The translations under genes and the position numbers were made by a program. The notes beneath the pieces were generated by a model. That model made no database searches. It saw only the letters and a program-made list of their open reading frames with translations, and was not told the origin of the DNA. This document shows, piece by piece, positions 1 to 60,781 of a stretch of DNA of 60,781 bases. Every line of letters starts with the position of its first letter. The stretch's first letter is position 1. The stretch spans positions 1 to 60,781 of the forward strand of contig CAJWDL010000006.1 of assembly GCA_913030805.1 (NCBI GenBank), read 5' to 3'. The stretch comes from an uncultured Candidatus Pelagibacter sp. Lineage in GTDB: Bacteria; Pseudomonadota; Alphaproteobacteria; Pelagibacterales; Pelagibacteraceae.

Positions 1-593
1 GGTTAGGTGTAAATGATAATGGAGTTGTTGCAGCGATAATGAATAGAATAAATTGTTTAGGACCAATGGAAAACAAAAAAAGTAGAGGTGAATTAGTTTT
101 AAATGCACTTGATCATGACGATGCTAATAAATCTTTAAACGCAATTATTAAGATACAAAAAGACTATTACAGAGGATTTAATATGTTTATAGGAGACAAT
201 TTGAATTCTCATTGGATAAAATCTGATGAAAGAAGTTCAGACATTGAATATACTAATATTCCTGATGGACTATCAATGATCACTTCCCATGATCGAAATG
301 ACCTAAATTCTAATCGTATTAAAAATTATTTATCAAAATTTTCATTATCAGAAGAGCCAAGCCCAACCAAAAATGAATGGAGTGATTGGGAAAAATTACT
401 TAGGAGTACATACAGTGAAGATGGTAACCCTTTATCAGCAATGTGTATAAAAACTGATATGGGTTTTCAAACAATTTCATCATCTTTTATAGCTTTACCG
501 AGCTTCAAATCTAAACTGAATAAAAATAAACCAATTTTTCGACATGCTAACGGATCACCTGACTCAACTAGTTATATTGATTTGAAAATGTGA
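1..593 (+). CDS. NRDE/TANGO2-family protein, 5'-truncated by window edge
   Basis: The reading frame is open from the first full codon at base 3 and continues upstream of the window, so the ATG at 39 is internal and not the start. The visible N-terminal part reads LGVNDNGVVAAIMNR, followed by KSRGELVLNAL; both match the conserved core of the NRDE (DUF833, TANGO2-like) family, whose name-giving Asn-Arg-Asp-Glu motif would lie upstream. The family is cytoplasmic in bacteria and of unsettled function; haem handling has been proposed for eukaryotic TANGO2. About 196 residues are visible of a usual 240-270. It is convergent with the copper-gene cluster and separated from it by 44 bases without a clear terminator hairpin. 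Confidence 0.8.
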   Translation, partial: LGVNDNGVVAAIMNRINCLGPMENKKSRGELVLNALDHDDANKSLNAIIKIQKDYYRGFNMFIGDNLNSHWIKSDERSSDIEYTNIPDGLSMITSHDRNDLNSNRIKNYLSKFSLSEEPSPTKNEWSDWEKLLRSTYSEDGNPLSAMCIKTDMGFQTISSSFIALPSFKSKLNKNKPIFRHANGSPDSTSYIDLKM

Positions 594-637
594 ATAAAGA
601 AAAATGCAAGTAAATTAGCTACGATTATTCATAAAGG

Positions 638-1072
638 TTAATGGCATGCGATATTATATTTCTTTAAACGCCAATAATTGTAAGGCCAAGGTGTAAGAAA
701 ACCAGCTATCAACATAATGGGTATCACCCACCAGGTTAACTTAGCACCTCCGGTTAACCACCAATCGACCATATTCATCGCAATTTCCATACTAATCATA
801 GAGATAAAACTCATACCAAATGCTGTCCTTAACGATTGAGTAAAATTCATTTGTTTTAACAAAATTGAAGTTTCTAATATTATGCTTGTAATCAAGCCAT
901 TAATGGTTGCTAAAGTCATAATATAAAAAGTTGACCAAACTATATTTAGTAATTGAAAAAATATGATGGTTCCAAAATCACCCATTGAACATCCAATTAA
1001 ACACCATAAAGTATTATAAGCACTACTTTTCCAAGTATGCTTACATGTCCATTCGAAATTATTTTTCATCAT
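638..1072 (-). CDS. DUF4396-domain membrane protein, copper-cluster neighbour
   Basis: A 144-residue hydrophobic protein that matches the DUF4396 pattern: an N-terminal W-K-S-S-A-x-N-T-L-W-C-L-I-G-C-S-M-G-D segment (about residues 14-32), a central segment with MEIAMNMVDWW, and a C-terminal PWPYNYWR. Four hydrophobic stretches suggest four membrane helices. The function is not established. It is the last gene of the SRAP-PCuAC-SCO run, 19 bases after SCO. The conserved Cys, Met and Trp residues plus this context suggest a role in copper or haem-copper oxidase biogenesis, which is inference only. Two tandem ATG codons (1072 and 1069) are possible starts. Confidence 0.75.
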   Translation of the reverse strand: MMKNNFEWTCKHTWKSSAYNTLWCLIGCSMGDFGTIIFFQLLNIVWSTFYIMTLATINGLITSIILETSILLKQMNFTQSLRTAFGMSFISMISMEIAMNMVDWWLTGGAKLTWWVIPIMLIAGFLTPWPYNYWRLKKYNIACH

Positions 1073-1091
1073 TAATTTTTACTAGTTGAAA

Positions 1092-1697
1092 TTAAAATTT
1101 TAAGAGTTTTTTGATCTCTTTTAAAGATAATTCAAAATCGTCTTCAAAATCGATTGTTTTTAGAAAATTTCCGTCACTTTTTAATAGGAATATTAATGAA
1201 GTATGATCAATTGCATAATTTTCTCCATCAAGCGGAACTTTTTTTGAATACACTCCCCAAGATTTTGCTAAGGTTTTGATTTTTTTAGATTCTCCGGTAA
1301 TTCCAATAATTCTATCGTTAAAAACACTCAAATAGTTATTTAAAACTTTCCAAGTGTCTCTTTCTGGATCGAGGGTGATAAAGTAAGCATTTAATCTATT
1401 TTGATCCTTACCTAACTTTTCTATCAATAGCGATAATCTATGTAGAGCAATGGGACATACGTTAGGACAGTGTGTAAAACCAAAAAACAAGACAGCTGGA
1501 GATCCAACGAAAGCTGACTCGGTTATTTTGTTGCCATTAGAATCTATTAATTCAAAAGGAGTTCCAAGCTTTGCTTCGGTCGAATAATGCGTTTGGATAT
1601 CTTTTTTAAGGATGCTAGGTAAAAATAAACCGATTAAGCTTAATATCAAAATAGAAAAGCCAGCTATGATTATGGCACGTACCGAATTAATTTTCAT
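1092..1697 (-). CDS. SCO1/SenC-family copper chaperone
   Basis: A 201-residue thioredoxin-fold protein of the SCO1/SenC/PrrC family, which delivers copper to the CuA site of cytochrome c oxidase on the periplasmic side of the membrane. Visible features are an N-terminal membrane anchor (about residues 8-28), the copper-binding CxxxC motif in FGFTHCPNVCPIAL (Cys77 and Cys81), a conserved TLDPERDT segment, and the copper-ligand His in AIDHTS (His165). The length is normal. It starts 3 bases after the PCuAC stop, so the two periplasmic copper carriers are co-transcribed, as expected for proteins acting together on the oxidase. Confidence 0.93.
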   Translation of the reverse strand: MKINSVRAIIIAGFSILILSLIGLFLPSILKKDIQTHYSTEAKLGTPFELIDSNGNKITESAFVGSPAVLFFGFTHCPNVCPIALHRLSLLIEKLGKDQNRLNAYFITLDPERDTWKVLNNYLSVFNDRIIGITGESKKIKTLAKSWGVYSKKVPLDGENYAIDHTSLIFLLKSDGNFLKTIDFEDDFELSLKEIKKLLKF

Positions 1698-1700
1698 GAT

Positions 1701-2177
1701 TTAATTATTCTCCTCTAATTTAAAACCCATTTTCTCAACAGCAAAGATAACTTTAATTTTGCCAGCTTTTTCAAAATATAAAATTCCTTCATAGGTTTCT
1801 CCCCTGATCATGGGTTTGCGCAAGTTTATAAACATAATATGATATCCCTTATGTTTTAATTCAGTAAAATCCTTGGCAGGAATTTCTAGCCCACCTTTTA
1901 TTTTTCTCATTTTTATAACATCATTTTCAGTTTTCATTTCATGGATTTCTGCAACTTTAGCAAAATCAACCGTTACCAAATTTAAATAATCAGTTTGATT
2001 GCCTGTATTTACAATCTTCATGTATCCCCCTGCTGTCTTGGCACCTGGAGGTGTTTCTATAATATAAGGATGCAGAATTATTAAATTACCTATTTTATAT
2101 TCATGCGCCAATGAATTAGTTACAAAAATATTAAATATAGCAAAAAAAATAAGCAATTGTTTTCTAATTATTTTCAT
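1701..2177 (-). CDS. Periplasmic copper chaperone PCuAC (DUF461)
   Basis: A 158-residue secreted protein of the PCuAC family that binds Cu(I) in the periplasm and hands it to SCO or to cytochrome oxidase. A signal peptide is visible at residues 1-24 (ending NSLA-HEY). The copper motif of the family, H-x-M with a distant M and a later H-x-M, is present as His79/Met81, Met90 and His113/Met115. A proline-glycine loop (ETPPGAKTAGGYM) matches the conserved core. Its ATG overlaps the stop of the SRAP reading frame by four bases (ATGA), suggesting translational coupling to that gene, which carries an internal stop codon. Confidence 0.92.
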   Translation of the reverse strand: MKIIRKQLLIFFAIFNIFVTNSLAHEYKIGNLIILHPYIIETPPGAKTAGGYMKIVNTGNQTDYLNLVTVDFAKVAEIHEMKTENDVIKMRKIKGGLEIPAKDFTELKHKGYHIMFINLRKPMIRGETYEGILYFEKAGKIKVIFAVEKMGFKLEENN

Positions 2178-2796
2178 TTCAATTCTTCAATTAATTCTTT
2201 TGTGTTGTTTATTGGATTATTTACATCTTTGCTTATAGGGTGAAATTTTAGTTCAGGTGTTTTATAAGATTTTAAAAAGCTTGTTCCTTCTTTTTTTAGA
2301 TTAAAATAATTGTTTAAATCTTTCTCATTAATGATAACAGGTTGCCGATGGTGAATATCTATTGATTTAAAATCTGCTTGCATAGTGATAATTACAAATT
2401 GATGATTTTTATAGATACCAGCAAAATACATTGCTTTATTATCAAATCGAGTAAAATAATATGGTTGTTTGCCTATTTTTTCTCTTTTCCATTCATAATA
2501 ACCATCAGCCACAACTAAACATCTATTATTAATAAGATTTTTAAAAGATATTTTTTCTTTTAGTGTTTCAAGTCTTGCATTGATTAATGGTTTAATTTTT
2601 TTTTCTTTGTCCCAAGAATGAGTTAATCCCCATTACAAATTTTCAATTGTTTTTCCATTAGTATAGGATTTAATAACTGGAAGTTTTTGTTGTGGACTAG
2701 CATTGAAATTATCGGCATCATTAACAGTAATAGCTGATTTTACAATTTCTCTAGTCTTCTGAACGGCATTAGTAACAACATATCTCCCACACATAA
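2174..2796 (-). pseudogene. SRAP (HMCES/YedK-like) DNA-protein crosslink protein gene, one in-frame stop
   Basis: Reading the minus strand from the ATG at 2796 gives MCGRYVVTNAV, the canonical SRAP N-terminus with catalytic Cys2, and the frame continues to the stop at 2174 except for a single TAA at 2633-2635. After that stop the frame resumes with WGLTHSWDKEKK, INARLET, VVADGYYEW and IHHRQPVII, i.e. the catalytic Asn, Glu and His of the family. The family forms covalent links with abasic sites in single-stranded DNA. The TAA sits just before the conserved WG, where a Lys or Arg codon is usual, so one A-to-T change (AAA to TAA) would explain it. The part from a GTG at 2512 could be re-initiated as a 112-residue C-terminal fragment. 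A sequencing error is not excluded. Confidence 0.85.
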
Positions 2797-2814
2797 AAGA
2801 TAACTTGAATTTAA

Positions 2815-2985
2815 TTAGTGTTTTAAGTGAGTAATCCTATCTTTTAGTCTTAATTTTAACTTTTTTAATTTTCTTAAATCTTTCCAAGATTCAGAGGTGC
2901 GATCGTTTAATCTTTTTTTTGTAGTTTTTTTTGTGAGAGTTTCAAGTTTTTTATGTTCTCTTTTCAGATCCTTCAATTCTGACAT
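2815..2985 (-). CDS. DUF465 (YdcH-like) small protein
   Basis: A 56-residue, highly basic protein beginning MSELKDLKREHKKLE and ending LKKLKLRLKDRITHLKH. The pattern of an N-terminal EHxxL and a C-terminal LKKxKLxLKDxI is the hallmark of the DUF465/YdcH family, short helical hairpin proteins of unknown function that are common in Alphaproteobacteria. The start is fixed by a plausible promoter just upstream (2994-3022) and by the lack of any other ATG. It ends 18 bases before the SRAP start and looks like the first gene of the transcript that continues into the copper genes. Confidence 0.75.
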   Translation of the reverse strand: MSELKDLKREHKKLETLTKKTTKKRLNDRTSESWKDLRKLKKLKLRLKDRITHLKH

Positions 2986-2993
2986 CAAAAATA

Positions 2994-3022
2994 ACTATAA
3001 ATGTCTTTTGTGTCAAAAACAA
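2994..3022 (-). promoter_or_regulatory. Candidate sigma-70-type promoter of the DUF465-SRAP-copper operon
   Basis: On the minus strand TTGTTT (3022-3017) is followed 17 bases later by TATAGT (2999-2994). Initiation about seven bases downstream would fall within a few bases of the ATG at 2985, giving a leaderless or nearly leaderless mRNA. A perfect TTGACA also lies inside the spacer, but it is not well placed for a -10. This is pattern matching only. Confidence 0.4.
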
Positions 3023-3074
3023 GAATTTAAATAAGCAATATATGAAAATTTTGAACTCTTTGTTTAAAAGTTAG

Positions 3075-4481
3075 TTATTTAAAAAAAAATTTTTTAATCA
3101 AAATTAAAAAACCTAACAATTCAACTCTTCCTATAATCATAAAGAACATTAAAGAAATTTTTGAAAATATATTTATATCCAAAAAGTAAAACTCACTAAG
3201 ATTATAGTTATTTGAATTAACTGTGTTGGTAATTGTCAAAATAGATAACGTTAATGAATCTTTGAAGTTGATTTGTTCAAAAGACAAAATTCCTGATAAT
3301 ATAAATAAACTAGAAATAAAAAAGACAATAGATAAAAAATAGATATTGATTTCTTCATCTTTGATTTTATTTTTGGACAAGAAAAGCCTGTTACCCGAAA
3401 CATATAAAGGTTTTACGAGCAGATAAATTTCTTTTAATGAAAATTTAAACAAAGTATATAATTTTATAAATTTCAATCCTGATGAAGTCGAAAAAGATGA
3501 CCCACCAATAATTGTCAAAATTAAAAAAAGAAATGATAAATTAGAAAATTGATTGTCCAAACCCAATCCTATGTTTGATAAACTACTTAATACTGCAAAT
3601 AAAATAGAACTAAATCCAAAAATATTGCTAAAAAATATATAAGTAGTAATTAAAATAAATAATAACAAAATCAAAAGATAAAGATCTTCTTTGTTATTTG
3701 CTACTGATTTATCAACAAAAATCATATTATAGATTAAATAAAGATTAAAAAAAGGAATTAACATAGAAAAAGAAAAAATTAATTTTTGATTTTCTAATCT
3801 TAAAATTTCACTTAAAAAATTTGTCGGAATAAAGCCACCTGCGGAAGTTATTGTCATAGATAAATTAAATCCTTCAAATAATCGAATACCTGAATAAGTT
3901 AAAAGTATAAAAACCAGCACAGTTAACAGGAAATAAATTAATAAAACTTTTGTATATTGATTTTTTATTTCGGATAAATTTAATCCTTCATAATTAGTAT
4001 AAATGTTTTTTATCTTAATTTTTGGTGATTCAGTCAGTAAAAATAAAGAACATAAAAGATATAAGCCCCCTAACCATTGTGAGATTGATCTCCAAATTAA
4101 CAAAGGTTCGTCGATCTTTTTAACATTTTCAAATATTGTAAATCCCGTAGATGTAAATCCAGATATTGCTTCAAAGTAAGAGTTTATAAAACTTATATCA
4201 TAAATACTTAAATAATAAGGCAGGGATATTAATAATGGAAAGTAAAAAAAACCAGAGATAACAATAAATAATTTTTCAAAAAAATTTACTTTTACGTTAA
4301 GAAATTTTTTATTAAAAAAAATAAAAGTAACCCCAAGAAATAAGGAAACCAAAAGGCTAACAAAGTATACATGTATATTTAGCGAAGTATCAAAATAGTA
4401 ACAAAAAAGAATATTTAATAATGAAAAAATTGAAATGAATAAAGTAAATATTCCTAAATATAAAAATGTTGATCTAAACAT
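3075..4481 (-). CDS. trkH: Trk potassium uptake membrane subunit TrkH
   Basis: A 468-residue polytopic membrane protein of the TrkH/KtrB family, which carries K+ into the cell together with the NAD-binding regulator TrkA encoded directly upstream. The pore loops can be followed: the first as SGFTSTGFT, the second as TSAGGFI, the third as SNIGLGL, followed by the family segment GGSSFSTSSGLK. The fourth loop, expected around TITNTVNSNNY, has no glycine, which is unusual. It is the last gene of ntrY-ntrX-trkA-trkH, starting 19 bases after trkA. Its base composition matches the surroundings. Confidence 0.9.
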   Translation of the reverse strand: MFRSTFLYLGIFTLFISIFSLLNILFCYYFDTSLNIHVYFVSLLVSLFLGVTFIFFNKKFLNVKVNFFEKLFIVISGFFYFPLLISLPYYLSIYDISFINSYFEAISGFTSTGFTIFENVKKIDEPLLIWRSISQWLGGLYLLCSLFLLTESPKIKIKNIYTNYEGLNLSEIKNQYTKVLLIYFLLTVLVFILLTYSGIRLFEGFNLSMTITSAGGFIPTNFLSEILRLENQKLIFSFSMLIPFFNLYLIYNMIFVDKSVANNKEDLYLLILLLFILITTYIFFSNIFGFSSILFAVLSSLSNIGLGLDNQFSNLSFLFLILTIIGGSSFSTSSGLKFIKLYTLFKFSLKEIYLLVKPLYVSGNRLFLSKNKIKDEEINIYFLSIVFFISSLFILSGILSFEQINFKDSLTLSILTITNTVNSNNYNLSEFYFLDINIFSKISLMFFMIIGRVELLGFLILIKKFFFK

Positions 4482-4500
4482 TTATTAATCAAAATATATA

Positions 4501-5874
4501 TTAGAAGGAACTAACCCTAAACAAATTTTCAACTTTTCCGAGTTGATCTCTTTTAGTTAAAAAAACAACCAAATCTTTTTTTTCAAAAATAAAGTTTGAT
4601 TTTGGAATAATAATATCGTCTTTTCTTAGAATTGCTCCTATCCTAATTTCCTTTGGAAGGTTAGATTCTTTTAAACTCTTATTAATTAATTCTGAACTTT
4701 CTATAATTTCAGCTTCTATAAATTCATACTCTCCATCTAGCAAACTGTATACGGTTTCTATAGTGCCTTTATGAACGTATTTTAGTATAGTTGAAACCGT
4801 CATCATTCTTGGATCAACCAAATCATCAATTTTTAGCGACGACTGTAATAAGCTGTAGTTTGATTTGTTTACCAGGGCAATTGTTCTTTTGTTTGGTGAA
4901 AATTTTTCAGATAATACACATAACATTAAATTATTTTCGTCATCATTAGTCAAAGCTAGGACCGTTTCTATTTCTTCTATGTTAGCTTCTTTTAATACTT
5001 CTTCATCCAGGCCATCGCCATTAATAACTATTGAATTTTCAAGTTCACTCGCAATTTGTTCTGCTCTTTCCTTATTTTTTTCTATAATTTTTATTCTTGC
5101 TTCTACTAAAGATTTTTCTAAATTTTTTGCTAAATTAAGGCCAATATTACCACCTCCAACAATAAGAATCTTTTTTGCAATTTTTTCCTCATGTCCAAAA
5201 GCTGCTAAAGTTCTATTTAATTGAGAGGAATTAATCACTACATAAGCTTTATCATTTAATTTCATTTTATCTGCTTTGTTGAGTATTAAAAATTTTTCAT
5301 CTCTTATTACACCTAAAATATTTGCCTCTAAATCAGGAAATGTTTTTGTCAATTTATTTAACTGGATATTTACTAAAGGACACTTTTCATCTATTGCAAC
5401 CTCCAACATTTTTATTTTATCTTTAGCAAAAGGAACATTATCTAAGGCTCCTGGAGCCTCTAATTTTCTTTGCAAAGATTTTGCAACCTCTAATTCAGGG
5501 GAAATAGTTACATCAACCGGCAGTTCTATTTTACTGTAAAGTTTACCATATTTTGGATCAAGGTAATCATGTGATCTTATTCTTGCTATTTTTTTTGTAA
5601 CGTTAAAAATAGAATGAGCTATCTGGCAAATTATCATGTTAACTTCATCACTTTTTGTAACAGCAATAATCAGATCCGTCTCTTTTGCTCCCGCTTTTTC
5701 AAGAACAGAAGGAAATGTAGCTCTTCCCACAATAGCCTTAACGTCGATTGACTCAGTAATCTTTTGAATATCTTCACTTGATTGGTCAATCATTGTTACT
5801 GAATGGCTTTGAGCTGACAGTTGTTTGGCTATACTAAATCCTACCCTCCCAGCACCACAGACAATAATATTCAT
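4501..5874 (-). CDS. trkA: Trk system NAD-binding regulatory protein TrkA
   Basis: A 457-residue cytoplasmic peripheral subunit of the Trk K+ transporter. It shows the expected duplicated layout of RCK_N plus TrkA_C: a first Rossmann motif at the N-terminus (IIVCGAGRVGFSIA), a TrkA_C domain around residues 140-220, a second Rossmann motif (ILIVGGGNIGLNLA) near residue 237, and a second TrkA_C at the C-terminus. The length is typical. The ATG overlaps the ntrX stop by one base (TAATG), so the two are translationally coupled. The ntrX-trkA linkage is common in Alphaproteobacteria; trkH following directly completes the transporter. Confidence 0.96.
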   Translation of the reverse strand: MNIIVCGAGRVGFSIAKQLSAQSHSVTMIDQSSEDIQKITESIDVKAIVGRATFPSVLEKAGAKETDLIIAVTKSDEVNMIICQIAHSIFNVTKKIARIRSHDYLDPKYGKLYSKIELPVDVTISPELEVAKSLQRKLEAPGALDNVPFAKDKIKMLEVAIDEKCPLVNIQLNKLTKTFPDLEANILGVIRDEKFLILNKADKMKLNDKAYVVINSSQLNRTLAAFGHEEKIAKKILIVGGGNIGLNLAKNLEKSLVEARIKIIEKNKERAEQIASELENSIVINGDGLDEEVLKEANIEEIETVLALTNDDENNLMLCVLSEKFSPNKRTIALVNKSNYSLLQSSLKIDDLVDPRMMTVSTILKYVHKGTIETVYSLLDGEYEFIEAEIIESSELINKSLKESNLPKEIRIGAILRKDDIIIPKSNFIFEKKDLVVFLTKRDQLGKVENLFRVSSF

Positions 5875-7235
5875 TAATTTATTCCCTTGATTCCTAAAGT
5901 TTTCAATTTTCTATGCAAAGCGGATCTTTCCATGCCAACAAAATCTGCAGTTTTTGATATGTTGCCCTTAAATTTTTTTAACTGTAAAGTTAAATATGAT
6001 TTTTCAAAATTTTCTCTAGCTTCCTTTAAAGGAAAAGAAAAATTTTTTTCGGATACATCAGTTTTATTTATAGAAACTTTTTTTAATGATTCATTTATAA
6101 TCATATTAATATTTTCTTTTTTTTCATTCGGCGATAATATTGCAATTCTTTCAACTAAATTTCTTAGTTCTCTAACATTTCCTGGCCAATCATATTCAAA
6201 TAAATATAAGTTATTGGCATCAATTTCAAACTTCGGCACTCCATATGAATATGGAATTGTTTTAGAAAAATAGTCTATTAGCAATGGAATATCATCTTTT
6301 CTATTCTTTAATGGTTCGATGTATATAGGAACAACGTTTAATCTGTGATAGAGATCTTCTCTAAAATTTCCATCCTCTATTTCTTTATTTATATTTTTGC
6401 TTGAAGTACATATTATCCTAACATTTACATTAATATCGTGATTACCATTTAGTCTCTTAAATTTTTGATCAGTTAATACTCTTAAAATTTTTGCTTGTGT
6501 TTCTAAAGGTATTTCAGAAACCTCATCAATAAGAAGTATACCATTAGATGCCTTTTCTAATGCACCATAAAGTATTGTTCCATCTTTATTTTCCGAACCA
6601 AAAAGTTCAAGTTCATATTTTTCAGGATCTAGCAATGCTCCATTTAAAATAATTAATGACTTTTTTGCTCGATTGGAATTCTTATGAATTTTTCTTGCAA
6701 CTAATTCTTTCCCCGAGCCTGCTGGCCCGAAAATAAAAACTCTACTTTCTGTTAGGGATAATTTTTTTATTTGTTCTTTTAATTTCATTATAGAAGGACT
6801 TTTTCCTATTAGATCATAAGAATGAAATAATTTATTTTGAAGGTTTTTATTTTCTTTTTTTAAACCGTAGTTTTCAACTGCCCTATTTACAAAATTTATT
6901 AATCTTTGGGAGTCAAAAGGTTTTTGTATAAATTCAAATGCACCAGATTTTAATGAATCTACCGCCATTTTGATATTGGCATGACCAGAGATGATTATCA
7001 CAGGTATATCAACATCTTTTTTTTTTATATGAGTTAACAGCTCAATTCCATCGTTATCTCCTTTGTCAAGTTTTACATCAATGATTGCAATGTCTGGTAA
7101 TTTTTTATCAATTTCACTTAAAGCCTGATTATAGTTTGCCGCTTGCCTGATAAAAAAGCCACGATCCTTCAAAAGACTAGAAATAAGAAATCTTATATCT
7201 GAATTATCATCAATGATTAAAATTTCAGCTGACAT
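5874..7235 (-). CDS. ntrX: Nitrogen-regulation response regulator NtrX
   Basis: A 453-residue NtrC-family regulator paired with the kinase NtrY just upstream. The receiver domain (1-120) has Asp9-Asp10 and the phosphorylatable Asp53 in IIDVKLDKG, with Lys105 in FIQKPF. The AAA+ domain has Walker A (GPAGSGKE, about 170-177) and Walker B (ILLIDE, about 233-238). A Fis-type helix-turn-helix ends the protein (NISKTADFVGMERSALHRKL). The GAFTGA loop that contacts sigma-54 is replaced by GTILYGALE; this is typical for NtrX and fits proteins that work without sigma-54. Its first 11 bases overlap the end of ntrY. Confidence 0.94.
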   Translation of the reverse strand: MSAEILIIDDNSDIRFLISSLLKDRGFFIRQAANYNQALSEIDKKLPDIAIIDVKLDKGDNDGIELLTHIKKKDVDIPVIIISGHANIKMAVDSLKSGAFEFIQKPFDSQRLINFVNRAVENYGLKKENKNLQNKLFHSYDLIGKSPSIMKLKEQIKKLSLTESRVFIFGPAGSGKELVARKIHKNSNRAKKSLIILNGALLDPEKYELELFGSENKDGTILYGALEKASNGILLIDEVSEIPLETQAKILRVLTDQKFKRLNGNHDINVNVRIICTSSKNINKEIEDGNFREDLYHRLNVVPIYIEPLKNRKDDIPLLIDYFSKTIPYSYGVPKFEIDANNLYLFEYDWPGNVRELRNLVERIAILSPNEKKENINMIINESLKKVSINKTDVSEKNFSFPLKEARENFEKSYLTLQLKKFKGNISKTADFVGMERSALHRKLKTLGIKGIN

Positions 7236-9018
7236 TTTTTGGTAAAATAATTTCTACTCTTGCTCCATTATGTTTTGGTTTAAAATTAATTTTTCCATCA
7301 TGGTCATTTATTATTTTATTTACTATAGCCAAGCCCAAACCTGTGCCTTTAACTTTTGTGGTAAAATACGGTTTCACGATTTTATCCAAATTTTTGTTTG
7401 AAAAACCTATGCCGTTATCATCTATTGTACAGTATATATAGTTATTTGTTTCCTTAATTTCTATATCAATTTTATAAGCAAATTCTCCATTTTTCTTTGA
7501 CTTATCCATTATAGATTCAACAGAATTTTTTATTAGATTTATAAAAACTCGGTTTAATTGTTCTGCATCAGCAGATATCAGTATTTTTTCTTTTTCACAT
7601 AAAAAACTAAAATTAATACTATTATTCGAAAGAGAATGTAAATCGACAGCTCTGGTAACAACTTTTTTTATATCTATATTTTTTAAAATCGGTTTTGGCA
7701 TTCTTGCAAAGTCCGAAAATTCATCAACTAGATGTTCTATGTCTTTAATTTGTCTATTAATTGTTTTTAAATAATTTTCAAAATTTTCTCTATCGTTTTC
7801 ATTTGAAATTTTGCTTAAATATTTTTCTTTTAGTCTATCAATGGATAACTGGATTGGAGTTAAAGGATTTTTTATTTCATGTGCTAATTTTCTAGCTACG
7901 TTCTCCCATGCTTCATGTCTTTCTGATAATAATAATTTTTCTTGTTGTCCCTTTAATCTATCTATCATCAAATTAAAGTTTTTATTTAATTTATCAATTT
8001 CTTCCTCAGCTTCTATTATTGGAACCTTTGTGTTTAAATTCCCCGCACTGATACTTTCTGATGCCTTAACTAAATTAACGATGGGTTTAAAAAATCTTGA
8101 AGCAAATTTTATACTGATCGCAATTGATAAAAATAATAACAACGTTACAACAATTACATAAATTAATGTAAATGTTATTTTAATTCCTGTTCTTTTGTTT
8201 TGTACATTATAATAAAAATTTAAGGCCTGTTTAGTTTCTTTTAAATAGTTAATAATCTTTGGATCTAAAAATTTTACAACATACAAATAAGTATCAACAA
8301 AGCTTTCAAGTTTTAATAATGAGGATGATCTATTTGTAATCGCATCAGTAATTTTAATTGGTCTATTGTCTGAAAGTAATAGTTCATAAGCTTTTTCAAG
8401 CGGAGGTACAAACTCTAATGTAACATCTCTTACATTAGACATTAATATTTCTCCCGAACTATCCAATAAATATATTTCATCTAATCTTCTGATTAATCTT
8501 TGATGTCTCAATACATCTTTCAAAATTTTGGGATTCTCATGAAAGAATTTAGCGTTTCTATTTATATCTATTGCAACTAATAGAACGTCAGCTTCAATAT
8601 TGTTTCTAGTTTCATCTACATAATTTTTTGCAACATCGTATGAATTATTCACTGCCGTGGTAATTTTCTGATCAAAATACTTTTGTAGTCCTACAGAAAA
8701 TAAAATTAGAGAAAATATTGCGATAAGTATGGATGGTAATAAAATAGATATAGAAAAAAAAGATATATATCTTAGATTTACTTTTGAACCTACTCCTTCT
8801 TTTTCTTTATCTTTGAAAAGCTTATAAATTTCCCTTACAATTATAAAAAAGAATACCAAAACCAATGCTAGATCTATAACTAACAGAGATTGAAAATTAA
8901 AATAATTTAATTCAATAAAACTTTCATCAATAAATGTAAAAAATGTTAATATACCTAATAGAAAACTTATTGAAAAAATAACAAAGATCCATTTATTTTT
9001 TTTAATAAAATCTAGCAT
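7225..9018 (-). CDS. ntrY: Sensor histidine kinase NtrY, short form without PAS domain
   Basis: A 597-residue inner-membrane sensor kinase. Membrane segments are seen near residues 10-30, 44-62, 85-110 and 280-304, with a periplasmic sensor region at about 111-279, a HAMP domain at about 305-358, the H-box RKLAHEIKNPLTPIQ (His380), the N-box NLIKNSVES, and the G-boxes DDNGIGF and GTGLGLAIV. Canonical NtrY proteins are about 730-770 residues and carry a PAS domain between HAMP and the H-box; here HAMP runs straight into the H-box region, so PAS is missing. It is the first gene of the ntrY-ntrX-trkA-trkH unit and divergent from ispDF. Confidence 0.94.
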   Translation of the reverse strand: MLDFIKKNKWIFVIFSISFLLGILTFFTFIDESFIELNYFNFQSLLVIDLALVLVFFFIIVREIYKLFKDKEKEGVGSKVNLRYISFFSISILLPSILIAIFSLILFSVGLQKYFDQKITTAVNNSYDVAKNYVDETRNNIEADVLLVAIDINRNAKFFHENPKILKDVLRHQRLIRRLDEIYLLDSSGEILMSNVRDVTLEFVPPLEKAYELLLSDNRPIKITDAITNRSSSLLKLESFVDTYLYVVKFLDPKIINYLKETKQALNFYYNVQNKRTGIKITFTLIYVIVVTLLLFLSIAISIKFASRFFKPIVNLVKASESISAGNLNTKVPIIEAEEEIDKLNKNFNLMIDRLKGQQEKLLLSERHEAWENVARKLAHEIKNPLTPIQLSIDRLKEKYLSKISNENDRENFENYLKTINRQIKDIEHLVDEFSDFARMPKPILKNIDIKKVVTRAVDLHSLSNNSINFSFLCEKEKILISADAEQLNRVFINLIKNSVESIMDKSKKNGEFAYKIDIEIKETNNYIYCTIDDNGIGFSNKNLDKIVKPYFTTKVKGTGLGLAIVNKIINDHDGKINFKPKHNGARVEIILPKNVS

Positions 9019-9052
9019 CTGAAAATAATAAAATATTTAAATATTATTGATA

Positions 9053-9058
9053 TATAAT
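9053..9058 (+). promoter_or_regulatory. TATAAT -10 element placed for a leaderless ispDF transcript
   Basis: A perfect TATAAT, preceded by TTGATA, lies five bases before the ATG of ispDF at 9064. Initiation 6-8 bases after the hexamer would start at or next to the A of the ATG. No good -35 is visible at the right distance. The 45-base gap shared with divergent ntrY is otherwise featureless AT-rich sequence. Confidence 0.45.
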
Positions 9059-9063
9059 ACATA

Positions 9064-10203
9064 ATGAGCATTTTTCTAATACTACTAGCAGCTGGTGAAA
9101 GCAAAAGGCTAAAATCTAGTATACCAAAGCCCTATATAACAGTTAATAATAAAAAATTATTAGAACATGCATTAAATTCATTCAAGGATTTTCGATCAAT
9201 TAAAAAAACTGTAATTGTTTATAACAAAAAGCATAGAAAACATCTAAACAAATTAAATCCAAAAAACACCTTAAAAATTACAGGAGGTAAAACCAGGCAG
9301 GAATCTACATTTAGGGCACTAAAAAAGATAAAAAAAATGAATTGTGAAAAAGTATTAATTCATGATGCTGCTAGACCTTTTCCTTCTAAAAAAATTATAA
9401 ATCAAATTATAAGAAAACTTAAAAGAAATCATGCAGTAGTACCTATAATAAAAGTAAATGATGCAACAAAACGAGTGGAAAAAAAAATAATTTTTAAAAA
9501 TATTAAGCGTAACAGTTTAAGATTTTCTCAAACTCCACAAGGTTTTACTTTCAAAAAAATATATGAAAAACATAAAAAAAATATGAACAATTCTTTTGAT
9601 GACGACTCAGCTTTGTTCACAAATGATGGTGAAAAAGTAGTGAGCATAAATGGCAGCAAAAAAAATTTAAAAATAACAGACAAAGAAGATCTGGATATAT
9701 TTAAGTCTTTAATAAAAAGAAAAAGTTATTTTGGCATCGGATTTGATGTTCATAGATTGGTTAAAGGAAGAAAACTTTACTTAGGAGGAATTAAAATACC
9801 TTTTATTCTCGGGCTGAAAGGCCACTCTGATGCCGATCCAGTTCTTCACGCTCTCATCGATAGTTTACTTGGTGCATGTAGATTGGGTGATATTGGAAAA
9901 TTATTTTCTGACAAAAACAGAAAATATAAAAATATTAGATCTACAATTTTTCTTAGAAAAATAATTGAATTAATTAAATCTAAAAACTTCTCGATCAACA
10001 ACATTGATATAAATATTATTGCTCAAAGACCTATAATAAAAAAATATTCAAAAAAAATAATACAAACAATAAGCAAGCTATGTGAAATAAATCCTAATGA
10101 AATAAATATTAAAGGTAAGACAACTGAAAAACTTGGTTTAATTGGGAAAGGAAAGGCCATAGCTTCTGAAGTTATTACTTCTGTAATCAAATATGATCAA
10201 TAA
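9064..10203 (+). CDS. ispDF: Bifunctional IspD/IspF isoprenoid enzyme
   Basis: A 379-residue fusion of two MEP-pathway enzymes. Residues 1 to about 215 are 2-C-methyl-D-erythritol 4-phosphate cytidylyltransferase (IspD), with the nucleotide-binding LLAAGESKRLKSSIPKPY and the HDAARPF motif. Residues about 220-379 are 2-C-methyl-D-erythritol 2,4-cyclodiphosphate synthase (IspF), with GIGFDVHRL (Asp228, His230), GHSDADPVLHALIDSLLGA (His262) and GDIGKLF. The fusion is normal for Alphaproteobacteria. The usual dusB-ntrB-ntrC genes between ispDF and ntrY are absent. It overlaps pgpA by 11 bases. Dxr of the same pathway is encoded at 32009-33172. Confidence 0.97.
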   Translation: MSIFLILLAAGESKRLKSSIPKPYITVNNKKLLEHALNSFKDFRSIKKTVIVYNKKHRKHLNKLNPKNTLKITGGKTRQESTFRALKKIKKMNCEKVLIHDAARPFPSKKIINQIIRKLKRNHAVVPIIKVNDATKRVEKKIIFKNIKRNSLRFSQTPQGFTFKKIYEKHKKNMNNSFDDDSALFTNDGEKVVSINGSKKNLKITDKEDLDIFKSLIKRKSYFGIGFDVHRLVKGRKLYLGGIKIPFILGLKGHSDADPVLHALIDSLLGACRLGDIGKLFSDKNRKYKNIRSTIFLRKIIELIKSKNFSINNIDINIIAQRPIIKKYSKKIIQTISKLCEINPNEINIKGKTTEKLGLIGKGKAIASEVITSVIKYDQ

Positions 10204-10684
10204 AATAAACTTATTTTTTGTTACTTTTTTTGGGATCGGATATGTTAAATTTGCCCCCGGAACTTTTGCATCAATAATAACATCTATATTATTATTTATT
10301 TCATTTCATATATTAAACATTTCTTCAAATACTATTTTGATATTTCTTTTTTTTATTTTTTTTTATTCTTTATATGCTGTTAGTTCATATATAAAAAAAA
10401 TTAGCAATAAAGATCCAAAAGAAGTTGTAATAGATGAGGTAATTGGACAATCAATACCAATATATCTTTACGAAATATCACATGGCACATCAAAACAATT
10501 TGATGATGCTTTAGTGTTCTATGCAATAATATTTATACTTTTTAGACTTTTTGACATCATTAAACCTTTCCCGGTGAGCTATTTTGATAAAAAAATTAAA
10601 AACAGCTTGGGTGTTATTTTTGATGATATTTGTGCAGGTTTATATGTTGTATTAATTCTTGTTGTATACATGGTTTTAAAATGA
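10193..10684 (+). CDS. pgpA: Phosphatidylglycerophosphatase A
   Basis: A 163-residue membrane enzyme that removes the phosphate from phosphatidylglycerol phosphate in phosphatidylglycerol synthesis. Family motifs visible are the N-terminal FGIGYVKFAPGTFAS, the metal-binding VVIDEVIGQ, and FRLFDIIKPFPVSYFD followed by GVIFDDICAG. Hydrophobic helices lie around 27-44, 50-67 and 124-160. Its start overlaps the end of ispDF and its stop overlaps the cinA ATG (ATGA), so the three are a coupled operon. The length is typical. Confidence 0.94.
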   Translation: MINKINLFFVTFFGIGYVKFAPGTFASIITSILLFISFHILNISSNTILIFLFFIFFYSLYAVSSYIKKISNKDPKEVVIDEVIGQSIPIYLYEISHGTSKQFDDALVFYAIIFILFRLFDIIKPFPVSYFDKKIKNSLGVIFDDICAGLYVVLILVVYMVLK

Positions 10685-11154
10685 AAAAATTACCTCAAAA
10701 AATAGTTAAATTATTAAGTAAGAAAAATTTAAAAATTTCTTTTGCTGAATCTTGTACTGGAGGTTTGCTTTCATCTGCTATTACCTCCATTAGTGGATCT
10801 TCTAAAGTATTTGCTCTTGGTTTGGTTACATATTCTAATCAATCTAAAAATAGTATTCTTAAAATTTCAAAAAAAATCCTAAGAAAGTATGGTGCTGTTA
10901 GTTATGAAAGTTGCCTATCTATGCTAAAAAATTTAAGTAAAATTAGTAAAACTGGAGTATCAGTTTCCATAACAGGAATAGCCGGTCCTAAAGGAGGTTC
11001 AAGAAAAAAACCTGTGGGTTTAGTTTATATCGGTATTAAAAAGGGAAATAAAACTTTAGTTAAAAAACACTTATTTAAAAATAAAGGTCGTTTGTATATT
11101 CAAAAAACTGCTGTCAATAAATCTCTAGGGATTATTTTAAGTTTTATTAAATAA
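10681..11154 (+). CDS. CinA C-terminal domain protein, nicotinamide-nucleotide amidase type
   Basis: A 157-residue stand-alone CinA/PncC-type domain that in characterised members deamidates nicotinamide mononucleotide in NAD recycling. Diagnostic motifs are the N-terminal ISFAESCTGGLLSS and SITGIAGPKGGS near residue 99. The start was set at the ATG at 10681, which overlaps the pgpA stop as ATGA and begins right before the conserved domain; the frame extends upstream to 10630, but that part only shadows pgpA. Its 3' end overlaps the convergent coq10 gene by 18 bases. Confidence 0.92.
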   Translation: MKKLPQKIVKLLSKKNLKISFAESCTGGLLSSAITSISGSSKVFALGLVTYSNQSKNSILKISKKILRKYGAVSYESCLSMLKNLSKISKTGVSVSITGIAGPKGGSRKKPVGLVYIGIKKGNKTLVKKHLFKNKGRLYIQKTAVNKSLGIILSFIK

Positions 11155-11586
11155 CTCGTTAGCTCTTTTTTCAAATGCATCAGCTATTTTTTTTAATCCT
11201 AAGTCAAAAGTTTTAATCATTAAAATATTTAAAATCTTATTTTTTAGTTCAAAATCAACATGGAAATCTACTTCACTTGAATCGCCAGTCTGCCTAAAAG
11301 TCCATTTATTTTCTAAATGTTTTAGGGGTCCTCCTATATTGGTTACATGTATTGAGTCAGCAGATTTATCGTAAATAACAAAACTTTTATATGTTTCATT
11401 AAAAAAACTTTTTCCAATAGTAAGGTCAGCTGTAATTTCTACTTTGTTTCCCTTATCAATTATAGTGTGAATCTTTCCGCCTAAACACCATGGTACAAAT
11501 TCTGGATATTTTTCAATATCAAGTACCACTTTGATTAAATTCTTTTTAGAACAGAGAATTTTTTTTGTTATTGAAGCTGTTGGCAT
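11137..11586 (-). CDS. Coq10/RatA-type START-domain protein
   Basis: A 149-residue protein of the Coq10/RatA polyketide cyclase/START family, opening with [20 protein letters not shown] and containing the family segment [12 protein letters not shown]. Alphaproteobacterial members next to lipA are usually assigned as ubiquinone-binding Coq10 homologues; the E. coli relative RatA was described as affecting ribosome association, so the exact role here is open. A role in quinone chemistry would fit a respiratory lifestyle. Its first 19 bases overlap the end of lipA in another frame, and its last 18 bases overlap cinA on the opposite strand. Confidence 0.85.
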
Positions 11587-12506
11587 TGAGATTGAATTTC
11601 TCTCAATTTTTTCATTTTAGAAAAATCTTCATCCGCATGGTATGAGGACCTGGTAAGAGGTGATGAAGCGACTATTAAAAATCCCTTGGATTCTGCTATT
11701 ATTTTTAATTCCGCAAACTCTTCTGGATGAACATATCTCTTTAAAGGGTAATGTTTTACAGAAGGTTGTAAATATTGGCCTATTGTTAAAAAATCAACTT
11801 CAGCACTAATTAGATCGTCCATTACTTGTAAAACCTCATCTCTTTCTTCTCCTAGACCAAGCATAATTCCAGATTTAGTAAATACTTTATTATTTATTTT
11901 TTTAGCAGACTTCAGTAATTCTAATGAAGCAAAGTATCTTGAACCAGGTCTAACTTTTATATAAAGACTTGGAACTGTCTCTATATTATGATTAAAAACA
12001 TCTGGATTAGCTTCTACAACTTTTTTATAAGCATTATCTTTTCTCAAAAAATCTGGAGTTAAAGCTTCAATAGTCGTATTTTTATTAAGTTTTCTAATTT
12101 TATTTATTACTATTATAAAGTGTTCTGCGCCTCCATCGGCTAAATCATCACGGTCAACTGAAGTAATAACTACATGTTTTAAATTAAGTTCTTTTGTAGC
12201 TTTTGCAATTTTAAATGGTTCAAATGAATCCAAAGGTTTTGGTTTTCCAGTTTTAACATCACAAAATCCACATGCTCTAGTACAAGTATCACCCATGATC
12301 ATAAATGTAGCATGTCTTTTGCTCCAACATTCAGTAATATTTGGACAGTTCGCTTCCTGACAAACGGTATGTAAGCTATTTTTATTAATTATGCTTTTTG
12401 TTATAAAATAATTCTGAGAGTTGGTTATTTTGGATCTTATCCATTTTGGTTTTTTTTTTATTGGATTTGATGGTTTGTAAATTTTTTCTGGGTGTCTAAT
12501 TGTCAT
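11568..12506 (-). CDS. lipA: Lipoyl synthase
   Basis: A 312-residue radical-SAM enzyme that inserts sulfur into protein-bound octanoyl groups to form lipoate. It has both iron-sulfur sites: the auxiliary-cluster cysteines in [12 protein letters not shown] (Cys49, Cys54, Cys60) and the radical-SAM CxxxCxxC in [10 protein letters not shown] (Cys75, Cys79, Cys82). The C-terminal [13 protein letters not shown] supplies the conserved serine ligand. In most Alphaproteobacteria lipA follows the pyruvate dehydrogenase genes; here it follows ftsB directly, by one base. Confidence 0.97.
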
Positions 12507-12507
12507 A

Positions 12508-12804
12508 TTATCTATTTAAATATACTTTTTCATTCTGTTTACCGTAAAAAAATTTTTCCCTGTAAAGAATTTCCAAATAATCTAAGTCAATATTTTCTGT
12601 TAGTAGAAAAATTTTTTTTTCAATGTCATTAAGTTCGTCTGTTAAATTATTTTTTTTTTGAATTTTCTGATTGTAAAGCTCTTTTTTTTCAAGATATGAA
12701 AATAGGCCACGTTCTCCATCCAAGAAATTAAATGCAATATAAATAAAGAAGAATGTGCTAACTAGAAGAAAATAATTTTTTTTTAAAACTTCTACAAGCT
12801 TCAT
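12508..12804 (-). CDS. ftsB: FtsB/DivIC-family septum formation protein
   Basis: A 98-residue bitopic membrane protein with one membrane helix (about residues 9-26), then a coiled coil (about 37-72) and a [13 protein letters not shown] segment typical of the FtsB/DivIC septum-formation initiators that join FtsL and FtsQ in the divisome. A GERG motif after the helix matches the alphaproteobacterial family. It lies 3 bases after eno, as is usual in this class. The family assignment is good; the gene symbol is by position and family. Confidence 0.85.
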
Positions 12805-12807
12805 TGA

Positions 12808-14007
12808 CTAAATATTAGCCATTTTTACATGTTTTCCAAGTTCTTCTTCGATTCTTAATAATCTATTATATTTAGCAACTCTTTCTGACCTGGATAAAGA
12901 ACCGGTTTTAATTTGATTTGATCTTGTACCAACGGCCAAATCAGCAATAAATGTATCTTCAGAGTCACCAGATCTATGTGATACTATTGTTTTGAATTTA
13001 TTCTTTTGAGCAAATTTAATAACTTCCAAAGTTTCGGTTACTGTTCCTATTTGATTGGGTTTTATAAGTATTGCATTAGCAGCTTTCTCTTTAATTCCCT
13101 TTTGTAATCTACTTATATTTGTAGCAAATAAATCATCGCCAACTATCTGAATATTTGTTTCCTTGGTAATTTTTTTCCAAGACTTCCAATCATCTTCTGT
13201 GAAAGGATCTTCGATAGATTTAATGGGGTATTTTTTAGTTAATTCATAATAATAATCTATTGTTTTTTTTTCATTTAGTTCGTTTGCTGCAACGTCCAGA
13301 CAAATTGAGACCTCTTCACCAGGTTTAAAACCAGATTTTTCAATCGCCTTTATTATTAATTCAATTGCTTCTTCGTTATTTGTTAAATTGGGGGCAAAAC
13401 CACCTTCATCACCAACATTAGTATTATTAATCATACCTTTTAAATTTTGAATTACTAAAAAACTCCTTCTAATAGCTTCAGAAAATGATTTTATTTTTTC
13501 AGGACGTATCATGAACTCTTGAATATCTAAATTATTCTTAGCGTGAACTCCTCCATTTATAATATTTAAAAGTGGAATTGGTAATTGGTAACTCTTAGAA
13601 TTTCCTAAATATTTATATAGAGGGGTGTTGTTTTCAATAGCGGCTAGCTTACAAGACGCTATAGAAACAGCTAAAATCGCATTAGCACCAAGTTTTTTTT
13701 TTTGTTCAGTGCCATCTAGATCTAATAAAGTTTTGTCTATTTTTTTTTGATCGTTAATATCTATATTATTTAAAGCCTTTTTTATTGGCCCATTTATATT
13801 CTCAACTGCTTTTAAAACACTTTTCCCTAAATAATTTTTATTATTTCTATCTCTTAACTCAAAAGCTTCGTAGGTTCCTGTCGATGCTCCAGATGGAACT
13901 ATTGTCGAAGCGAAATGACCGTCTTTTAAAAATACTTCGGCTTCAACTGTAGGGTTTCCTCTACTATCAAAAACCTGACGACCTTTGATTTTTTTAATTT
14001 TTGACAT
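12808..14007 (-). CDS. eno: Enolase, compact form
   Basis: A 399-residue enolase converting 2-phosphoglycerate to phosphoenolpyruvate. Metal ligands and catalytic residues are visible: [10 protein letters not shown] (catalytic Glu), [10 protein letters not shown] (Asp), SIEDPF (Glu), VGDDLF (Asp), [10 protein letters not shown] (catalytic Lys), [10 protein letters not shown] and [15 protein letters not shown] (Lys). It is about 25-30 residues shorter than usual enolases, mostly because the stretch between the metal Asp and [10 protein letters not shown] is shortened. It overlaps the end of kdsA by 14 bases. Confidence 0.96.
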
Positions 14008-14827
14008 TCTTTATTAACTTATCAATTTTAACTAGTTGCTTTAACAAGCTAGACATCTTTGATAACGGAACCATGTTTGGTCCATCAGAAGGTGCGTTGT
14101 CCGGATCAGGATGTGTTTCTATAAAAACTGCTGCAACACCTACTGCGATAGCCGCTCGAGCAAGATGCTCTACAAATTCTCTTTGTCCACCAGTTTTATC
14201 TCCCATTCCTCCAGGTTCTTGAACAGAATGTGTGGCATCAAAAACTACCGGATAACCATTCTTAGCCATAATAGGTAATGATCTCATGTCGGATACTAAA
14301 GTATTATAACCGAAGCTTGCCCCTCTCTCTGTAACTAAAATATTTTTATTTCCAGAGTCCTCAATTTTTTTTGTTACATTTGCCATATCCCAAGGCGCTA
14401 AAAATTGTCCCTTCTTAACATTTATAACCTTTCCAGTTTTGGCAGCAGCTATTAATAAGTCAGTTTGCCTACATAAAAAAGCTGGTATCTGCAAAACATC
14501 CACGTGTTGCGAAACAATTGAACATTGCTCCACTGTATGAACGTCTGTTAAAACCGGAACTCCTACATCTTTTCGAATCTTATCAAAAACCGGAAGAGAC
14601 TTTTCAAGACCGGATCCTCTTTTTCCTTTTAAACTCGTTCTGTTAGCCTTGTCGAAAGAAGTTTTATAAATTAAACCTACGCCAAGTTTTTCAGTGATTT
14701 TTTTTAATTCTATAGCAACATCTAAAGCATGTTTCTCGTTTTCCAGCTGACAAGGTCCTGCTATCAAAATAAAGGGACTGCTATTTGAAATACTTAATTT
14801 TCCACATTTAATTAATTTGTTTACCAT
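13994..14827 (-). CDS. kdsA: 3-deoxy-8-phosphooctulonate (KDO-8-P) synthase
   Basis: A 277-residue cytoplasmic enzyme condensing arabinose 5-phosphate with phosphoenolpyruvate to make KDO-8-phosphate for lipopolysaccharide. Motifs include [60 protein letters not shown] and [12 protein letters not shown]. The metal-ligand Cys (AGPC) position suggests the metal-dependent class, though this cannot be settled from sequence alone. It shares one base with the pyrG stop (TAATG) and overlaps eno. It fits the lipid A genes later in the window (lpxA, lpxB, lpxD, lpxI). Confidence 0.96.
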
Positions 14828-16452
14828 TAATTTTTACTCTTATTCATTTCTGCTGCTTTAATAAAAGATGAAAATAGTGGATGAGGTGTAAAAGGTCTCG
14901 ATCTAAATTCTGGGTGAAACTGAACTCCCACGAACCATGGATGATTTTTTAATTCGATTATCTCGGGAAGCATACCATCTGGAGATAAAGCAGAAAAAAT
15001 AAAACCTTTTTTTTCAAAATCCTCCTTGTATTCAATATTTACCTCATATCTATGTCTGTGTCTTTCTTTAATTTTTTTCACAGAATATATTTTAGATATC
15101 AATGAATTATTTTTTAGTACAGCTTCATATAAACCCAATCTCATTGTTCCTCCCAAATTTTTCTTACTTCCCTTAATTCTTTTTTTTCCCTTTTTCCATT
15201 CCTCAAGTAATCCAACAACTGGAGTACAATTATTTCCGAATTCGCTGGTAGAAGCGTTTTTGATGTTCAGTAAATTTCTAGCTGCTTCAATAACTGCCAT
15301 TTGCATACCAAAACAAATTCCAAAGAAAGGTATATTGTTCAATCTTGCATATTTTATGGCAGTAATTTTACCTTCGCTGCCCCTTTTACCAAAACCACCG
15401 GGAATAAGAACTCCCGATACATCTTTTAACAATGGTTTGATATTTTCAGGTTTCAAATTCTCAGAATCTATTCTTTTTAAATTAACTTTGAGATTATTTG
15501 ATATTCCTCCGTGAATTAGTGCTTCATCTAAAGATTTATAAGCATCTTTTAGGTTAACATACTTACCTATAATACCTATGTTTACATTATTTCTCGGATT
15601 CAAAACTTTGGAAGTAATATTTTTCCATTTGCTAAGATTTGGAGATTTCTTATTTTTAATATTAAAATACGATAGTACTTGATTATCAAGTTTTTCTTTG
15701 TGAAAGCTAATTGGAGCTTCATATATAGTTCGTACATCAACTGTCTCAATAACATCATCTATATGAACGTTACAAAATAAAGATATTTTTTTTTTTTCTA
15801 TTTTTGGAATTTCTTTTTCTGATCTACAAATTATTATGTCAGGCTGAATTCCTAAACTTCTTAGCTCTTTAACTGAGTGTTGAGTTGGTTTTGTCTTAAG
15901 TTCTCCCGAAGCTTTAAGATAAGGAACTAAAGTTAAATGAACAAATAAACTATTTTTTCTTCCAATATCATTTGAAAATTGCCTGATTGCTTCAAGAAAT
16001 GGTAAACTTTCTATATCTCCAACTGTTCCTCCAATTTCGCAAATAATAAAGTCCTCATCCTTTATATTATGTAAAATAAATTTTTTTATACGATCAGTAA
16101 CATGTGGAACAACTTGAACCGTTCCTCCAAGATAATCTCCTCTTCTTTCTTTTTTGATTATGTCGCTGTAAATACCACCGGTTGTAATATTGTCAGATTG
16201 AGTAGCGGAGATTCCTGTAAATCTTTCATAATGACCTATGTCTAAATCAGTTTCTGCTCCATCGTCTGTTACAAAAACTTCTCCGTGTTGAAATGGATTC
16301 ATTGTTCCCGGGTCTACATTTAAATATGGATCTAATTTTCTAACTCTAACTTTGAATCCTCTTAACTGTAACAACGCAGCTAAAGATGCTGAAGATAATC
16401 CTTTTCCAAGAGATGATACCACGCCGCCCGTGACAAATATATATCGCGCCAT
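14827..16452 (-). CDS. pyrG: CTP synthase
   Basis: A 541-residue enzyme aminating UTP to CTP. The N-terminal synthetase domain starts [19 protein letters not shown] and includes the [16 protein letters not shown] segment; the C-terminal class I glutamine amidotransferase (from about residue 290) has the nucleophile Cys in FFGICFGMQ and the HPEF of the catalytic triad. The start is taken at the ATG at 16452, because the family begins there; the frame is open 31 residues further but that extension is not conserved. The start lies 41 bases inside the gap after secG. Confidence 0.96.
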
Positions 16453-16492
16453 GGAAGACCAGTATAAAGAACAAATTTTTATTTTTAAAGTA

Positions 16493-16798
16493 TTAATTAT
16501 TGTTTTTAGGAATTTTGGGTAATGAATCGTCTTCCTTTTCTTCAATCTTGTCTATAACTGAAGTAGAGGTAGGCAAATCTTTCCTACCAATAATAGTTAA
16601 GCTCAAACTGCAAATTATAAACAAAGTAGCAATTATTGCGGTTGCTTTGGTAAAAAAATTACCAGCAGATCTTGAAAACATGAAGCTATCTTGGGAAGCA
16701 CCAATTCCAAGAGCTCCTCCCTCGGATTTTTGGAACAATATCAGAATAATTAAAATAATTGCAAATATAATATTTAATGTAAGAAGAATATTTTCCAT
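16493..16798 (-). CDS. secG: Preprotein translocase subunit SecG
   Basis: A 101-residue membrane protein, the small SecYEG subunit that aids protein export. It has two membrane helices (about residues 3-20 and 52-72) joined by the conserved loop [32 protein letters not shown]. The start is set at the ATG at 16798, since MENILLTLN matches the family N-terminus; upstream only a TTG at 16816 is available. The low-complexity acidic tail is typical. It lies 5 bases after tpiA and 40 bases before pyrG, the usual alphaproteobacterial order. Confidence 0.93.
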
Positions 16799-16803
16799 GA
16801 AGG

Positions 16804-17559
16804 TTACATATAACAATTTTTTATTATATCAATAAATTTTTTTCCTGATTGTGACGCTCCTCCTATCAAAAAACCACTTATATCTTGAATTGCAATCAAT
16901 TTTCTGACGTTTTTTGCATTTACTGAACCGCCATAAATTATTTTAACAGAATGTTTTTTTTTAAACTTTTTATTTAATTTATTTCTTATAAAAGAAATCG
17001 TTTCAGTTAATTCTTTATGTGCTGGAATTATTCCGGTTCCAATAGACCAAATGGGTTCATATGAAATAATAATTTTTTTTAGATTTTTTACTAACTTAAG
17101 CCCCTTATCAATTTGTAAAGATAAAATTTTATTAGTTAATTTTTGTTTTCTTTGCTTTAAAGTTTCTCCGATACAAAAAATAACGACAAGATTGTTCTTT
17201 ATCGCAGATTTAATCTTATTATTAATTATATTATCCGTATCTCCATCAGCTCTATTTTCCGAGTGACCTAAAATTACATACTTCGCACCAGCGCTTTTAA
17301 TCATTTTTGAATTAATTGAACCAGTGTGGGGGCCATATTCATTTAGGTAATGACAATTTTGCGCTCCAATAATGATTTTACTTTTCTTTAATCTATTGGA
17401 AAAATGGCCAACCAAAGTACTTGGGACACAAAATATAACTTTATTTTTTCTTGACTTTATTTTGTTAATATAATTATTGACTGAATTTATTATCTTGAGT
17501 GATGAAAAATCACCAAACATTTTCCAATTTGCAATAAAATACTCGTATTTGTACGTCAT
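16804..17559 (-). CDS. tpiA: Triosephosphate isomerase
   Basis: A 251-residue TIM-barrel enzyme interconverting dihydroxyacetone phosphate and glyceraldehyde 3-phosphate. Catalytic residues are visible as Lys in FIANWKMFG, His in VILGHSENR and Glu in SYEPIWSIGTG; the phosphate-binding IYGGSVNAKN and FLIGGAS loops are present. The length is normal. It is the first gene of tpiA-secG-pyrG-kdsA-eno-ftsB-lipA-coq10 and is divergent from ppiD across a 59-base gap with a palindrome. Confidence 0.96.
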   Translation of the reverse strand: MTYKYEYFIANWKMFGDFSSLKIINSVNNYINKIKSRKNKVIFCVPSTLVGHFSNRLKKSKIIIGAQNCHYLNEYGPHTGSINSKMIKSAGAKYVILGHSENRADGDTDNIINNKIKSAIKNNLVVIFCIGETLKQRKQKLTNKILSLQIDKGLKLVKNLKKIIISYEPIWSIGTGIIPAHKELTETISFIRNKLNKKFKKKHSVKIIYGGSVNAKNVRKLIAIQDISGFLIGGASQSGKKFIDIIKNCYM

Positions 17560-17573
17560 GAATCTAGTTTTAA

Positions 17574-17596
17574 TTTATAGACATGTAATCTATAAA
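17574..17596. promoter_or_regulatory. 23-bp palindrome with back-to-back TATAAA boxes between tpiA and ppiD
   Basis: TTTATAGA (17574-17581) and TCTATAAA (17589-17596) form a perfect 8-bp inverted repeat around a 7-base spacer. Each arm holds a TATAAA hexamer facing its own gene, 14 bases from the tpiA ATG and 22 bases from the ppiD ATG. This could be two overlapping divergent -10 elements, a dimeric operator, or both. Confidence 0.45.
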
Positions 17597-17618
17597 TCAA
17601 ATAACTTTACGATTCATA

Positions 17619-19088
17619 ATGCTTAATTCTTTCAGAAACTTTACAAAGTCTTTTTGGGCAAAATTATTACTTATTATTATTATTATTCCATTCATTTTTT
17701 GGGGGATGGGCGGTGTATTCAGGGGAGGTGCTCAAAACACAGTAGCAAAAATTAATAATTATAATATTTCCATAAAAGATTTCGAGGAATATATATATTC
17801 ATTAAATATAAATCCAGAAATTATCAGAAAGAATATTGACAATTCAATGATTGAAGAGTTGTTATCAGGATTAATTAATAAAAACACTTTATCTTTACAA
17901 TCAAAGGACTTGGATTTAGTTCTCTCAGATAAAATTTTATCTGAAATAATAAAAAAAGATGAAAAATTTCTTGATAAAAAAAATCAATTTTCAAGAACCA
18001 AATATGAAAAATTCTTATTATCTAATAATTTTAGCGCAGCTCTTTATGAAAAAAATTTAAAAGATGAAGTTACAAATAAATTATTATTCAATTATCTCAG
18101 TGGAGGAGTTTTTCCACCAAGTTTTTTAATAAAAAATGTTTACGATTATCAAAATAAAAAACTTACTGTTCAAGCTATAAGTTTAAATTCTCTTTATAAA
18201 AAAGAACAAGATTTCGATAAAGCAAGTATAAAAAAATATATTGACGATAATCGAGATAGTTTAAAAGAAGATTTCGTTTCCGTTAGATTTGCATCTATCA
18301 ATCCATTATCACTTGTTGATTCAGAAGAATATAATGAACTTTTTTTTGAAAAAATAGATGAAATAGAAAGTTTGATAATAAATGGTTCTAGCTACGAACA
18401 AATCATAAAAAATTATAATTTAAATATTACTGCTATAAAGTCTATTAATAAGGACGGCGATAATGAAAATGGCACTCTTCAAGAAAATATAAAACAAGAT
18501 CTAGTAAGTAAAATTTTCGGATTAAAATTCAAAGAAGTTAATGACATTAATTTATTAGAATATGAAAACGAATTTGCACTTGTGATTATTGATGAAATTA
18601 AAAATTCTATTCCTAATATTGTCTCTAAAAAATTCAAAGAAAAAATAATAAAAGGTTTAATCAACAGAGATATATTTGAATATAATGCAAAATTAATGAC
18701 AAAAATTAATACAAACTCTTTTGCGGAGTCGGATTTTGTTAAACTAGCAAAGTCAAGTCAGACGGATATTAGGAATATTTCGATAAATAGCATAAGTGAC
18801 AATAATTTTTTCTCAACAAAATCCAATAAGCAAATATTTGGTCTTAGTGAAAAAAGTTTCACATTAATAAATGAAATTGAAAAAAATAAAACTTTTCTGG
18901 TTTGGATTAAAGAAATACAAAAGCCTAGTTTAGATAAAACTTCAGATGAATATAATAAATATTACTATGAAGCAATAATAGGCTTAAAAAATAATATATA
19001 CTCTTCATTTGATCACTACATCAATCAAAAATATAAAGTTGAAGTGAATTATAAAACTCTGGAAAGATTAAAAAATTACTTTAGATGA
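17619..19088 (+). CDS. ppiD: PpiD-like periplasmic folding factor (SurA N-domain)
   Basis: A 489-residue protein with a short basic N-terminus, one membrane anchor (about residues 14-32, ending FWGMGGVF) and a long periplasmic domain with the SurA-N/PpiD pattern VAKINNYNISIKDFEEYIYSLN. PpiD anchors periplasmic chaperone activity near the Sec exit. It is shorter than typical PpiD (about 620 residues), and no recognisable parvulin catalytic motif is seen, so isomerase activity is doubtful. It precedes the trp genes, overlapping trpE by 4 bases (ATGA), which is the usual position in Alphaproteobacteria. The symbol is given by position and architecture. Confidence 0.82.
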   Translation: MLNSFRNFTKSFWAKLLLIIIIIPFIFWGMGGVFRGGAQNTVAKINNYNISIKDFEEYIYSLNINPEIIRKNIDNSMIEELLSGLINKNTLSLQSKDLDLVLSDKILSEIIKKDEKFLDKKNQFSRTKYEKFLLSNNFSAALYEKNLKDEVTNKLLFNYLSGGVFPPSFLIKNVYDYQNKKLTVQAISLNSLYKKEQDFDKASIKKYIDDNRDSLKEDFVSVRFASINPLSLVDSEEYNELFFEKIDEIESLIINGSSYEQIIKNYNLNITAIKSINKDGDNENGTLQENIKQDLVSKIFGLKFKEVNDINLLEYENEFALVIIDEIKNSIPNIVSKKFKEKIIKGLINRDIFEYNAKLMTKINTNSFAESDFVKLAKSSQTDIRNISINSISDNNFFSTKSNKQIFGLSEKSFTLINEIEKNKTFLVWIKEIQKPSLDKTSDEYNKYYYEAIIGLKNNIYSSFDHYINQKYKVEVNYKTLERLKNYFR

Positions 19089-20548
19089 TAATTAATACGA
19101 ATCTAAAAAACTTTAAAAAAAAACATAAAAATAAAAATAATCAAATTATTTACCATTCGGAAAATTTTAAAAATAAATATATTATTGAAAATTTAATTGA
19201 TAATTTTTTAAAAGAAAAAAATAGCTTTGTCTTTGAATCGGTAGAAAAAGGGAAAATAAAAGGTCGATATACAATTTTTGGTAGAAATCCAGATAAAATC
19301 TGGGAATTTAATAAAAACAAAGTTTTTTATTTGAAAAATAGAAAAAAAATTAAAATTAAGACAAATCCACATGCTTACTTAAACAAATTGGTAGAAGATT
19401 TCAAATTTAAGTCTCCTAAAAATCTACCTCCCCTTTGCTCTTTACTTTCAGGTTTTTTTTCATATGATATAATACGCTATATAGAAAAAATTCCCAATAA
19501 CTGTAAGGACGATTTAAATTTACCAGATATAAGATTAATCAGACCTAGATCTTTAATTATCCATGATAATCTTAAAAAAAATATACATTATATAGTTAAT
19601 TGTTATTCTGACGAAAAAATTACAAATTACCAAAAGAAATTATTAGACATAAAACTTGAAATTGAAAAGCTAAAATTATTAACAATAATAAATAATTCTT
19701 CTCCATCAAACATCCCTAATAAACAAAAAAAATCAAAAGTAAAAAGCAATATTGCTAAAAAATATTTTAAAAATATTGTCCTAAAAGCTAAAAAATACAT
19801 AAAAAACGGCGATATTTTCCAAGTTGTCCTTAGTCAAAGATTTGAAACCAGGTTAAATAAAAGTCCAATAGAAATTTATAAAAAACTGAGAATAACTAAT
19901 CCATCTCCATTTATGTATTTTTTTAATTTTAATGATTTCCAAATTATCGGCACAAGTCCAGAAATATTGGTTAGATTGAGAAATAACAAGGTAACAATAA
20001 GACCTATAGCTGGAACAAGGCCTAGGGGAAAAAATAGAAAAATGGACGACTTTTATAAAAAAGAATTGTTAAGGGATAAAAAAGAGCTGGCGGAACACTT
20101 AATGCTGTTAGATTTAGGAAGAAATGACGTGGGTAAAATTTCTAATGTAAATTCAGTAAAAGTTACTGAAAGTTTTAAAATTGAAAAATATTCACATGTA
20201 ATGCACATTGTTTCAAACGTAGAGGGAACGTTTAATAAAAAAAATAGTAAAATTGATACTCTTTTGTCTGGTTTCCCTGCGGGAACAGTTTCTGGTGCGC
20301 CAAAAATTAGAGCCATGGAAATAATCGATGAATTAGAAAATACAAAAAGAAAAATTTATGCGGGAGGGATTGGATATTTTTCTTCCAATGGTGATTTTGA
20401 CACATGCATTGCTCTAAGAACTGCATTAGTAAAAAAAAATAAATTTTATATACAGGCAGGTGCGGGAATAGTAGCAGATAGTGTTCCTGAAAAAGAATAC
20501 CAAGAAACTGTTAATAAAGCTAAAGCCCTAATCACCGCAGCAAGTTAA
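19085..20548 (+). CDS. trpE: Anthranilate synthase component I
   Basis: A 487-residue chorismate-utilising enzyme making anthranilate with the glutaminase TrpG encoded next to it. The N-terminal domain has the FVFESVEKGKIKGRYTIFG feedback-site segment; the C-terminal chorismate-binding domain has QVVLSQRF, PFMYFF, GTSPEILVRL, RPIAGTRPRG, LDLGRNDVGK and GFPAGTVSGAPKIRAME. The length is typical. No leader peptide or attenuator can exist in front of it, since it overlaps ppiD. It starts the trpE-G-D-C block. Confidence 0.97.
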   Translation: MIINTNLKNFKKKHKNKNNQIIYHSENFKNKYIIENLIDNFLKEKNSFVFESVEKGKIKGRYTIFGRNPDKIWEFNKNKVFYLKNRKKIKIKTNPHAYLNKLVEDFKFKSPKNLPPLCSLLSGFFSYDIIRYIEKIPNNCKDDLNLPDIRLIRPRSLIIHDNLKKNIHYIVNCYSDEKITNYQKKLLDIKLEIEKLKLLTIINNSSPSNIPNKQKKSKVKSNIAKKYFKNIVLKAKKYIKNGDIFQVVLSQRFETRLNKSPIEIYKKLRITNPSPFMYFFNFNDFQIIGTSPEILVRLRNNKVTIRPIAGTRPRGKNRKMDDFYKKELLRDKKELAEHLMLLDLGRNDVGKISNVNSVKVTESFKIEKYSHVMHIVSNVEGTFNKKNSKIDTLLSGFPAGTVSGAPKIRAMEIIDELENTKRKIYAGGIGYFSSNGDFDTCIALRTALVKKNKFYIQAGAGIVADSVPEKEYQETVNKAKALITAAS

Positions 20549-21124
20549 ATGAAAATTTTATTAATAGATAATTATGACAGTTTTACGTATAACCTTTATC
20601 ATTATTTATCTAGCTTGAAGTGTAATGTTGAAGTTCATAGAAACAATAAAATAACGATTGATCAAATTAAAAGAAAAAAATTTAAAAAAATTGTTATTTC
20701 ACCTGGTCCAGGATATCCAAAAAATTCTGGATATTGTCCAAAAATTGTAAAATATTTTGCTTCTAAAATTCCAATATTAGGAGTTTGTCTTGGCCATCAG
20801 ATAATTGGTCAAGCTTTTGGATCAAAAATAATTCACGCTAAAGAATTAATGCACGGTAAATTAAGTGTCATCAAACACAAGAACAAAGGTATTTTAAAAG
20901 GTTTAAATAAAACATTTGAAGCTACCCGATATCATAGTTTAATAGTTGATAAAAAAAATTTAGGGAAAAATTTAATAATAACGGCTGAAACTAACAATAA
21001 AGTAATTATGGGAATTATGCATAAAAAATACAATGTTCATGGCGTACAATTTCATCCCGAAAGTATTAAAACTAGATTGGGTATAAATATTCTAAAAAAC
21101 TTTTTAAAATATAAAGTTGAGTAA
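20549..21124 (+). CDS. trpG: Anthranilate synthase component II (glutamine amidotransferase)
   Basis: A 191-residue class I glutamine amidotransferase that supplies ammonia to TrpE. It begins MKILLIDNYDSFTYNLYHYL and has the oxyanion segment SPGPGYP, the nucleophile Cys in GVCLGHQIIGQAFG, and the catalytic His-Glu in VQFHPESI. The same subunit may also serve p-aminobenzoate synthase, as often in bacteria with a single copy; that is not decidable here. It follows trpE with no gap and its TAA overlaps the trpD ATG by one base. Confidence 0.96.
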   Translation: MKILLIDNYDSFTYNLYHYLSSLKCNVEVHRNNKITIDQIKRKKFKKIVISPGPGYPKNSGYCPKIVKYFASKIPILGVCLGHQIIGQAFGSKIIHAKELMHGKLSVIKHKNKGILKGLNKTFEATRYHSLIVDKKNLGKNLIITAETNNKVIMGIMHKKYNVHGVQFHPESIKTRLGINILKNFLKYKVE

Positions 21125-22119
21125 TGGAAAAATTTTTAGAAAAATTAAAAAAAAAAGAAAATCTAAACTTTGAAGAAAGTAAATCAGTTTTCGAAACCAT
21201 AATGTCTGGCCAAGCTAAAGATGATCAGATATACGATTTTTTAATTTTACTTTCAGATAAAGGTGAATCTCCCGATGAAATTGCCGGTGGAGTATATGTA
21301 TTAAGAAACAAAGCAAAAGCAGTAAATATTGAAGGAAATGTAATTGATACATGTGGAACTGGTGGTGATGGAAAGAACACTCTAAATATTTCAACGGCAT
21401 CAGCCTTATTGCTTGCAAGCTACGGAATAAAAGTCGCAAAACATGGGAATAAAGCTGTATCATCCAAATGTGGTTCCGCTGATGTTTTAGAAAAACTAAA
21501 GATAAATATTAATCTTGAACCCAAACAAATAGAGGAGAGCATTAATAAAACAAATTTTGGTTTTATGTTTGCCCCAAATTATCATTCTGCAATGAAATAT
21601 GTTGGGCCGATAAGAAAAAAAATTGGAAAAAGAACAATATTCAATCTAATTGGGCCATTAAGCAATCCAGCAAAAGTAAAAAGACAAGTTATAGGTGTTT
21701 TTGATAAAAATTTATTAACTACTTTTGCTAAGGCGCTTCAAAATTTGAAGTTAAAGTTCGCTTGGATTGTCAATAGTGATGATGGTTTGGATGAAATTTC
21801 ACCTTACGCTAAAACAAAAGTTGTTCAGTTAAAAAATAATTCAGTTAAAGAATTTACGATTGATCCTTCTGAGCTAGGAATTAAAACAAATAACTTTGAA
21901 AAAATAATTGGAAAAGAATCAGAATATAATTCAGAAAAAATAATAGAAATATTTAAAGGAACAGACAATGATTTTTCTGTTGCCGTATGCTTAAATGCTG
22001 CTGCTGGTTTAATTGTGTCAGGTAAATCAGAATATATTGTGGAAGCCTATTCTTCAATAAGAAAACATATTTTATCTGGTAAAGCTTTTGAACATTTAAA
22101 TAAAATAACTATTTTTTAA
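21124..22119 (+). CDS. trpD: Anthranilate phosphoribosyltransferase
   Basis: A 331-residue enzyme transferring phosphoribose from PRPP to anthranilate. Diagnostic motifs are DTCGTGGDGKNTLNIST (PRPP-binding), KHGNKAVSSKCGSADVLE, FMFAPNYHSAMK, GKRTIFNLIGPLSNPA and DGLDEIS. The length is typical for the family. The one-base overlap with trpG and zero-base spacing to trpC show a tightly coupled operon. Confidence 0.97.
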   Translation: MEKFLEKLKKKENLNFEESKSVFETIMSGQAKDDQIYDFLILLSDKGESPDEIAGGVYVLRNKAKAVNIEGNVIDTCGTGGDGKNTLNISTASALLLASYGIKVAKHGNKAVSSKCGSADVLEKLKININLEPKQIEESINKTNFGFMFAPNYHSAMKYVGPIRKKIGKRTIFNLIGPLSNPAKVKRQVIGVFDKNLLTTFAKALQNLKLKFAWIVNSDDGLDEISPYAKTKVVQLKNNSVKEFTIDPSELGIKTNNFEKIIGKESEYNSEKIIEIFKGTDNDFSVAVCLNAAAGLIVSGKSEYIVEAYSSIRKHILSGKAFEHLNKITIF

Positions 22120-22923
22120 ATGTCTAATGTTCTAGAAAAAATTATTAATCAAAAAAAAATTGACCTATTAAACGTTAAAAAAAAATACACTAATAATTTT
22201 CTTAATTCGCTAATAAAACAAAACAAATCATATATAAATTTTAAAAATAAAATAGTTGATAATATAAAACAAAATAAAATTTCGGTTATCGCTGAAATCA
22301 AAAAAGCAAGCCCATCTGCCGGTTTGATAATTAAACAATATAACCCAGTAGCAATTGCTGAAAATTATATCCTAAATGGCGCAGCCTGCTTATCCATTTT
22401 AACGGAAGAAAAATTTTTTTTGGGTGGTTTACAACATATCACCGACGTCAAAAACAAATATAAAATTCCAATTTTATGCAAAGATTTTTTTATAGATTCA
22501 TATCAAGTACCTCTTGCAAAAAGTTTTGGAGCTGATGCAATATTAATCATACTATCCGGGGTTGATAACAAGTTAGCCATGGATTTATATCAAGCCGCAA
22601 ACGAATTAAATGTTACTTCAATTATTGAAGTACATACCTCTGACGAGGCGGAAAAAGCTCTTAATTTTGAAAAAGCAATAATAGGTATTAATAACAGGAA
22701 TCTTAAAGATTTGAAAACTGATATAAAAACTACTTTGCTATTATATAAAATCTTATCATCTCATAGTTGTCCGATAATTTCGGAAAGTGGAATTAAATCA
22801 GAAGAAAATGTCAAAGAAATTATAGATAAAACCGGAATAATGAATTTTTTAATAGGTGAATCATTATTAGAAAATATTGAGGGAACGTCTTTACTTAAAA
22901 AAATTGTACAAATTAACCAGTAA
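22120..22923 (+). CDS. trpC: Indole-3-glycerol phosphate synthase
   Basis: A 267-residue TIM-barrel enzyme closing the indole ring in tryptophan synthesis. Motifs include ISVIAEIKKASPSAGLI (catalytic Lys-Ser region), LSILTEEKFFLGG, PILCKDFFIDSYQV, GINNRNLKDLKTD and ISESGIKSEENV. The length is normal. It ends the trpE-G-D-C block; trpF, trpA and trpB must lie elsewhere. In many Alphaproteobacteria moaC and moeA separate trpC from lexA; they are absent here. Confidence 0.97.
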   Translation: MSNVLEKIINQKKIDLLNVKKKYTNNFLNSLIKQNKSYINFKNKIVDNIKQNKISVIAEIKKASPSAGLIIKQYNPVAIAENYILNGAACLSILTEEKFFLGGLQHITDVKNKYKIPILCKDFFIDSYQVPLAKSFGADAILIILSGVDNKLAMDLYQAANELNVTSIIEVHTSDEAEKALNFEKAIIGINNRNLKDLKTDIKTTLLLYKILSSHSCPIISESGIKSEENVKEIIDKTGIMNFLIGESLLENIEGTSLLKKIVQINQ

Positions 22924-22956
22924 AATCAATACTTTTAGTAGGTTGTAATTGTAAGA

Positions 22957-22992
22957 GAACTTTTATAGAACAGATTTGTACAGGATTTGTTC
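22957..22992 (+). promoter_or_regulatory. Double LexA operator in front of lexA
   Basis: GAAC-N7-GAAC at 22957-22971 is an exact alphaproteobacterial LexA box (GTTC-N7-GTTC on the other strand). A second, near-perfect box GTAC-N7-GTTC in the opposite orientation lies at 22978-22992, ending one base before the lexA ATG; it is part of a longer direct repeat, GATTTGTAC then GATTTGTTC, with an 11-base period. The inner arms also form an inverted repeat, TAGAACA (22966-22972) and TGTTCTA (22988-22994). The AGGA ribosome-binding site (22982-22985) lies inside the second box, so LexA would autoregulate here. Confidence 0.8.
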
Positions 22993-22993
22993 T

Positions 22994-23671
22994 ATGCTAA
23001 CAAAAAAACAAAGAAATTTACTAATTTTCATAAATAAAAAAATAAGAAGTACAGGAATTTCCCCTTCCTACGATGAAATGAAAAACTCTCTTAATTTAAA
23101 ATCTAAATCAGGAATACATAGATTGATCAGTGCTCTCGAAGAAAGGGGATTTATAAAAAGACTACCTCATAAGGCAAGAGCCTTAGAGGTATTAAAATTA
23201 CCAGAAACTGCTAGCGCGAATGATATTTATAACACCTTTTCTCCAAGCCTAATAAAAGGTGGTTTGGATAATACCAATTCTAAATCAAGCAACAAAGAAA
23301 TTTCAGTTCTGGGCAATATTGCTGCTGGCACACCCATTGAAGCTATTCAAAACGAAGTTTCCAAAGTTGCTCTTCCAGTGGAATTCCATAAAAAAGGAGA
23401 TTTTTTTGGTTTGAAAATTCAAGGCGACTCAATGGTCGAGGCTGGCATTAATGAAGGAGATACTGTTATAATTAAAAAAACAAACCAAGCTGATAATGGA
23501 CAAATCATTGTTGCTTTAATCGATGATAATGAAGCAATGCTAAAAAGAATAAGACGAAAAGGTAATTCGGTGGCTCTTGAAAGTGCAAACAAAAATTACG
23601 AAACTAAGATATTTGGTCCTGATAGAGTGAAAGTTCAAGGTGTTTTAGTATCTTTATATAGAAATTTCTAA
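22994..23671 (+). CDS. lexA: SOS repressor LexA
   Basis: A 225-residue repressor and self-cleaving S24 peptidase. The start at the ATG at 22994 gives MLTKKQRNLLIF, the exact family N-terminus; an in-frame upstream start would run through the operator. The winged helix-turn-helix spans about residues 1-65 (GISPSYDEMKNSL, SKSGIHRLISALEERGFI). The Ala-Gly cleavage site is in GNIAAGTP, the catalytic Ser in QGDSMVEAGI and the Lys in NEAMLKRIRR. A double LexA box directly precedes the gene, showing autoregulation. It is separated from trpC by 70 bases. Confidence 0.96.
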   Translation: MLTKKQRNLLIFINKKIRSTGISPSYDEMKNSLNLKSKSGIHRLISALEERGFIKRLPHKARALEVLKLPETASANDIYNTFSPSLIKGGLDNTNSKSSNKEISVLGNIAAGTPIEAIQNEVSKVALPVEFHKKGDFFGLKIQGDSMVEAGINEGDTVIIKKTNQADNGQIIVALIDDNEAMLKRIRRKGNSVALESANKNYETKIFGPDRVKVQGVLVSLYRNF

Positions 23672-23692
23672 AAAATTGTCTAATAATATATA

Positions 23693-25087
23693 ATGTCAAA
23701 AGTAGCAACTAGATTTGCTCCTTCGCCCACAGGACCTCTACACATTGGCGGTGTTAGAACTGCTTTATTTAACTGGCTGTTCTCTAAAAACCAAAAAGGT
23801 TCTTTTTATCTAAGGATTGAAGATACAGATAAAGAAAGATCAAGAGATGAGTATAAAAGTCAAATTATTCAATCATTAAAATGGATTGGTATTGAGCATG
23901 ATGACAAAGAGTATATTCAATCGGAAAAAATTAATGAACATAAAAAAGTTGCAGAGGAACTTTTAAAAAAAGGCTTTGCTTATAGATGCTATTGTTCAGA
24001 AGAAGAGATTAATGAACAAAAAAATAGTGCCAAAAAAAAAGGAATACCCTTTCTATATAATAGAAAGTGGAGAGAGCCAAAAAATTTATCGATTCCCAAT
24101 AACGTGGATCCTGTCATAAGATTTAAAAGCAAAATAAGTGGAAATAGCATTATTAAAGATTTAGTCCAAGGAGAAATTAATATTTCAAATTCAACGATTG
24201 AGGATTTTATAATTCTTAGACAAGACGGTTCTCCTACTTATCAATTATCTGCTACCGTAGATGATCATTTAATGAATATTACCCATGTTATTAGAGGAGA
24301 TGATCACAAAATTAATACATTTAAACAAAAACAAATTTATGATGCTATGAAATGGAAAATACCATATTTTGCTCATATACCTCTAATTCACGGTAATGAA
24401 GGAAAAAAATTATCAAAAAGAGACAAGGCTTCTACAATAGATGATTATATAAAAATTGGGATTTTATCAGATGCTTTAAGAAATTACTTATTAAGACTTG
24501 GTTGGTCTTTTAAAGATAAAGAAATATTTACTTTAGATGAAAGTATTAAACATTTTAGTTTATCTGGTGTGGGTAAATCACCATCAAAACTAGATATGAG
24601 CCGTATTTTATCAATGAATGAAACATATATTAAAAATATAAACGAAGATAAGTTATATTCGAATCTTACAGGTTACTGTAAAATATACTTAAAAAAGATT
24701 GATAATAAATTTGACGATTCATTAAAAAAATCCTTACATTTCCTTAAAAATAAAGCCAAAACATTAGCTGATATATATAATAATGCTCAATACATAATTA
24801 ATGATCAAATTAATATTTTGCCAGAAGATATAAATCTTTTAGACAATTTATCTAAGAAAATTTTGAATGATTTTTTAAAAGAATTTGAAAATTTATCAAA
24901 TTTAAGCAAAGAAAATTTGGATAAAATAATAAAAGAATTAATTGATAAGCACAAAACAAACTTTAAAGGGGTGGGACAGCCCTTAAGAATTGCTTTAACT
25001 GGCTCTAAATTTGGACCCGGAATTTATGATCTCATTTTGTCTCTCGACAAGAACGAAACCATAAAAAGATTAAAGGCTATTAATTAG
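23693..25087 (+). CDS. gltX: Glutamyl-tRNA synthetase
   Basis: A 464-residue class I aminoacyl-tRNA synthetase. It begins MSKVATRFAPSPTGPLHIGGVRTALFN with the HIGH-type motif PLHIGG, and has the KMSKS-type motif as KKLSKRDKAS. The RRGDDH-like IRGDDHKINT is present, and the C-terminal anticodon-binding domain ends in GQPLRIALTGSKFGPGIYDL. The length is normal. It lies 21 bases after lexA. Its last 18 bases overlap the convergent lpxB. Citrate synthase, often found between gltX and lpxB in Alphaproteobacteria, is absent. Confidence 0.96.
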   Translation: MSKVATRFAPSPTGPLHIGGVRTALFNWLFSKNQKGSFYLRIEDTDKERSRDEYKSQIIQSLKWIGIEHDDKEYIQSEKINEHKKVAEELLKKGFAYRCYCSEEEINEQKNSAKKKGIPFLYNRKWREPKNLSIPNNVDPVIRFKSKISGNSIIKDLVQGEINISNSTIEDFIILRQDGSPTYQLSATVDDHLMNITHVIRGDDHKINTFKQKQIYDAMKWKIPYFAHIPLIHGNEGKKLSKRDKASTIDDYIKIGILSDALRNYLLRLGWSFKDKEIFTLDESIKHFSLSGVGKSPSKLDMSRILSMNETYIKNINEDKLYSNLTGYCKIYLKKIDNKFDDSLKKSLHFLKNKAKTLADIYNNAQYIINDQINILPEDINLLDNLSKKILNDFLKEFENLSNLSKENLDKIIKELIDKHKTNFKGVGQPLRIALTGSKFGPGIYDLILSLDKNETIKRLKAIN

Positions 25088-26197
25088 AACAGAGCTTACT
25101 AGATCGGAAGATTTATCAGTTTTAAAATCTTTAATTATTTCTTTAAACTGATTAATTTGATTTGTTGAAAGATCAGGATTAGTTAAAAATTCATCAACTT
25201 TATTAAATATATTTTTAGCATTACATTTTTCCTGTAAAAGCTCCGGTATGATTTCTTTGCCAGCAGTTATATTAACAATATTTGCAAATTTAATTTTGAC
25301 CAACATCTTGACGATAAAAAAATTAATAAAGTTAATTTTATAGATTATTATTGATGGAATATTGGCATTACAAATTTCTAGAGAAATCGTTCCAGACTTG
25401 GCTACAGCAAACGTAGACTTTTTAAGAATATAAGACTTTATTTTTTCATCACTTATAACATCACAATTTTTAATTTCCTCCTTAGATATTAGGTTTTTAA
25501 GTGTCTCTCTATGTTCATTTGTTGTATGAAAAATGAAATGCATCTCATTGTACTTTTCTTCTAGCATTTTTATAAATTTCAATAAAATAGGTGTTAAAAC
25601 ATTAATTTCTGAACTGCGACTACCGGAAAAAATAGAAATTATTTTCTTATCTTCGCTAATTACATTTCTTATATCAATTTTATTTTTTTCATTATCTTCA
25701 AGAAGAGGATGTCCAACAAAGGTACAATTAATATTTTCTTTCTCAAAGTATTGTTTCTCAAATGGAAATAATAACAAAATATGGTCTAAAAAATTTTTTA
25801 GTCTTTTGACTCTATGTTCTCTCCAAACCCATACTTGTGGCGCTACATAATGAATAGTTTTAATATTTGATTTTAATTTTTTAACTCTTTCAGCAACTCT
25901 TAAGGTAAAATCTGGACTATCTACACTAAATAAAATATCAGGATTAAATTCTATTATTTTATTTACTGTTTCATTAATTTTTTTTTTAATTTTAAATATA
26001 TTTAATAAAACATTGGTAAATCCAAGATAAGTAACTTCATTTAAATCATATAAAGATTTAATCCCTAAAGCTTTTAAACATTCACCACCTACAGATAAAT
26101 ATTCTATATCAGGCTTTAAACTTTTAAGATTAGCTATAATCTTTGAGGCCAATTTATCTCCTGAGGGTTCACCAGTAAGAACAAATATTTTTTTCAT
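25070..26197 (-). CDS. lpxB: Lipid-A-disaccharide synthase
   Basis: A 375-residue family 19 glycosyltransferase that joins UDP-diacylglucosamine to lipid X. Visible motifs are the N-terminal KIFVLTGEPSGDKLA, SVGGECLKALG, DSPDFTLRVA, IHYVAPQVWVWREHR, CTFVGHPLLED and SIFSGSRSSEI, and late in the protein VAKSGTISLEI. It is the last gene of the long minus-strand run and overlaps lpxI by 4 bases. Acts at the inner membrane face in lipid A synthesis. Confidence 0.96.
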   Translation of the reverse strand: MKKIFVLTGEPSGDKLASKIIANLKSLKPDIEYLSVGGECLKALGIKSLYDLNEVTYLGFTNVLLNIFKIKKKINETVNKIIEFNPDILFSVDSPDFTLRVAERVKKLKSNIKTIHYVAPQVWVWREHRVKRLKNFLDHILLLFPFEKQYFEKENINCTFVGHPLLEDNEKNKIDIRNVISEDKKIISIFSGSRSSEINVLTPILLKFIKMLEEKYNEMHFIFHTTNEHRETLKNLISKEEIKNCDVISDEKIKSYILKKSTFAVAKSGTISLEICNANIPSIIIYKINFINFFIVKMLVKIKFANIVNITAGKEIIPELLQEKCNAKNIFNKVDEFLTNPDLSTNQINQFKEIIKDFKTDKSSDLVSSVLINSL

Positions 26198-26988
26198 TTT
26201 GCTGTAATAAACATTTTATTCTTATTGGCAAAATTAATGCATTTGTTTCTTTCTAAAAAAACATTTTGTTTTGATTTTAAAACTATTCCTTTAAGACCAG
26301 CAGCTCTACATTGAACTAAGGTCTTTAATCCAACAGTTGGTAAATCAATTCTTAGATCTTGTTTTTTCTTGGGAAACTTGACTAAAACACCTTTATGTCT
26401 TTGTATTTTACTTCTGCTTCTTTTTAACATTCTTTCAGTACCACCTTTTCCCTCGATAGCAACAACTTTGTTATTTCTAACTATAGTTCCTTGGCTAAAA
26501 GTATATTTGTCTAATTTGCTTAACGTTGATATCGCTTTTTTAATATCAAGATCATCTTCTTTGTTAGGTCTAATTTTAGAATAAGTTCCTTTTTTGAGTG
26601 TAAGTTCAGGGTTATAAGTTAAAGAACTTATAGTGCTTATTCTTTCCTGTTTTAATATTTTAATTATTTCTCTTAATATTGCCGCATCACCTAGTTTTGA
26701 GCTTTTGATAATTCTTGGAATATAATAAATTCCTTTTAAATCCAATTTAAGTCTTGAAAAATTTGGTTTTATTACCTTGCCGGCAAACAAAATTTTTTTG
26801 CATCTGTTTTCTTTAAGTATTTTAATTATCTTTCCAAATTGACCAATTGAAACGCTATAAAAGTATTTATCTTTTTTAAATTTTTTTCTCTTTGTTAAAT
26901 CAATAATTAAATAATTTAACTTTCTTTTTTTTATTTTTCTTAAAATTTCATTTGGAAAATTTGTTTCCCCAAATATCAAGCCGATCAT
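26194..26988 (-). CDS. lpxI: UDP-2,3-diacylglucosamine pyrophosphatase LpxI
   Basis: A 264-residue DUF1009/LpxI protein, the alphaproteobacterial alternative to LpxH, which hydrolyses UDP-2,3-diacylglucosamine to lipid X. It starts MIGLIFGETNFPNEILRKIKKR and shows the family core SIGQFGKIIKILKENRCKKILFAGKV, then GDAAILREI and AIEGKGGTERMLKR, and RIDLPTVGLKTLVQCRAAGLKGIVL. It lies between lpxA and lpxB, its usual place in Alphaproteobacteria, and completes the route to the lipid A disaccharide. Confidence 0.93.
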   Translation of the reverse strand: MIGLIFGETNFPNEILRKIKKRKLNYLIIDLTKRKKFKKDKYFYSVSIGQFGKIIKILKENRCKKILFAGKVIKPNFSRLKLDLKGIYYIPRIIKSSKLGDAAILREIIKILKQERISTISSLTYNPELTLKKGTYSKIRPNKEDDLDIKKAISTLSKLDKYTFSQGTIVRNNKVVAIEGKGGTERMLKRSRSKIQRHKGVLVKFPKKKQDLRIDLPTVGLKTLVQCRAAGLKGIVLKSKQNVFLERNKCINFANKNKMFITAK

Positions 26989-26989
26989 C

Positions 26990-27775
26990 TTACTCTTTAG
27001 AAAATGGTGTGCAAATAGATCTTTTTTTATCTTTCGTAATAAAATTAATTACTTCTTTCACAAGTGGGTTTTCTTTAAATTCACCATTTAATTTATCTAA
27101 ATTTTCGTTAAGGTTTTTTGTTAAGAAAATTTCTTTATATGCTTCTGTAAGACCTAAAATATCCTTATTGTTATAATTGCTTCTTCTTAAACCAATTAAA
27201 TTTAATCCTTGTAAATAATTTCTATTTCCAATTGATAAACCGAATGGAATTACATCATTTAAAACCCCGGTCATTCCTCCAATCATTGCCAGTTTTCCAA
27301 TTCTTGTAAATTGTTGAACAGCTGAATTTCCCCCTATAACCACATTATCTTCAATAGTAACATGTCCTCCTAAGGGAACGTTATTCGCTATAATGACATT
27401 GTTGCCAATAAGACAATCATGTGCGATGTGAGAAGAGATCATAAACAAACAATTGTTACCTATTTTGGTTAAACCACCACCTCCAAATGTACCAGGATTT
27501 ATTGTAACATATTCTCTAATTTTATTATTTTTTCCTATCTCGAGTGTTGTATCTTCACCCTTATATTTAATATCTTGCGGGTCAGCACCGATACTTGCAA
27601 AGGGAAATATTTTTGTTCCAGCACCAATTTTTGTACGGCCTGTAATATTAACATGAGAAGATATTTCAACATCATCATTTATTTCAACATTTGGACCAAT
27701 AACTGTATACGGACCAATTTTAACTGTTTTTGAAATTTTGGATTTTGAATCAATTATACTAGTTTTGTGAATCAT
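26990..27775 (-). CDS. lpxA: UDP-GlcNAc acyltransferase LpxA
   Basis: A 261-residue left-handed beta-helix acyltransferase for the first step of lipid A synthesis. Hexapeptide repeats fill about residues 1-190, with the substrate segment SIGADPQDIKYKGEDTTLEIG and the catalytic His region SSHIAHDCLIGN; the loop GLRRSNYNNKDILGL is typical for the C-terminal helical domain. The length is normal. It follows fabZ by two bases. Confidence 0.97.
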   Translation of the reverse strand: MIHKTSIIDSKSKISKTVKIGPYTVIGPNVEINDDVEISSHVNITGRTKIGAGTKIFPFASIGADPQDIKYKGEDTTLEIGKNNKIREYVTINPGTFGGGGLTKIGNNCLFMISSHIAHDCLIGNNVIIANNVPLGGHVTIEDNVVIGGNSAVQQFTRIGKLAMIGGMTGVLNDVIPFGLSIGNRNYLQGLNLIGLRRSNYNNKDILGLTEAYKEIFLTKNLNENLDKLNGEFKENPLVKEVINFITKDKKRSICTPFSKE

Positions 27776-27777
27776 TG

Positions 27778-28233
27778 CTAACTCCTATCCATAATTGTAG
27801 CTGCCCATACTGCGTCTGCCATTACTGTTCTATTAACTTTTGCCATTCCTTTATATCTCCAAACTCTGCCGCGTGATCTGATAGCCTCAACTTCAAGTAA
27901 AAGCTTACAATCTGGCATAATCGGTTTTCTAAAACGGGCTTTATCAACACTCATTAAATAGACCAATTTATTTTCAACTTCTTTTGGATTTAAACTATAA
28001 GCTGTAAGTGCAGCTGCAGCTTGGCCAAATGCCTCTACAATCATCACACCTGGCATAACTGGTTGGCCCGGAAAGTGTCCTTGGAAAAAAAAAGAATCTT
28101 TTTTAACATTTATAATGCCTACAGCAGATTTATATGGCACGATATCAACTAATTCTTCAATTAGCAGCATTGGCTCTCGATGGGGAAGTAGATTTATTAT
28201 TTGCTCTTTGTTAAGAGTATTATTGTTGCCCAT
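27778..28233 (-). CDS. fabZ: 3-hydroxyacyl-ACP dehydratase FabZ
   Basis: A 151-residue hot-dog-fold dehydratase of fatty acid elongation. The catalytic His is in GHFPGQPVMPGVMIVEAFGQ, the family's central motif; LLPHREPMLLIEELVDI precedes it. The start is set at the ATG at 28233, which has a GGAG ribosome-binding site five bases upstream; the frame can be extended to a TTG at 28254, but that part is not conserved. Its start overlaps the lpxD end by 14 bases. It shares the hydroxyacyl-ACP pool with lpxA and lpxD. Confidence 0.96.
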   Translation of the reverse strand: MGNNNTLNKEQIINLLPHREPMLLIEELVDIVPYKSAVGIINVKKDSFFFQGHFPGQPVMPGVMIVEAFGQAAAALTAYSLNPKEVENKLVYLMSVDKARFRKPIMPDCKLLLEVEAIRSRGRVWRYKGMAKVNRTVMADAVWAATIMDRS

Positions 28234-29224
28234 TTGATCTCCAATTTTTAACAAATTTTTTAAAATCCATAGAAGGATATCCCATTACTTTTTTATTATC
28301 GGGTATATTCTTAATAACTCCGCTATTTCCACCAATTTTTACGTTATTGCCAATTTTAAGATGACCTGAAATTCCCGCTTGTCCACCAATTACAACATTG
28401 TCTCCTATAACTGTGCTTCCAGCAATTCCTACTTGAGAAACAATCATGCAGTTTTTGCCAATCCTGACATTATGTCCGATTTGAACCAGGTTATCTACAA
28501 AAGTATTTTCACCCAATATGGTGTCACTAATTGATCCCCTGTCAATTGTGGATCCCGAACCTATCTCTACTCCCCTCATCAATAATACTTTACCAATATG
28601 AGGAATTCTAAAATTTTTCGATTTGTCAGGTATAAAACCAAATCCTTTGCTACCTATTTTAACTCCATCTTTTATGTGTACTTCATTTTCAAGTACTGAA
28701 TTTTTAATTACAACAAAAGATCCTATTGAACAATTCTCTCCAATCTTTACATCATGCTCAATAATAGAATTATTTCCTATAGCAGTGTTTTTTCCAATTT
28801 GAACATTTTCACCAATTAGTACATTTTTTCCAAATTTTACATCGATATATTTATCTTTAATTTGTTCTGATGAGATAAGAGTTTGATCAAGATAATCAAA
28901 TTCGGATTCAGGATAGAAAAGTTTTGATACTTTAGCTGCAGATAATAAAACATTATCAACTATTATTTTTATACAATTTTCTGGCAAATATTTTGTTAAT
29001 TTTTTACTCGTAATACAGGCAGTAGCTTTACATTTCAAAGATTTTTCTTTGAATTTTATGGAATTTAAAAAGGTAATGTCATTTTCTTTAGCTCTGAATA
29101 AATCTATTATATTGTATATTTTGATACTAGAAACTAACCCGGAAGGCACTTCACCTACACATATATTTGCTATTTTTTTTATAGAAAAAGGGCCCTTGTT
29201 TTTAAAAAAAAAATTACAACTCAC
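28220..29224 (-). CDS. lpxD: UDP-3-O-acylglucosamine N-acyltransferase LpxD
   Basis: A 334-residue hexapeptide-repeat acyltransferase for the third lipid A step. After an N-terminal uridine-binding domain (about 1-100, with ENDITFLNSIKF), isoleucine-rich hexapeptide repeats run from about residue 105 to 310; the catalytic His lies in VDNLVQIGHNVRIG. The frame starts with GTG at 29224, just after the ompH stop; no ATG is suitably placed. It is part of the bamA-ompH-lpxD-fabZ-lpxA-lpxI-lpxB cluster. Confidence 0.95.
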   Translation of the reverse strand: MSCNFFFKNKGPFSIKKIANICVGEVPSGLVSSIKIYNIIDLFRAKENDITFLNSIKFKEKSLKCKATACITSKKLTKYLPENCIKIIVDNVLLSAAKVSKLFYPESEFDYLDQTLISSEQIKDKYIDVKFGKNVLIGENVQIGKNTAIGNNSIIEHDVKIGENCSIGSFVVIKNSVLENEVHIKDGVKIGSKGFGFIPDKSKNFRIPHIGKVLLMRGVEIGSGSTIDRGSISDTILGENTFVDNLVQIGHNVRIGKNCMIVSQVGIAGSTVIGDNVVIGGQAGISGHLKIGNNVKIGGNSGVIKNIPDNKKVMGYPSMDFKKFVKNWRSNGQQ

Positions 29225-29226
29225 TC

Positions 29227-29757
29227 TTAATTTAATTTTATGGATGGTAGCTTTATATTTAATTGATCTATAATTGCATCAGTAATGTCCAATTCACTAC
29301 TTCCAATAGCTATATTTCTTTTGTACAATATAAGTAAAATTTGGTTTTTCTCAAAATAGTTAGCTATAATTGGATCCAAAGATTTTAACACTTCAGCCCT
29401 AGCTTTATTTCTTTTTATGGCTATCTCATCAAACCATTTTCTTCTTTCAGCTTGGTACTTTTGGGCATCTTCATTCAATAATTTAACTTTTGCATCAAAC
29501 TCATTTCTCGCCAAAATATTTCTTTTAGATACAAGGTCTATTTCTTTCTTCTTCAAATCTTCTTCCGTTTTTTTAAAATCTTCTAATTTTGTTTCATGAA
29601 GTTTTGTTAGTTCTTTTTCAACGAAAGCACCTACTTTACTTTTATTTAAGATTTCATTCATATCGATATAAACAACCTTACTTTCTGCAAAAGAATTAGT
29701 AATTCCAAAAATAAAATAAGTAATTACAAATATTTTTACAATATATTTCAACTTCAT
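29227..29757 (-). CDS. OmpH/Skp-family periplasmic chaperone
   Basis: A 176-residue secreted protein with a signal peptide (about residues 1-24, ending NSFA-ESK), then VVYIDMNEILNKSKVG, the Skp/OmpH signature, and a long charged coiled coil (about 55-125). Skp chaperones hold unfolded outer-membrane proteins in the periplasm and deliver them to BamA, encoded immediately upstream; the two genes overlap by one base. The length is normal for the family. Confidence 0.92.
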   Translation of the reverse strand: MKLKYIVKIFVITYFIFGITNSFAESKVVYIDMNEILNKSKVGAFVEKELTKLHETKLEDFKKTEEDLKKKEIDLVSKRNILARNEFDAKVKLLNEDAQKYQAERRKWFDEIAIKRNKARAEVLKSLDPIIANYFEKNQILLILYKRNIAIGSSELDITDAIIDQLNIKLPSIKLN

Positions 29758-32012
29758 TAGAATGTTGTCCCTATATTAAATCTAAAAGATTCTGGTTTAT
29801 CCGTACTTGCTTTAGTTATAGCTTCTGAAAAAGAAAAACTCAAGGGACCTATGGGTGTAAACCAATCAATGCTAACGCCAAATGCTGACCTTAACTTGTT
29901 CGATTCATCAATGTTTGCGTCATAATCTATTCCCCATACATTACCTGCATCAAGAAATAAACTAACATCTGCATTTGTGAAGTTAGGTAACAATTTTGGT
30001 AGTCCTGCATTAAAACCTAAGGCTGTTACATAATTTCCACCTATATAGTCCGATGCATCTACGGGTCCAATTTTTCCGACCTCAAATCCTCTTAAGTATC
30101 TTCCGGGTATCGACAATCTTTCTGAAAGTTTAACATCTTCACTGCTCGAAAGTGAGTTAATTGTTCTTCCGTGAAATCTAAGAGAGCCTATAAAGCCATC
30201 ACTGAAACTATGATATGCCGAGTAATCTATTCCATTTATAAGAGATGGAGATTCTGAATATAAAGGCAGCTTTTGGTTAAATGACGCTCTATAACCTTCT
30301 GTTGGTTTAAAATTTTGATCTCTTTTGTCTTGGATCACTGAATATCTTAACTCAGTATCAATGTATGTTCCCTCTTGCTGTTTGAGAGATGTAGAAGCAT
30401 TATCATTTGTTGATAAACTTTCATAGTAAGCAGACAGATCTGGAGAAATAAAAATATCTTCGTACTGCTCGAATGTAGTGCCTAAAGAAAAGCCAGTTTT
30501 ACTACTATCATAACCAAATGATGTCATTTTACTTGTTTTTGTGCTTTCGGCTGTAAATCTAATCTCATTGCCCGAATAATTAAAATTTGGATTAGTTGCA
30601 GAAAACTTTCCTCTTATAGACGTTTCACTCAATTGTAGATTGGCATCCAATTTAACACCTCTACCTAAAAAATTATTTTCTTTAACACCACCTCCAATTG
30701 TACCTCCTGAAGAACCAACTCCGGCGCCGGCAAAAATTTCGCCGGTAGCTTTTTCTTCAACTTCAATAGTAATAACTTTAAGTTCCGGTGAAGAACCTTC
30801 GTAAATATTTTTATTAACTTTTCCAAATATATTTCTTGATTTGATGTTATTTACAGATTTATCCAATAGTAACAAACTGTAAGGATCACCCTCGTCAACT
30901 TCTAATTCACCTCTTATAACATTGTCTTCAGTAACGCTGTTTCCAACTATATTTACCCTTTCAACAAAATATTTTTTTCCTTCGGAAATATTTATTGTTA
31001 CTAATATCTTGTCATTTTTGACAGTTTCAATTAATTTAGAATTTATAAACTGAAGATCTTTTTTCGTACTTAACTTATTAATTTTATCAAGAATTTTTAT
31101 AATTTTTTTTGGCGAATAATATTTGTTTTTAAGTTTAGGAAAATCTTTTGCAATTTGAGTAAAAAAACTTTTATCTAAACCTTCTGATATTTTTAAAGAA
31201 ACATCCTGAAACCTGAATCTTTTCCCTGACTCAATATTATAAGTCAATAGAAACCCTTCTCCCTTTTCATATAATACGTTTGTTGCCAATGCTTTTACCT
31301 GATAATAACCTTTGCTTTTATAAAAATTTTCTAAAAGGCGAGTATCTAATTTAATTCTATTCTGATTTAAATATTTTTTTGTGGATAAAAATTTCCATGC
31401 TTTATTCTCTTCCGATGTGATAATTCCTCTTAACTTGCCATCTTTGAATTTTTTATCACCTATAAAGACAATTTTTCCTATCTTGGCACGCTTTCCTCTA
31501 TTAATTTCATAAATTAAATCTATTGAATTATTCGCATTTTCTTTCGCGTAAGCCTCTACTTCTATAAAATAAAATCCAAGATTTCTGAAAGCTGTTTTAA
31601 TTTTTTGAATATCTTTAATCAACTTATTTTCTACATACGAAGTTTTTTCTTTTAATTCGATAACCTCTTTTATTGCTTCTTTATGTTTTTTTGCTTTGAT
31701 TCCATTGAAGACTAAGCTTTGGATTATTGGATTTTCTTTGACTGAAATCTCTAGGAGACCATTAATTAAATTAATTTCTAGATAAGAAAAAAAATCGGTA
31801 TCATATAGTTGCTTAGACAGTTTATTTATTTTTTGAGCATTGTAATCTTCATTTATCTTTATATCTCCAAACATAACAATGGTTTCTGGGGATACCCTGA
31901 CATTGCCTACAACTTTAACTTTTTTAACAATTTCTGCGTAAGATATTGTTATTGCAAAAATAAAAAAAAATAATGATTGTAATAAGATTTTTTTCATTGA
32001 ACGAAAGATCAT
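29757..32012 (-). CDS. bamA: Outer membrane protein assembly factor BamA
   Basis: A 751-residue Omp85 protein that inserts beta-barrels into the outer membrane. A signal peptide (ending TISYA-EIV) is followed by five POTRA domains (about residues 30-420) and a 16-strand barrel ending in the C-terminal phenylalanine motif FRFNIGTTF; a GRYLRGFEVGKIGP segment matches the conserved VRGF loop. Two starts are possible: the ATG at 32012 overlaps the dxr stop as ATGA, while the ATG at 31997 gives a neater signal peptide MKKILLQSLFF. The usual rseP between dxr and bamA is missing. Confidence 0.95.
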   Translation of the reverse strand: MIFRSMKKILLQSLFFFIFAITISYAEIVKKVKVVGNVRVSPETIVMFGDIKINEDYNAQKINKLSKQLYDTDFFSYLEINLINGLLEISVKENPIIQSLVFNGIKAKKHKEAIKEVIELKEKTSYVENKLIKDIQKIKTAFRNLGFYFIEVEAYAKENANNSIDLIYEINRGKRAKIGKIVFIGDKKFKDGKLRGIITSEENKAWKFLSTKKYLNQNRIKLDTRLLENFYKSKGYYQVKALATNVLYEKGEGFLLTYNIESGKRFRFQDVSLKISEGLDKSFFTQIAKDFPKLKNKYYSPKKIIKILDKINKLSTKKDLQFINSKLIETVKNDKILVTINISEGKKYFVERVNIVGNSVTEDNVIRGELEVDEGDPYSLLLLDKSVNNIKSRNIFGKVNKNIYEGSSPELKVITIEVEEKATGEIFAGAGVGSSGGTIGGGVKENNFLGRGVKLDANLQLSETSIRGKFSATNPNFNYSGNEIRFTAESTKTSKMTSFGYDSSKTGFSLGTTFEQYEDIFISPDLSAYYESLSTNDNASTSLKQQEGTYIDTELRYSVIQDKRDQNFKPTEGYRASFNQKLPLYSESPSLINGIDYSAYHSFSDGFIGSLRFHGRTINSLSSSEDVKLSERLSIPGRYLRGFEVGKIGPVDASDYIGGNYVTALGFNAGLPKLLPNFTNADVSLFLDAGNVWGIDYDANIDESNKLRSAFGVSIDWFTPIGPLSFSFSEAITKASTDKPESFRFNIGTTF

Positions 32013-33172
32013 ACACTTATATCGTTAGTTTTCAACCTAACCAATTTTCTAACTTTATGTATTTCGTTAAGTGAAGTAGGTTTTTTTGAAAAGTATTTTT
32101 TATACTCTTTTAAATTTATAATCTTTACTAAATTTGTCACAACCTGCCTGAGAGAAATTTTATGCTGTAAAAATAGCTTAACCAATTCATCATTTGCTAT
32201 TGTTATGACGGTATCATAAAGAGTATTTTCTTTCGATATTTTTTTTAAAAGTTTAATTGAAGGAAACTTTGTTTTATCAACTTCATAAAAGTTTAAATTA
32301 TTCAAAGTTTTAGAATTGATTTTTTTTGAAGCTATATATTTTAACCTATCATCATAAATAGAATTAAAAATTGGTATTTTCATATCAACATCGTGTAGTA
32401 ACATTTTAATTAAACCATTCTTAAATTTTATGATCGCATGTACATAAGATTGAGGATGAATTAATATTTTATATTTTTCTAAATCAAAATTAAACATTCT
32501 ATTAGCTTCCATTATTTCAAAAACTTTATTCATCAAGTTTGCTGAATCTACCGAAATTTTTTTACCCATTTTCCAATTTGGATGCATAACTGCCTTTTCT
32601 GGAGTTATTATTTTTTGAAATCTAATTGATGAATTTAAAAGTGGGCCTCCAGAAGCAGTGAGTATAATCTCTTCTATATCATCATTTGAATATTCTTTAG
32701 TTAAATTCCATATTGAATAATGTTCAGAGTCAATTGGAATAAATTTAGTATTATATTTTTTTAATTTTTTTTTTATTAAATGCCAACCACAGATAATTGA
32801 TTCCTTATTTGCAATACCAATAATTTTACTAAATTTGATCACTTCTAAAGTGGGTTTAAGACCATCTAAACCTGATATGGCAGACATGGTATAATCTATT
32901 TTTCTATTAAATATTTCGCTTAATTTATTTTTTCTTGAAAAAATATTTATTTTTTTATGTTTAAGTTTTTCTTTTGTATATTCGTAATATTTATCATCAT
33001 AAATTAATATATTTTTTACCTTAAATTCATTAGCCTGTTTAATTAATTGTTTATAATTTCTGTTGGCAGTTAATAAAATAATTTGAAAGTTTTTTTTATC
33101 TTTTCTGATAATATCCAACATATATTTACCGATAGATCCTGTTGATCCTAGTATTGCAATACTTTTTTTCAT
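32009..33172 (-). CDS. dxr: 1-deoxy-D-xylulose 5-phosphate reductoisomerase
   Basis: A 387-residue NADPH-dependent enzyme of the MEP isoprenoid pathway. It opens MKKSIAILGSTGSIGKYMLDII (nucleotide-binding), and has GIANKESIICGW, the substrate and metal segments IPIDSEHYSIW and LTASGGPL, MHPNWKMGKKISVDSANLMNK and IHPQSYVHAII. The length is typical. It lies 1 base after cdsA and overlaps bamA by 4 bases. Works with ispDF at 9064-10203. Confidence 0.97.
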   Translation of the reverse strand: MKKSIAILGSTGSIGKYMLDIIRKDKKNFQIILLTANRNYKQLIKQANEFKVKNILIYDDKYYEYTKEKLKHKKINIFSRKNKLSEIFNRKIDYTMSAISGLDGLKPTLEVIKFSKIIGIANKESIICGWHLIKKKLKKYNTKFIPIDSEHYSIWNLTKEYSNDDIEEIILTASGGPLLNSSIRFQKIITPEKAVMHPNWKMGKKISVDSANLMNKVFEIMEANRMFNFDLEKYKILIHPQSYVHAIIKFKNGLIKMLLHDVDMKIPIFNSIYDDRLKYIASKKINSKTLNNLNFYEVDKTKFPSIKLLKKISKENTLYDTVITIANDELVKLFLQHKISLRQVVTNLVKIINLKEYKKYFSKKPTSLNEIHKVRKLVRLKTNDISV

Positions 33173-33173
33173 T

Positions 33174-33872
33174 TTACAGTCTTGACATTACATCCTTCAT
33201 TATTTCAAAATATGCATTTAAGCCATTCATGTGAATCCAAATGAATGGTATTGCAAAAATTATACCATCAATTCTATCTAGCAAACCGCCATGACCTGGT
33301 AAAAAATTTCCTGTATTTTTAACTTTAGCTTTTCTTTTAATATAAGAAATAAATATATCCCCCAATTGACACACTAATGATATTTGCAAACATAATAAAA
33401 AATTATTAAATGAATAGTAATGTTCAGATTGATTAAAAATGTAGAATAATAGAGGGGAAGCTAAGGAAAAACAAAAAGAACCAATGCTTCCCGAAATAGT
33501 TTTTTTAGGACTTATTTTGGTTAATTTTTTACCACCAATTGTTTTGCCTACAACGTAACCACCTATATCGGAAAATATACATATTAATAAAATATAAAGT
33601 ATGAATATTGGTCCTAAACTATAAAAAGATCCAGCCAGTGGTAAAAAAATGAAAAAAATATAAATAAAAGATATTAACCTAAAAGGTATCCAATTCTTAG
33701 TAGAAGCAGATTTTTCTATTCGCCATATTAAAACAGCAATTTCATTTAAAGCAATTCCTGAAACTATTATGATAAATAAAATATATATTGGCCAATTTAT
33801 AAAAACACAAAAAATAACTAATAAAAATAATAAGATAGAAGTAATAATTCTTTTTTTTAATTCAACGGTCAC
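33174..33872 (-). CDS. cdsA: Phosphatidate cytidylyltransferase
   Basis: A 232-residue polytopic membrane enzyme making CDP-diacylglycerol from phosphatidate and CTP. The family signature is seen near the C-terminus as KVKNTGNFLPGHGGLLDRIDGIIFA, together with SDIGGYVVGKTIGGKKLTKISPKKT. It has about six hydrophobic helices. It shares one base with the uppS stop. The product feeds phosphatidylglycerol synthesis, where PgpA (10193-10684) acts later. Confidence 0.95.
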   Translation of the reverse strand: MTVELKKRIITSILLFLLVIFCVFINWPIYILFIIIVSGIALNEIAVLIWRIEKSASTKNWIPFRLISFIYIFFIFLPLAGSFYSLGPIFILYILLICIFSDIGGYVVGKTIGGKKLTKISPKKTISGSIGSFCFSLASPLLFYIFNQSEHYYSFNNFLLCLQISLVCQLGDIFISYIKRKAKVKNTGNFLPGHGGLLDRIDGIIFAIPFIWIHMNGLNAYFEIMKDVMSRL

Positions 33873-34549
33873 TAAACTTTACCAAAATTTCTTTTAATTT
33901 TTTTAAATTTATTTAAAATTTTTTGAAAATCATTATTATTAAAATCAGGCCACATTTTTTTTATAAAAAAAATTTCTGCATAAGCTATTTGCCACAACAA
34001 AAAATTACTGAGTCTTTTTTGACCACCAGTTCTTATTAAAATATCGGTGTCAGGAAAACCAGAGGTAAAAAGATTTTTTTCAATATTTTTGAGTGTAATT
34101 TTTTGTTTTTTTTTATTAACTATTTTCATACTATTAATTATTTCTTGTTTTGACCCATAATTTAAAGCTAATTGAACTGAAATTTTATTATTTTTCCTAG
34201 TTTTGTTTTCCGCAATTTTTATTGTTTTCCTTAAATGGCTTGGCAAGCTAAACTTATTTCCAATGATTTTCACCTTAATCCCATTTCTAATAACCTTAAG
34301 TATATTTTTTCTGAAATAGTTTTCTAATAACTTAAATAAGAAATTAACTTCTTTTTTTGGTCTTTTCCAATTTTCGCTTGAAAAGGTAAATAATGTTAAA
34401 TAAGAAATTTTTTTTTTAATTGAATAATCAACAATTTTTTCTATTGCCTTGAGTCCACATTGATGACCATAATTTCTTGATTTTCCTCTTTGTAATGCCC
34501 ATCTACCATTGCCATCCATAATTATGGCAACATGATTAGGTAAACTCAT
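33872..34549 (-). CDS. uppS: Undecaprenyl diphosphate synthase
   Basis: A 225-residue cis-prenyltransferase making the C55 lipid carrier for cell-wall and LPS synthesis. It starts MSLPNHVAIIMDGNGRWALQRGKSRNYGHQ with the catalytic Asp in MDGNGRW, and has LTLFTFSSENWKRPKKEV, ALNYGSKQEI and DILIRTGGQKRLSNFLLWQIAYAEIFF. Slightly short but complete. It overlaps frr by 4 bases and cdsA by 1. Confidence 0.96.
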   Translation of the reverse strand: MSLPNHVAIIMDGNGRWALQRGKSRNYGHQCGLKAIEKIVDYSIKKKISYLTLFTFSSENWKRPKKEVNFLFKLLENYFRKNILKVIRNGIKVKIIGNKFSLPSHLRKTIKIAENKTRKNNKISVQLALNYGSKQEIINSMKIVNKKKQKITLKNIEKNLFTSGFPDTDILIRTGGQKRLSNFLLWQIAYAEIFFIKKMWPDFNNNDFQKILNKFKKIKRNFGKV

Positions 34550-35097
34550 ACTGTCATTATCTCTTTTTCTTTTTGGGATTCTTTTTTATCAATTTTTTTT
34601 ATTTCTTCATCTGTAATCTTCTGAATTTCTTTTTCGAATTTATTATTTTCATCTTCGCTAATCTTCTTTTCCTTAAGCATTGCTTTTAATACATCATTAG
34701 CTTCCCTTCTTATATTTCTAACTGATATTTTACTTTGCTCTGCAATATTTTTAACTATTTTTTTTAATTCATTTCTCCTCTCTTCGTTTAAATTCGGAAT
34801 CGGAATTCTAATCAACCGACCATCAATTTGCGGATTTAAACCCATTTCTGATTTTTTTATTGAAGAGTCAATAAGCATCAAATTATTTTGATCCCATACT
34901 TGAATGTTTAATGTTCGAGGATCTGATGCAGTAATTGTACCTAATTGATTTATTGGTATTTTTTGCCCATAAACATCTACTTTGATAACATCCAACATAC
35001 TAGCATTCGCTCTACCTGTTCTTAGAACTGATAAATCCTTTTCATAAACTTCGAAAGTTTTATTCATTTTTTGTTTATAAATGTTTTTATCAAACAT
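34546..35097 (-). CDS. frr: Ribosome recycling factor
   Basis: A 183-residue protein that, with EF-G, splits terminated ribosomes. Motifs include LRTGRANASMLDVIKVDVYG, ITASDPRTLNIQVWD, NPQIDGRLIRIPIPNLNEERR and a charged C-terminal helix. The start at the ATG at 35097 (MFDKNIYKQKM) best fits family length; an ATG at 35112 would add five residues. In most bacteria pyrH lies between tsf and frr; here frr follows tsf after about 34 bases and pyrH is absent. Confidence 0.95.
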   Translation of the reverse strand: MFDKNIYKQKMNKTFEVYEKDLSVLRTGRANASMLDVIKVDVYGQKIPINQLGTITASDPRTLNIQVWDQNNLMLIDSSIKKSEMGLNPQIDGRLIRIPIPNLNEERRNELKKIVKNIAEQSKISVRNIRREANDVLKAMLKEKKISEDENNKFEKEIQKITDEEIKKIDKKESQKEKEIMTV

Positions 35098-35131
35098 AAT
35101 AAAAATATGCATTTTAAAGGGTAAACCTTAT

Positions 35132-35995
35132 TTATTCACCAACTTTATATCTAACAAAATCTTTAATGGCTATACTGTTTTCTTTACCTAATTCAGATAT
35201 AACGTCTTTTACTTTTTTTTTCGGATCCATAATCCAAATTTGATTAATTAAAGCATTTTCCTGTTTAAATTTTTCTAACTTTCCCGTTGAAATTTTTTCT
35301 ATAATATTGTCACTTTTGCCTGAATTTTTAAGTTCTTCACTAATTATCTCATTTTCTTTTTCCAACATTTTTTTATCAAGTTGATTAATTTCAATTGCCA
35401 GAGGATTTGATGCCGCTATATGCATTGCCAATTTGTGTCCAAAATCTTCAATCTGTTGATTAAATTTTGTAGATTCAATAGAGACAACCACGCCAAGTTT
35501 TCCAATATTTTTTTTTATTGCCGCGTGCACATAAGGAAAATTCATACATTTATTATTATCAAAAAAATTGCACCTTCTAATTGTAATTTTTTCACCAATT
35601 TTAGAAATAAGATTAATTACATTGTCTTCAACAGTATTTCCATCTTTCATTTTCTTTTTTTTTAAATTATTTAAATCTCCCTTTACTTCAAAACACAATT
35701 TAGAAAGATTTTCTGAAAAGTTTAAAAATTCTAAATTTTTTGCAGCAAAATCTGTTTCACAATTAATCTCGATTATTGACAATTTATTATTTTCCTCATG
35801 AACGCAAATTAGGCCATCATTTGCAATGCGTTCCATTTTTTTACCAGCCTTAGCAAATCCCCTAATTCGCAAATATTTTATTGATTCTTCTATATCGCCA
35901 CCACATTCTTTGATTGCAATATTGCAATCTCCATAACCTACGCCGGTAAGTTCCCTAAGTTTTTTAATCTTATTTAAATGACTGGGAGACGACAT
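35132..35995 (-). CDS. tsf: Elongation factor Ts
   Basis: A 287-residue guanine-nucleotide exchange factor for EF-Tu. The N-terminal UBA-like domain has KIKKLRELTGVGYGDCNIAI, followed by the TDFxAKN motif as INCETDFAAKN and, further on, MHIAASNPLAI. The length is normal. It lies 8 bases after rpsB, the universal bacterial order, so both may respond to control exerted at the rpsB leader. Confidence 0.96.
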   Translation of the reverse strand: MSSPSHLNKIKKLRELTGVGYGDCNIAIKECGGDIEESIKYLRIRGFAKAGKKMERIANDGLICVHEENNKLSIIEINCETDFAAKNLEFLNFSENLSKLCFEVKGDLNNLKKKKMKDGNTVEDNVINLISKIGEKITIRRCNFFDNNKCMNFPYVHAAIKKNIGKLGVVVSIESTKFNQQIEDFGHKLAMHIAASNPLAIEINQLDKKMLEKENEIISEELKNSGKSDNIIEKISTGKLEKFKQENALINQIWIMDPKKKVKDVISELGKENSIAIKDFVRYKVGE

Positions 35996-36003
35996 TAAAA
36001 AAA

Positions 36004-36837
36004 TTATTTTTTTATTGGATTGTTTTCTTTTGATATCGTGCTTATAACTTTTTCTTTAATCTTATCAATCAATCGTACTTTATCTTCTTTTTCTTCAACT
36101 TTAATTTCTTTAACTGGAGGCTTGATTTCATTATTTTTATTAGAAATTTTAATTTCTTTTTGTACATTTTGAATAGTTTCTTTTAATAAATCACAGTATA
36201 GATTTATTGATCTTCGTGCATCATCATTTCCAGGTATTGGATAATCAATACCCGCAGGATCAGAATTTGTATCAAGTATTGCAATTATAGGTATATTTAG
36301 CTTGGCAGCCTCCTTGATAGCTAACTTTTCATGATTTGTATCAATAATAAATATTAAATCTGGAATACCTTTCATTTCTAATATTCCCCCAAGTGATCTC
36401 TCGAGTTTGTCTCTTTGAAGTCCCATCTTGATAATTTCTTTTTTTGTAAAACCTGTATTCTCTCCTCCAAGTGCTACGTTAATTTGTTTTAGCTTTTTTA
36501 TTGAATTTGAGATTGTTTTCCAATTAGTTAACATTCCCCCCAGCCATCTAAAATTTACATAATATTGAGATGTATCTTTGGCCAAATTCGCAATTGACTC
36601 TGCTGCTTGCTTTTTAGTAGAAACAAATAATATTTTACCACCACTCTCAATAACGCTCGAAACTTTTGAAAGAGCTTCGTTAATTAACTCAATAGTTTGG
36701 ACTAAATCAATTATGTGAATTGAGTTTCTTTTACCAAAAATATAATTTTTCATTTTTGGATTCCATCTAAAAGTTTTGTGACCTAGATGCACGCCCGCTT
36801 CTAATAATTGTTGAATTGTTAAATTAGGTATATTCAA
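36004..36837 (-). CDS. rpsB: Small ribosomal subunit protein S2, probable UUG start
   Basis: A 277-residue S2 protein. Taking the TTG at 36837 as start gives [15 protein letters not shown], which lines up residue for residue with the common alphaproteobacterial start M-A-L-P-D-F-S-M-R-Q-L-L-E-A-G. GGGA lies at 36848-36845, seven bases before the TTG. The ATG at 36873 is in frame but would add a Trp-rich, non-conserved dodecamer ([12 protein letters not shown]) and falls within a predicted RNA structure. Core motifs are [45 protein letters not shown]. The C-terminus carries an extra charged tail of about 40 residues. Confidence 0.93.
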
Positions 36838-36916
36838 TATATTTTCCCGGTTATTCCACCACAGTTCTACCATTTAAGGACCGGCGGTCCAAAGGACCAA
36901 CAACCGTGTGCGTTTT
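36838..36916 (-). ncRNA. Structured cis-regulatory leader of rpsB-tsf with alternative hairpins
   Basis: On the minus strand this GC-rich island stands out in an AT-rich genome. CGGUUGUU (36906-36899) can pair with AAUAACCG (36855-36848) over 8 pairs (one G-U). Inside, GGACC (36890-36886) can pair either with the upstream GGUCC (36898-36894, loop UUU) or with the downstream GGUCC (36882-36878, loop GCC), so the two hairpins exclude each other. CCGCC (36887-36883) can also pair with GGUGG (36860-36856). The outer stem ends at the ribosome-binding GGGA before the UUG start. This looks like autoregulation by S2; structured rpsB leaders are known in other bacteria. Confidence 0.65.
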
Positions 36917-36922
36917 GTAGAT

Positions 36923-36951
36923 GTTTTACAATTTAATCAAATTAATTACAA
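36923..36951 (-). promoter_or_regulatory. Candidate promoter for rpsB-tsf
   Basis: On the minus strand TTGTAA (36951-36946) is followed after 17 bases by TAAAAC (36928-36923). Initiation around 36916 would produce a transcript beginning just before the structured rpsB leader. The -10 match is moderate, in very AT-rich sequence, so this is tentative. Confidence 0.35.
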
Positions 36952-36957
36952 CTTTTA

Positions 36958-39900
36958 TTATATGTTTATTCTTTTCAAATAAGGCTCGTTTTTTAACGAT
37001 TTTAATATTTCTGGATTTATTTTTCTTTTATTAGAAAGTTCAAAAATAAGATTTTTTGAATTATTTTTAATAATAATTTTAACATTTGTATTACCTTCTT
37101 TAGAAATTAAATTTGAAAAATTTCTAAGATTCTCTAAATTTTCAATTTCAAATGTAATATTAGGTATGGATTGTTCAGAAATTTCATTTAAACTTGCTAA
37201 CTTTCTTACACTTATCCTCTTAAATCGATTATTTTGATTACTCAAATCTTTTAAAACTGTAATTAAAAATGACTTACCTTCTTTAAGAATATTTCTACTT
37301 TTTTCCAAAATTTCTGAAAAAAGAAATAGTTCAAATACACCCCCCAAATCACTAAATTTAACAATTACAAAAGGATTGCCATCTCTAGTTTTCTTTTCTT
37401 GAATTTTCATTATCGTTGCAGCAAGGATAGCTTCATTTTTGGATGAGATCATAAATGAATTAAAGTTTTGTATTTTGTAAATATCAAAAACTTCTTTGTA
37501 TTCATTAATCGGATGATCCGAAATAAAGAATCCAATTGCTTCAAATTCTTTAGATAATCTCTCTTCAAACAGCCAGTCTTTTTTAATATTATTTTTATTC
37601 AAACTTTTTTGGGTCTGATTACTTTCATTAAATAAATTTATTTGGTTATTAATTTTATTTTCAAATACAGATTTTGAAGCTAGTATAATATTAGGAATAT
37701 TATCGTAAAATTCTTTTCTGTTATTTTCTAATGAGTCAAATGCTCCCGCTTTTACCAATCCTTCAAGTTGTAGTTTATTAATATTCTTTGGATCGACTCT
37801 ATTAATAAAATTATCTAATGATTTAAACTGACCGTTAATTTCTCTTTCTTTAACAATTTGATTAATTGCTTCAAATCCAACACTTTTAATTGCCCCTAAT
37901 GCGTAATAAAATTTTTTGTCTGTAGATTTAAATTCTGCAAAGCAACTATTTATGCATGGACGTTGAATTTTAATATTAAGCCTTTTTAATTCCTCATAGT
38001 ATTCACTTAATTTAGCTTGGTTACCTAATTCTGTTGACATTGATGCGGCAAAAAATTCCTTGGGATGATAGGTTTTTAAAAAGGCTGTTTGATAAGCAAT
38101 GACTGCGTAAGCAGCGGCATGACTTTTATTAAAACCATATTCGGCGAAAGGTTCTATTTTTTGGAAAATATAATCTGCTACATTCTTTTGAATTCCGTTC
38201 TTTAAAGCTCCTTCAATAAATCTTTGTTTTTGTTTTTCTAATTCTGCTCGTTTTTTTTTCCCCATTGCTCTTCTTAAAATATCAGCTTCTCCTGCGGTAA
38301 AACCTGATAAAATTTGGGCTATTTGCATTACCTGTTCTTGATAAATAATAACTCCATAAGTGGGTTCCAGAATTTCTTTTAACTTTGGATGAAGATAATC
38401 AGGTTCTTTTTTTTTGTGTTTGCAATCATTATAGATAGATATATTGCTCATAGGACCTGGTCTATATAAAGCTACCAAAGCAATAATATCCTCCAATCTA
38501 TTAGGTTTCATTTGCATTAAAGCTTCTCTCATTCCTGAACTTTCAAGTTGAAACAAACCAACTGTATGACCAGACGATAGTAATTCGAAAACTTTTTTAT
38601 CCTCAAAATTAATTGTGTTTATATCTAGGTCTATATTTTTCGCTTTTAAAAGAGTCCGAGTTTTACTTATAATCGTTAAGGTATTTAATCCAAGTAAGTC
38701 AAATTTTATTAATCCAGCATTTTCTGCTGAATACATATCAAATTGTGTTGCTGGCAATAATAAATCAGAGGAAAAATCTTTATAAAGAGGAACTGTCTCA
38801 GATAAATTTTTCTCTGCAATAACAACGCCAGCTGCATGGGTTGCAATGTTTCTATTTAGTCCCTCAAGTTTTAAAGATAAATCCATTAATTTTCTTACTC
38901 GGGAGTCCTTAGAAATCATATTTTGAATTCTTGGTTCACGATTTATACATTCTTGTAAACCTAGTGGCCTAGATGGATCAAAAGGAATCATTTTACTAAT
39001 AGAGTCAACAAATCCATAAGAAAGACCAAGAACTCTTCCAATATCCCTAATGGCCATTCTTGCTTTTAATTTTCCAAAAGTAATTATATGAGCAACGCCA
39101 TTTCCATATTTTTTTTTAAGATAAGAAAATACCAAATCTCTTTTTTCTTCACAAAAATCGATATCAAAATCTGGCATTGAAATTCTATCTGGATTTAAAA
39201 ATCGTTCAAAAATTAAATTAAATTTTATCGGGTCAATATCAGTAATAGATAAACTCCAAGCAATAAGTGAGCCGGCTCCAGATCCTCTACCTGGTCCAAC
39301 TGGTATATTGTTATTTTTAGCCCATTTAATGTAATCGGAAACAATCAAAAAATAACCTGAGTAACGCATTTCTTTTATAATGTTAAATTCATGTAGAAGT
39401 CGCTTGTTATAAATATTTAAATTTTTTTTATTTTCTTGATCAGAATTCTGTTTAAAGACGTATTTATTAAATTTTTCTTTCATACCTTTTGTTGCTAAAT
39501 TTATTAACTCTTGATCTACATCTATATCTTTGCTGGTCCTTATATTTGGGAGGATAGGTAAAGAAGGTTTGGGTTTATAACTACATTTATAAGGAAAATT
39601 AAAATTATTTTCCAGTGCTTCAGGCAAATCAGAAAAAATTTCAATCATTTGTTCTGAGCTCTTCAAATAATGTTGATCAGAATATTTTCTTCTTTTTTTT
39701 TCATTTACATAGGTTTTTTCTCCTATACAGATCAATGCATCATGGGCTTCGTGCATATCCTTATCTAAATAAAAAACCTCGTGAGTAGCGATTAAGGGAA
39801 TTGCTAAATCATTAGATTTGTTTAATAGAAATTCTTCAAATAATTTTTCCCCAACATCGTTGTGCCTTTGAATTTCTAAATAAAATTTGTCCTTAAATAC

Positions 39901-40380
39901 ATCTTTTATTAATTTGAGGACTTCATCAATCTCTATTAGTAAATTTTTCGCAAATAAGTTTCCAATTAGTCCTCTAAAAGAACCGGAAAGGATTGTAATT
40001 CCAGATTTTATATTTAATAATTCTTGAAATGAGCAATGTGGCTCATCTGTGGTTTTATTTTCCAAATAAGATTTTGAAGATAAACCAATAATACTTTTAT
40101 ACCCTTCAAAATTATTTGCAATTATTGGTAAAATGCCTATTTGGTCTTGAAATTTAAAATTAATTTGGCTGCCAATAATAGGTTGTGTTCCCACTTTTGA
40201 AATATTTTCTGCAAACTCCAATGCACCACATAAATTTTTGGTATCACTTAACCCTATTGCATGAATTTTATTTTTTTTGCAAAAATCCTTTAAATTAATA
40301 ATTTTAATCGCTCCTTCACATATTGAGTATTGGGTATGGATCTTTAAATGTGTGAATTGATTTTTATTTTTATTACTCAT
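36958..40380 (-). CDS. dnaE: DNA polymerase III alpha subunit
   Basis: An 1140-residue replicative polymerase subunit. The N-terminal PHP domain begins FTHLKIHTQYSICEG. The polymerase core has GPGRGSGAGSLIAWSL and the catalytic aspartates in MPDFDIDFCEEKRD, and further on IALVALYRPGPM, GVIIYQEQVMQIAQ and AEYGFNKSHAAAYA; an OB-fold-like region lies near the C-terminus (from about residue 980). The start is set at the ATG at 40380 (MSNKNKNQF), overlapping the lolD stop; an extension to 40404 is not conserved. The length is normal for the DnaE1 class. Confidence 0.96.
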   Translation of the reverse strand: MSNKNKNQFTHLKIHTQYSICEGAIKIINLKDFCKKNKIHAIGLSDTKNLCGALEFAENISKVGTQPIIGSQINFKFQDQIGILPIIANNFEGYKSIIGLSSKSYLENKTTDEPHCSFQELLNIKSGITILSGSFRGLIGNLFAKNLLIEIDEVLKLIKDVFKDKFYLEIQRHNDVGEKLFEEFLLNKSNDLAIPLIATHEVFYLDKDMHEAHDALICIGEKTYVNEKKRRKYSDQHYLKSSEQMIEIFSDLPEALENNFNFPYKCSYKPKPSLPILPNIRTSKDIDVDQELINLATKGMKEKFNKYVFKQNSDQENKKNLNIYNKRLLHEFNIIKEMRYSGYFLIVSDYIKWAKNNNIPVGPGRGSGAGSLIAWSLSITDIDPIKFNLIFERFLNPDRISMPDFDIDFCEEKRDLVFSYLKKKYGNGVAHIITFGKLKARMAIRDIGRVLGLSYGFVDSISKMIPFDPSRPLGLQECINREPRIQNMISKDSRVRKLMDLSLKLEGLNRNIATHAAGVVIAEKNLSETVPLYKDFSSDLLLPATQFDMYSAENAGLIKFDLLGLNTLTIISKTRTLLKAKNIDLDINTINFEDKKVFELLSSGHTVGLFQLESSGMREALMQMKPNRLEDIIALVALYRPGPMSNISIYNDCKHKKKEPDYLHPKLKEILEPTYGVIIYQEQVMQIAQILSGFTAGEADILRRAMGKKKRAELEKQKQRFIEGALKNGIQKNVADYIFQKIEPFAEYGFNKSHAAAYAVIAYQTAFLKTYHPKEFFAASMSTELGNQAKLSEYYEELKRLNIKIQRPCINSCFAEFKSTDKKFYYALGAIKSVGFEAINQIVKEREINGQFKSLDNFINRVDPKNINKLQLEGLVKAGAFDSLENNRKEFYDNIPNIILASKSVFENKINNQINLFNESNQTQKSLNKNNIKKDWLFEERLSKEFEAIGFFISDHPINEYKEVFDIYKIQNFNSFMISSKNEAILAATIMKIQEKKTRDGNPFVIVKFSDLGGVFELFLFSEILEKSRNILKEGKSFLITVLKDLSNQNNRFKRISVRKLASLNEISEQSIPNITFEIENLENLRNFSNLISKEGNTNVKIIIKNNSKNLIFELSNKRKINPEILKSLKNEPYLKRINI

Positions 40381-41050
40381 TTGAGCGCCTGATATTACCA
40401 TCAATTATCTTTAACTTGTAGTCGGCTTTATCGACTAACTCTCTATTATGAGTTGCATATATTATTGATCGGTTTTGAGATTTAAATTTTAAAAACAAAT
40501 TAAATATTTCTTTTGCGGTAGATTGATCTAAGCTTCCAGTGGGTTCATCTGCCAAAATAAGTTGAGGTTTGTTTATAGCGGCTCTTGCAATTGCCACCCT
40601 TTGTTGTTCACCAACCGAAAGGTCGTTTGGAAAATGGTCAAGTCTCTTAGATAAACCAACTTTTTTTAAGATTTTTTTTGCTGTGTTGATTGCAAAATCT
40701 TTATTTTTTCCAGAAGAAATCATTGCTATAGCAACATTCTCTAAAGACGTAAAATCGTTCAACAAATTGTTTTGTTGATATACAATAGAAATCTTTTTGC
40801 CTCTCATTTCATCCTTTTCAACATCGTTCATCAGGGAAGTTTTTTTTCCTTCAAAAAAAATTTCTCCATTTGATGGTTGGTCAAGTAATGCAATCATATG
40901 AAGGAATGTGGATTTACCTGATCCTGAAGGTCCTAGTAAAGCTACAAGCTCTCCTTTTTTTATTTCAATGTTAATCTTTTTTAAAATGTTGAGATTTTTT
41001 TTCAAAAAAAAGCTTTTAGAGAGATTAACTGTTTTAATAATATTAGTCAT
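40373..41050 (-). CDS. lolD: Lipoprotein-releasing ABC transporter ATPase LolD
   Basis: A 225-residue ATPase that powers release of outer-membrane lipoproteins from the inner membrane with its LolC-type partner just upstream. It has Walker A GPSGSGKST, the Q-loop region IVYQQNNLL, the signature LSVGEQQRVAIARA, Walker B LILADEPTGSLD and the H-loop ATHNREL. It overlaps lolC by 8 bases and dnaE by 8 bases. Confidence 0.95.
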   Translation of the reverse strand: MTNIIKTVNLSKSFFLKKNLNILKKINIEIKKGELVALLGPSGSGKSTFLHMIALLDQPSNGEIFFEGKKTSLMNDVEKDEMRGKKISIVYQQNNLLNDFTSLENVAIAMISSGKNKDFAINTAKKILKKVGLSKRLDHFPNDLSVGEQQRVAIARAAINKPQLILADEPTGSLDQSTAKEIFNLFLKFKSQNRSIIYATHNRELVDKADYKLKIIDGNIRRSNE

Positions 41051-42278
41051 ACTTTAATGCTTTAATTGGATCTAATTTAGATGCCGCATAAGAAGGAAAT
41101 ATTGATACCAAAATAGTTATAACTAGCGAACACAAGGTAATAATTAATATTGAATTTAAATCTATTTCTGAAGGCATTTTACTTAAAAAATATATTTCTT
41201 CTGGAAATAGACTGATGTTAAACAAATCAGAAAGTAGCGATCTAATTTTTTCAATATTATAAGAAAACATTACTCCTAAAAATACACCGGTCAAAGTTGC
41301 AAAAAAACCAATGGAGAAACCTACTAAAAAAAATATTTTAGAGATTGATTTTGAACTAACACCAAGTGTTCTTAAAATTGCAATTTCTTTGGTTTTGTTT
41401 TTTACCAAAATTGTTAACCCAGATATTATATTAAATGCAGCTACAATAATAATTAGAGACAATATAATAAACATAACGTTTCTTTCTACTTTTAAAGCTC
41501 CAAAAAAAGATTGATTTAGATCTGCCCACGAATAAACAAAATAGTCAGAAAATAAATCTTGAATTTTTTTCTTAGCTTCATCAATACGCTCTGGTTTTAT
41601 TAAATAAATCTCCAAAAAAAGATCATCATCGGATGCCTCGAAGAAAGAAATGGCATCTTCAACAGGCATAAAGATAACATTCTGATCAAATTCTGCAAAT
41701 CCACTATTAAAAATTGACGAAATAGTAAAAATTTCCTGTTTTGGAAGGGTGCCAATAATAGTTTGGATACCTGACGATGACATCAAAGTAATTTTATCAT
41801 CAACTTTTAAGTCCAAAGATATTGCTAAATCTTTTCCAATGGAAATTGTATTCTTATTAAAATTATCCAAAGAACCTTCAAAAATACCTTTTTGTAGCAA
41901 ATTTATTTTTTTTAAATCATTTTTAAGATACCCACGAATTAAAATTCCCTTTGTGTCATCTTTATTGATTAAAATTCCCTCCCCATTAAAAGAGAACATC
42001 GTTTTATCAATAATATTTGACAGCAGATTAAGTTTATTCAAATTTTGACTTTCAATTTTCTTTTCAAATGGTTTGACTATGATATGGGCATTAAATCCTA
42101 AAATTTTATCTATTAATTCCGTTCTAAAACCATTCATTACGGACATTACAATTATTAATACTGCAACACCTAAGGCGATTCCCAAAAAAGAAAAAATAGA
42201 TATTATTTTTAAAAAACCCTCTTTCCTTTTTGGTTTTAAATATCTAAAAGCGACTAGTTTTTCAATTTCAGTGATCAA
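41043..42278 (-). CDS. Lipoprotein-releasing ABC transporter permease LolC/LolE type
   Basis: A 411-residue inner-membrane permease with an N-terminal helix (about 24-48, IFSFLGIALGVAVLIIVMSVMNGFR), a large periplasmic domain (about 50-265) and three C-terminal helices (about 268-292, 312-340, 373-396) ending in AASKLDPIKALKYD, the LolC/LolE layout. A single permease with lolD is usual in Alphaproteobacteria, where it probably forms a homodimer (LolF-like). It overlaps proS and lolD by a few bases. Confidence 0.93.
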   Translation of the reverse strand: MITEIEKLVAFRYLKPKRKEGFLKIISIFSFLGIALGVAVLIIVMSVMNGFRTELIDKILGFNAHIIVKPFEKKIESQNLNKLNLLSNIIDKTMFSFNGEGILINKDDTKGILIRGYLKNDLKKINLLQKGIFEGSLDNFNKNTISIGKDLAISLDLKVDDKITLMSSSGIQTIIGTLPKQEIFTISSIFNSGFAEFDQNVIFMPVEDAISFFEASDDDLFLEIYLIKPERIDEAKKKIQDLFSDYFVYSWADLNQSFFGALKVERNVMFIILSLIIIVAAFNIISGLTILVKNKTKEIAILRTLGVSSKSISKIFFLVGFSIGFFATLTGVFLGVMFSYNIEKIRSLLSDLFNISLFPEEIYFLSKMPSEIDLNSILIITLCSLVITILVSIFPSYAASKLDPIKALKYD

Positions 42279-43603
42279 ATTAAACTTTTCTCTTTAGTTA
42301 ATTTTTGAACAACTTTATCAATACTTAAATTTTGTGATTCCTTGTCTATTTCTTTAAATTCAAAAATATTGCCTTCTGATTTTTGACCAATTATTATTTG
42401 ATATGGAATACCAATCAAATTAAATTTCTTTATTTTTGCTGAAATGTTTTCATCTGTATCATCTAGCAATACGTCAATATTATGTTTTATTAATTCTTTA
42501 TAAATCTTCTGTGATTTTATTAGATTGGAGTTATCATTTTTACTGATCATGGGTATAATAGCAACTTCATAAGGTGAAACTGATAGAGGCCATTTCATAA
42601 TATTATTGTTAAATTTTGCTTCTATTATGGCGGCAACCAATCTTGATACCCCAATTCCGTATGATCCCATTTTGACAGATATTTTTTTTCCCCCTTGTAA
42701 ATCTACACTGGCATTTAATGGTTTTGAATATTTGTCACCAAAATAAAAAATGTGCCCAACTTCTATACCTTTTGTTATTAATCGATTTTCTTGCAGCACT
42801 TTCTTATCAAAGTCCTCTTTGTTAAATTTATCGTCCGTAACCGCATAATATGTTTCAAATTCATTTCTCATCTTTTCAAGTGATGAGTCATCTAAATTAA
42901 AATTTCTAGTATCGATTTCAAAAATCCTTTTATCAGCATATATCTTGCTTTCTCCTGTTTCTGCCAAGATAACAAATTCATGAGATAAATTTCCTCCGAT
43001 GGGACCTGTGTCTGCTGCCATAGGAATAGCTGTAAGTCCCATTCGCTTAAATGTTTTAAGGTAAGCAAAATACATTTTGTTATAAGATTTAACTGCATCT
43101 TCATCACTTAAATCAAAAGTGTATGCATCCTTCATTAAAAACTCTCTGCATCTCATTACTCCAAATCTTGGTCTAAGTTCATCCCTAAATTTCCATTGAA
43201 TATGATAAAGACTTTGAGGAAGTGATTTGTATGATTTTATGCTTGCCCTAAATATTTCTGTTATCAACTCTTCATTGGTGGGTCCATAAAGCATTTCTCT
43301 ATTCTGACGATCTTTAATTCTTAGCATTTCTTCACCATAATCGTCATACCTGCCGCTTTCTTTCCAAATATCGGCAGATTGGATGGTTGGCATGAGTAAC
43401 TCTTGTGCGCCAATATTGTTTTGTTCTTCTCTAACAATATTTTCAATTTTTTTCATAATCCTTAAACCTAGAGGTAACCAAGAATAAATTCCTGAAGAGG
43501 ATTGTTTAATCATACCTACACGAAGCATAAGTTGGTGAGATTTTATTTTTGCTTCGGCAGGATTTTCTTTAAGTATTGGAAGAAATAATTTTGATAAATA
43601 CAT
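42275..43603 (-). CDS. proS: Prolyl-tRNA synthetase, short alphaproteobacterial type
   Basis: A 442-residue class II synthetase charging tRNA-Pro. Motif 2 (FRDELRPRFGVMRCREFLMKDAYTFD) and motif 3 (GSYGIGVSRLVAAIIEA) are intact; the N-terminus MYLSKLFLPILKENPAEAKIKSHQLMLRVGMIKQ is typical. It lacks the YbaK-like editing insertion of the long bacterial form, which is normal for Alphaproteobacteria. It follows rnj after 44 bases and precedes lolC, the conserved order in this class. Confidence 0.96.
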   Translation of the reverse strand: MYLSKLFLPILKENPAEAKIKSHQLMLRVGMIKQSSSGIYSWLPLGLRIMKKIENIVREEQNNIGAQELLMPTIQSADIWKESGRYDDYGEEMLRIKDRQNREMLYGPTNEELITEIFRASIKSYKSLPQSLYHIQWKFRDELRPRFGVMRCREFLMKDAYTFDLSDEDAVKSYNKMYFAYLKTFKRMGLTAIPMAADTGPIGGNLSHEFVILAETGESKIYADKRIFEIDTRNFNLDDSSLEKMRNEFETYYAVTDDKFNKEDFDKKVLQENRLITKGIEVGHIFYFGDKYSKPLNASVDLQGGKKISVKMGSYGIGVSRLVAAIIEAKFNNNIMKWPLSVSPYEVAIIPMISKNDNSNLIKSQKIYKELIKHNIDVLLDDTDENISAKIKKFNLIGIPYQIIIGQKSEGNIFEFKEIDKESQNLSIDKVVQKLTKEKSLI

Positions 43604-43647
43604 ATATATTAAAATACTTTTTAAAGTTCTAACAACTTAACATATTG

Positions 43648-45315
43648 CTAAACTCTAACCAAATTAATATTTGTAAAAGGTCTTTTGCCGGTTTTTTCTT
43701 TCACTAATTTTCTGCAATTTTTTTTCAATTCTTCTATTAAGATATTTTCTTGTTTAGTATTATTTAAAGAAAATGTTCTGCTTGTTTTCTTTATCTTGTC
43801 TTCAAGATCAAAAATAAAATCATCATTTTGACTTTCAATAGGTAAGCCTTTAAATGAAATAATTGGCTTCTTAACAACCTTACCTTTATCATTGATAATA
43901 ATCGTAACTTCTAAATAACCGTTGTTTGCTAAATTTTTTCTTTCTTTCATTGTCTGAGAATCCTCACTAATACTAATATTCCCATCTACATACATGCGCC
44001 CAACGGGGGCTTTATCAACAACATGGGGTTGTTCGCCAGGATGAATTTGAACTATATCACCATTTTCTATTTGAACTGGGTAAGGTATCTGCATTTCTTT
44101 TGCGAAATTTATATGCTCCATCATATGGCGGTGCTCACCATGCACCGGAATGATAGATTTAGGTTTAACCCAATTATACATATCTTTTAAATCTTCTTGA
44201 TTTGGGTGACCGGAAACATGAACAAATTCATTTTCTTCAGAAACAACTTCAATTCCATTTTTAACTAACTGATTATGTAGGTTATAAAGTTTTTTTTCAT
44301 TGCCAGGAATTATTTTTGATGAAAAAATTACTGTGTCTCCCTCCTCTATAAAAACGTCAGGATGAACATAATGTGCTATTCTCATCATAGCTCCCATAGG
44401 TTCTCCTTGACTACCTGTACATAAATAAACAATTTTTTCTTTGGAAATTTTTTTAGCTTCCCTTGGGTCAATAGGGTCAATAACATTTTTTAAATAACCA
44501 CATTCTCTTGCTGCTTTATAAATTCTGTGCATAGACCTTCCGACTAGAGAAATCTGTCTTTCAATTTTTTTAGCACAATAAAATATTGTTTCCATTCTTG
44601 CTACATTGGATGCAAACGATGTAACAACAATTCTTTTATTTTTATTTTGCATTATTTTTATAAGATTCTGTCTAACATCTAATTCTGAGCCAGCTCGACC
44701 TGGATTAAAAACATTGGTAGAGTCACAAATCATAGCCAGAACACCTTGATCACCAATTTGTTTTAATTTTTTTTTGTTTATCGTATTCCCAATCAAAGGA
44801 TTTGGGTCGCATTTCCAATCACCTGTATGCAGAACGGTTCCAACCGGAGTTTTAATACCCAGACCATTAGGTTCTAAAATAGAATGTGTTAAAGTAACAA
44901 ATTCAATTGTAAAAGAACCCAATTTGATTGTACCATTTAAGTCTACAATTTTTAAATTATTCCCAATTTCAATTTTTTTTTCTTTAAATTTTTCTTTTAT
45001 TAAAACACTTGTAAACGGAGTAGCATAAATATTGCATTTTAATTGAGGCCATATATGTGCAATGGCACCGATATGATCTTCGTGAGCGTGAGTTAATATT
45101 ATTCCCAATAAATCGTCTTTTTTATCTATGATAAAACCGGGATCAGGATAAATCAGATCTATCCCTGGCAAAGTATCGTCTGCAAAAGTAACCCCTATAT
45201 CAACTATTAGCCATTTTTGATTGTCCGGTTTTCCATAAGAATAAAGATTCATGTTCATGCCAATTTCCCCAGATCCGCCTAAGGGACAAAAAATTAATTT
45301 ATCTTTTTGACTCAT
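43648..45315 (-). CDS. rnj: Ribonuclease J
   Basis: A 555-residue metallo-beta-lactamase/beta-CASP ribonuclease with endo- and 5'-3' exonuclease activity in the family. The metal-binding HxHxDH motif is THAHEDHIGA; other ligands are in VLHTGDWKCD and VHGEHRHMMEH. The beta-CASP segment includes VTSFASNVARMETI and CTGSQGEPMGAMMRIA. The C-terminal domain is short. It lies between coaX and proS, as usual in Alphaproteobacteria. Confidence 0.94.
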   Translation of the reverse strand: MSQKDKLIFCPLGGSGEIGMNMNLYSYGKPDNQKWLIVDIGVTFADDTLPGIDLIYPDPGFIIDKKDDLLGIILTHAHEDHIGAIAHIWPQLKCNIYATPFTSVLIKEKFKEKKIEIGNNLKIVDLNGTIKLGSFTIEFVTLTHSILEPNGLGIKTPVGTVLHTGDWKCDPNPLIGNTINKKKLKQIGDQGVLAMICDSTNVFNPGRAGSELDVRQNLIKIMQNKNKRIVVTSFASNVARMETIFYCAKKIERQISLVGRSMHRIYKAARECGYLKNVIDPIDPREAKKISKEKIVYLCTGSQGEPMGAMMRIAHYVHPDVFIEEGDTVIFSSKIIPGNEKKLYNLHNQLVKNGIEVVSEENEFVHVSGHPNQEDLKDMYNWVKPKSIIPVHGEHRHMMEHINFAKEMQIPYPVQIENGDIVQIHPGEQPHVVDKAPVGRMYVDGNISISEDSQTMKERKNLANNGYLEVTIIINDKGKVVKKPIISFKGLPIESQNDDFIFDLEDKIKKTSRTFSLNNTKQENILIEELKKNCRKLVKEKTGKRPFTNINLVRV

Positions 45316-45330
45316 AATTTGATCTAAAAT

Positions 45331-46083
45331 CTATTTTACCCTTAATAATTCTATTAAACCCTTCATGGTAATATCTCCATCAATAAATACTTTAGATTTA
45401 ATAGAATTTTTAAATAATGAAGAATAACCACCCGTTAAAATAATTTTATAACTTTTTTTAGTTTCTTTTTTAATCAATCGTAAAATATTTACAATCATGC
45501 CTGTATAACCCCAATAAAAACCAGATTTTAAGGCTGAAAGAGTATTGTTTCCTACTACTTTATTTATTTTTTTTATAGTAAACGGAGGTATCAGATTAGC
45601 TCTTTTAGTTAATGTGCTTAAAGAAAGATTTATACCAGGTGCAATGATTCCACCCATATATATCCCTCTATTGATTACATCAAAAGTCGTGGCCGTACCA
45701 AAGTCTAAAACTATACAATCAGATTTATATGTATAATAAGATCCAATTGCATTAGCTATTCTATCTGAACCAATTTGTTTTTTATTTGCTTTAATTTTGA
45801 TTACTTTTGAATAATGGGTTTGCTTTAATTCTTGACATTGAATATTGAAATATTTTTTAAAACTTTTTTTGGTAGCAAGGAAAACGGATGGTACAACGCT
45901 AGAAAATAAAGCTTTCTTATTTACAATCATGTCTTTAACAAATGAAAAAACTATTTTTTTAAAATAATATTGATTTTTTATTATTGAAGTTTCGATATTT
46001 AGCCTTTTGATAATTTTTAATTTTTTATCCAAAATGCATAACTTAGTTTGGGTATTTCCGATATCTCCGATTAAATGTGTCAT
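45331..46083 (-). CDS. coaX: Type III pantothenate kinase
   Basis: A 250-residue ASKHA-fold kinase that phosphorylates pantothenate, the first step of coenzyme A synthesis. Motifs are the N-terminal LIGDIGNTQTKLCILD (phosphate 1), GSDRIANAIGSYY, VLDFGTATTFDVI (phosphate 2), GGIIAPGINLSLSTL, and LTGGYSSLF (adenosine region). The length is normal. It sits between birA and rnj, the standard alphaproteobacterial position. Confidence 0.94.
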   Translation of the reverse strand: MTHLIGDIGNTQTKLCILDKKLKIIKRLNIETSIIKNQYYFKKIVFSFVKDMIVNKKALFSSVVPSVFLATKKSFKKYFNIQCQELKQTHYSKVIKIKANKKQIGSDRIANAIGSYYTYKSDCIVLDFGTATTFDVINRGIYMGGIIAPGINLSLSTLTKRANLIPPFTIKKINKVVGNNTLSALKSGFYWGYTGMIVNILRLIKKETKKSYKIILTGGYSSLFKNSIKSKVFIDGDITMKGLIELLRVK

Positions 46084-46093
46084 TTTATTCTAA

Positions 46094-46675
46094 TTAATTT
46101 AATAATAATTTTTTCGATTTTAATTTAAAATTTATAAACTTATATAAATTTAAATTTGAAAAAAACTGTTCATACTTAGCTATTATTTTATTTACAATCT
46201 CTACCAATTTAGGCTTTTTTTTTGTTTCTCTATATATATTTGTAGAAGAATAATTTTTGATTTTTGGATTTGAAAAAAGATTAATACCAATGCCGACTAT
46301 TAAATATTTCTTTTGTTCCTTAATAATTACTTCTTGCAAGATACCACATATTTTTTTCTTATTAACATATATATCATTAGGTAATTTAAAAAATGTTTTT
46401 TTTTCTCCACAATACTTGCTTAATATATCAATATTTAAAATTGGATTAATTAAAGAAAATTCTTCCACACTTGGGTATTTTTTTTTAAGTTGAAAAAAAA
46501 TTGAACCAAAAAAATTGCCTTTTTTTGAAATCCATTTTCTTCCATAACGTCCTTTCCCTTTTTTTTGTGACAAGGCATAAACAAATCCATTTTCATATTT
46601 CTTTTTTTTAATTAATTCTATTGCCTTTTCATTCGTACTATTCACGGTATTATATTTAAAAATTTTAAATTTCAT
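46094..46675 (-). CDS. birA: Biotin-protein ligase, minimal catalytic form
   Basis: A 193-residue ligase attaching biotin to acetyl-CoA carboxylase-type carriers. The catalytic core is recognised by VNSTNEKAIELI, the biotinyl-AMP loop GKGRYGRKWISKKGNFFGSIFF and LPNDIYVNKKKICGILQEV. There is no N-terminal DNA-binding domain and the C-terminal domain is very short; usual class I ligases have about 230-250 residues. The ATG at 46675 overlaps the nuoN stop by one base (TGATG). Association with nuoN is normal in Alphaproteobacteria. Confidence 0.9.
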   Translation of the reverse strand: MKFKIFKYNTVNSTNEKAIELIKKKKYENGFVYALSQKKGKGRYGRKWISKKGNFFGSIFFQLKKKYPSVEEFSLINPILNIDILSKYCGEKKTFFKLPNDIYVNKKKICGILQEVIIKEQKKYLIVGIGINLFSNPKIKNYSSTNIYRETKKKPKLVEIVNKIIAKYEQFFSNLNLYKFINFKLKSKKLLLN

Positions 46676-48090
46676 CAAATAAGATTTATATTTGAAACAA
46701 CGTCTATAAGAAGACTTGGATAAATAAAATAAACCAAAATAATTATTGTAGATAAAGCTAATGATATCCTAAGACCAAAATTTTGGTCTATTTCAAACTT
46801 TTCTTTAGATTCATCAAAATAAATGATCTTTATTATCCTCAAATAATAAAATGCCGAAATTACTGTAGTTATCAACCCCATGATAGCAAGCGTATACATT
46901 TCTGCTTCTATCACTGCCATAAATATATAAAACTTGGCAAAAAAACCTGCCAAAGGAGGAATCCCTGCTAAAGAAAATAATAACACTAGCAAACAAAATG
47001 AAATTACAGGATGATTTTTAGATAAACCTGATAGATCTTGAATATCTTCATAAAATATATTTTTTCTCCTCATCATAAAAATACATGAAAAAATACCTAG
47101 ATTCATTAATAAATAAATCGAGAGATAAATTACTGTACCTTGTATTCCTACGTTGCTTGCTGTAGCCAAACCAGCTAATGCATAACCCATATGACCAATG
47201 GAGCTATAAGCCATCAGTCTTTTAATATTTGTCTGCCCTATTGCGGTAACTGCACCAAAAATCATGGAGGCCAGGGAAATGAAGATTATGATCATTTGCC
47301 ACTGACCAATTACATTAAAGAATGGCACATATAAAAATCTTATAAAAACAGTTAATGCTGCTACTTTTGGTACAATCGCAAGGAAAGTAGTAACCGATGT
47401 AGGCGAACCTTCATAAACATCAGGGGCCCACATATGGAAAGGTACAGCTGAAACCTTAAATGTAAGTCCTACTAAAATAAACACAATACCAAAAATTGAT
47501 CCGGTATTTAATTGATCCATATTTTGAGCTATTAGGTCAAAATTTGTTGAACCTGAAAAACCATAAATCAAAGAACATCCATAAAGTAATAATCCAGAGG
47601 ACAATGCACCTAAAACAAAATATTTTAAACCCGCCTCCGAAGATCTATAGTTGTCTCTGTTAAATGATGCCAGCACATACAAGGATAAGGATTGTAACTC
47701 CAGGCCCATATAAAAGACAATAAGATCATATGAACTTATCATTATCATCATACCTAAAGTGGCAGATAAAATTAATATCGGATATTCAATTTTGTTAATA
47801 CCAATCCATTTAATATAATCAAAAGAAGATAACATAACAAAAATACAAGCTATCAAGGTTAGAGCTTTCATAAATAATGAAAAATAATCAATTGCGTAAC
47901 TGTTATTAAATAGTTTAATTGAAGTATCTATCGAATGATTAAATAATAGTATAAATGTGGCCAATAAAATAATCACTGATAATTTATAAATAAGATTAAA
48001 ACTATTATTATAAAAAACCCCAATCATTAATAAAATCATTATAGAAGAAATTAAAAATAATTCAGGAATGATAAAATTTAATTGATCCAT
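46675..48090 (-). CDS. nuoN: NADH-quinone oxidoreductase subunit N
   Basis: A 471-residue antiporter-like membrane subunit of complex I with about 14 helices. It shows the Mrp-like core: FYMGLELQSLSLYVLASF (with the essential Glu), KYFVLGALSSGLLLYG, FKVSAVPFHMWAPDVYEGSP and TNIKRLMAYSSIGHMGYAL. It is the last nuo gene and shares one base with nuoM and birA. It acts in proton pumping across the inner membrane. Confidence 0.96.
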   Translation of the reverse strand: MDQLNFIIPELFLISSIMILLMIGVFYNNSFNLIYKLSVIILLATFILLFNHSIDTSIKLFNNSYAIDYFSLFMKALTLIACIFVMLSSFDYIKWIGINKIEYPILILSATLGMMIMISSYDLIVFYMGLELQSLSLYVLASFNRDNYRSSEAGLKYFVLGALSSGLLLYGCSLIYGFSGSTNFDLIAQNMDQLNTGSIFGIVFILVGLTFKVSAVPFHMWAPDVYEGSPTSVTTFLAIVPKVAALTVFIRFLYVPFFNVIGQWQMIIIFISLASMIFGAVTAIGQTNIKRLMAYSSIGHMGYALAGLATASNVGIQGTVIYLSIYLLMNLGIFSCIFMMRRKNIFYEDIQDLSGLSKNHPVISFCLLVLLFSLAGIPPLAGFFAKFYIFMAVIEAEMYTLAIMGLITTVISAFYYLRIIKIIYFDESKEKFEIDQNFGLRISLALSTIIILVYFIYPSLLIDVVSNINLI

Positions 48091-49595
48091 TATTTTACAG
48101 TCTCTTTTAAATAAAAAGTTAAATCCATTTCATAATTTCTTATTAATTCAGAAACAGATATATCAACAGTTCTAAGCAACGGTTCTGGATAAAAACCAAA
48201 AAATAAAGTTAAGAAAGCTAAAGATGATAAAATAAAAATCTCAGTTTTATTTAAGTCATAAATTTTTTTTAATTCATTATTATTAATTTTTCCAAAAATA
48301 ACCCTTTTGTAAAGCCAAAGCATATAAGCTGCGGCAAAAATAACCCCTAAACTAGCTAGTACTGCAACCAATATATTTTTTTGAAAAGCGCCTATCAAAA
48401 TTAAAATTTCCCCAACAAATCCACTTGTACCAGGCAAACCCAAAGCAGCTAAAGTAAAAATCATAAATATAACTGCATACTTTGGAACAATATGTACTAA
48501 GCCACCATAGGATGAAATCATTCTTGAATGAACCCTGTCATAAACAACACCCACACATAAAAATAAAGCTGCTGATATTAATCCATGACTAATCATTTGA
48601 ATAATGCTTCCTTCCAAACCTTGTTTTGTTAACGTGAAAATACCAACGGTCACAAAACCCATGTGAGCAACTGAAGAGTAGGCAATTAATTTTTTCATAT
48701 CTTCCTGCATTAAGGCAACAAGTGATGTGTAAACAATAGCAATAATGCTTAACAGAAAGATTAATGGAGTAAAAAAATCTGAAGCTACTGGAAATAAACC
48801 AATTGAAAATCTAATAAATCCGTATCCAGCCATTTTTAGCAATATCGCAGCTAATATAACGGAACCAGCTGTTGGTGCTTCAACGTGAGCATCTGGCAAC
48901 CAGGTATGGACCGGCCACATAGGTAGTTTCACTGCAAAAGAACTAAAGAAAGCTAACCACAATAAATATTGATACTCCTTAGGTATATTGTTAAATAATA
49001 ATAGTTGAGTCATATCAGTAGTACCGGTAATCCAATAAATTGATATCACTGCGATTAACAATAGTACTGACCCTAAAAGAGTAAATAAGAAGAATTTGAA
49101 TGCTGAATATACCCTTCTTGGACCACCCCATATTCCTATAATTAAGAACATTGGAATTAATCCACCTTCAAAAAACAAATAAAATAATACCAAATCTAAA
49201 GAGCAAAACACTCCAATCATTAGTGTTTCCATTACAAGTAGCGCAATTAAAAACTCTTTAATTCGCTCTTTAACACTATTTATGACTGATAAAATACAGA
49301 GTGGAGTAATGAAAGTCGTTAACAAAATAAATAATATGGATATTCCATCAACACCAAATTTAAAGTTAAAATATCCTTTCACCCACTGTTTATTTTCAAT
49401 AAATTGGAAATCGGCTGTTGAACTATCAAAGGAAAACCATAAAAATATTGAAAGAAGAAAATTTACAAAAGATGTAAAAATTGCAACATATTTTGCGCTG
49501 TTAATAGATTTATCAGATGAATCTTTTATTAAAAGAATAAATATAGATCCTATAAGAGGTAGAAAAGTTACTGCTGATAATATTGGAAAATTCAT
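48090..49595 (-). CDS. nuoM: NADH-quinone oxidoreductase subunit M
   Basis: A 501-residue antiporter-like subunit of complex I. Hallmarks are the FYLFFEGGLIPMFLIIGIWGG segment with conserved Glu, AVKLPMWPVHTWLPDAHVEAPT, the KKLIAYSSVAHMGFV motif and the LGLPGTSGFVGE segment. About 14 membrane helices. It shares one base with nuoN and is adjacent to nuoL without a gap. Confidence 0.97.
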   Translation of the reverse strand: MNFPILSAVTFLPLIGSIFILLIKDSSDKSINSAKYVAIFTSFVNFLLSIFLWFSFDSSTADFQFIENKQWVKGYFNFKFGVDGISILFILLTTFITPLCILSVINSVKERIKEFLIALLVMETLMIGVFCSLDLVLFYLFFEGGLIPMFLIIGIWGGPRRVYSAFKFFLFTLLGSVLLLIAVISIYWITGTTDMTQLLLFNNIPKEYQYLLWLAFFSSFAVKLPMWPVHTWLPDAHVEAPTAGSVILAAILLKMAGYGFIRFSIGLFPVASDFFTPLIFLLSIIAIVYTSLVALMQEDMKKLIAYSSVAHMGFVTVGIFTLTKQGLEGSIIQMISHGLISAALFLCVGVVYDRVHSRMISSYGGLVHIVPKYAVIFMIFTLAALGLPGTSGFVGEILILIGAFQKNILVAVLASLGVIFAAAYMLWLYKRVIFGKINNNELKKIYDLNKTEIFILSSLAFLTLFFGFYPEPLLRTVDISVSELIRNYEMDLTFYLKETVK

Positions 49596-51509
49596 TTAGA
49601 TTAAAATTAGATAAGTTAATAATATCGAAAGGCCCACAAGCATAACTAAAGCATAATGATAAATATATCCATTTTGAAATTGAACAGCTTTATAAGAAAA
49701 AAATTTTACTAATTTTGCAAATCCATCAGGGCCAAATTGATCGATTGTTTTAATATCACCGTTCTTCCAAAAAATTAAACCTAGTTTTTTTATTGGTTTA
49801 ACAAAAATGAAATCATATAGTTCATCAAAATACCATTTATTTAACAAAAATTCATAAATTTGTTTGTGGGACTGAATATATTTTGAAAGTATTTTTTTAT
49901 TTTTTAAAAATAAATAATAAGAAATTGGAATTGAGATTATAACTAGTAACGGCGTCAGTAATATTAGCCAAGTTGGTGGATGATCATAATTTATTGGGTT
50001 TAAAAATAGTATTGAATTTCTCCAAAATTCACTGCTACTTTCATATCCAATAAATAAATCCTTAAATAAGTAACCTGATCCAATAGCGCCAACTGCCAAT
50101 ACAATCAATGGAACAATCATTACCAGTGGACTCTCATGCATTTTATCAATTTTAATTTTTTCATTGGAGTATTTTCCATGAAATGTTTTAAATAATAATC
50201 TCCAAGAATAGATGGAAGTTAAAACTGCAGTAAGTATTCCAATAGCAGCCGCATAAAATCCAACTGTTGAGTTTTTTAAATATGCAAACTCTATGATGGC
50301 ATCTTTAGAATAATAACCTGATAAAAAAGGAAAACCTGTCAAAGCTAAGGTTCCGATTACCATCAATATCCATGTGTAAGGAAGTTTTTTCCAAACACCT
50401 CCCATTAATCTAATATCTTGTTCATTTTTGAAAGAATGTATAACGGATCCAGAGCCCAAAAAGAGAAGTGCTTTAAAAAATGCATGTGTAAACAAGTGAA
50501 ACATTGCAACATGATAGGCGCCAACACCTGCGGCAAAAAACATATATCCCAACTGACCGCATGTAGAATAAGCTATAATTCTTTTAATATCGTTTTGAAC
50601 TAGAGCAATTGTTGCGCTAAAAAAAGCTGTGCTCATTCCCACTATGCAGACTAAATTCAAGGCTAATTGGGAGTATTCAAATATTGGCGAACATCTTACT
50701 ACTAAAAATACACCTGCTGTCACCATGGTAGCTGCATGAATTAAGGCTGAAACAGGTGTTGGACCTTCCATGGCATCAGGTAACCAGGTATGCAAAAAAA
50801 TTTGTGCAGATTTACCCATACAGCCGAGAAATAAAAGCAAGCAAGTTAAAGTAATAACGCTTGTCTCGATTCCCAAAAAATTAATTTGTCTTCCTACAAA
50901 ATAGGGAGTTTGAGCGAAAACCTCTGAATAGTTTAGCGTTCCAAAATAGTAAAAAATTAAAAAAATGCCTAAAGCAAAACCAAAATCACCCACTCTGTTC
51001 ACAACGAATGCTTTGATTGCCGCAGCGTTAGCTGAGGGTTTCTTATACCAAAAACCAATTAATAAATAGGAACTCAGACCCACCCCCTCCCAACCAAAGA
51101 ATAATTGGAGGAAATTGTCTGAGGTTACCAAAGTTAACATTGCAAAAGTAAACAATGACAAATAAGACATAAATCTAGTCTTACATTCGTCATGAACCAT
51201 ATAACCAATGGAATAAATGTGAACTAATGATGAAACTATGCCAACAACAACTAGCATGGTAGATGATAGTGCGTCGATTTTAATTGACCAATTTACTTGT
51301 AGATCGCCTGATGTAATCCAGGAAAAGATTGTAATATTGTTTGCATAACCTTGTGCAACAACAATATAAAAAATTACAAAAGATAAAATTGCAGATATAG
51401 ACACTAAAAGACTTGTAAAAATTTCAGAAAATCTGTCACCAATAAATCTACCAAAAAAACCCGAAACTATTGCTCCAATAAGCGGTAAAAATATAATTGC
51501 GTATTCCAT
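49596..51509 (-). CDS. nuoL: NADH-quinone oxidoreductase subunit L
   Basis: A 637-residue antiporter-like subunit, the distal pump of complex I with the long lateral helix. Motifs are LQLFFGWEGVGLSSYLLIGFWY, SAQIFLHTWLPDAMEGPTPVSALIHAATMVTAG, and NDIKRIIAYSTCGQLGYMF; the C-terminal helix (about 585-637) includes the KFFSYKAVQFQNGYIYHYA segment. The length is typical. It directly follows nuoK. Confidence 0.97.
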   Translation of the reverse strand: MEYAIIFLPLIGAIVSGFFGRFIGDRFSEIFTSLLVSISAILSFVIFYIVVAQGYANNITIFSWITSGDLQVNWSIKIDALSSTMLVVVGIVSSLVHIYSIGYMVHDECKTRFMSYLSLFTFAMLTLVTSDNFLQLFFGWEGVGLSSYLLIGFWYKKPSANAAAIKAFVVNRVGDFGFALGIFLIFYYFGTLNYSEVFAQTPYFVGRQINFLGIETSVITLTCLLLFLGCMGKSAQIFLHTWLPDAMEGPTPVSALIHAATMVTAGVFLVVRCSPIFEYSQLALNLVCIVGMSTAFFSATIALVQNDIKRIIAYSTCGQLGYMFFAAGVGAYHVAMFHLFTHAFFKALLFLGSGSVIHSFKNEQDIRLMGGVWKKLPYTWILMVIGTLALTGFPFLSGYYSKDAIIEFAYLKNSTVGFYAAAIGILTAVLTSIYSWRLLFKTFHGKYSNEKIKIDKMHESPLVMIVPLIVLAVGAIGSGYLFKDLFIGYESSSEFWRNSILFLNPINYDHPPTWLILLTPLLVIISIPISYYLFLKNKKILSKYIQSHKQIYEFLLNKWYFDELYDFIFVKPIKKLGLIFWKNGDIKTIDQFGPDGFAKLVKFFSYKAVQFQNGYIYHYALVMLVGLSILLTYLILI

Positions 51510-51821
51510 TTAACCTTTCAAAGAACTAATATCCTCAACTCTAATCGACCCTTTGTTTCTATAATAAACAACTATAATTGCGAGACCAATAGCTGCTTCA
51601 GCGGCAGCTACCGTCAAGATAAACATAGTAAAGATCTGTCCAGTTAGATCCTGTGTAAAAATTGAAAAAGAAACCAAATTTATATTAACCGCTAAAAGTA
51701 TAAGTTCAATTGACATCAAAATTATAATTACATTTTTTCTATTCAGAAAAATTCCAATTACACCAATTATAAAAATTATTGCTGCAAGAAACAGGTAGTG
51801 ACCCAGCCCAATATTAATCAT
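51510..51821 (-). CDS. nuoK: NADH-quinone oxidoreductase subunit K
   Basis: A 103-residue membrane subunit of complex I with three helices (about 9-24, 29-50, 60-86). Conserved glutamates are visible in [16 protein letters not shown] and in [14 protein letters not shown], both part of the proton path. It overlaps the end of nuoJ by 8 bases and abuts nuoL. Confidence 0.96.
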
Positions 51822-52446
51822 CTAGATTTATTCCTTTATTGCTTTCTACCTCTACTAGTGCAACCGCATCTTTTTTTTCTCTGCTAATTTGTTTAAAATA
51901 ACTTTGCTTTTTAATACCTTCTCTTTTCCTATAGGTAAGAACTATCGCCCCGATCATGGAAACAAGAAGTATTAATCCAGCCAGTTGAAATAAATGTATA
52001 TAATCGGTATAAATTACATTTCCTATTGCATGAGTATTTGTAAAATCTTTATCAATTCTAATAGATGATATTTCTACTATATTGGGCTTATATTTCCAGC
52101 CACCAACAACAATAATTAATTCAAGAAAAATTATTAAACTAATCAAAGCTCCGAATGAAATATGAGAATAAGAAATTTTTCTTTTGAATTGATTATCTTT
52201 TGTTCCGGAAACATTAAGCATCATTACTACAAACAAAAAAAGCACTGCTACGGCACCAACATAAACAATCAACATAATCATTCCCAGAAACTCTGCTCCT
52301 ATCATAATAAAAAGGCAGGAAATGCTTATAAAATCTAAGATTAAATAAAAAACTGAATAAACTGTATTTTTGGAAGCTACTACCATAATAGCCGAAAAAA
52401 TTGCAATAATTGAAAAAAAATAAAAAAATATAGTGTGTGCAATCAT
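51814..52446 (-). CDS. nuoJ: NADH-quinone oxidoreductase subunit J
   Basis: A 210-residue membrane subunit of complex I with five helices. Motifs of the family are [21 protein letters not shown] and the [24 protein letters not shown] segment with the conserved helix-3 pi-bulge Tyr. A hydrophilic C-terminal tail follows the last helix. It lies directly after nuoI and overlaps nuoK. Confidence 0.95.
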
Positions 52447-52932
52447 TTATCTATAAGCCGAGTCAGCTTTAATATTTTCTGCTAAAATCTGCTCCCACCT
52501 ATCTCCATTTTCCAATAATTTTTCTTTAGTGTAATAAAGTTCTTCTTTAGTTTCAGTTGAAAATTCAAAATTTGGACCTTGAACTATTGAATCAACAGGA
52601 CAAGATTCTTCACAAAGTCCACAATAAATGCATTTTACCATATCAATATCATAACGAGTTGTTTTTCTGCTTCCATCTTCTCTTGGCTCTGATTCAATTG
52701 TTATGGCTTGGGCTGGACACACAGCTTCACAAAGTTTGCATGCAATACATCTTTCCTCTCCGTTTGGATAACGTCTTAAAGCATGCTGACCCCTAAATCT
52801 TGAACTAATTTTTCCCTTTTCAAAAGGATAATTAATTGTTTTTTTTGATTTAAAAATTTCTTTAATTGCGATCGCAAAACCTTTGAGAAACTCAACTAAT
52901 AAAATAGTTTTTATAATTCTGTTAAATTTCAT
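52447..52932 (-). CDS. nuoI: NADH-quinone oxidoreductase subunit I
   Basis: A 161-residue peripheral-arm subunit with two [4Fe-4S] clusters (N6a/N6b), seen as [18 protein letters not shown] and [19 protein letters not shown]. The N-terminal amphipathic helix and [18 protein letters not shown] are typical. The start is set at the ATG at 52932, one base after the nuoH stop; upstream codons would overlap nuoH and are not conserved. Confidence 0.96.
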
Positions 52933-52933
52933 T

Positions 52934-53935
52934 TTAAATACTGTTTGGTAACATTCCAAAATAATATAAGTAACTTGCGGTAAGTATTACCCAAATTAAA
53001 GAAAATGGTAAAAAAACTTTCCATCCAAGGCGCATCAACTGATCATATCTGTACCTTGGAACAATTGCCTTTGTTAATGCAAATAAGAAAAATAATAATA
53101 AAATTTTTGCGATCATCCAAAATAGAGATGGTAATAGTGTAAAAGGATATAGTTCTATCGGAGATAGCCAACCACCTAGAAATAAAATTGAACCTAGGGC
53201 GCACATTAATAAAATATTTGCATATTCTCCTAACCAAAACATTGCGTACATCATTCCGGAATATTCTGTTTGATACCCTGCCACTAATTCGGATTCCGCT
53301 TCTGGTAAGTCGAATGGAGGTCTATTAGTTTCTGCCAAAACAGAAATAAAAAAAATTACAAACATTGGAAATAAGGGCACGATAAACCAAACTTTTTGTT
53401 GAGCTAAAACTATATCTTTCAAATTTAAAGAACCTACGCAAAGCAAAACGTTAATTATAATTATTCCAATGGATACTTCGTATGAAACCATTTGTGCAGC
53501 AGATCGTATTGAACTTAAAAAAGGATATTTTGAATTTGAAGCCCATCCCCCCATTATAATTCCATAAACTCCCAAAGATGAAACTGCAAAAATGTATAGA
53601 ATTCCGACGTTAATATTCGACAATATCAATTCTTCACTGAAAGGTATTACTGCCCAAGCAATTAAAGCTAAAGACATGGTAACAATTGGTGCCAAAATAA
53701 AAATTATTTTATTGGCACTTGCGGGAATTATTATTTCCTTAAAAATATATTTTAATGCATCAGCTAATGTCTGCAATAAACCAAATGGACCAACAACATT
53801 GGGCCCACGTCTTTTTTGGACAAAGCCCCACACTCTTCTTTCTAGCCAAACAATCATTGCAACAGATACCAATATGGGAATTAATAAAAATAAAATTTTA
53901 TAAACTTCATTAAACAAAATGTATAAATAGCTCAT
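52934..53935 (-). CDS. nuoH: NADH-quinone oxidoreductase subunit H
   Basis: A 333-residue membrane subunit that forms the quinone-chamber exit with NuoB and NuoD. Motifs are [73 protein letters not shown], and [26 protein letters not shown], with about eight helices. The length is typical. It follows nuoG by 3 bases. Confidence 0.97.
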
Positions 53936-53938
53936 ATT

Positions 53939-55996
53939 CTATATTTCAGTTTCTGTTGCTTTAAATTTGTTTTTTGTTGATCTGCATTCACCCATAGTCA
54001 TCGAAGATCGAGCAATATGGTTGGTAAAATAATAATCTATAAAATCAATTTCTATCTTTGAATTTGCAAACGGAATTTCTTGGGTTTTGGTTCTATCAAT
54101 CCTTGATTTTATTAATTTTCCGTTTTTTAAGAATATTTCTTTGGAATTAATTAATTTTTCTTCCAATTCATTTTTATTGCTAATATTCAAAGGTTTTCCT
54201 AACAATATTGATAATTTGTTTATTATTTCCCAATCTTCTTTTGCATCACCTGGTGGATAGGTAGCTTTATACGCCTTTTGAATTCTTCCCTCCAAGTTAA
54301 CAAAGTGACCATCTTTTTCAGAGTATGCAGAAGATGGAAGGATAACGTCTGCCATATCGGCTCCCTTATCTCCGTGCGTGCCCTGATAAATTACAAACTC
54401 ATCTTTTTTATTAAATTTAATTTCGTCTGCCCCGAGTAAATATAATAATTTAAATTTATTTGTATTAAGTTTATTTAAAATTGGAAAATTGTCAGAGCTG
54501 GTTATTTGATACAAGCCCAAATCTATTGCGCCAACTCTAGAGGCATCTTGCGTTAATAAATTAAAAGAATTCCAATCCTCATTTATATAATTATTTTCCA
54601 TTAAAAACTTATTTATGCTTTCAAAAACATATTTCCCAGGTTCGTTTTTTAATGCTGATTCTCCAATTATAACTAGGGGTTTTTTTGATTTTTTAAACTT
54701 ATTAAATAATTCGTGTTTTCCGTCTATTAAATTTTTTATAATCTGGGTATCTGATCCAATGATCTTATATGGATAAGTGAGATTTCCTGGATCTCCAATA
54801 GAAAATATTTCTACCTTATTGTGAAGGTATGATTTTCTGATTCTTGCATTCAATACAGTGGCTTCTAGTCTAGGATTAGTTCCAATTAACAATATTAGAT
54901 CGGAATCTTCAATTCCTTTTATTGATGAATTAAAAATATAATTCATCCTATTATTAGGATTTAAGTAGGTTTTTTTTGTTCTACATTCCAAATTTTTTGA
55001 ATTTAAATTTTTTATAAAAAAATCTTTAAAAACATACATGCTCTCCAAATCTACAAGAGCACCGACTATTCCTGCAATTTCGTTTGCTTTAGTGCTTTTT
55101 ATTTTTTCAACTATTTTCTTTAAAGCGTCATTCCACGAAGCTTTGACTAATTTTCCTTTTTCTCTTACATAGGGTGTGTCTAATCTTTGCTTTGATAATC
55201 CGTCACAAGCATATCTAGATTTATCTGAAATCCATTCTTCATTTATATCTTCATTCATCTTTGGTAAAATTCTTTTTACTTCCCAGCCATAAGTATCTAT
55301 TCTGATGTTGGATCCAACAGCATCCATAACATCAATGCTTTCTGTTTTTTTCAATTCCCATGGTCTTACTTCAAACGCATATGGTTTAGATGTAAGTGCG
55401 CCAACTGGGCATAAATCAATAACATTTGCAGATAGTTCTGAATCCATAGATTTTTCAAGAAAAGTTGTAATTTCCATATTTTCACCACGACCTATAGCTC
55501 CTAATTCAGGAATTCCTGCTACCTCATTCGCAAATCTAATGCATCGGGTACAATGAATACACCTGGTCATTTGAGTGTTTATCAATGGTCCCATGTACTT
55601 TTCTTTGACTTGTCTTTTATTTTCGGTAAATCTTGAATGGTCAAATCCATAATACAAAGATTGATCCTGTAAATCACATTCGCCACCCTGGTCACAAACA
55701 GGACAATCTAACGGATGGTTAGCCAACAAAAATTCCATCACAGCTTTTCTAGCCTTCTCAACCAACGGAGTATTTGTTCTAATAATCATTCCATCGGTCG
55801 CTGGCATTGAACAAGATGCAATGGGTTTAGGAGATTTTTCCATATCAACAAGACACATTCTGCAATTACCTGCGATAGAAAGTTTTTCATGGTAGCAAAA
55901 TCTTGGAATTTCAACTCCAGCTAATTCGCATGCTTGGAGAACTGTCAAACCTTCTTCAAAATCTATTTCTTTTTCATTAATTGTAATTTTAGGCAT
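53939..55996 (-). CDS. nuoG: NADH-quinone oxidoreductase subunit G
   Basis: A 685-residue iron-sulfur subunit of the peripheral arm. Cluster motifs in order: [2Fe-2S] ligands in [17 protein letters not shown], an H/C-ligated [4Fe-4S] in [18 protein letters not shown], and a [4Fe-4S] in [14 protein letters not shown] molybdopterin-like domain without cofactor follows (about 215 to the end), with [23 protein letters not shown]. It overlaps nuoF by 8 bases. Confidence 0.96.
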
Positions 55997-57323
55997 TTTC
56001 TTTTTCTAGTAAGTGTTGATCTATTAAATATGGTATTTTAACATCTGTTCTTCCTACTAATGGATTAGAACTGTTTCTTCTTTCAATCTCTTTTCGAAAG
56101 TGTCGAAGTAAACCTTGGACGGGCCAAGCCGAAGCTTCTCCAAAAGCACAAATAGTGTGACCCTCAATTTGTTTTGTTACATCAAACAATAAATCAATCT
56201 CTTTTAGGGTACCTTCACCTTTTGCCAATCTTTCAAGCATACGCCACAACCAACCTGTGCCCTCTCTACATGGTGTGCACTGGCCACAGCTTTCATGTTT
56301 GTAAAATTTGGCAATTCTAGCTATACATTTAATTATATCTTGGTCTTTATTTATAACTACAATTGCTGCTGTTCCTAATCCACTTTTCTGATTAACCAAA
56401 TAATCAAAGTCCATTCTTAGGGTATCACAAACACTTTTTGGTAATAAAGGCATTGATGATCCACCTGGAATAACTGCTAAAAGATTATTCCAACCACCAA
56501 TGACGCCTCCAGCATGTTTTTCTATAAGCTCTTTTAGTGGAACGCCCATTTCCTCTTCAACATTACAAGGATTGTTAACATTTCCTGTAATGCAAAATAT
56601 CTTTGTGCCAGTGTTTTTTGACCTCCCCAAGGAGGCAAACCATTTGGCACCTCTTCTCAAAATGGTCGGTATTACAGCTATTGTTTCAACATTATTTACA
56701 ATTGTTGGGCATCCATAAAGACCAACTAAAGCAGGAAAGGGAGGTTTTGATCTTGGTTGACCCCTTTTTCCTTCCAAACTTTCTAATAATGCTGTTTCTT
56801 CACCACAAATATAAGCGCCGGCGCCATAATGTAGATAAATATCCAAATCCCATCCAGTTCCACAAGCATTTTTACCAATAAAATTTTTTTCATATGCTTG
56901 GTCAATAGCTTGTTGAAGTCTTTCACCTTCTCTAAAAAATTCTCCTCTAATATAAATGTAACTCGTATGTGCTCCGATTGCATAAGAAGTAATTAAACAT
57001 CCTTCGATCAATTTTTGAGGTTCAAATCTTAAGATGTCTCTATCTTTGCACGTGCCAGGTTCAGATTCATCGGCATTAATTATCAAATAATGAGATTTCG
57101 TTCCTTGTTCTTTGGGTGTAAAAGATAATTTAAGTCCTGTAGGAAAACCTGCTCCACCTCTGCCTCTCAGCTCAGAAGTTTTGATTTCATTTATGATCCA
57201 TTCTTTCCCTTTAGTACATATCTCTTTAGTATCTTTCCAGTCACCTATTTTGATTGACGATTCAATCTGCCAACCATAATCGTTGTACAAATTCTTAAAA
57301 ATTCTATCTCTATCTTCAAGCAT
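55989..57323 (-). CDS. nuoF: NADH-quinone oxidoreductase subunit F
   Basis: A 444-residue subunit holding FMN, the NADH site and cluster N3. Motifs are [16 protein letters not shown] (NADH), [16 protein letters not shown] (FMN), [25 protein letters not shown] and the [4Fe-4S] ligands in [19 protein letters not shown] plus a distal Cys in HTICAFG. The length is typical for Alphaproteobacteria. It overlaps nuoE and nuoG by 8 bases each. Confidence 0.97.
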
Positions 57324-57924
57324 CTTTTGAATTTATTAATGTTGTTCTTCCTAAAATTGGTTCAGAATTTCTACGATTTTTATAATAACCAGGTTTTGGA
57401 GATCTATCATTTAGTATCATATCTATAATTTCCTCAGCTTTTTCTTTATCTAGATCTTCAAAATAATCTTCGTTTATTTGCATCATTGGTGCATTAACAC
57501 ATGCACCTAAACATTCAACTTCTGTCCATGAACATGTTTTATTTGCCGAAAGTTCATTTTGATTCTGAGAAATTTTATTTTTACATACATTAATCAATTT
57601 CTCTGCTCCATTGATCATGCATGGAGTTGTAGTACACACTTGCACAAAATATTTTCCTACTGGTGAAAAGTTATACATTGAATAAAATGTAGCAACTTCG
57701 TATACCCGAATGTAGGGAACATCCAGCATTTTGGCTAAATATTTCATCGCTACTAAAGGAATCCAATTTTCGTTTTGTTTTTGAACTAAATACAATAGGG
57801 GCATTAAAGCACTTGCTTGCTTTTTTTCTGGATATATTTTTATTATTTTTTTTGCTTTATTTAAATTTTCATCTGAAAATTTAAAAAATTTAGGCTGATT
57901 TGTTGCTATTTTTTTTACACTCAT
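57316..57924 (-). CDS. nuoE: NADH-quinone oxidoreductase subunit E
   Basis: A 202-residue thioredoxin-fold subunit with cluster N1a. The four [2Fe-2S] cysteines are in [12 protein letters not shown] and [12 protein letters not shown]. The N-terminal helical bundle has [20 protein letters not shown] and the central VATFYSMY. It overlaps nuoD by 4 bases (ATGA) and nuoF by 8. Confidence 0.96.
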
Positions 57925-59096
57925 CTGTCAATTTCTCCAAATACAATGTCCAAAGATCCGAGTACAGCTGGAACATCGGCAAGCATATGTCCTTTCATTA
58001 AATAATCCATAGCTTGCAGGTGTGAAAACCCCGGAGCTCTAATTTTACACTTATAAGGTTTGTTCGAACCGTCAGATATCAAAAATACCCCGAACTCACC
58101 TTGAGGCGCTTCTACAGCTGAATATATCTCCCCTGGATCAACCCTGTATCCTTCGGTAAACAATTTAAAATGATGAATTAATGCTTCCATTGAATTTTTT
58201 AATTTTGATTTTTTTGGTGGTGAAATTTTTCCATCAATAGTTTTAATGAGTCCTTTAGGCATATTTTTTAAGCAATATTTAATAATTTTCACACTTTCTT
58301 GCATTTCTGCTATTCTGCACAAATATCGATCATAACAGTCACCATTTTTTCCAATTGGGACTTTAAAATCTATATTCTCATAACAATCGTAAGGCTGAGA
58401 TTTTCTTAAATCCCATGGAACTCCTGATCCTCTAAGCATTACCCCGGTAAAACTGTGATCTAGGGCTTCTTGTTTTGTTACTATGCCAATATCAACATTT
58501 CTTTGTTTAAAAATTCTATTGTCTGTCAGTAAGGTTTCTATATCGTTGATTATCTTTGGAAAGTTATTACAAAATTTTTCTATATCCTCTGTTAATCCCA
58601 TTGGTAAATCTTTGCTAACTCCTCCGACTCTAAAATAATTTGCATGAAGTCTTGAACCAGAAACTCTCTCATAAAAAGTCATCAAAGTTTCTCTTTCCTC
58701 AAATCCCCATAATGAAGGAGTAAGAGCGCCGACATCAAGCGCTTGTGTGGTTACATTCAATATATGATTCAAAATTCTTCCTATTTCACAAAACATTACT
58801 CTTATATATTGTGCCCTTATTGGTATTTCTAAATTAAGCAAATTTTCAATAGCTAAAGCAAAAACATGCTCTTGATTCATGGGAGCCACATAATCTAATC
58901 GATCAAAATACGGTAAAGCTTGAATATACGTTTTGTGCTCGATTAATTTTTCCGTTCCTCTATGAAGTAAACCGATATGTGGATTTGTACTTTCTATAAC
59001 CTCTCCATCTAATTCTAAAATTAATCTTAACACACCATGAGTTGCGGGATGTTGTGGTCCAAAATTTAAATTTAAGGTTTTGGATTGTTTTGCCAT
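57921..59096 (-). CDS. nuoD: NADH-quinone oxidoreductase subunit D
   Basis: A 391-residue quinone-site subunit related to NiFe hydrogenase large subunits. Motifs are [22 protein letters not shown] (quinone-binding His), [29 protein letters not shown], and [29 protein letters not shown]; it ends [15 protein letters not shown]. It is separate from nuoC, as in other Alphaproteobacteria and mitochondria. Length is typical. Confidence 0.97.
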
Positions 59097-59103
59097 TTAA
59101 TTC

Positions 59104-59703
59104 TTATTTCTTATCTTTGATTTGATCTTTTATGTATTTTGTTCCTTGCCAAGGACTTTCAAAATCAAAATTTCTATAGTTTTGTTCCAATTTTACCGAT
59201 TCATATATTACTTTTTTTTGGTCCTCGCTGTATCTGACCTCTTTATAGCCCGTTAAGGGAAAATCTTTTCTTAATGGGTGTCCTTCAAATCCATAATCAG
59301 TTAATATTCTTCTTAAATCAGGGTGATCTTTAAAGGTAATTCCATACATGTCAAAAACTTCTCTTTCCATCCAATTTGAGGATGGGAAAATTTTAGTTAT
59401 GGATGGCACTATAGTTTTTTCCTTAATATTAGAGTTAATAATTAATCTATGATTATTTTCATGACTCAGTAATAAATAAACTAATTTAAACCTTTTTTCC
59501 TTTCTTGGATAATCAACAGCTGTAATATCCGTTAGCTGTCTAAATTTACATTTTTCGTTGGTTTTTAAAAATAGAATGACTTCTATAATTTCTTCAATTT
59601 CAGTTTCTATTGTTAAATAATTAAATTTAATTCCGGATGATTTAATTTTGGTTGTTAAGCCAGAATTAACAGTTTTTTCTAAATTATTAAGTTCAGTTTT
59701 CAT
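59104..59703 (-). CDS. nuoC: NADH-quinone oxidoreductase subunit C
   Basis: A 199-residue (30-kDa type) subunit. Conserved motifs are WMEREVFDMYGITFKDHPDLRRILTDYGFEGHPLRKDFPLTG and the following YSEDQKKVIYE. The start at the ATG at 59703 is preferred over the TTG immediately before it. It lies 7 bases after nuoB and 7 bases before nuoD. Confidence 0.95.
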   Translation of the reverse strand: MKTELNNLEKTVNSGLTTKIKSSGIKFNYLTIETEIEEIIEVILFLKTNEKCKFRQLTDITAVDYPRKEKRFKLVYLLLSHENNHRLIINSNIKEKTIVPSITKIFPSSNWMEREVFDMYGITFKDHPDLRRILTDYGFEGHPLRKDFPLTGYKEVRYSEDQKKVIYESVKLEQNYRNFDFESPWQGTKYIKDQIKDKK

Positions 59704-59710
59704 CAAAAGT

Positions 59711-60235
59711 TTATCTTTCGATTGAACCTTCTCGTCTTATTTTTTTTTGAAGTTGCAAAACTCCATATAATAATGCCTCTGCTGTAGGTGGGCAACCTGG
59801 AACGTAAACATCAACTGGAACTATTCTATCGCAGCCCCTTACTACTGAGTAAGAATAGTAATAATAACCTCCTCCATTTGCACAGCTACCCATAGATATC
59901 ACGTACCTGGGTTCAGGCATTTGATCATAAACCTTCCTAAGTGCTGGAGCCATTTTATTTGTAAGTGTGCCAGCAACAATCATCACATCAGACTGTCTAG
60001 GAGATGCTCTAGGCGCTGTACCAAATCTTTCTAAATCATATCTGGGCATTGCAGCTTGCATCATTTCTACAGCACAACATGCCAAACCAAATGTCATCCA
60101 GTGTAATGATCCTGTTCTAGCCCAATTAATAAGATTATTTGATGAAGTAATTATAAATCCTTTTTCACTAAAATCTTTCGCTAGTTTCTTAAATTCGTTA
60201 GGGATTTTATTTTGTCCATCTTCCATGCTTATCAT
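59711..60235 (-). CDS. nuoB: NADH-quinone oxidoreductase subunit B
   Basis: A 174-residue subunit with cluster N2, the last electron donor to quinone. The tandem cysteines lie in [13 protein letters not shown], with further ligands in [11 protein letters not shown] and [15 protein letters not shown]. The [32 protein letters not shown] segment is typical. The start at 60235 (MISMEDG) is 4 bases after nuoA; the second ATG at 60226 is equally possible. Confidence 0.96.
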
Positions 60236-60239
60236 TGTG

Positions 60240-60608
60240 TTAATCCCAGTCTAAAACACCTTTCTTCCATTCATAAATAAATCCAATTGTAAGTATAAAA
60301 AGAAAAAGCATCATTGACCAAAATCCAATTAATCCAATTTTTCCTAATGAAATTGCCCATGGAAATAAAAAAGCTATTTCCAAATCAAATATAATAAAAA
60401 GAATTGCTACAAGATAAAATCTAACATCAAATTCCATTCTTGAATCCCCAAAAGCTTCGAAGCCGCATTCATACGCTGACAATTTTTCTGGATCTGGCTT
60501 TTTTGGAGATAGTAAAAAGTTTAAAAAAATAAAACCAACGCTTAATCCCATTGCTATAAATAGAAAAATTATTATTGAAAAATAATCTTTTAAAAATTCA
60601 CCTAACAT
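60240..60608 (-). CDS. nuoA: NADH-quinone oxidoreductase subunit A
   Basis: A 122-residue membrane subunit with three helices (about 9-30, 64-87, 92-114). The conserved loop is seen as [45 protein letters not shown]. It is the first gene of nuoA-N, whose genes are all co-directional with at most 7-base gaps. A TATAAT lies ten bases before the ATG. Confidence 0.96.
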
Positions 60609-60617
60609 GATTCACAC

Positions 60618-60623
60618 ATTATA
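60618..60623 (-). promoter_or_regulatory. TATAAT -10 element for the nuo operon
   Basis: A perfect TATAAT (60623 down to 60618) lies nine bases before the nuoA ATG at 60608, so the leader would be only a few bases long. No convincing -35 is present. The 95-base gap between nuoA and the tRNA holds nothing else I can recognise and no terminator hairpin. Confidence 0.4.
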
Positions 60624-60703
60624 ATGCTTTTTTCATTTGATGGTGGATTTAAAAGTCACAGTATAACTGAATATTATTATCAAACTAGTACTCTAATATG
60701 ATG

Positions 60704-60780
60704 TGGCGGGAGTGAAGGGACTCGAACCCTCGACCTATCGCGTGACAGGCGATCGCTCTAACCAACTGAGCTACACCCCC
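60704..60780 (-). tRNA. tRNA-Asp (anticodon GUC), CCA encoded
   Basis: A complete 77-nt cloverleaf on the minus strand. The acceptor stem GGGGGUG pairs with CACUCCC (one G-U), the D-arm has GCUC/GAGC, the anticodon stem AUCGC/GCGAU holds the loop CUGUCAC with anticodon GUC, and the T-arm is GAGGG-UUCGAGU-CCCUU. The discriminator is G73, an aspartate identity element, and the 3' CCA is encoded. It lies upstream of nuoA on the same strand. Confidence 0.97.
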
Positions 60781-60781
60781 A

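Follow-up and report, generated by a model that had tools for sequence, protein, structure and literature searches.

A divergent rpsB motif RNA whose conserved pseudoknot lies close to the start codon in the rpsB-tsf leader of a Pelagibacter genome

In Escherichia coli, ribosomal protein S2 represses rpsB-tsf through the rpsB leader with the help of S1. The Shine-Dalgarno sequence and the start codon lie outside the S2 operator in this organism, and a review from 2024 calls the mechanism unclear (PMC10931766). A structured RNA, the rpsB motif (Rfam family RF01815), was described from the gap between dnaE and rpsB in 'Ca. Pelagibacter ubique' (Meyer et al. 2009, PMC2704228). As described there, a short P2 and P3 sit on a stem P1, and a pseudoknot joins the P2-P3 junction to a 3' extension (PMC2704228). 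Here, we analyzed the same gap in a contig of 60,781 nucleotides from an uncultured Candidatus Pelagibacter sp. (CAJWDL010000006.1, assembly GCA_913030805.1), the whole of which is referred to below as the window. Very probably, this stretch serves the rpsB-tsf mRNA as its 5' leader and represents a divergent rpsB motif, in which a fold held by S2 would block the 30S subunit.

The leader is located on the minus strand between dnaE, which ends at position 36958, and rpsB (36837-36004; TIGR01011, 308.9 bits at a cut-off of 76.3), with both gene names confirmed by NCBIfam models. The first-pass annotation of this DNA, made from its sequence, had pointed to a GC-rich island in AT-rich surroundings, and the island at 36838-36916 does have a G+C content of 46.8%, compared to 28.7% in the whole window; it corresponds to a structured rpsB leader at 36,912-36,836. 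The same annotation had proposed a UUG start codon, and the position of this codon (36837-36835) is supported by the two congeners with rpsB (L002 and L003), which share the UUG. Every genome of the genus found to carry rpsB, three in total, thus has this codon, whereas AUG takes its place in the remaining leaders that were read from the order. The true start of rpsB is thus probably the UUG at 36837, a weak start codon for a ribosomal protein gene. An in-frame AUG within the leader (36873-36871, in P3) is not conserved as a start codon; it makes automatic open reading frame calls extend RpsB to 289 amino acids. Upstream of the leader, a promoter-like site is predicted at 36951-36923, consisting of TTGTAA (36951-36946), a spacer of 17 nt and TAAAAC (36928-36923). 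It was missed by a stricter promoter scan; the best -35/-10 pairs upstream of 33 leaders, on the other hand, show a mean of 8.3 out of 12 matches, as opposed to 6.7 (sd 0.5) in shuffled sequences. A transcript from this site would start a few nucleotides 5' of P1. A scan of the leader for a terminator or attenuator found none. Further along the window, the region between tsf and frr (34546-35995) is devoid of pyrH, encoding UMP kinase. None of the nine Pelagibacteraceae genomes tested for it (G000-G008), one of them 99% complete on a single contig, contained a TIGR02075 match above the cut-off, while four genomes of a sister family (G037-G040) each scored more than 308 bits and carry pyrH 1-2 kb from rpsB. 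There is only one ADK-family protein per genome.

A scan of the window at the Rfam cut-offs did not report the leader. In a permissive scan, by contrast, RF01815 matched it from end to end (36912-36833) with 28.5 bits and an E-value of 4e-4 for one genome, a score below the family cut-off of 40 bits, which explains the silence of the standard scan. The t44 family (RF00127) gave 18.8 bits (E 0.12), below its cut-off of 44 bits, so the leader is not filed as t44, and all other Rfam families produced chance-level matches only. When RF01815 was run against the genomes of 61 relatives, 27 of them matched at E-values up to 1, with 26 of these at 0.011 or better, yet not a single one of the 61 reached 40 bits; a Caulobacter control also remained under this value. 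The cut-off therefore overlooks this lineage as a whole and is no guide to membership. The leader is a divergent member of a class that has already been described, the rpsB motif, which answers the call of the first-pass annotation for a comparison with known leader families. This result settles the stretch as a described regulatory RNA, with its fold corrected. It also means that standard annotation misses the leader in the very lineage from which the motif was originally reported, because all 61 genomes tested from this order fall short of the cut-off.

According to the RF01815 alignment, P1 is formed by the 5' strand CGC-A-CACGGUU (36912-36902) and the 3' strand AACUGUGGUG (36866-36857), giving ten pairs with A36909 bulged. 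P2 is a hairpin, GGUCC-UUU-GGACC (36898-36894 paired with 36890-36886), and P3 consists of two pairs between CC (36879-36878) and GG (36871-36870); some relatives, L016 and L018 among them, have covarying forms of 4-5 bp. The pseudoknot connects CCGGU in the P2-P3 junction (36884-36880) with ACCGG just 3' of P1 (36851-36847), ending 9 nt before the start codon. Both the alignment and the covariation thus reveal a long P1 that ends in a junction from which a variable P2 and P3 emerge.

In an alignment of 33 distinct Pelagibacteraceae leaders, 90.4% of the cells of P1, P2, P3 and the pseudoknot were paired, compared to 82.8% in shuffled sequences and 30-49% in versions of the structure that were slid along the alignment. 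Eleven pairs of this structure had changed on both sides (6.8 in shuffles), with a total of 61 two-sided changes at the level of individual cells (18.5 in shuffles). P1, P2 and P3 covary far beyond these controls, with two-sided changes at six of the ten P1 pairs and four of the five P2 pairs. When anchored on its own landmarks, P1 was paired in 312 of 327 cells. The same type of count for the pseudoknot showed all five pairs in each of the 33 leaders, with all 165 cells paired; counts taken from the MAFFT alignment (A1) are lower, since it misplaces the pseudoknot strand in five rows with a one-base insertion. The folding energy of the single leader sequence was no better than that of shuffles (z = -0.02). 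Within the 33 aligned leaders, the sequence of the pseudoknot is unchanging, so that it shows no covariation of its own at this level. CCGGU/ACCGG is present in nearly all alphaproteobacterial leaders read; one relative (L161) has an ACCGA strand, which shortens the pseudoknot. The Gammaproteobacteria, by comparison, use GGGGU/ACCCC (E. coli and others), CGGGU/ACCCG or UGGGU/ACCCA, with one imperfect end pair in several leaders. These two-sided changes between the two classes support the pseudoknot, in agreement with the published description (PMC2704228).

The first-pass annotation had instead proposed a switch, in which an outer stem of eight pairs (36906-36899 with 36855-36848) encloses three blocks, GGUCC/GGACC/GGUCC, the middle one pairing with either neighbor, and S2 binding selects between the folds. 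All of these elements can be found in the window: the stem exists, with seven Watson-Crick pairs and one G-U pair, and so do the three blocks, of which the first two correspond to P2 and the third overlaps with the 5' strand of the pseudoknot. Moreover, the best fold containing the outer stem (-18.5 kcal/mol) comes close to the best one containing P1 (-19.5 kcal/mol), although the pseudoknot is not counted in these values. However, the stem is complete in only one of the 33 leaders, that of the window itself, and is interrupted even in the two congeners, which retain six and seven of its eight pairs. Its pairing across the 33 leaders (53.6% of cells) does not differ from that in shuffles (54.0%), its covariation does not exceed the shuffle level either, while that of P1, P2 and P3 does, and the alternative pairing of GGACC with the second GGUCC lacks any pair changed on both sides. 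A stem of at least eight pairs also arises in 560 of 1000 dinucleotide shuffles (56%) of the same 79 nt. In addition, the outer stem shares bases 36906-36902 and 36851-36848 with P1 and the pseudoknot and therefore excludes both. As a conserved device, the three-block switch is refuted by the tests of conservation, covariation and chance occurrence, leaving it a very slim chance of being the regulatory fold. What does hold is the broader idea of a structured rpsB leader that reaches the ribosome-binding region and would serve in autoregulation by S2, with S2 binding extrapolated from E. coli; the fold suggested for it has to be replaced.

To follow the rpsB motif fold through the order, we built a covariance model from the aligned Pelagibacteraceae leaders. 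It assigned 79.1 bits to the window and, across 197 genomes from this order, matched 166. A search for rpsB in 22 of the genomes with a weak match or none showed that the gene is missing from each of these assemblies, whereas two lower-scoring genomes (G045 and G039) possess rpsB and a recognizable leader. The model also detected the rpsB leaders of other Alphaproteobacteria, with E-values down to 4e-7. The element is positioned directly upstream of rpsB, in line with the placement of the rpsB motif immediately before rpsB or tsf.

The distance between the end of the pseudoknot and the start codon is short throughout the order: 51 Pelagibacteraceae leaders have a spacing of 4-12 nt with a median of 8, and 16 leaders of a sister family one of 7-10 nt with a median of 9. 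It reaches 24 nt in E. coli and a median of 15 nt in 46 other Alphaproteobacteria, for which the choice of the most upstream in-frame start codon would, if anything, have shortened it. A separate Shine-Dalgarno core 3' of the pseudoknot was found in two of the 51 Pelagibacteraceae leaders and none of the 16 from the sister family, as opposed to 39 of the 46 other alphaproteobacterial leaders. In each of the 16 sister-family leaders, a GGAG core makes use of the last two G residues that belong to the pseudoknot strand. A loss of the separate Shine-Dalgarno sequence that is specific to this operator was considered as well; this notion is weakened by the fact that just nine of the 52 long open reading frames in the window have such a core, so that its absence is not special to rpsB. 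The tight packing of the fold against the start codon in the SAR11 order is only a mild surprise.

The short distance in the order suggests a direct blocking of ribosome entry. With its conserved and covarying structure linked to rpsB at this distance from the start codon, the leader RNA would fold into P1, with its single bulged A, carrying the short P2 and the two-pair P3, and the CCGGU of the P2-P3 junction would pair with the ACCGG just 3' of P1. Once free S2 exceeds the free 30S subunits, S2, which is helped by S1 in E. coli, would bind and hold this fold. The held fold would then exclude the 30S subunit, because only 9 nt separate the end of its pseudoknot from the UUG, thereby shutting down the translation of rpsB and, through coupling, also that of tsf. 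For SAR11, the binding of S2 and the resulting repression are inferred by homology, and a pseudoknot placed at the start codon makes direct exclusion of the 30S subunit the simplest putative mechanism. The chances appear evenly balanced that the S2 operator of the SAR11 order has merged with the ribosome-binding site, with the pseudoknot strand in the Shine-Dalgarno position, so that S2 excludes the 30S subunit directly, unlike in E. coli. It is also conceivable, if rather doubtful, that the motif acts from a distance, with an operator clear of the ribosome-binding site, as suggested by the E. coli operator, which includes neither the Shine-Dalgarno sequence nor the start codon (PMC10931766). 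The short spacing would then reflect genome streamlining, consistent with the small and compact genomes of this order. However, in the SAR11 order no more than about 14 nt lie between the start codon and the far end of the pseudoknot's 3' strand, a position inside the footprint of any initiating 30S subunit, and the core shared with the pseudoknot strand in all sister-family leaders likewise argues against action at a distance.

The bases of the bulge, the junction and the linker are highly conserved across the leaders, beyond what a mere clamp would need. This conservation bears on the idea that the structure mainly protects the rpsB-tsf mRNA or promotes its translation, acting as a 5' clamp or in 30S docking, with no response to S2 in SAR11. 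P1 would indeed begin within a few nucleotides of the predicted transcript start, and no experiment addressing the binding of S2 came to light for any SAR11 bacterium, but the same structure class answers to S2 in E. coli (PMC10931766), making such a role improbable. In its compact form, the SAR11 leader may offer the simplest setting for testing how S2 represses its own mRNA.

Among the known systems, the pseudoknot operators of rpsO, which encodes S15, resemble the leader in that they belong to a ribosomal protein gene and have a pseudoknot close to its start codon (PMC10931766), although protein and fold are different and the relationship is one of analogy only. The t44 or E. coli rpsB leader (RF00127), which is repressed by S2 in E. 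coli (PMC10931766), shares with it a CACAC...GUGG stem and an AACC pseudoknot strand before rpsB, but has a longer P3, a GGGGU/ACCCC pseudoknot in E. coli whose end is 24 nt away from the start codon, and a separate Shine-Dalgarno sequence. Closest is the rpsB motif itself (RF01815, PMC2704228). Its representative in 'Ca. P. ubique' has a P2 of three pairs, compared to five in the window, with an equally short P3 (PMC2704228), and the window further differs by a G-U in place of an A-U pair in P1, by UUG instead of AUG as the start codon and by its score of 28.5 bits, under the 40-bit cut-off. Both have in common the location between dnaE and rpsB, a P1 with a bulged A, a short P2, a two-pair P3 and the pseudoknot that joins the P2-P3 junction to the 3' extension.
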